From: a virus
Reading direction: 5' to 3' (one strand)
Virus record (IMG/VR): IMGVR_UViG_3300020394_001828
Span: 1-24,637 of that record
DNA: 24,637 nt
This document shows, in pieces, positions 1 through 24,637 of the stretch. The stretch's first letter is position 1. Each line of letters opens with the position of its first letter. The position numbers were made by a program, and so were the translations under genes. Under the pieces are notes generated by a model. It ran no database searches. It was not told the origin of the DNA and saw nothing but the letters and a program-made list of their open reading frames with translations.

Positions 1-16
1 TTTTTAAATTTTATAT

Positions 17-1000
17 TTACCACATATTATCCAGGATAAGTGTCTTAAGTAATTCAATTTTGTAGGCGCCCCTTAAACCAGAATTAATTGCTTGAAAGTC
101 AACATCCAAATATTTACAAAATTCTGTTAGGACTGCATTGTGAGTACTCCACGCTTCACTATATTTTTCAAGAGTTTCTTTTGAATCCGGGTTTTCATTA
201 TATTCTGCTTCTAATGAATAAAGTTCGTCGGTTTTTTCAATAAAATATTTTAAAAATCTAGATAAATCTTGGCTACTATTATATAAATCTTCGGAATTTT
301 CATTATTATTTAATATTTTATATAAATCATCTCTTTCTATTGAAGTAACTTTTTTTAATTTTTGAAATATTCTAAGCTTAGGGCTATTATAATCCTCAGA
401 AAAACCTACCGGGTTATTTAAATATTCTTGAAGTTCAGCTTGCGTGTTTAAAAATTTATCTGCGAGTCTTATACTACCATCTTCATCTTCTATATTATCT
501 TCATAAGAAGCTATTGGTCCTTTTCCAGTTTTGTTTTTTAATAAAGCTTTAAACAATTCAGGTAAAGGATTACCTCCTTGTGCAAGGAATTCTGCTTCTT
601 TTTGAGTTATACCTAATAAAGCAGCTATCCCTTCAATGTTATTTCGGCTTAATTCTTTTCTTGTTCTATATAATATTTCTTTTTTATTTTCTTTACTATC
701 GTTTTTTGTATTTATTTCTGTTCTATTAGCAATATTATCTAATACGCCAGAAGAATCATTTATTCCTAAACTTTGTACTGATATTCCTAGTAATCCTGCA
801 ACTATGCCTGTTAATAAGAACCTCTCTAATTTAGAGGTTGATTTAGTAAAATTTTTAATTGAATTAACAATTTCTGGTATACCTTCATTGAGTTCATTAT
901 TTTCTAATAATTCAACATATAGTAATTCTAAAATCTTCTGTTCTTCTATTTCGTTAAGGTAATTCCTTATATAACTTGTTAATAATACTTTTTGTGACAT
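17..1000 (-). CDS. Hypothetical protein, 327 aa, one hydrophobic segment
   Basis: I do not recognise this protein. Residues 1-60 look helical and acidic. Residues 61-80 (around FLLTGIVAGLLG) form one hydrophobic stretch that could cross or insert into a membrane. After a polar linker (about 85-115) comes a helical segment at 121-141 that looks like a small DNA-binding or packing helix pair (GIAALLGITQKEAEFL), then a long charged, helical C-terminal half. There is no signal peptide, Cys motif or nucleotide-binding motif. The start at 1000 has an AAGGAA sequence about 10 bases upstream. It is the last gene of the window, 37 bp after the ClpP-like gene, so it may belong to the same transcript. 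It could be a virion or membrane-associated phage protein; function unknown. Confidence 0.8.
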   Translation of the reverse strand: MSQKVLLTSYIRNYLNEIEEQKILELLYVELLENNELNEGIPEIVNSIKNFTKSTSKLERFLLTGIVAGLLGISVQSLGINDSSGVLDNIANRTEINTKNDSKENKKEILYRTRKELSRNNIEGIAALLGITQKEAEFLAQGGNPLPELFKALLKNKTGKGPIASYEDNIEDEDGSIRLADKFLNTQAELQEYLNNPVGFSEDYNSPKLRIFQKLKKVTSIERDDLYKILNNNENSEDLYNSSQDLSRFLKYFIEKTDELYSLEAEYNENPDSKETLEKYSEAWSTHNAVLTEFCKYLDVDFQAINSGLRGAYKIELLKTLILDNMW

Positions 1001-1037
1001 GTGAACATATTCCTTTTTTATATATATATGTTCTTGT

Positions 1038-1643
1038 TTATACTAATTCTATTTCTACTTTCACTGTAGTTTTGATATCTGGCAATCTTATTTGTTGAAT
1101 TATATTGTGGTCTTTTGCCTCTTGTGCTTCTAAAAACCAATCAGCGTGACCTTTATCATGAATTAAATTTAAGAAATAATCATCTGGTTTACAACAGTTT
1201 CTAGCCATCATAGTGTACAATTTTTTATTTAATCTTTCAGATTCTCTAGCATCCGCCTTTAGTTCTTCAACTTTACCAAAAGCGCTGGAGGAAACGTCGT
1301 GAATCATCAATACAGAGTCTTTATCCATAAAACGTAATCCTTCTTCTCCGAAAGAAGAAAGAATAGCGCCACATGACATTGCCTTACCTTTTACTATTGT
1401 AGCTACCGGGATTTTTGAAGCTTTAATAGAGGCTATCATAGATAATAATGCATATGCTTGCCCTCCAAAAGAATCAATAATTACAGGAACAACTTTTTGT
1501 CCTGTGTTTTGTGCAGAACTCATTAGTAAAGAGAATTCATTTGCCTGTTCTTCATTGAAATCATTAACAATAATCACAACAGGTTCATTATGAAGTTCCA
1601 GTTCTTTAATGTTAGGAGATATATCTAAAATATAATTAATCAT
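1038..1643 (-). CDS. ClpP-like (S14 family) serine protease, 201 aa
   Basis: This is a ClpP-fold serine peptidase of about the usual length (E. coli ClpP is ~207 aa). The catalytic triad is visible: Ser90 in GKAMSCGA, His115 in SVLMIHD and Asp168 in GHADWF. The oxyanion-hole glycines lie in DSFGG (57-61). Spacing of Ser to His (25) equals that of E. coli ClpP. The C-terminal EAQEAKDHNII matches the family's EAxEyGLVD region. The start at 1643 has AAGGA seven bases upstream. It sits directly after the ribonucleotide reductase genes rather than beside capsid genes. Phage ClpP-like enzymes can be head-maturation proteases or regulators that work with host Clp ATPases; the context does not decide. 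No propeptide or ATPase partner gene is visible. Confidence 0.9.
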   Translation of the reverse strand: MINYILDISPNIKELELHNEPVVIIVNDFNEEQANEFSLLMSSAQNTGQKVVPVIIDSFGGQAYALLSMIASIKASKIPVATIVKGKAMSCGAILSSFGEEGLRFMDKDSVLMIHDVSSSAFGKVEELKADARESERLNKKLYTMMARNCCKPDDYFLNLIHDKGHADWFLEAQEAKDHNIIQQIRLPDIKTTVKVEIELV

Positions 1644-1701
1644 TTTTTTCCTTATTTTACTATAATAATTATTTTAATATAAAACATAAAAAAATATAAT
1701 A

Positions 1702-2670
1702 TTAATTATCATAAGCTTCCCAACCCCAAGAATTTCCTGACATTCCGTCCGCATTATAATCTGTAACTGTTCCTTCAAAAAAGTTTTTAAAACTATCTCC
1801 GTTTATAATCCAGTCGATCCATCCTAAAGGATTGTTTTTTACCTTGAAATTAGGTTTAAGACCTAGCTGGATTAGACGTCTGTCAGCTAAATAACGAATA
1901 TATTGTTTAACCTCTTCTTTATTTAAGCCTTCAATAGAGCCTAGTTCATATGCTAAATCAATTACTTTATCTTCTAGTTTTACTGCTTTTCTATACATTT
2001 TATAAATTTGTTTTTTAAAGTCATCATTAACTATTCTAGGATGTTCTTTAACATATTCTCTAAAAAGTTTTGTCATTCCTTGAACATGCATTGTTTCATC
2101 TCTAATACTCCATTCAACAATTTCACACATTCCTTTCATTTTTCCAAATCTTTGATAATTTAGTAACATAACAAATGCTGAAAATAGACTCATTCCTTCA
2201 TTGCAGGCAGACTGTGCAAGTGATAGGCCTAAGCCTTTTTTAGTACTTACATCGTTTTGCTGCATAAATTCTATTTTATCAGACATTTCTTTATACTCTA
2301 AAAAAGCACTATATTCTTCTTCTGGTAGGCCTAGAGTGTCATTAAGAAGAGCATAACTACGTTGATGTGTTCCTTCTCGGTTTGCAAAGCTTAATAACAT
2401 ACTTCTAATTTCGTTATTTTTAAATTTAGGTATGAATAAATCACAATAATTGCCTCCGACTTGAACATCACTTTGAGTAAAGAGTCTAAGAATCTGTGTT
2501 ATGTGATTTTTTTCTTCTTTAGATATTTTTCCACCTTTCCATTGATTTACATCTTCTTGTAATTTTGCTTCCCAGCTACCCCAATGAATTTTTTCATGAC
2601 TTTCAGCAATTTCCATTGCCCACGCGTATTTAAACGGTTTATAAGTTGTATTATATTTTAGTAGTGACAT
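1702..2670 (-). CDS. nrdB: Class I ribonucleotide reductase beta subunit (NrdB), 322 aa
   Basis: The radical-generating small subunit of aerobic ribonucleotide reductase pairs with the alpha subunit to reduce ribonucleotides to deoxyribonucleotides. The di-iron ligands can be read in order: Asp68, Glu99 and His102 (EGTHQRSY), Glu158 (CNEGMS), Glu192 and His195 (RDETMH). Tyr106, four residues after His102, is at the position of the tyrosyl radical (Tyr122 in E. coli). The length is slightly under the E. coli 376 aa. The C-terminal tail ends SGNSWGWEAYDN; its Trp and Tyr may serve the alpha-beta docking and electron path. It follows the alpha gene by 35 bp and an AAGG sequence precedes the ATG. 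No ligand is missing, so the enzyme should be active. Confidence 0.96.
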   Translation of the reverse strand: MSLLKYNTTYKPFKYAWAMEIAESHEKIHWGSWEAKLQEDVNQWKGGKISKEEKNHITQILRLFTQSDVQVGGNYCDLFIPKFKNNEIRSMLLSFANREGTHQRSYALLNDTLGLPEEEYSAFLEYKEMSDKIEFMQQNDVSTKKGLGLSLAQSACNEGMSLFSAFVMLLNYQRFGKMKGMCEIVEWSIRDETMHVQGMTKLFREYVKEHPRIVNDDFKKQIYKMYRKAVKLEDKVIDLAYELGSIEGLNKEEVKQYIRYLADRRLIQLGLKPNFKVKNNPLGWIDWIINGDSFKNFFEGTVTDYNADGMSGNSWGWEAYDN

Positions 2671-2705
2671 TTTTTAACCTTTATAAAATGTTTGTATAAT
2701 ATTAT

Positions 2706-4514
2706 TTATCCTTGACAGCTTAAACATTCGTCAGGATCTGAAAAGTCTTTTAGTTTATCTTGTTCTACTTTTTGACTTACTTTTTCTGCAGAAGCACCTG
2801 CATTTGTTCTTAAGTAATATAAACCTTTTAACTTCTTTTTCCATGCTCTTATATGAATAGAATTTACAATTGATTTGTCTGTTCCTGCCGGGAAGAATAA
2901 ATTAACACTTTGCCCTTGACAAACATGTTCTTGTCTATCCCCTGCGTGATCAATAATCCAACGTTGATCTAACTCAAAAGCTGTTTTAAAAACTTTTTTA
3001 TGCCAATCAGACATATATTCTAAATTTTGAACTGAGCCTTCATTTAAAATAATAGACTTCCATTGTTCTTGACACCAGATATTTCTCCAGTTTTCTCCTT
3101 TTTTATTTTTTTCTTCAACTACAATTTCAGAATATTCTTGTAATATTTTTTCTAAATAAGGATTTTTAACCAAATAAGAACCAACACGTGTACGATGTGT
3201 ATATGCGTTTGACTTCCAAGGTTCAATTGAAGGAGAAGTTCCAGCAATGATAGAAGAGTTAGCATTAGGTGCTATAGCTAAAAGATGAGCATTTCTAACA
3301 CCCGAACCTACACCATCAGGACACTCTCCTTTTTGTAAAGCTAAAGAATTAGTTTTTTCATAAGCTTTTTCTTTTATATCCTTAAATACTTTTCTATTAA
3401 TACTAACAGCCATGGCTGACTCAAAAGGTATGTTATTTTTTTGCAAATAAGCATGAAATCCCATAGCACCTAAGCCTAAACTTCTTTCTGATTTTGCTGA
3501 TTTTATAGCTCTATGAAGCGTCTTAGGGGCGTTTTCAACAAAGTATGTAATTACATTATCAAGATATTCAATTAAATCACCGACTATTTCAGTGTTTTTC
3601 CATTCATCATACTTTTCAATATTAAGTGAACTCAAACAACAAACAGCACTTCTTTCTGAAGACGTTGCCAAATGAATTTCATTGCATAAATTACTGCCAT
3701 AAATCTTTAAACCTAAATCTTTTTGAAATTGTGGTAAATGTCTATTAGCTTCATCGATAAAATTAATATATGGTTCTCCTGTTCTAAATCTAACCTGAAG
3801 TATTCTTTGCCATAATTTTCTTGCGTCTATAGTATCTCTAACAGAATTGTCGTTAGGATCAATTAAATTCCATGAATTACCTTTAACTACTGCTTCCATA
3901 AATTCGTCTGTTACATTAACAGCATTATTAATATTAAAGCATTTTCTATTAACATCTCCACCTGTTGGTACCCTTATATTGAGAAATTCTATAATGTCAG
4001 GATGAGATATGTCCATATATGCTGCATACGAACCTTTTCTTGTTTTTCCTTGTCTGTATGCTGTCATATCGCTGTCTGCTGTTTTTAAAAAAGGAATTGG
4101 GCCTGGAGAAATCGAGCTATTTGATCTAACGTTTGACCAATGACCGCCTACACCACCACCTTTAACAGACATCCATCTAAGTTCTTCACTGTGTGATATT
4201 AAACCTTCAAGAGAATCATCAACATATGTTAAAAAACACGAAATAGGCAAGCCCATCTTTTTTCCGTCTTTCGAAGGAGCATTTGATAAAATTGGACTAC
4301 TAAACATAAACCAACCTTTTGAGGCATAATCATATATTCTTTGAGCTAATTCTATATTATTATCAGAAAAGGCAAAAGCAGCCCGAGCAAAACTTTCTTG
4401 AGGTGATTCTTCATTTTCATTCATATAATAATCTTTCAACAAGTTTTTTGAAAAATCATTTAAAAAATTGTCTCTATTTAAATCTATTGTTATACCGTAA
4501 CACTTATTTTTCAT
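2706..4514 (-). CDS. nrdA: Class I ribonucleotide reductase alpha subunit (NrdA), 602 aa
   Basis: The catalytic large subunit of ribonucleotide reductase. Active-site residues align with E. coli NrdA: Cys93 (PISCF, equals C225), Asn275-Cys277-Glu279 (SNLCNEI, equals N437/C439/E441), Cys292 (equals C462) and the tyrosine pair Tyr566-Tyr567 (GLYYLRT). The C-terminal CLSC (597-600) is the thiol relay reduced by thioredoxin or glutaredoxin. At 602 aa it is much shorter than the ~760 aa of E. coli. The missing part is the N-terminal ATP-cone, so dATP feedback at the overall activity site should be absent. The gene follows the dUTPase gene by 18 bp and precedes nrdB, forming a dNTP supply cluster. 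AAGG lies upstream of the ATG at 4514. Confidence 0.96.
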   Translation of the reverse strand: MKNKCYGITIDLNRDNFLNDFSKNLLKDYYMNENEESPQESFARAAFAFSDNNIELAQRIYDYASKGWFMFSSPILSNAPSKDGKKMGLPISCFLTYVDDSLEGLISHSEELRWMSVKGGGVGGHWSNVRSNSSISPGPIPFLKTADSDMTAYRQGKTRKGSYAAYMDISHPDIIEFLNIRVPTGGDVNRKCFNINNAVNVTDEFMEAVVKGNSWNLIDPNDNSVRDTIDARKLWQRILQVRFRTGEPYINFIDEANRHLPQFQKDLGLKIYGSNLCNEIHLATSSERSAVCCLSSLNIEKYDEWKNTEIVGDLIEYLDNVITYFVENAPKTLHRAIKSAKSERSLGLGAMGFHAYLQKNNIPFESAMAVSINRKVFKDIKEKAYEKTNSLALQKGECPDGVGSGVRNAHLLAIAPNANSSIIAGTSPSIEPWKSNAYTHRTRVGSYLVKNPYLEKILQEYSEIVVEEKNKKGENWRNIWCQEQWKSIILNEGSVQNLEYMSDWHKKVFKTAFELDQRWIIDHAGDRQEHVCQGQSVNLFFPAGTDKSIVNSIHIRAWKKKLKGLYYLRTNAGASAEKVSQKVEQDKLKDFSDPDECLSCQG

Positions 4515-4532
4515 ATAAATACCTTAATTAAT

Positions 4533-5018
4533 TTAATTTGAACTTCCAATTTTTCCTTTTTTCCTGGAAGATGCTTGTGTTAAAGATAAATATTCATTTT
4601 CGCTTAATTCATTGTAATGATTATCACATTTAACAACAACAATTTGGACTGGAAGTCTCTCGCCGTGTTTAATAGTAAATACCTGTGAGCTTAAGTTAAC
4701 TAAATTTACAAATATTTCGTCAGTGTATCCTGCGTCTATTACACCTGCTCTAACTTTTAAAGGTGTTTTAACAATAGATCCTCTTTCTTTAATATAAGCT
4801 ACATAATCTTTATTTAAAGATAAATGTAATCCTGTTGGTATTAATGTTTTTTTATAATCTTCAAAAGTCAAGCTTTTAACTGGTAATAATTCTATATCTG
4901 AACCGGTGTTGTATAAATCTAATCCTGCGCTTTCTCCACCGTAAGCAGGAAGATACTCTTCTACATTGTTTTCTTTTAGTATTTTTTTAAGTTCACTATT
5001 ACAAAATATATTAATCAT
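4533..5018 (-). CDS. dut: dUTP diphosphatase (trimeric dUTPase), 161 aa
   Basis: It hydrolyses dUTP to dUMP and diphosphate, keeping uracil out of DNA and feeding thymidylate synthesis. The five trimeric dUTPase motifs are in order: I SAGLDLY (30-36), II ERGSIVKT (78-85, usually PRSGLA), III RAGVIDAGYTDEI (90-102, with the catalytic Asp of VIDAGY), IV GERLPVQIVV (119-128) and V RKKGKIGSS (152-160). Motifs II and V are divergent: the phenylalanine of the usual RGxxGFGSTG that stacks on uracil appears as Ile157. The ATG overlaps the end of the helicase gene by 8 bases, suggesting translational coupling; only a weak AAAGAAG precedes it. The identity is clear, but kinetics may differ from the norm. 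Confidence 0.93.
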   Translation of the reverse strand: MINIFCNSELKKILKENNVEEYLPAYGGESAGLDLYNTGSDIELLPVKSLTFEDYKKTLIPTGLHLSLNKDYVAYIKERGSIVKTPLKVRAGVIDAGYTDEIFVNLVNLSSQVFTIKHGERLPVQIVVVKCDNHYNELSENEYLSLTQASSRKKGKIGSSN

Positions 5019-6390
5019 CTTCTTTATTATTTACTTCTTTCCATTTTTTCTTTAATAAATTTTTCATGTCACTTTGATCTTGTTTAACTGCTTCATTAAG
5101 AGTTAATTCAGTTTCATCCAATATTTCAAACTTAGATTTAGAAGTATCAATTTTAATTGGAAATAATAACCCGTCTCTTCCTGCACGATTTTTAGCAACA
5201 AATATTCTACCAGAGCCATCAGACTTTTCCATCGGTTTTCTACTAATTGACAAAACAATATCTGCAACTTGAGCTTTACCGTAAGCCTCAGACATATTTT
5301 CTAAACCAACAATATCAGATTTAGATGAATCTCTATTTGCTTGAGAAGCTGTCCAGATAGGAATATTCATATCAACAGCAAGATTTCTTAATTCTGTATA
5401 TATTAATTTTAATTCATGTCTTAAAGAATCATATGCCCTTGTAGATTTCATAACATCAGCGTAATCTACTACAACTAATCCGGGCTTTATCCCTTTTAAT
5501 ATTAATTTTTCTATGTGATTTCTAATTGTTACGACTGAAGCTGAACCGGTTGGATATTCTTTAATAACTAGCCTACCTAGTTCCATATCTTTGTATTTTT
5601 CTATTACTTCTTCTTTTCTTTCAATTATCTCATTAGAAGGAATATTACAAAGATTAGAATCGTATCTTTTTCCTGTTTCATGTTCTGAAAGTTCGAAAGT
5701 ATAATGTACGACATTTTTACCTGCCTTCATAGCTGCACAACCCATTGCAACTAAAAAGTGAGATTTACCAACTCCCGTATTTGCAGTAATTACTCCAATT
5801 TCACCTTTTCCTAAACCGCCTCTTAATATATCTTTTTGATCTAATCTTTTTAGTCCTGTAGGACAGACTTGTCTATTAATTTGAACAAATCGGGCTTCAA
5901 TGTCTTCAAAGAAATCATGACCGGTAGAACTTGGTAAACCTACGGAAACTGCTTCTTTCATAATGTTTAAAACTGATTCGTATTTTTCTGTTTGTATTAA
6001 TTCAACAGATTTTTCTAGAGCCTCTCTAAAAGCTTGTTTTTTACAAAATTCTAAAGACTTGTCTTTTACATATTCAAGATCACACATATCCGGATTGGAT
6101 TTCATTCTATGTAAATATTCAATTATCTGGTCTTTTAATAAGGCATCGCTAGACTTACTTAGATCATCTTTAATAATAGTTATTAAAATAGTCATAGTAG
6201 GAAAAGTTTTATACTTATGATAATAAGAAAAGTATTTCTCAGTAAGAAAAGTTAAATATTTTAAGTCAAAATAATCTGGAGATATTACTTCAATTATCTG
6301 AGCAGACCATATAGGGTCAGATAACATTGATTGGAAAACTTTTTCTTGAAAAGACTTTCCAAATTTAGAAAAATTTTTATTTGAATTCAT
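5011..6390 (-). CDS. Replicative DNA helicase, DnaB / T4 gp41 type, 459 aa
   Basis: A hexameric replicative helicase that unwinds DNA ahead of the polymerase. The N-terminal ~150 residues are helical and fit a DnaB-N or gp41-N domain. The RecA-like ATPase domain follows, with Walker A ANTGVGKS (203-210), Walker B LVVVDYADV (305-313, Asp309) and a sensor-type motif TASQANR (348-353). VAKNRAGRDG (398-407) carries arginines in the place of the DnaB arginine finger region. The C-terminal tail is charged. Length fits the family (gp41 475 aa, DnaB 471 aa). No primase domain is fused and none is encoded in the window. AGGA lies nine bases before the ATG, and a promoter-like sequence lies in the 97-bp spacer upstream. 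It overlaps the dUTPase gene by 8 bases. Confidence 0.93.
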   Translation of the reverse strand: MNSNKNFSKFGKSFQEKVFQSMLSDPIWSAQIIEVISPDYFDLKYLTFLTEKYFSYYHKYKTFPTMTILITIIKDDLSKSSDALLKDQIIEYLHRMKSNPDMCDLEYVKDKSLEFCKKQAFREALEKSVELIQTEKYESVLNIMKEAVSVGLPSSTGHDFFEDIEARFVQINRQVCPTGLKRLDQKDILRGGLGKGEIGVITANTGVGKSHFLVAMGCAAMKAGKNVVHYTFELSEHETGKRYDSNLCNIPSNEIIERKEEVIEKYKDMELGRLVIKEYPTGSASVVTIRNHIEKLILKGIKPGLVVVDYADVMKSTRAYDSLRHELKLIYTELRNLAVDMNIPIWTASQANRDSSKSDIVGLENMSEAYGKAQVADIVLSISRKPMEKSDGSGRIFVAKNRAGRDGLLFPIKIDTSKSKFEILDETELTLNEAVKQDQSDMKNLLKKKWKEVNNKEDD

Positions 6391-6437
6391 TTATTTTCCT
6401 ATATTAATTTTTTAAATGTTTTTCGTATTTCAATAAT

Positions 6438-6467
6438 ATTATATTAAAGGTTAAATTAAATTTACAT
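6438..6467 (-). promoter_or_regulatory. Candidate promoter upstream of the helicase gene
   Basis: On the minus strand ATGTAA (6467-6462) is followed after 18 bp by a perfect TATAAT (6443-6438). The predicted start is near 6431, giving a leader of about 40 bases before the helicase ATG. The box reads TGTAAATTTAA and nearly matches boxes before the SSB and polymerase genes. Against the sigma70 -35 consensus it is weak, so an activator may be needed. In DNA this A+T-rich a TATAAT alone means little; the shared upstream box is the main support. Confidence 0.45.
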
Positions 6468-6487
6468 CATTTATTATTATTTTAAAT

Positions 6488-7438
6488 TCATGTAATATTT
6501 TTTAGAGACATGCAAAAAGCATGAGCATTAAAGTTATTTAATCCTTCTCTATTTAAAGTCTTAAGTATTTCTAATTTTTTTAATTTTTTATCTTTAGATT
6601 CATACTGGTAGTTTATAGCTTTTATTTGAGAAGCGCTTAACATAGCAGAGTCTAAATACATTAATTTCCAATTTTTTTTAATATCAAGCGCGTTTTCTAA
6701 TATTGCTTCATTAAACTTTGAATTAGTGCCAGAAATGACTTCTTCTTCAGTTCTATTAATTATATTTTCTACCGAAACAAAGTCTTCCCTGCTTAATTCT
6801 GGAAAGTTTTTAATTAATTTTTTAAATCCTACACCCTTTGCACCTTTAATTCCATCGCTCTGATCTCCTGCAAAACATCTTGCAGTACAAAAATTAGTAG
6901 GAGATATACCCCACTTTTTTAAAACATAATGCTTGTCAATTAAAGTTTTTTTATTAGGTGACCAAATAATGTTATTTTCATTTATTAGTTGATAATAATC
7001 TTTATCTGAGGTTATTATGATATTTTTGTTATCATTATTTTTTGTTTTACACAGATAAGATATTACGTCATCAGCTTCACAATCTTCAACATATATTTGT
7101 TTAACCGGAGTATTATTTAGTATTTCAATAATAGTTTTAAGCTGATAATTTCTGTTTTCTTCGGTATCAGGTATATCATTATAATAACTTCTATTTAAAG
7201 AAACAGGTCTTCTGCCTTCTTTGTAATTTTTATCAATGCTTCTTCTTCTAGCAGAACCTCTTCCTTCCCAAGCTACAACTACTTCATTAGGATAGAACAT
7301 TTCACTTAAGTTTTTTATATTGTTTAAAAATCCAAATATTCCGCCGCATAAAACACCATTTAATGACCTAGAAGGGTTTGCCGCGAAATGACGCATAAGT
7401 ACATTTAATCCATCAACATATATAACATGTTTTTTCAT
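6488..7438 (-). CDS. 5'-3' exonuclease / flap endonuclease (PolI N-terminal domain type), 316 aa
   Basis: A structure-specific 5' nuclease related to the 5' nuclease domain of PolA, T5 D15 and T4 RNase H, expected to remove RNA primers and flaps. The metal-binding acidic residues are present: Asp9 (YVDGLN), Glu118, Asp119, Glu121, Asp123 and Asp124 (VEDCEADDV), Asp145 and Asp147 (SDKDYYQL), and Asp192 and Asp195 (AGDQSDGIKG). The helix-3-turn-helix DNA grip is GIKGAKGVGFKKL (196-208). A basic arch precedes it (RRRSIDKNYKEGRR). I chose ATG at 7438, preceded by AAGTGA, over an in-frame GTG at 7447 that overlaps the recA stop and has no clear Shine-Dalgarno sequence. The recA stop lies six bases upstream, so coupling is likely. 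Confidence 0.92.
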   Translation of the reverse strand: MKKHVIYVDGLNVLMRHFAANPSRSLNGVLCGGIFGFLNNIKNLSEMFYPNEVVVAWEGRGSARRRSIDKNYKEGRRPVSLNRSYYNDIPDTEENRNYQLKTIIEILNNTPVKQIYVEDCEADDVISYLCKTKNNDNKNIIITSDKDYYQLINENNIIWSPNKKTLIDKHYVLKKWGISPTNFCTARCFAGDQSDGIKGAKGVGFKKLIKNFPELSREDFVSVENIINRTEEEVISGTNSKFNEAILENALDIKKNWKLMYLDSAMLSASQIKAINYQYESKDKKLKKLEILKTLNREGLNNFNAHAFCMSLKNIT

Positions 7439-7443
7439 AATAT

Positions 7444-8664
7444 TCACTTTAACATTTCAAATGCATCACTATCGTCATTTAAAATAGCTTCAGAAATTGC
7501 TTGTACTTCAGAATAACTTTCAGAATCAATATCAGGCTCTTCAATTTCATTTTTTCTGATCATGGCTTTTTCTAATAACATGTCAACATATTGACCGTAT
7601 TCAGGATGATCTACAATTTTATTAAAGTCTGCTTTGTAGAATTTTTTATCTACAATAACTTCGCCTGTATCCATTGTTGAAACTGTTAAGTTTTTCCATG
7701 CGCCTGTTCCACTAACTTCTATATGATAATTATCAATAGTTTCTGGCCCGTTTTTTCTTAATAAATCAAACATTTGTTCGTGCTCTTTAATTCCTTTTCC
7801 AAAATGTATTTCGAAATTACATGTTCTAAACGGTGCTGATACTTTGTTTTTAATAGTTTTTGCTGAAACATTGATACCAATTGGCTCTTTATCTTTATTT
7901 AAGATTTGTGAACCTGCGCCTAATTTAATTCTAACAGAACTGTGAAAAGGTATGGCCATTCCACCAGGAGTTGTAGTAGGATCTCCATACATTACACCTA
8001 CTTTAGTTCTAATTTGATTTAAACAAACCATGAGGACTTTTTCATTGGCAAGAACTCCTGTTATTTTTCGCATACCTTTCGAAATAGCACGTGCCTGAAG
8101 GCCTATGCTTTCCTTATCATAATCTCCTAATAATTCTGCTTTAGGCGCAGTTGCGGCAACAGAGTCCCAAATAATAGTAACAGGTACATCTTTATCCATT
8201 GCTTTAGCTTTAATAATAGTACTTTCTGCAATTGATAAAACTTCTTCAGTACAGTGTGTATCTATATAAACAAACCTTTTTGAAATATCAACTCCTAACA
8301 TCCTAAGATTTTCTATAGAAGTAGCATTTTCTGTGTCTATATAAACAACAATACCTTCCATTTGCTGCGTAGATCTTGCTATTTGAGTTGCAATGTGAGA
8401 TTTACCAATAGAAGGAGGTCCAAATATTTCTACTATTCTACCTTCAGGAAGACCGCCATTTTTTCTGTTTGAAATAATATAATCTAATTGCTTTGAACCA
8501 GTACTAATCCACCTTCTAACATGTGTAGGAGAATCATCTGTGCTTAAATTATAAGCTACCCTGTTGCCTCTTTCTTTGTTTAGCGATTTAATAAGATCAA
8601 TTGTAAAATCATTTGTTAAATCTTCTTTTTCTTTTTTATCTTTTTTTTTTGACTTGCCTGCCAT
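7444..8664 (-). CDS. recA: RecA-family recombinase, 406 aa
   Basis: A strand-exchange protein that forms filaments on ssDNA for recombination-dependent replication and repair. Walker A is GPPSIGKS (82-89), the catalytic Glu is Glu112 in IDTENA, Walker B is TIIWD (163-167), and the L1/L2 region includes NQIRTKVGVMYGDPTTTPGG (216-235). The GIKEHEQMFDLL segment is typical of bacterial RecA. In length and in the L2 TPGG signature it looks closer to bacterial RecA than to T4 UvsX. The N-terminus is very Lys-rich (GKSKKKDKKEKED) and the C-terminus acidic, as in RecA. AAGGA precedes the ATG at 8664. It follows the gp32-like SSB gene, an arrangement that makes sense for the presynaptic complex; a UvsY-like mediator is not seen in the window. 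Confidence 0.94.
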   Translation of the reverse strand: MAGKSKKKDKKEKEDLTNDFTIDLIKSLNKERGNRVAYNLSTDDSPTHVRRWISTGSKQLDYIISNRKNGGLPEGRIVEIFGPPSIGKSHIATQIARSTQQMEGIVVYIDTENATSIENLRMLGVDISKRFVYIDTHCTEEVLSIAESTIIKAKAMDKDVPVTIIWDSVAATAPKAELLGDYDKESIGLQARAISKGMRKITGVLANEKVLMVCLNQIRTKVGVMYGDPTTTPGGMAIPFHSSVRIKLGAGSQILNKDKEPIGINVSAKTIKNKVSAPFRTCNFEIHFGKGIKEHEQMFDLLRKNGPETIDNYHIEVSGTGAWKNLTVSTMDTGEVIVDKKFYKADFNKIVDHPEYGQYVDMLLEKAMIRKNEIEEPDIDSESYSEVQAISEAILNDDSDAFEMLK

Positions 8665-8701
8665 TCATTTTCCTTTTCAATTTAAATATAATTTAATAAT
8701 T

Positions 8702-8725
8702 AACTAAATTTTAAACTAAATTTTA
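8702..8725. repeat. Perfect 12-bp tandem repeat between SSB and recA genes
   Basis: AACTAAATTTTA occurs twice head to tail (8702-8713 and 8714-8725), ending next to the SSB stop codon, in the 61-bp spacer before recA. It may be slippage in A+T-rich DNA or a two-site binding element. No convincing promoter was seen in this spacer; the best -10 is TATATT at 8690-8685 without a -35. Confidence 0.9.
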
Positions 8726-9508
8726 TTAGCTTGATAAATCAGCAAAAGCATCATCTAAACTTTTATATTTCCCAGAAGCAACGTCAGGAGAATTGTTTTC
8801 TATAGATGACTTCTTTGAATGAGAACTATAACTAGAATTATTTTCTGATTCTTCATCCTCATTTAACCAGTCATTTATAATTTTCTCTAATTCTTCGTAA
8901 GATTTAAGAGAAAACATATCATCAATATTTGGAATTGAATCAACTAATTCCTTAATTTTAGAAGAATCTTCATGTAAAGGACTGTCTTTTCCTCTCGGTC
9001 TTACTTCTGTAGTTGCCCACATTCTCCCAGGTGTTTTTGTGCATAAAACTCTAATATCACGGCCTGATTCTGGGTCTGTAATATCTCCATAATCTTCATC
9101 TAACATAAAATTTAAAAGACTTTGATAAATAGTTTTACCAAATGCCCAAATTCTTACACCTTTATCTTCTTCACCTCTAACAATTACAGGAGCGTAAATT
9201 CTCATTTTAGGATAAAGCTTTTTAGCCATTTCATATGATTCTTTTGTACCTTCATCTCTTAACTTATTAATTAATTCTTGAATAGGATCAGGCTTTCCAA
9301 ATTGATTAGGTGTAAGAATACCGGGATTGTTTCCAATGTTATAGTAAAAGTATCTTTCAACAAATGGCTGGCCTTCATTGTTTGGGAATGATAGAAGTCT
9401 TACTGTTGTTTCTTCACCTTCTTCTGGGCGCCACATCGATGATCTTTTTGATGATTGTCCGTTTAATTGATTTAGTTTCTTTCTAATTGCAGATAAATCT
9501 ACTGGCAT
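8726..9508 (-). CDS. Single-stranded DNA-binding protein, T4 gp32-like, 260 aa
   Basis: It coats ssDNA at the replication fork and in recombination. The layout follows gp32 (301 aa): a basic N-terminus with a LAST-like SSKRSS (19-24) for cooperativity, an OB-fold core at about 30-200, and an acidic, Ser/Asn-rich tail (215-260) ending SLDDAFADLSS, which resembles SSB C-terminal interaction tips. Core signatures include FVERYFYYNIG (49-59), IWAFGKTIYQSL (120-131) and VRPRGKDSPL (169-178). The Cys/His zinc ribbon of T4 gp32 is absent: the corresponding stretch (60-80) has no Cys or His. AAGGA lies upstream of the ATG. A promoter-like sequence and an inverted repeat in the 114-bp leader suggest its own regulation, as known for T4 gene 32. 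Confidence 0.88.
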   Translation of the reverse strand: MPVDLSAIRKKLNQLNGQSSKRSSMWRPEEGEETTVRLLSFPNNEGQPFVERYFYYNIGNNPGILTPNQFGKPDPIQELINKLRDEGTKESYEMAKKLYPKMRIYAPVIVRGEEDKGVRIWAFGKTIYQSLLNFMLDEDYGDITDPESGRDIRVLCTKTPGRMWATTEVRPRGKDSPLHEDSSKIKELVDSIPNIDDMFSLKSYEELEKIINDWLNEDEESENNSSYSSHSKKSSIENNSPDVASGKYKSLDDAFADLSS

Positions 9509-9551
9509 ATAGCTTTTCCTTTCTTAAATGTTTAATTTTTTAGCTATTTAA

Positions 9552-9583
9552 ATTGGTAAATATTAAATATTTAATTAACCAAT
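9552..9583 (-). promoter_or_regulatory. Inverted repeat in the SSB gene leader
   Basis: On the minus strand ATTGGT (9583-9578) pairs with ACCAAT (9557-9552), enclosing a TTAAATATTTAA palindrome. If transcription starts near 9586, as the promoter at 9593-9621 predicts, this hairpin forms the 5' end of the mRNA, about 43 bases before the ATG. No U-tract follows, so it is unlikely to be a terminator. T4 gene 32 mRNA carries a 5' pseudoknot and an unstructured A+U-rich leader for autogenous repression; a similar role here is inference. Confidence 0.5.
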
Positions 9584-9592
9584 CTTGAAAAT

Positions 9593-9621
9593 ATTATAAG
9601 TGTAATTTTTAAATTTTACAA
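9593..9621 (-). promoter_or_regulatory. Candidate promoter for the SSB gene
   Basis: TTGTAA (9621-9616 on the minus strand), a 17-bp spacer and a perfect TATAAT (9598-9593). The -35 matches sigma70 TTGACA at four of six positions. Its extended box TTGTAAAATTTAA differs at one position from the box before the polymerase gene. The predicted start is near 9586. It overlaps the end of the 69-aa gene. Confidence 0.55.
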
Positions 9622-9622
9622 G

Positions 9623-9832
9623 TTATTTTTTTATTTTTTTAGCTTTTTTAGGCTTCTTAACTTTTTTAGCTTTTAACTCTTCTTCAGATTCTTTATAAGT
9701 TTTTGTAGGTATTGCAATATTTCCATTTGTTGTAACAGCGTTTCCTTGAACACCAACTGCAGAAGGTCCTCCGACTGTATTGAATTCTTTCATCAGTCTA
9801 TTTAATATTTTTTCATAAATAATATGATTCAT
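9623..9832 (-). CDS. Small Lys-rich protein, 69 aa, unknown
   Basis: I do not recognise it. The N-terminal 20 residues look helical, followed by a Gly/Ala/Asn-rich flexible stretch (GGPSAVGVQGNAVTTNGNI, 21-39) and a strongly basic tail with repeated KK/KKPKKAKK motifs (54-69). Such tails bind nucleic acid or acidic proteins. It has a strong AAGGAG five bases before the ATG, 39 bp after the HD-like gene, and lies just upstream of the SSB gene. The position suggests a nucleic-acid-associated role, but the Gly-rich middle would also fit a minor virion protein. Confidence 0.72.
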   Translation of the reverse strand: MNHIIYEKILNRLMKEFNTVGGPSAVGVQGNAVTTNGNIAIPTKTYKESEEELKAKKVKKPKKAKKIKK

Positions 9833-9871
9833 AAAACTCCTTTTTAATATAAATATTATTTTTAATTTTAA

Positions 9872-10474
9872 TTAGAAAGGAACAGTATAATTTAAGTTAA
9901 TTTTATCTATTTCATTTTTAATTACTACTTCTTTAGATAAAGATAATAGTGTACCCAACCTAGACTTATGTGTATTATAAAATTTTGATTCTTCAGTAAA
10001 TCTTCCTTTTAATAGATAAATAGCTTGCCATTCATCCCAAGTTAAACTTATATTATATTTTTGGCAATACCATAAAGTCATATCGTAAACATCATATCGG
10101 CAACAAGCCTCGTTCCAATCATATAATAAACCTAATTTTTCTTTATGCCATTCAGATTTGTTTTCTACTAATCTATCATCATTAAAAGTACCAATTCTTC
10201 CAATTTCGCTTAATAAACAGCATTTTAATATACTAATTGAAGAAACTTCATAGCCTAGAGCAGTGTCTAATTTTTTAGCTGTTGAAGCAAGCTCTAACAT
10301 AAATTCAACAACACCTCCAATACCACAAAAAGGCTCTTTTTCTTTTAAAGAATAAGAAGCTTCTATAATTCTTTGACCTTGATCTTCAATTAAATTATTG
10401 ATGTTTTCATCTTCAAGTTTTTCGATAATATTTGTGTATTTATTCCATAATTGCTCAAAATTTCTATCAATCAT
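9872..10474 (-). CDS. Degenerate HD-domain (phosphohydrolase-like) protein, 200 aa
   Basis: The pattern matches phage HD-superfamily phosphohydrolases that carry GGLVDHS..., HDLGKIG, a W-H-x-E-K-L-G motif and a terminal MAD. Here the scaffold is kept: GGVVEFML (53-60), SEIGRIG (89-95), SEWHKEKLGLLY (107-118), ISLTWDEWQAIYLLKGRF (142-159), LGTLLSLSKEV (173-183). The metal ligands are replaced: the first His by Phe58, the HD pair by Ser89-Glu90 and the last Asp by about Lys181. It probably folds like the family but cannot bind the usual metals, so an inactive, structural or regulatory role is inferred. Its ATG overlaps the polymerase stop by 8 bases and AGGAG precedes it. The alignment is by eye. 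Confidence 0.7.
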   Translation of the reverse strand: MIDRNFEQLWNKYTNIIEKLEDENINNLIEDQGQRIIEASYSLKEKEPFCGIGGVVEFMLELASTAKKLDTALGYEVSSISILKCCLLSEIGRIGTFNDDRLVENKSEWHKEKLGLLYDWNEACCRYDVYDMTLWYCQKYNISLTWDEWQAIYLLKGRFTEESKFYNTHKSRLGTLLSLSKEVVIKNEIDKINLNYTVPF

Positions 10475-11537
10475 TTTTGCTCCTGTTAAATGTCTCGATT
10501 TTTATAGGAAAATATCCTAATTTTTTATTTAAATAACCTTTTTCTATTAATTTACAAAATTCTTCTTTATATTCTTTATTAACGTCAAAAACAAGAGAAT
10601 CATGTATAATAAACAACGGCACTGCATTTTTTAAATCCAGTTTTTCAATTAACTCTGAAAAGTATGATAAGGAAATATCAACTGCAGAAGATTGTATATA
10701 ATTGTTTATTAAAATATGTTGCTTTTCTTCTTTTAAGTTCCATATAGGTTTTCCAACGCAATTTCTTCTAATTCCTACTTCATCAATGTTTTTAGATAAC
10801 TTATATATTTCTTCTATTTTAAAGTAATCTTTTACTACTTTTAATATTTCTTCAGATTTTTCTTTTGAAAACCCTTCAATTGAATTTTTACCGTATAAAA
10901 CAGAAATAGTTGCCCTTTTAGCAACAGATCTATCAATTTTAAAAGATAAATAATTTTTTATATCTTCATATACATCTTCTCTGTCTTTTACGTTGCTTAA
11001 TTTTAAACATAACCTTGGCTCTAAAGAAACAAAATCAATACTTAATATTTCTCCGTTACTAAACCTAGACTTAAATATACTCCTACATCTTTTAGGTAAT
11101 GTTAAAACATTTGCAGAGTTATCTACAGTTAGGCGTCCTGAGACATTGTTGTGTCTTTTATATTTTATAGGATTTATAAAACCTTTCTTATTAGGCTTAA
11201 ATCTGTATAATGTTGAAATAATTGTTTCGTTTTTTTCTTTTTCTAAAAATATTTTTAAAACTATTTTATCGATAAAAACTTCTTCTAACTTTGAAAATAA
11301 AAAGCTATGTTTATCAAAAGTTTTAATATATTCATGTTTTTCATCTAATTTGAAAAGCTTTTCTTTTTTTTTAAAAAAACTTTCTTTCCATTCTGATTTT
11401 AAAAAATCAGGTAATATTTCTTCAATATCAAACTCTTCTTTTATTTCTTTGAAGAAATTTACGCTTTTCTTGAAATTGTCATATAAGTCTATATTGTAAA
11501 CATCAAACTTTAATTCTTCGTTTTTTGTAATAATCAT
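10467..11537 (-). CDS. Family A DNA polymerase, palm and fingers only, 356 aa
   Basis: The C-terminal half matches the PolI polymerase domain. Motif A is SIDFVSLEPR (166-175) with Asp168 (D705 in E. coli) and Glu173 (E710, the steric gate). Motif B is DRSVAKRATISVLYG (202-216), giving Arg203, Lys207, Ile211 and Tyr215 for R754, K758, F762 and Y766. Motif C is IHDSL (311-315), Asp313 for D882, with Ser instead of Glu883. QSSAVD (282-287) fits the conserved NxxIQxxAxD helix. Residues 1-120 are charged and match no 3'-5' exonuclease motif, and the protein is well under the usual 600-930 aa. The 5' nuclease is encoded separately (6488-7438). The ATG has no Shine-Dalgarno sequence. It is the first replication gene after the tail module. 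Confidence 0.9.
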   Translation of the reverse strand: MIITKNEELKFDVYNIDLYDNFKKSVNFFKEIKEEFDIEEILPDFLKSEWKESFFKKKEKLFKLDEKHEYIKTFDKHSFLFSKLEEVFIDKIVLKIFLEKEKNETIISTLYRFKPNKKGFINPIKYKRHNNVSGRLTVDNSANVLTLPKRCRSIFKSRFSNGEILSIDFVSLEPRLCLKLSNVKDREDVYEDIKNYLSFKIDRSVAKRATISVLYGKNSIEGFSKEKSEEILKVVKDYFKIEEIYKLSKNIDEVGIRRNCVGKPIWNLKEEKQHILINNYIQSSAVDISLSYFSELIEKLDLKNAVPLFIIHDSLVFDVNKEYKEEFCKLIEKGYLNKKLGYFPIKIETFNRSKND

Positions 11538-11543
11538 AATCTT

Positions 11544-11573
11544 ATTATAAAATTATGACATTAAAATTTACAA
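11544..11573 (-). promoter_or_regulatory. Candidate promoter giving a leaderless polymerase mRNA
   Basis: TTGTAA (11573-11568), an 18-bp spacer and a perfect TATAAT (11549-11544), followed by AAGATT and then the ATG. A start seven bases after the -10 box falls on the A of the start codon at 11537. This fits the lack of a Shine-Dalgarno sequence before the polymerase gene. The box TTGTAAATTTTAA matches the SSB promoter box at 12 of 13 positions. Promoter sequence calls in A+T-rich DNA are uncertain. Confidence 0.5.
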
Positions 11574-11583
11574 CAATTTTAAT
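11560..11583. repeat. 9-bp inverted repeat at the tail/replication junction
   Basis: ATTAAAATT and AATTTTAAT flank a six-base loop, just after the hub stop codon and overlapping the -35 box of the polymerase promoter candidate. The stem is only A-T pairs and is not followed by a T-run, so a terminator is unlikely; an operator is possible. Confidence 0.5.
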
Positions 11584-11587
11584 TTTA

Positions 11588-14500
11588 TTATTCTTCTTCT
11601 ACATACTTTTCTATTTTAAGGGAATCAAAAGACTTGTCTTTGTTTTCATAAAGATAATGTAGCCAAGGTTCTACAGGTTTTTTACTAGCACCGTAAGACC
11701 ATATTGCTGAAGGTGATTTTTTGTATTGCGGGCTATCTTTAGCAATGTCAATATGAATTGCATAATTTTGATAATTAGAGCCAATACCAATTGACAACCC
11801 TTCTGAAAGTGCTTTATGGACAAATTTTAAAAGAGGCAATGTTTCACTATCTGTATATGTTAAACCTTTTTTTGATACATCTTTAAAAGCTTTTTTTAAT
11901 ATATTTCTGTATCTTGCTTCTATATTTTTAACATCTCCTCTTAAATTGCTTGACAATTGAGGATATTTCTTTAAAGTTTTTAAGTATCCTTTTTCTTTAT
12001 TAGATTTATGATTTATTTTACATATACTTTCTAAAGGAAAGAATTTTCTACTTGTAACATGATTATCTTTTGTATATAATCTAATGTCAGCTGCATAACC
12101 ATCGTCATGTCTTTTCGAACCTGTCCTGCTGTAAGTAATCCCCTTGACAGTAACAGTATTTCGTGGTTGCCCGCCAGATACTATGCTAACAATTAAGTTA
12201 AATTTTTCAGCGTAATCTTTTAATTTATTAAATAAAGCGGGTTGTATGCCAGATTTTCTTATTGCATCTTGATTTTTATAAATGACAGAGCCCGTTGATG
12301 TTAAATTTCCTTGTGATGTTAAATTAATTGGATTAAATTTATAAAATCTATTGTCTTCTTTTTTATTATTATTATCTTTGTCACTTATTTCTGAAAATGT
12401 TTCTTTAAATTCTTTTAATTCTTCTTTTAGCAAGCTATAAACGAATTCGTATTCTTTTTCATTTTGATAACCAAAATAATAATCTTCTTCAGGTAAAGGA
12501 CTGCCGTCTAATTCTAAAATTTCTGTTTGTTTTATTTTATTAATTTTACTTTCTTCTAAAAATTCATAATCATCAAATATTTCTTTTATATACTGATACA
12601 TGTAATTTTGATCATCATAAAAAACATTATATTCCCCATCTTTAAATTCTATTTTATCAAAGGCATATAAGTCTTCAGTTACATGATTTTTAAAAGACAA
12701 AAAAGATATATCTTTTTTGCAAAGAAAAACTAGACGTTTATTTAAGTCGTTTAACTTTTTTATAATTTCTTTATTTTTTTCTTGGTCTATTTGATTGTCA
12801 AACGTATCATTTAATGATTCAAAATTTTCTTTAAAATTTAAAAATCCCGCATAAACAATATCACTGTTGATTATATGAGAAAATGAAAGATTTTTATATA
12901 AGAAAATCTCTTCGCTTAAACTGCTAACTTTTGGTGATTCATCATATTTTGATTTTATATTAAATTTATTTTTTTGTGTTACTATTAATTCCGATGAATT
13001 ATCTTTATTTAGACTATAATTTATTACTTTTCCATTATTTTCTTTTTTAACTTCGATATAAATTAATTCTTTTTTTATATCTTCTAAAGTTATATCATCA
13101 TTTTCTACTTTAGCAACATTGATATTTGATAATACATTTAAATATTCAAAATAAATATTGTTTTTTATTTTTGAATTCAAGTTGCTGAAAAAGCTAGTAT
13201 TATATAATTTAATATTGTTTTCATTATTAGAAGTTGTAAAATCAATAGAATCTTTTTCTCTAAGATTTAAAAGATAATTATATTTTGGTTTATATAAAGA
13301 AATATTTTCAACCACTGTATTGTTATTTTTAATAATTGAAATATTTGTATTACTGATTTCATCTTTAATGTTTAAACTAAAAATTCCAATATTAGTTTTT
13401 AAATTTTTTATTGCTTTTTTAAATTTGCTAAATTTTAGATCATTTGCTATTATGTTACTTCTAAAATGATTTTCTGAAAGCATTATTTTATTTAAACTAA
13501 TATTAAAAATTTCGTTGTTTGAAAAATCTTCAGACTCAACTTCAGAAAGAATAAACTTTTTTGTAAACATGTTTTTTGATATATCGAAAAGCATAGGCTT
13601 TCTAATACCAGGTTTTATCATATTATTAGTAAATTCAAAATCTTTTTCTGTTTGATTTATAACTCTTTCTAATTTGTTTATTTTTTTTCTTTTCTTTATT
13701 GTTTTTTTAACATTCCTGTTTTTATTTATTCTTTCTTTATAAGACTTATTTTTCTTATGAACGTTATTAATCATTTCAGAATTAAATTCAAAGCTACCAT
13801 ATGCGTCGCCATATGCTAATTTAACGTTCGTTCTGAAAGATTCTTTTGTTATAGAATGAGAAATACCAGTTACAGTATACAAATTGTCAACTGTAGTTCC
13901 TGTACCGAATTCTAAAAATATCCCTTGGTTGAAATTAATCCAAGGACAACCAATAGTTTCTATTGTAGCTTGTGCTGGTAAAACTCTTAAAGGTATTTTT
14001 AAATCAATTTTATTATTTTCTTTACCTATTTCATTTCTTTCATTATTAACAATAAAAAGTGTACTTAGTTTACCTTCGTTTATAGAGGATATGTTAGCAT
14101 TTAATAAAACGCTATTGGAACTTCCGAAAACTGCAGTAGGTAAGTATTTTTTATATGACTCTTTGATTGAATTTAATTCAAATTTATCACCAGGAATATA
14201 TTTTTTTCCTAACTTCTTTAAAGACTTTTTTTCTACTAAATCTTTCAAAATATCTTTTTCTAATTGAATATTTGATCTATAATTGTTTTTTAAATTTGAA
14301 TTTCTTACTATATTAGCCGCTTTCTTAAAATCTTTTACATAATAATCATTTAATATCTTATTAATAGAATAAAATGGATTATTATTCTTATCATAGACAT
14401 GTATTTTTAATATATCTTTTCCTTTTTTAGACTTTAAGTTTTCAAAATGTATTGTTGGAAAACATTGTTTAAAATTAGGTGTTTCTTCTTCTATATCTAA

Positions 14501-16969
14501 TAAAATTTTATATATTAAAGATAACCTATTTTTTCTTTCTGTAAAAGATATGTCATCTGTTGATTCTTTTGGATGAATCGTTCCAAAACAAGGATTTGAT
14601 ATAATATTATTAAAACTATTTATAATTTGAGATAAAAAAGAATCTATTGTTATTAATCTTGGTTTGGTAAAGTTTTTATTTGTAATAGAGTCTAATTCAT
14701 TATTTTTATTTAAACCATTATAAGATTTTTTTAGCAGGTCTTCTAAATCTTCTACGTTCATGATTAAAGAAGAAATAGATTTTCCAGACATAAGACCCGA
14801 TCTTTCGTTAGAATCATAAAAAATTAATTGAGTTTCATCATAGTCACCATTATTTGATATAAAGTTTTTTACAATATTTGTTATAACTTTACCTAAAGTT
14901 ATAAATTTAGTTTCATAATTATTCGAAGAATCATTTATACTTAACAATCTCTCGTTTTTTATAGTTCCTTTTTTTAAAAAAGCAAGTATATCCTTATCAA
15001 AAAATTGATCTACAATATCTTTGTTTCCTAAAATATTGTTTATAAAATTATTATAATACAGATCTTCTAAATTATCTTGATCAACTAGTTCTTCCAGAAG
15101 ATTTTTATAGTTTGTTATTTCATTCACAATATTAGATAATTTTTGTAAAAATTCTTTTCCAGACCTATTTATTTCTTTTAATTCAACAGAAAAACTTTCA
15201 GTATTTTCTACACTTATACTTAAATTACTAAAAAAAGTGTTTAATAAAATCAAATTATCAAGATTTACAAAAGAATTGTTTAGATAAAATCTATTATTCT
15301 GGAGATCAAATTTTATCTTAGATATTAAGTTAAAATATTTATAAATTTCTTCTATTACTATATTTTGATATTGATTTAATCTTACAGTTTTATCAAAATA
15401 ATTTTCTTCAATCCTGTCGAGTCCTTTAATAAAAAATTTCTCAAAAGATCTATTTTCATTATTAAGCATAATAATGTTTTTATTTTCTCCCCCTTCAGGA
15501 ATTCTATACTCTTCTAAACTAATATTATAATCGTCAATTAATTCATTTATTTCTTTTATTTTAACTTTAACTGCATTAAAAGTAAGTCTGTTTTTTATGT
15601 TTTTATTTAAACTTTTTTCTTTAAAAGAAATTGCACCTTTCGTAGCTAAACTTAGTTCTATTTTTACAGAAGAGTCATTTTGAACTGTGAATGAAGAGTT
15701 TGTTATAGAATACTTTTCTTTTATTTTAGAGGAACCGATAAAGGCGCCAATAGGGTTGTAAATTTTGCCTGTTATTTTGTCATCAATTTGATCTAGATGA
15801 GACCATCCATATTCAATATCAATATCTGTTCCGTATTCACCAAATAATTCTGGTTTAATAAAAGCTGAAATGTCTGCTAGTCTAGATTTATCGTGTAATA
15901 TTAAACTTAGTTTTCCTGTTTTAAAATTAAGTAATCCTTTTGTCGGAGATATGTCGATATTTAAAGACTCTATAGACATAAAGGGTCGAGTTGCATCGTT
16001 TACTGGAGTTATCCTGTTGTTTTTAACAGTTCCTTCTTGACCTACGCTTTCATTTAAGTTAGTATAAGTTTGTGGCGTAGTAAATATAGACATGTTAGTT
16101 TTTGAAAGAGTTATATTTCTACCTTCAGGATTAATATTAGTATTAGGTGAATTTTTTTTATAAGTTTTTTCAAAATTATTTTTATCTTTTCCAAAAATAA
16201 ATTGTGTATATGTGCCACTTTTAATTACTCTATTTTGTCTAGATATATACGTTGGTAAAGAAAACTCTACGTTCATATAAGGAATTGCTTTGCTTAACTC
16301 TTGAGTATTTAATAAATTAAAAAAAGCAGAAGTTTCTATATTTTGTCTTGTAATTGGCGAACATATATAATTTTTCATTAAAAAAACGCTAAAGTTAGGG
16401 TTAGCTTTAGACGGGTTTTTTAAATTTTTATTAAGTTTTTCTTTTTTCTTATAATTATAGTCTACATTTATGATAGCTTTTACATTTTCTTCTTTTTCTC
16501 TAAAAATATTTTTTAAAAGCCCAACTCTTTCTTCTTTTATTGAATCATATTCTGCTTCTTTTAAATAAGAATCATCAAAAGAATAATCTTCTTGATTTAA
16601 TTTTTGTGACCTAATTCCAAATATATTTTTTCTTACATGTTCAAAACTAGGACCGTAATCTTTTTGTATTAAAATAAAAGAATCGTTTATATATTCTAGT
16701 ATTTTTTCATAAATAGCACGATTGTTTTTTTTTAGAAAAGCTAACCTTCTATTTATGTTTTCCATTATTTCGTATGTAGTTAAATTTTTTGTTGTTATGC
16801 TCTTTAATAATCTTATAATTTCTTTTGATTCTTTCAAAGTAAGAACATCAGCATTTTTTTCTTGATATACTTTTTCTAAAATACCTTCAAAATCTTTAAT
16901 ACTTAAATAATTTTGTAATCCTGTTTTTTTTATAATGTCATAAGAAATATCTTTAGTGTTTAAACTCAT
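11588..16969 (-). CDS. Baseplate hub protein with C-terminal M15-type peptidase, 1793 aa
   Basis: A very large central baseplate component with its own cell-wall-cutting domain. Residues 190-450 look like the gp27/VgrG-type hub (NIDISPTKGLLNFKTG, DIDIEYGWSHLD, NPIGAFIG). A second hub-like piece is at 990-1065 (PAQATIETIGCPW, FGTGTTVDNLYTVTGISHSI, LAYGDAYGSF). Residues 1070-1560 are Asn/Lys/Glu-rich with no recognised domain. The C-terminal 227 residues hold an M15 (VanY/D-Ala-D-Ala carboxypeptidase-like) pattern, with likely zinc ligands His1621 and Asp1628 (KRHDDGYAADI) and His1739 (AIHIDIA). It probably cuts peptidoglycan during DNA injection. I chose ATG at 16969, which forms an ATGA overlap with the preceding stop and has AAAGGA upstream; an in-frame start at 17053 would overlap the preceding gene by 88 bases. 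Confidence 0.85.
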   Translation of the reverse strand: MSLNTKDISYDIIKKTGLQNYLSIKDFEGILEKVYQEKNADVLTLKESKEIIRLLKSITTKNLTTYEIMENINRRLAFLKKNNRAIYEKILEYINDSFILIQKDYGPSFEHVRKNIFGIRSQKLNQEDYSFDDSYLKEAEYDSIKEERVGLLKNIFREKEENVKAIINVDYNYKKKEKLNKNLKNPSKANPNFSVFLMKNYICSPITRQNIETSAFFNLLNTQELSKAIPYMNVEFSLPTYISRQNRVIKSGTYTQFIFGKDKNNFEKTYKKNSPNTNINPEGRNITLSKTNMSIFTTPQTYTNLNESVGQEGTVKNNRITPVNDATRPFMSIESLNIDISPTKGLLNFKTGKLSLILHDKSRLADISAFIKPELFGEYGTDIDIEYGWSHLDQIDDKITGKIYNPIGAFIGSSKIKEKYSITNSSFTVQNDSSVKIELSLATKGAISFKEKSLNKNIKNRLTFNAVKVKIKEINELIDDYNISLEEYRIPEGGENKNIIMLNNENRSFEKFFIKGLDRIEENYFDKTVRLNQYQNIVIEEIYKYFNLISKIKFDLQNNRFYLNNSFVNLDNLILLNTFFSNLSISVENTESFSVELKEINRSGKEFLQKLSNIVNEITNYKNLLEELVDQDNLEDLYYNNFINNILGNKDIVDQFFDKDILAFLKKGTIKNERLLSINDSSNNYETKFITLGKVITNIVKNFISNNGDYDETQLIFYDSNERSGLMSGKSISSLIMNVEDLEDLLKKSYNGLNKNNELDSITNKNFTKPRLITIDSFLSQIINSFNNIISNPCFGTIHPKESTDDISFTERKNRLSLIYKILLDIEEETPNFKQCFPTIHFENLKSKKGKDILKIHVYDKNNNPFYSINKILNDYYVKDFKKAANIVRNSNLKNNYRSNIQLEKDILKDLVEKKSLKKLGKKYIPGDKFELNSIKESYKKYLPTAVFGSSNSVLLNANISSINEGKLSTLFIVNNERNEIGKENNKIDLKIPLRVLPAQATIETIGCPWINFNQGIFLEFGTGTTVDNLYTVTGISHSITKESFRTNVKLAYGDAYGSFEFNSEMINNVHKKNKSYKERINKNRNVKKTIKKRKKINKLERVINQTEKDFEFTNNMIKPGIRKPMLFDISKNMFTKKFILSEVESEDFSNNEIFNISLNKIMLSENHFRSNIIANDLKFSKFKKAIKNLKTNIGIFSLNIKDEISNTNISIIKNNNTVVENISLYKPKYNYLLNLREKDSIDFTTSNNENNIKLYNTSFFSNLNSKIKNNIYFEYLNVLSNINVAKVENDDITLEDIKKELIYIEVKKENNGKVINYSLNKDNSSELIVTQKNKFNIKSKYDESPKVSSLSEEIFLYKNLSFSHIINSDIVYAGFLNFKENFESLNDTFDNQIDQEKNKEIIKKLNDLNKRLVFLCKKDISFLSFKNHVTEDLYAFDKIEFKDGEYNVFYDDQNYMYQYIKEIFDDYEFLEESKINKIKQTEILELDGSPLPEEDYYFGYQNEKEYEFVYSLLKEELKEFKETFSEISDKDNNNKKEDNRFYKFNPINLTSQGNLTSTGSVIYKNQDAIRKSGIQPALFNKLKDYAEKFNLIVSIVSGGQPRNTVTVKGITYSRTGSKRHDDGYAADIRLYTKDNHVTSRKFFPLESICKINHKSNKEKGYLKTLKKYPQLSSNLRGDVKNIEARYRNILKKAFKDVSKKGLTYTDSETLPLLKFVHKALSEGLSIGIGSNYQNYAIHIDIAKDSPQYKKSPSAIWSYGASKKPVEPWLHYLYENKDKSFDSLKIEKYVEEE

Positions 16970-17250
16970 AGTAAAGAATCCTTTAATTCCTCTATTTGAC
17001 TTAAATCTGTAGGGATACGTATTACAGTACCACCTGTAACTTGTAGCCACCACCCGATACCACTAGCAGCTGCTATTATCCACCAATTTAAACCATCATT
17101 GTATTCTTCAAAAGAATAATGATCTAATCTTTTTCCATCTTCTACAACCACTTCTTTATAATTTATGATTCCAGATTCTACAGCTTTAAAAATGTCTGAA
17201 GAAATATTGTACTCTTCTCCATTTTTATTAATAAATCTACTAATAGGCAT
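16966..17250 (-). CDS. T4 gp53-like baseplate wedge protein with LysM-like domain, 94 aa
   Basis: A small baseplate wedge subunit. The signature at 41-81 matches the gp53/LysM-like pattern of myovirus baseplates: RLDHYSFEEYNDGLNWWIIA, then ASGIGWWLQV and GTVIRIPTD. The paired Trp residues (56-57 and 67-68) and GTVIRIP end are typical of the family's xxWWxIAxxN...PGTxLRIP. T4 gp53 is 196 aa, so this is a compact version. AAAGGA precedes the ATG by seven bases. The stop overlaps the hub start as ATGA, so the two are probably translationally coupled. The hydrophobic WWIIAAASGIGWW stretch is the LysM core and should not be taken as a membrane segment. Confidence 0.82.
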   Translation of the reverse strand: MPISRFINKNGEEYNISSDIFKAVESGIINYKEVVVEDGKRLDHYSFEEYNDGLNWWIIAAASGIGWWLQVTGGTVIRIPTDLSQIEELKDSLL

Positions 17251-17281
17251 AAAATATCCTTTATAAATAAAATTTTATTTA

Positions 17282-20200
17282 CTAATATATATTTGATCTT
17301 ACACTTCCATCATAGTCTAAACCTGGTTTAATATCATGTATAGGTGAAAATTGAATCATAATTTTTGCGCCCATGGGTTTTTTAATATCAATATCCCAGT
17401 TAAATTCTTGGTATGATATATCTAAATTAGTAATAAAACCTGCTAAACCTTCACCGCTATTGGTGTCAAGAGATTTTTTAAAAGGAGAATTATTATAGTA
17501 GTTATAAACAGGAAATGCGTTTTTTGTAATCTTTTTAATTCTTCTTTTATTACTTTTTACTTCTTTTTTTAATTCTTTTGTAATGTTTTCGTTTTCTTTA
17601 GCTTTCTTTTTAATTTCTTTATCTAAACTTTTATTTAAAATATTAATCATTTGTATCAAACTATTATTTTCTTCCTTTAAGATATTTATATTTTTATTTA
17701 ATTTTTCTTCTTTAGCATCTGTTTCTTTATACAAGTTAGAAGTTTTATTTTCTGCAATACTTGATAATCTATTTCCTATTTCATCTAATAAAGAAATATT
17801 TTTACCTAATGATTTTTGTAATTCGTCCTCAGTTTCTTTATACTGATTCAGTATTTTATCTATTTCTTCTATTTTATTTAAATATTTGTTTTCTATATTT
17901 GAAAATTCTTTAGTTAAATTAACTTGTTCTTTTAAAAGATCATCTGCTGCAGTGCCTTTTTTACTTATTAAGTTTTCATAAGATTTTACCAAATTATTAA
18001 AAAATAAATCTGAAAAGCTTGTTTCGTTAGTGTAAATTTGTTTCTGTATGAGTCTATCTAAAAAAATATTTAAATTTTTGATTTCTTCTGTATTTTTGTC
18101 TCTAGCTTCTATTGATTTTTCTTGTAAAAGATTTGCTGTAGATAAAAAATCTAATTCAAGTTTCATATATTCTTCAGTTAGCTTAAATTTTAAATTTTCT
18201 AATTTTTTGATTGCTTTTACAACATCTACTATTTGACTTTGATTTTGATTTATTTGATTTGAAATTTTTATAGTCAAACTATCGTTTGATTCAAGGCTAT
18301 CTAATATTGTTTCAAATATTTTTTCTCTTTCTTTTTTATTTCTTTCTATTGCTTCCTGTAAAAAATTTATATTTTTTCTATTTGTATTTAATTTTCTTTG
18401 TTTTTCTGCAAATTGCCCAGAAGTTCCAAATTCTATAGCCAGCTCGGTAATTTCTTCTTGTAAAGTTGTTAAATTACGCTTTATTATATCTGGAATACTT
18501 CTATTTCTAATAATTAATCTTTCTTTTTCAGCTAATAAGTTTTTAATTTTATTAAAATTACTTATACCATGATGTTTAATCAAAGTTTTTTCATTAAAGT
18601 TTGATTTTATAATATTTCCTACTTTAATTCTTATCATCGGAGAGTTTGTAGGTATATCTGTAAACGGGTATTTTAATGGTTCTTTTGATTCCATATCGTT
18701 TAACGTAGTATTAAACTTACCTTTATTTTTTAGCATATCAGAGTATTGAGGATAAACCATACATACTAATCTGTTAATGTCTTTCCACATAACAGGAGTA
18801 TCGCTAGGATTTGTTGAAATTATAAAAAATGTAAATGAAATACTTCTAGTAGTATCAACGTAATGCTTAACTTTATCGATCCTACCATATCCTGTTGACT
18901 CTGTATAATTAGGCGTATAAGAATCTGAGGTTGATTCTAAAAATGCTCTAAAATTTAATATTTCATTTGTTCTTAAATCGTGAAAATAAAAAGGCATGTA
19001 TGAAATTGATAATTTATTTTCTACTTTTCTAACTAGTTCTGTCGGTATTCTATTTTTATTTAAATTAGATAATTGTTTAATTTCTTCATTATAATAATTT
19101 TCTTTTAATCGATTTTTATGTGAATTTAAGTTTTTTAAATTTTCTTCTATAAATCGTTCGTATTTATTTGCTGTGTAGCTTTCTATATTAAATTTATTAC
19201 CGCTATACATATATTTAGAATCATGTCTAAGTGGTATAGAAGTATTAATTTCTCTATTTAACATATTTTTTCTATAATTAAAAGATTTATAAATTTTTCT
19301 TTTAATTTTGCAGCCTACATGGATTCTTTCGATTAAAAATTTATAATAATATTGGCTATGTTCATAGAAAAAATTATCAACTAATCTAGTATTAGGATTG
19401 TTAGTAGAACTTTCTTTTTCTTTTATAGTCTTTCTATAAAAATTTCTTTGTTTTATAAATTTTCTTATTAACAAGAAAAATCTTTGTTCTCCTATGTTAA
19501 AAAGTTTACCAAAAGATTGAAGTAAAATTTCTAAAGCAGCGTTAAAAAATTGTAAATAAAAACCGCTTACTTGTTCGCTGTTATATAAAAGTTCAAATGG
19601 TTCAAAAGACCCACTATTTTTTTTCAAAACTTGCCCATAAAAGCCTTCGCTATTTATTATTTCTTCTTTTGTGTATTTTTCTTTATATTCAAATGGAAGA
19701 TTATTATCTTGATTATGAATAAACTTATCTGCATTTAAAAATTCATGAAATCCAGAAAGAAAATCAATACATCTTAAAAAATATCTATCAGTTCGATCTT
19801 TAATTATTATTTTTCCAACGCCATCCGAACCATTATCATATAATATATAATTTTCATTATAATAGTTTTCTTTTCTATTAAAAGTATAATTTAAAACCCT
19901 CGTAAAATAGTAATAAACTTTATTTTTATCTAAATTTTTTATACTTTTAGAAAGTCCAAGTGTTTTAAAATCAGCTTCTGTTACTTCTTCCATTAAAATG
20001 ATAGATATAAAACTACCAATAAGAAATTCAATAGCAAAAAGATACTGGCTAAGGTCTAGAAAACCAGTTTCTAAATTTACTCCTAAAAAATTTGTAAAAT
20101 CTAATCCTGCTAATATTTCAAGATTTCCTGCATAATAATCTGAATAAGGTGAATTAAAATTGGTTTCATATTCTAAATCTTTATCGGCACCAAAAGAGCT

Positions 20201-20542
20201 ATTTAATAAAAAAGAATCTTTTCTAGGAAAATTTCCACTGCCTTCAGGAAAATTTTCATCTTTTATAAAAACATCTTTTCCCGTAGTATATTTTTTACTA
20301 AATTCATTAGAGGTATTACCTATTATACTTGTAGTTAATCCTACCTCTGCACCAAATGTCGAGCTTTTGGCAAAGTTAAAATCAGGTCCTTTATCTTGAA
20401 AAACATTTTTACCAAGAGTATAACCATTTTTTTCAGCTGTAAGGTCAGATCTATCTACATTCTTTTTTATAGTATTGTTTGACGTATCTTTTTCTAAAGA
20501 ACTAACAGTTCCATCAATATTTAAAATATATTTCTTTGACAT
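17282..20542 (-). CDS. Tail-tube initiator/baseplate protein with large coiled-coil insertion, 1086 aa
   Basis: The recognisable part is a baseplate domain of the gp48/gp54 tube-initiator type seen in large myoviruses. It has FRAFLESTSDSYTPNY (531-546), YGRIDKVKHYVDTTRSISF (552-570), WKDINRLVCMVYPQYSD (586-602) and SPMIRIKVGNII (634-645). Its end, FITNLDISYQEFNWDI (1036-1051) to MIQFSPIHDI (1062-1071), comes only after about 355 residues. The stretch between (~650-1005) is charged, heptad-rich helix, probably coiled coil. Residues 1-510 are not recognised; 166-184 are strongly hydrophobic. T4 gp48 and gp54 are 364 and 320 aa, so this is about three times larger. The gene starts 2 bases after the 82-aa gene's stop, with AAAGG upstream. 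Confidence 0.72.
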   Translation of the reverse strand: MSKKYILNIDGTVSSLEKDTSNNTIKKNVDRSDLTAEKNGYTLGKNVFQDKGPDFNFAKSSTFGAEVGLTTSIIGNTSNEFSKKYTTGKDVFIKDENFPEGSGNFPRKDSFLLNSSFGADKDLEYETNFNSPYSDYYAGNLEILAGLDFTNFLGVNLETGFLDLSQYLFAIEFLIGSFISIILMEEVTEADFKTLGLSKSIKNLDKNKVYYYFTRVLNYTFNRKENYYNENYILYDNGSDGVGKIIIKDRTDRYFLRCIDFLSGFHEFLNADKFIHNQDNNLPFEYKEKYTKEEIINSEGFYGQVLKKNSGSFEPFELLYNSEQVSGFYLQFFNAALEILLQSFGKLFNIGEQRFFLLIRKFIKQRNFYRKTIKEKESSTNNPNTRLVDNFFYEHSQYYYKFLIERIHVGCKIKRKIYKSFNYRKNMLNREINTSIPLRHDSKYMYSGNKFNIESYTANKYERFIEENLKNLNSHKNRLKENYYNEEIKQLSNLNKNRIPTELVRKVENKLSISYMPFYFHDLRTNEILNFRAFLESTSDSYTPNYTESTGYGRIDKVKHYVDTTRSISFTFFIISTNPSDTPVMWKDINRLVCMVYPQYSDMLKNKGKFNTTLNDMESKEPLKYPFTDIPTNSPMIRIKVGNIIKSNFNEKTLIKHHGISNFNKIKNLLAEKERLIIRNRSIPDIIKRNLTTLQEEITELAIEFGTSGQFAEKQRKLNTNRKNINFLQEAIERNKKEREKIFETILDSLESNDSLTIKISNQINQNQSQIVDVVKAIKKLENLKFKLTEEYMKLELDFLSTANLLQEKSIEARDKNTEEIKNLNIFLDRLIQKQIYTNETSFSDLFFNNLVKSYENLISKKGTAADDLLKEQVNLTKEFSNIENKYLNKIEEIDKILNQYKETEDELQKSLGKNISLLDEIGNRLSSIAENKTSNLYKETDAKEEKLNKNINILKEENNSLIQMINILNKSLDKEIKKKAKENENITKELKKEVKSNKRRIKKITKNAFPVYNYYNNSPFKKSLDTNSGEGLAGFITNLDISYQEFNWDIDIKKPMGAKIMIQFSPIHDIKPGLDYDGSVRSNIY

Positions 20543-20544
20543 GT

Positions 20545-20793
20545 CTAACCTTTAACACCTTTGTTGTTTTTTATAAACTCATCAATCGAATTTTTAGGCT
20601 TAACCTTAGGCTTTTTTGATTCTAACATTATATTAATCTCAGATTCGACTTTTTTCTCTGTATTTTGTTTTATAGTATCAAATACTTTTTTAAAATCTAG
20701 GTTTGTTTTATTGCTTACGTCTAAGGCTAATTTTTCTAAAATTTTACTTTTTTCTAAAAAATCTAAAACTGTTTCTTTTAACTTTTCATTCAT
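20545..20793 (-). CDS. Small helical tail-module protein, 82 aa, unknown
   Basis: I do not recognise it. It is charged and appears almost wholly helical (residues 1-55), with a Lys/Pro-rich turn KKPKVKPK (60-67) and a C-terminal IDEFIKNNKG. There is no hydrophobic segment or Cys. AAAGG lies upstream of the ATG, 16 bp after the tape measure stop. Its TAG stop is two bases from the next ATG. Small helical proteins between tape measure and baseplate genes are often assembly factors; here that is only inferred from position. Confidence 0.75.
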   Translation of the reverse strand: MNEKLKETVLDFLEKSKILEKLALDVSNKTNLDFKKVFDTIKQNTEKKVESEINIMLESKKPKVKPKNSIDEFIKNNKGVKG

Positions 20794-20809
20794 TTAATTA
20801 AACCTTTTA

Positions 20810-23800
20810 TTATGTACCAAAATTACCTACAACAGGCGTTAAGTCTGTTGGTGCACCAGACCTATCTCTTATTACTGAAGAATCTAGATATCTTCCTCTT
20901 GCAGGATTAGTTACTTCATTAAACATTATTTGGCCTACTTTTTGATTATCTAATATAACATTTGCTGGGCTAATATTAACTGCAAATTGTTGATTATCAG
21001 AAGTTCTATTAATATCGCTTCTTTGTTGTTGTAATTTTAAATTTTCTTCTACAACAGCTGTCTGTTTTTTTAACATTTCGTTGTTATTAACTGCAGCTTC
21101 TTCTGATGAATCAAACCAAGATCTTCCCCAATCTATTAAATCGCCTCCCCAACCTATAATTGTATCAGAAGCTGCATATACTACACCAGCAGCTGCAGTT
21201 ATTAGCGCTAAAGTACCTAAAAATGGGGCTGAAAAGACAGTTGCTAAAAGTGTACCTAAAGTTGCAAGAATACCACCAGTTCCTGTTAATGCTGAAATAA
21301 CCATTGGTGCCAAGAATTTGTAAGCTAAAGCTCCAAATGCTACTGCTCCAAGGCCTGAGCTTATTACTTCTGGTGCAGTGTTTTCTTTTTGAGTAAAGCC
21401 ACCTGGGGCGTTAATATTCAAACTTTTTTCGTAGTTAATTAGTTCTATAGTTTTAGCTATTTCTTCAGAAGATAAAGATCTTTCTTTTTTTATCGCTGCT
21501 AGTAAGATGTTTTTTTGCTCAAGGTTATCATTATTTGTAGTTTCTAAACTTTCTAATATTCTTTCTAGTTTTCCTAAAGATTTTAAGCCTACAACTTCTT
21601 GATTTTTGTAAGCGTTTTTAAATATTTTTTGATATTGTGCTTGTTTTAATTCATCTAAACCTTTTGTGTCTCTACCTTCATAAAAACTAGCTCTTTGTTT
21701 TAATGCATCTGCGCCAGGTAAAAAGTTTCTTAAAACAAAAGAACTTTGAATAAAATCATTTAAACCAACTGCTAAAGCTGTAACAAAAATGTCTGCGACA
21801 GTGGTTACAATTTCTGTTAATCCATCATATAAGAAATCAAAAGCTTTGTCTACAACACCACCTTTTTTTATTAACTTATTAATTACATTACCGAAATTGC
21901 TAGCAATAGTATCTAAATCAGGTTGAGTCATCCCTAAGAATTTAGCAAACGGTGATTCTCCAACGTTTATACTTTTATTATTACCATTAAATATATCAAG
22001 TAGAGTAGATATTATTTCTAAACCAGCAGTACCTGCTAACTTTATAACATTCCCTATTTCTTTACCAATCCTACTAAATGCTGAAAGCGGGCCTTTTGAA
22101 AAAGAATTTTCTGATATTGTGAGTTCATCATTTAAAAACGATCTCATCATTAAAGTTTTTTGTTCTAATGTACTAATTGAATTATCATAAGAAATACCTA
22201 TTAATTCTTGAGTAATACTTAAACCTTTTAGTAAAATAGGCTTCATGTTTGCAAAACTAAAGTCATCTTTAAATTTTTGTAATAACCTTGTAAAAGGTGA
22301 TAATATTCCTTCAATTTGTCCTTGAACTTCAGAACTTTTAGCAAGTCTAGTTATACCTAAATAAATTTCTTCAAAGTTTTTTGAAGTTTCTTCGTAAACT
22401 TTTCCAAGTTTAGTGCTGTAATTGATTATATTTTCTAAACCATCTCTAAAAATCTGGAAATAAGATTTATTTTCCATTATTTTTTGTAATTCTCTTATAG
22501 AAGAAGTTACTCCTTTGATTGCGCTTAATTGTTTTTCGTGTGGAGTAGTTTCTTTTAATTTTTCTTGTAACTTTTCATAAGACATTCCTGCATTTTGAAA
22601 GTTAAAAACAATATTCATAGCTTCAGCTGACATTCCTGTGTATTGTGCCAAAAGGTCTCTTTCATGTCTTCCCATTGTAGCAAAAGATTTACCTGTTGAC
22701 ATTAAAGAGTCTCTTAAATCCATTATAATTTTTGAGGGATCAGACTCTGTAATCATTTGATAAGCATCCATTGTGATACCAAATGCTTGAGAAAGATTAG
22801 CTGCCATTAAAGAAGCATCTTCAAAAGTGTTTAATTTACCAAATATTGCTTGAGCTTCTTTAGTTGCTATACCTAATTGATTCATTCTACCTGTTACATT
22901 TAAAAGTTCTTTATTAGATAAATTACCAAAATTAATAATGTCTTTTCTTAAAACCATAAATTCTCTAGACATTATTTTTGAGTCTAACTTAAATTCTTTT
23001 GCTAATTCATTTGTATTTTCTTTTAAATGAATTAACATATCTGCCAAACTTTCTCCTGATATAAAGGCTTCATTTGCAAAATAAGTGAAGTCTTCTGTTG
23101 ACAGACCTAAAGCTTTTTGTGCTTTTTCAAAAAACATCATGGTCTTAATATTTTTATTGATAATACCTCCAAAGTAATTAGCTAAAGGTCCTAAACTATT
23201 TATAGATTCTTGTGTTTTCTGGATAGCGGAAGTTAAACCTTCAGGGCCTGTGCCAAATGTTTTTACTAAATCACTTCCTACGTCTCTAAATTCTAGTAAT
23301 AAGTTATTTCCATCCTCAATCGGGTTTTTTAGTTTTGCAAAATTTTCACCAATAGAAGAAGTAGCGTCAAAAAAATCTTTTGTTTCTTCAACTGCATTTG
23401 CAATAGATTCTACTAATTCTTGTCTAAGTTTACTACCAATTTCTGAAGCATAATTTAACATTTTAAAAGGTATTTTTGATATTTTTTCAAAAGAATCAAA
23501 GGTAAATTTAAAAAACTTTTTACTTATATCAAATAAGCCACTTACTATTGAAAATACACCAGAAAAACTTGTTGAAACTATAGAAACTAATCCTGTTAAT
23601 TGAACTAAATCTTTTTGTCTTTGTAATGCTGCTATTTCTTGAGCATCTGAAGTTTCTGCTATTCTTCTTGTTATATCACGAGATTGAGAAATCATTCCTG
23701 CTATATCTCTATTCATATTAACAATAAGTTTAAATGATCCACTCATAAGCTTGTTTTTTCTAGAAACGTTTTCTAGCATATTAAAAACATCAGCTCCTAC

Positions 23801-24148
23801 AACTCTTGTTAATGCGCCTAAGGCAGTATAATTTCTTCCTAAGTTTCTTTGAGCATTATCAATAGTTGAATTAACACGTGAATATAAAGTATTAAGTTTT
23901 TCAGTGGCTAAAATCATACCAGTTTGAACACCTAATAAACTATTTAAAGAACTTACTCTTCCATCTATTAAATCGTTATTAGTTCTTTCCAAGTTTAAAA
24001 TTTGTCCAAGTTGTTGTGCTTGTTCAGACTGTGATAGTTGAATCTGCCTTTGAGTCTCTAAGTTTTGTTGTAAAAGATTATTTAAATTAGAAAACATATC
24101 AACTTGAGTCTGCGTTACTTGAGGTGGTTGATTTGAGCCATTAGCCAT
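20810..24148 (-). CDS. Tail tape measure protein, 1112 aa
   Basis: The size, the helical and Gln/Asn-rich composition and the position within a tail cluster fit a tape measure protein, which sets tail length and is ejected at infection. Residues 1-110 are helical with many Gln. A first hydrophobic segment lies at 181-206. A Gly/Ala-rich hydrophobic region spans 928-990, with several potential membrane-spanning helices, followed by an amphipathic WGGDLIDWGRSWF (1000-1012). Such segments are thought to help form a channel in the inner membrane. About 1.5 Å per residue would imply a tail near 160 nm, a rule-of-thumb estimate. The ATG is preceded by TTGGAG and starts one base after the stop of the 83-aa gene. 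No lytic transglycosylase or peptidase motif was seen in it. Confidence 0.85.
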   Translation of the reverse strand: MANGSNQPPQVTQTQVDMFSNLNNLLQQNLETQRQIQLSQSEQAQQLGQILNLERTNNDLIDGRVSSLNSLLGVQTGMILATEKLNTLYSRVNSTIDNAQRNLGRNYTALGALTRVVGADVFNMLENVSRKNKLMSGSFKLIVNMNRDIAGMISQSRDITRRIAETSDAQEIAALQRQKDLVQLTGLVSIVSTSFSGVFSIVSGLFDISKKFFKFTFDSFEKISKIPFKMLNYASEIGSKLRQELVESIANAVEETKDFFDATSSIGENFAKLKNPIEDGNNLLLEFRDVGSDLVKTFGTGPEGLTSAIQKTQESINSLGPLANYFGGIINKNIKTMMFFEKAQKALGLSTEDFTYFANEAFISGESLADMLIHLKENTNELAKEFKLDSKIMSREFMVLRKDIINFGNLSNKELLNVTGRMNQLGIATKEAQAIFGKLNTFEDASLMAANLSQAFGITMDAYQMITESDPSKIIMDLRDSLMSTGKSFATMGRHERDLLAQYTGMSAEAMNIVFNFQNAGMSYEKLQEKLKETTPHEKQLSAIKGVTSSIRELQKIMENKSYFQIFRDGLENIINYSTKLGKVYEETSKNFEEIYLGITRLAKSSEVQGQIEGILSPFTRLLQKFKDDFSFANMKPILLKGLSITQELIGISYDNSISTLEQKTLMMRSFLNDELTISENSFSKGPLSAFSRIGKEIGNVIKLAGTAGLEIISTLLDIFNGNNKSINVGESPFAKFLGMTQPDLDTIASNFGNVINKLIKKGGVVDKAFDFLYDGLTEIVTTVADIFVTALAVGLNDFIQSSFVLRNFLPGADALKQRASFYEGRDTKGLDELKQAQYQKIFKNAYKNQEVVGLKSLGKLERILESLETTNNDNLEQKNILLAAIKKERSLSSEEIAKTIELINYEKSLNINAPGGFTQKENTAPEVISSGLGAVAFGALAYKFLAPMVISALTGTGGILATLGTLLATVFSAPFLGTLALITAAAGVVYAASDTIIGWGGDLIDWGRSWFDSSEEAAVNNNEMLKKQTAVVEENLKLQQQRSDINRTSDNQQFAVNISPANVILDNQKVGQIMFNEVTNPARGRYLDSSVIRDRSGAPTDLTPVVGNFGT

Positions 24149-24149
24149 T

Positions 24150-24401
24150 TTACAATCTCCAAGGCTTGCTTGTTAATCTTTTATATAAAAGAGAATATTC
24201 TTTTTTTTCTTTTATAATTTCAGAAATTTCTTCTAAACTTCTTTTTTCTTGAATAGCTACATATAAATCCGTGGTTTTTTGAATTATTTTACTATATAAT
24301 TCTAAATTTTCTTTTTTATCTTTTATTCTATGAACAGGCTTTTCTTTTAATAAAATAGAAAAACAATTTTCATGCAATAACTGATCGACGTCTTTGTTCA
24401 T
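24150..24401 (-). CDS. Small protein upstream of tape measure gene, 83 aa
   Basis: I do not recognise the sequence. It is charged and mostly helical, with no membrane segment. A single Cys lies in the N-terminal LLHENCFSILL and the C-terminus ends KPWRL. It has a strong GGAGG eight bases before the ATG. Its stop is one base before the tape measure ATG, so the two are likely translated together. Tail assembly chaperones usually sit just upstream of the tape measure gene, and this position and size would fit one, though no frameshift site linking it to the gene before was found. Confidence 0.75.
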   Translation of the reverse strand: MNKDVDQLLHENCFSILLKEKPVHRIKDKKENLELYSKIIQKTTDLYVAIQEKRSLEEISEIIKEKKEYSLLYKRLTSKPWRL

Positions 24402-24428
24402 AATAAAACCTCCATAATTTAAATATAT

Positions 24429-24444
24429 ATTATAACAAATTATA
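24429..24444 (-). promoter_or_regulatory. Two TATAAT boxes before the 83-aa gene (weak promoter candidate)
   Basis: TATAAT occurs twice on the minus strand (24444-24439 and 24434-24429) in the 50-bp spacer. Neither has a good -35 hexamer at 17 bp (TAAAAA and TTTTAA). With this base composition it could be chance. No T4-type TATAAATA late promoter is present in the spacer. Confidence 0.25.
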
Positions 24445-24451
24445 AGATATA

Positions 24452-24637
24452 TTAAAAGCTCTTTTTAAATATTTTATTATTTCTGCTTTGAGGTTTTATA
24501 TCATTTTTTTGTTTTAATCTTTGCTCGTTTTCCTTTTTAAGATCATCATTTAATTTTCTAATAAACCATAATCTTTTCCAAACAGGCAACAAATAAGCAT
24601 CTTTATATGAAAAATTTATATGTTTTATTAAAATATA
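24452..24637 (-). CDS. Partial small tail-module protein, C-terminal 61 residues
   Basis: An open frame enters from the right edge and ends at TAA (24454-24452); its 5' end is outside the window. The visible part begins YILIKHINFSYKDAYLLPVW and continues KRLWFIRKLNDDLKKENEQR, then ends in a basic, Asn/Lys-rich tail (IKPQSRNNKIFKKSF). The pattern aromatic-xx-A-Y-x-L-P-x-W-x-R-x-W-F-I is one I associate with small proteins coded just before tape measure genes in T4-like and other large phages, where it may act in tail assembly. It has no Met in the visible part. A 50-bp gap separates it from the 83-aa gene. Function is inferred. Confidence 0.7.
   Translation of the reverse strand, partial: YILIKHINFSYKDAYLLPVWKRLWFIRKLNDDLKKENEQRLKQKNDIKPQSRNNKIFKKSF

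Follow-up and report, generated by a model that had tools for sequence, protein, structure and literature searches.

A short family A DNA polymerase in the replication module of a large marine tailed phage: a probable gap-filling companion of a family C replicase

The window, by which we mean the whole stretch of DNA that was analysed, is an AT-rich viral record of 24,637 bases, and its source is a large marine tailed phage. A series of replication genes lies on its minus strand, headed by a short DNA polymerase of family A (PolA). The features of the polymerase and of its neighbours are listed below in the direction of transcription. Residue equivalents follow the E. coli numbering, and counts out of 76 refer to a family alignment of 76 complete, non-identical sequences (338-412 aa) that includes the window protein.

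10467-11537, minus strand: stand-alone family A DNA polymerase core (thumb, palm, fingers), 356 aa (open reading frame; Pfam DNA_pol_A, 2.2e-10; AlphaFold2 model; Foldseek)
11013-11036, minus strand: motif A of the polymerase, residues 168-175, DFVSLEPR (D705 and E710 equivalents); D and E invariant in 76/76
10890-10931, minus strand: motif B or O helix, residues 203-216 (R754, K758 and Y766 equivalents, I211 at the F762 position); R and K invariant, Y in 75/76
10596-10604, minus strand: motif C, residues 312-314, HDS (H881, D882 and E883 equivalents); H and D invariant in 76/76
9872-10474, minus strand: HD-fold protein of 200 aa that has lost the HD residues (Foldseek top match YhaM, 9h3f, E = 3.5e-3, TM 0.63)
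9623-9832, minus strand: open reading frame of 69 aa, without Pfam or PHROGs match
8726-9508, minus strand: gp32-like single-strand DNA binding protein, SSB (Pfam gp32, 3.1e-11; PHROG 1192, 1.4e-21)
7444-8664, minus strand: RecA/UvsX recombinase (Pfam RecA, 7e-62)
6488-7447, minus strand: separate 5'-3' nuclease, FEN-like (Pfam 5_3_exonuc_N, 2.6e-28)
5011-6390, minus strand: DnaB-like replicative helicase (PHROG 19, 5.2e-78)

The order PolA, HD-fold protein (or a DnaQ-type exonuclease), gp32-like SSB, RecA/UvsX, 5' nuclease and DnaB helicase is kept in every sufficiently long locus, across about 100 loci. Further downstream, the minus strand of the window encodes a dUTPase, both ribonucleotide reductase subunits and a ClpP-like protease. 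The first 8 bases of the HD-fold gene lie within the end of the polymerase gene, which suggests translational coupling of the two. As the preliminary description of this DNA had reported, the 5' nuclease is a separate gene, the fifth downstream of the polymerase, and it is the probable partner of the short enzyme. The 69-aa frame corresponds by place to frames of 547-549 aa in two other loci (L012, 6881-8524; L013, 7381-9030), which are perhaps the product of a fusion or insertion. Between positions 11588 and 24148, also on the minus strand, the window has frames of 1821, 1086 and 1112 aa without noteworthy Pfam or PHROGs match, and a 94-aa frame beside them shows a weak likeness to the tail sheath family phrog_15542. 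These long frames probably encode baseplate or tail proteins.

The polymerase reading frame has no internal stops, and residues 57-334 of its product match Pfam DNA_pol_A with 40.5 bits, against a curated cut-off of 34.3. The AlphaFold2 model (pLDDT 92.9, pTM 0.90) comprises thumb, palm and fingers only. Residues 1-111 form helices and one short strand, and the N-terminus of the model contains neither an exonuclease fold nor an exonuclease-like sheet. The absence of a 3'-5' exonuclease domain had been proposed from the sequence, with an exonuclease fold in the N-terminus named as the finding that would speak against it; the structure prediction has no such fold, and the proposal holds. The top PDB folds retrieved by Foldseek are the Klenow, Bst and Taq polymerases, and a profile search of PDB sequences returned polymerase nu, Taq and Klenow. 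The protein is therefore placed in family A by its score above the Pfam cut-off, by the catalytic residues of motifs A, B and C, and by its Klenow-type palm-fingers-thumb fold. Judged from sequence and model, it is a small, catalytically complete-looking family A polymerase, a Klenow-type core minus the exonuclease, with predicted polymerase activity. A reading as a defence gene was also considered and set aside, as PADLOC gave no match.

The 356-aa polymerase with motifs A, B and C was confirmed on the minus strand, with the residues named earlier in place (D168, K207, I211, Y215, Q282, D313 and S314). Across the family, the equivalents of R668, D705, E710, R754, K758, Q849, H881 and D882 are kept in 76/76 sequences and that of Y766 in 75/76. 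The position of F762 is occupied by Ile in 43 sequences, including Ile211 of the window, and by Leu in the other 33. The position of E883 has Ala in 73 sequences, Ser in two and Cys in one, the window having Ser314. The preliminary description had called both residues unusual, and this stands for one of them: Ile211 lies outside the reported phage types, yet 43 of the 76 sequences have it, while Ser314 belongs to a position that is Ala, Ser or Cys family-wide, and HDS at motif C is also found in Bacillus phage BM15, Enterococcus phage EF24C, Pelagibacter phage HTVC033P and Roseobacter phage CRP-3. As far as the text of Nasko et al. shows, the types at position 762 among phages are Phe, Tyr and Leu (PMC6302109), to which Ile would be an addition. 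The shortened stretch between motifs A and B was likewise confirmed, with a D168-K207 spacing of 39 in the window polymerase and 37-41 across the 76 sequences, compared with 53 by E. coli numbering.

In a search of annotated phages, the window polymerase had only weak matches, at 22-33% identity, to ordinary phage PolAs, and an IMG/VR scan with the single sequence gave no match. Using RecA as bait in IMG/VR, 80 loci were recovered (74-89% identity), and about 40 of them contain a polymerase homologue at 27-48% identity. A scan of IMG/VR with a polymerase profile returned 442 relatives in one scan. Three metagenome-assembled contigs in GTDB that are labelled bacterial also match (L227, L228 and L229, in bins labelled Halobacteriovorax, Rickettsiaceae and Flavobacteriales). 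All three appear to be phage contigs that ended up in bacterial bins, because L227 has the same length, 108,871 bases, as the IMG/VR contig L079.

DNA polymerase III alpha (PF07733) was identified in 16 of 24 IMG/VR relatives (10 of 12 in one search and 6 of 12 in another), a nominal count that exceeds the independent one because G011, G012 and G013 are near-copies. Measured along the direction of transcription, the gene lies 17-38 kb from the short PolA, distances that were read from tables with an accuracy of about 0.5 kb. It is present in all 15 related records that reach at least 57 kb downstream, and one record that ends at 24.4 kb carries it at 23.9 kb; the eight records without it end 0.6-28.6 kb downstream of PolA. 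The predicted proteins have PHP, NTPase/palm, finger and HhH domains with the catalytic Asp triad intact, and score much higher with DnaE-type models than with PolC. In the records that include the complete N-terminus, the PHP ligand motifs appear intact by eye. The IMG/VR relatives searched have one family A gene each and no family B polymerase. Only 10.5 kb of the window lie downstream of the short PolA, less than the 17-38 kb at which polymerase III alpha is found, and the corresponding gene of this phage presumably lies outside the 24.6-kb fragment.

Some genes of the relatives are broken. Polymerase III alpha is divided into two frames in L095 (8232-13081; 46232-51081 in G009), with N- and C-terminal parts of an intein at the break and a 328-aa frame between them, an arrangement like that of a fractured gene with a split intein. 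In G010 (L119) an apparent in-frame intein lies just ahead of PDIDTD, and the polymerase III alpha of L140 has an intein-like end at a different site. The large subunit of ribonucleotide reductase is in two frames in L047 (15520-18551), with N-terminal (4.9e-7) and C-terminal (4e-6) intein signatures and a group I intron endonuclease-like frame between the halves. The same broken arrangement, judged by gene order, is found in L038 (13998-17023); the large subunit in the window is unbroken. A second separate 5' nuclease, additional to that of the PolA module, lies beside a Cpn60 chaperonin gene in L094 (9822-10643), G010 (97580-98413) and G013 (84707-85546).

Regarding proofreading, the records of the window's subclade contain no separate DnaQ- or PolI-type exonuclease (PF00929, PF01612) above the cut-off, a level that a remote one could escape; the single sub-threshold match (E = 0.0055) falls within a 544-aa frame of G009. 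In 12 other loci a DnaQ-type DEDDh exonuclease is encoded downstream of PolA, where it occupies the slot of the HD-fold protein, and no locus has both. Of the two kinds of gene that the preliminary description had proposed to look for, a second polymerase is thus found in the relatives, and a DnaQ-like exonuclease was not detected above the cut-off in the subclade, yet is present in these 12 loci. Homologues of the HD-fold protein occur in about 100 loci, one of which, in L081, has an HDIG match of 4e-5. The catalytic HD doublet is kept in distant relatives, but neither the window nor most close relatives retain it, which leaves the HD-fold protein unsupported here as the missing exonuclease. 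An RM378_p024-like match in G010 (E = 0.004) was also rejected, having no obvious exonuclease motif. It is possible, though doubtful, that the module keeps the short PolA as its constant core while the full-size replicase encoded elsewhere is swapped between families A, B and C, and that the short PolA and the product of the neighbouring slot (a YhaM-like HD-fold protein in some loci, a DnaQ-type exonuclease in others) form or once formed a two-subunit enzyme of polymerase and trans-acting 3' nuclease. In some C-family polymerases the PHP domain acts as a proofreading exonuclease (PMC3919608, PMC5636811). Since the PHP ligand motifs of the relatives look intact, proofreading could come from polymerase III alpha.

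We favour the interpretation that the short PolA is an accessory, PolI-like gap-filling polymerase alongside a family C replicase, with a probability of about 0.7. The enzyme would act as the phage's own 'PolI' and, with the separate 5' nuclease, fill gaps and replace primers; replication of the genome would fall to the full-size family C polymerase (DNA polymerase III alpha with its PHP domain). A phage ATP-dependent ligase, found in 5 of 10 relatives, would join this work in half of the relatives checked. We infer the gap-filling role from two features that fit gap filling and primer replacement, the lack of proofreading and a 5' nuclease encoded nearby. Sequence conservation is consistent with an accessory function, because polymerase III is conserved like RecA and DnaB, whereas few genes of the module change as fast as the short PolA. 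Between G009 and G005, identity is 84% for polymerase III alpha, 88% for DnaB, 89% for RecA and 41% for the short PolA. In the near set, the median identity to the window is 46% for the short PolA, 55% for the HD protein, 62% for the 5' nuclease, 70% for SSB, 81% for DnaB and 85% for RecA, and among the six module genes the short PolA has the lowest identity in 51 of 63 loci, and in the remaining 12 the HD protein does. On the other side, the fast divergence of the short PolA could equally stem from an arms race, and the core module holds the short PolA, not the full-size enzyme. Furthermore, the search of the relatives for a beta clamp or gp45 clamp gave no match, which leaves the processivity of polymerase III unexplained.

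The preliminary description had left two roles side by side, and gap-filling repair is the better supported of them, given the polymerase III alpha of the relatives. The other, that of main replicase with the exonuclease encoded elsewhere, is disfavoured by the same full-size enzyme. In this role, the short PolA would be made processive by SSB and helicase, proofreading would be supplied in trans or absent, and the full-size polymerase would serve repair. The missing clamp argues in this direction, as do the DnaQ-type exonuclease that adjoins the short PolA in 12 loci and the position of the gene in a conserved module beside SSB, RecA and DnaB in about 100 loci, a context that Yutin et al. read as suggesting a part in replication (PMC11348598). 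However, a main replicase would be expected to have no other full-size polymerase beside it, and every relative with enough sequence carries polymerase III alpha with an intact catalytic triad. This enzyme is also far better conserved than the short PolA (84% vs 41% in the pair G009-G005), and the 356-aa model offers neither an exonuclease domain nor a visible processivity element. Taken together, we consider replication of the genome by the short PolA improbable.

It is also rather unlikely that the main task of the short PolA is, instead of gap filling, D-loop extension or lesion bypass during RecA-dependent recombination-repair, as for polymerases nu and theta. SSB and RecA are its neighbours, proofreading is absent, positions 762 and 883 are altered, and human polymerase nu is narrowly the best profile match among solved structures. 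The lead of nu over Taq is nevertheless marginal (52.1 vs 51.9 bits), and gap filling fits the same neighbourhood. Moreover, the bypass polymerases nu and theta are known for insertions, whereas the A-B stretch of the short PolA is shorter than that of PolI. A functionless, decaying remnant of a larger polymerase could account for the small size, the lost exonuclease domain and the fast divergence, and a full-length polymerase elsewhere had been put forward earlier as the finding that would make the gene such a remnant. A full-size enzyme does occur in the relatives, but the catalytic residues of the short PolA are invariant or nearly so in 76 distinct sequences down to 24-30% identity, its frame has no stops and its fold is confident, which makes decay very improbable.

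The 442 IMG/VR relatives greatly enlarge the known stock of short accessory PolAs, a kind that had been described from 14 phages, and the lineage of the window is shown to pair with a family C replicase. The protein is a natural exonuclease-free Klenow-type core of fewer than 360 residues, usable for biochemistry. Such a gene on a short contig should not be taken as the replicase, and the typing of virioplankton PolAs by position 762 presupposes that the enzyme has a genome-replication role.

In comparison with known systems, the window protein shares the fold and catalytic residues of bacterial DNA polymerase I (Klenow, Bst and Taq core), but lacks both a 3'-5' exonuclease domain and a fused 5' nuclease, and its family has a shorter A-B stretch, Ile or Leu in place of F762 and Ala or Ser in place of E883. 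Rhodothermus phage RM378, described as a Far-T4 phage, also has a polymerase gene without a fused exonuclease; its 522-aa polymerase, however, belongs to family B (PF00136, 1.2e-34), for which reason the split polymerase of RM378 was ruled out as a model for the window gene. RM378 also has no polymerase III alpha match. The Herelleviridae-type and marine podophage PolAs (BM15, EF24C, HTVC033P and CRP-3) are family A enzymes with HDS at motif C, but are larger (678 to 1038 aa, in a class of 578-1038 aa), have other neighbourhoods and fall outside the window clade in the tree.

An extra divergent phage PolA of the present kind was already described in 2024 (PMC11348598). This is divPolA1 of Yutin et al., found upstream of replication genes in 14 phages of 155-190 kb that also encode, at another locus, a regular DNAP of family A, B or C; its main catalytic residues are conserved, its 3'-5' exonuclease domain is inactivated and its thumb is truncated (PMC11348598). 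The window family is likewise an extra divergent PolA with the catalytic residues retained, the downstream order SSB, RecA, 5' nuclease and DnaB is shared, and the E883 position is non-acidic in both, including the 441-aa divPolA1 of Flavobacterium phage immuto. A full-size polymerase elsewhere is also common to both, seen for the window family in relatives (polymerase III alpha, 16/24). In contrast, the exonuclease domain is wholly absent from the window protein and inactivated but present in divPolA1. A short PolA of similar kind, with 408 aa, was found in this analysis in Microcystis phage Mel-JY01; the full-size partner is an 855-aa PolB frame in this phage and a 778-aa PolA frame in immuto. 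The motif A Glu (E710) is kept in the window family, whereas both phages have His. In the tree the window lineage groups with immuto and Mel-JY01 (93/91) on long branches, and hhalign of the window family against the immuto PolA gives a weak probability of 43%. From these sequence comparisons, the window family probably functions like divPolA1, as a sister lineage rather than a proven member.
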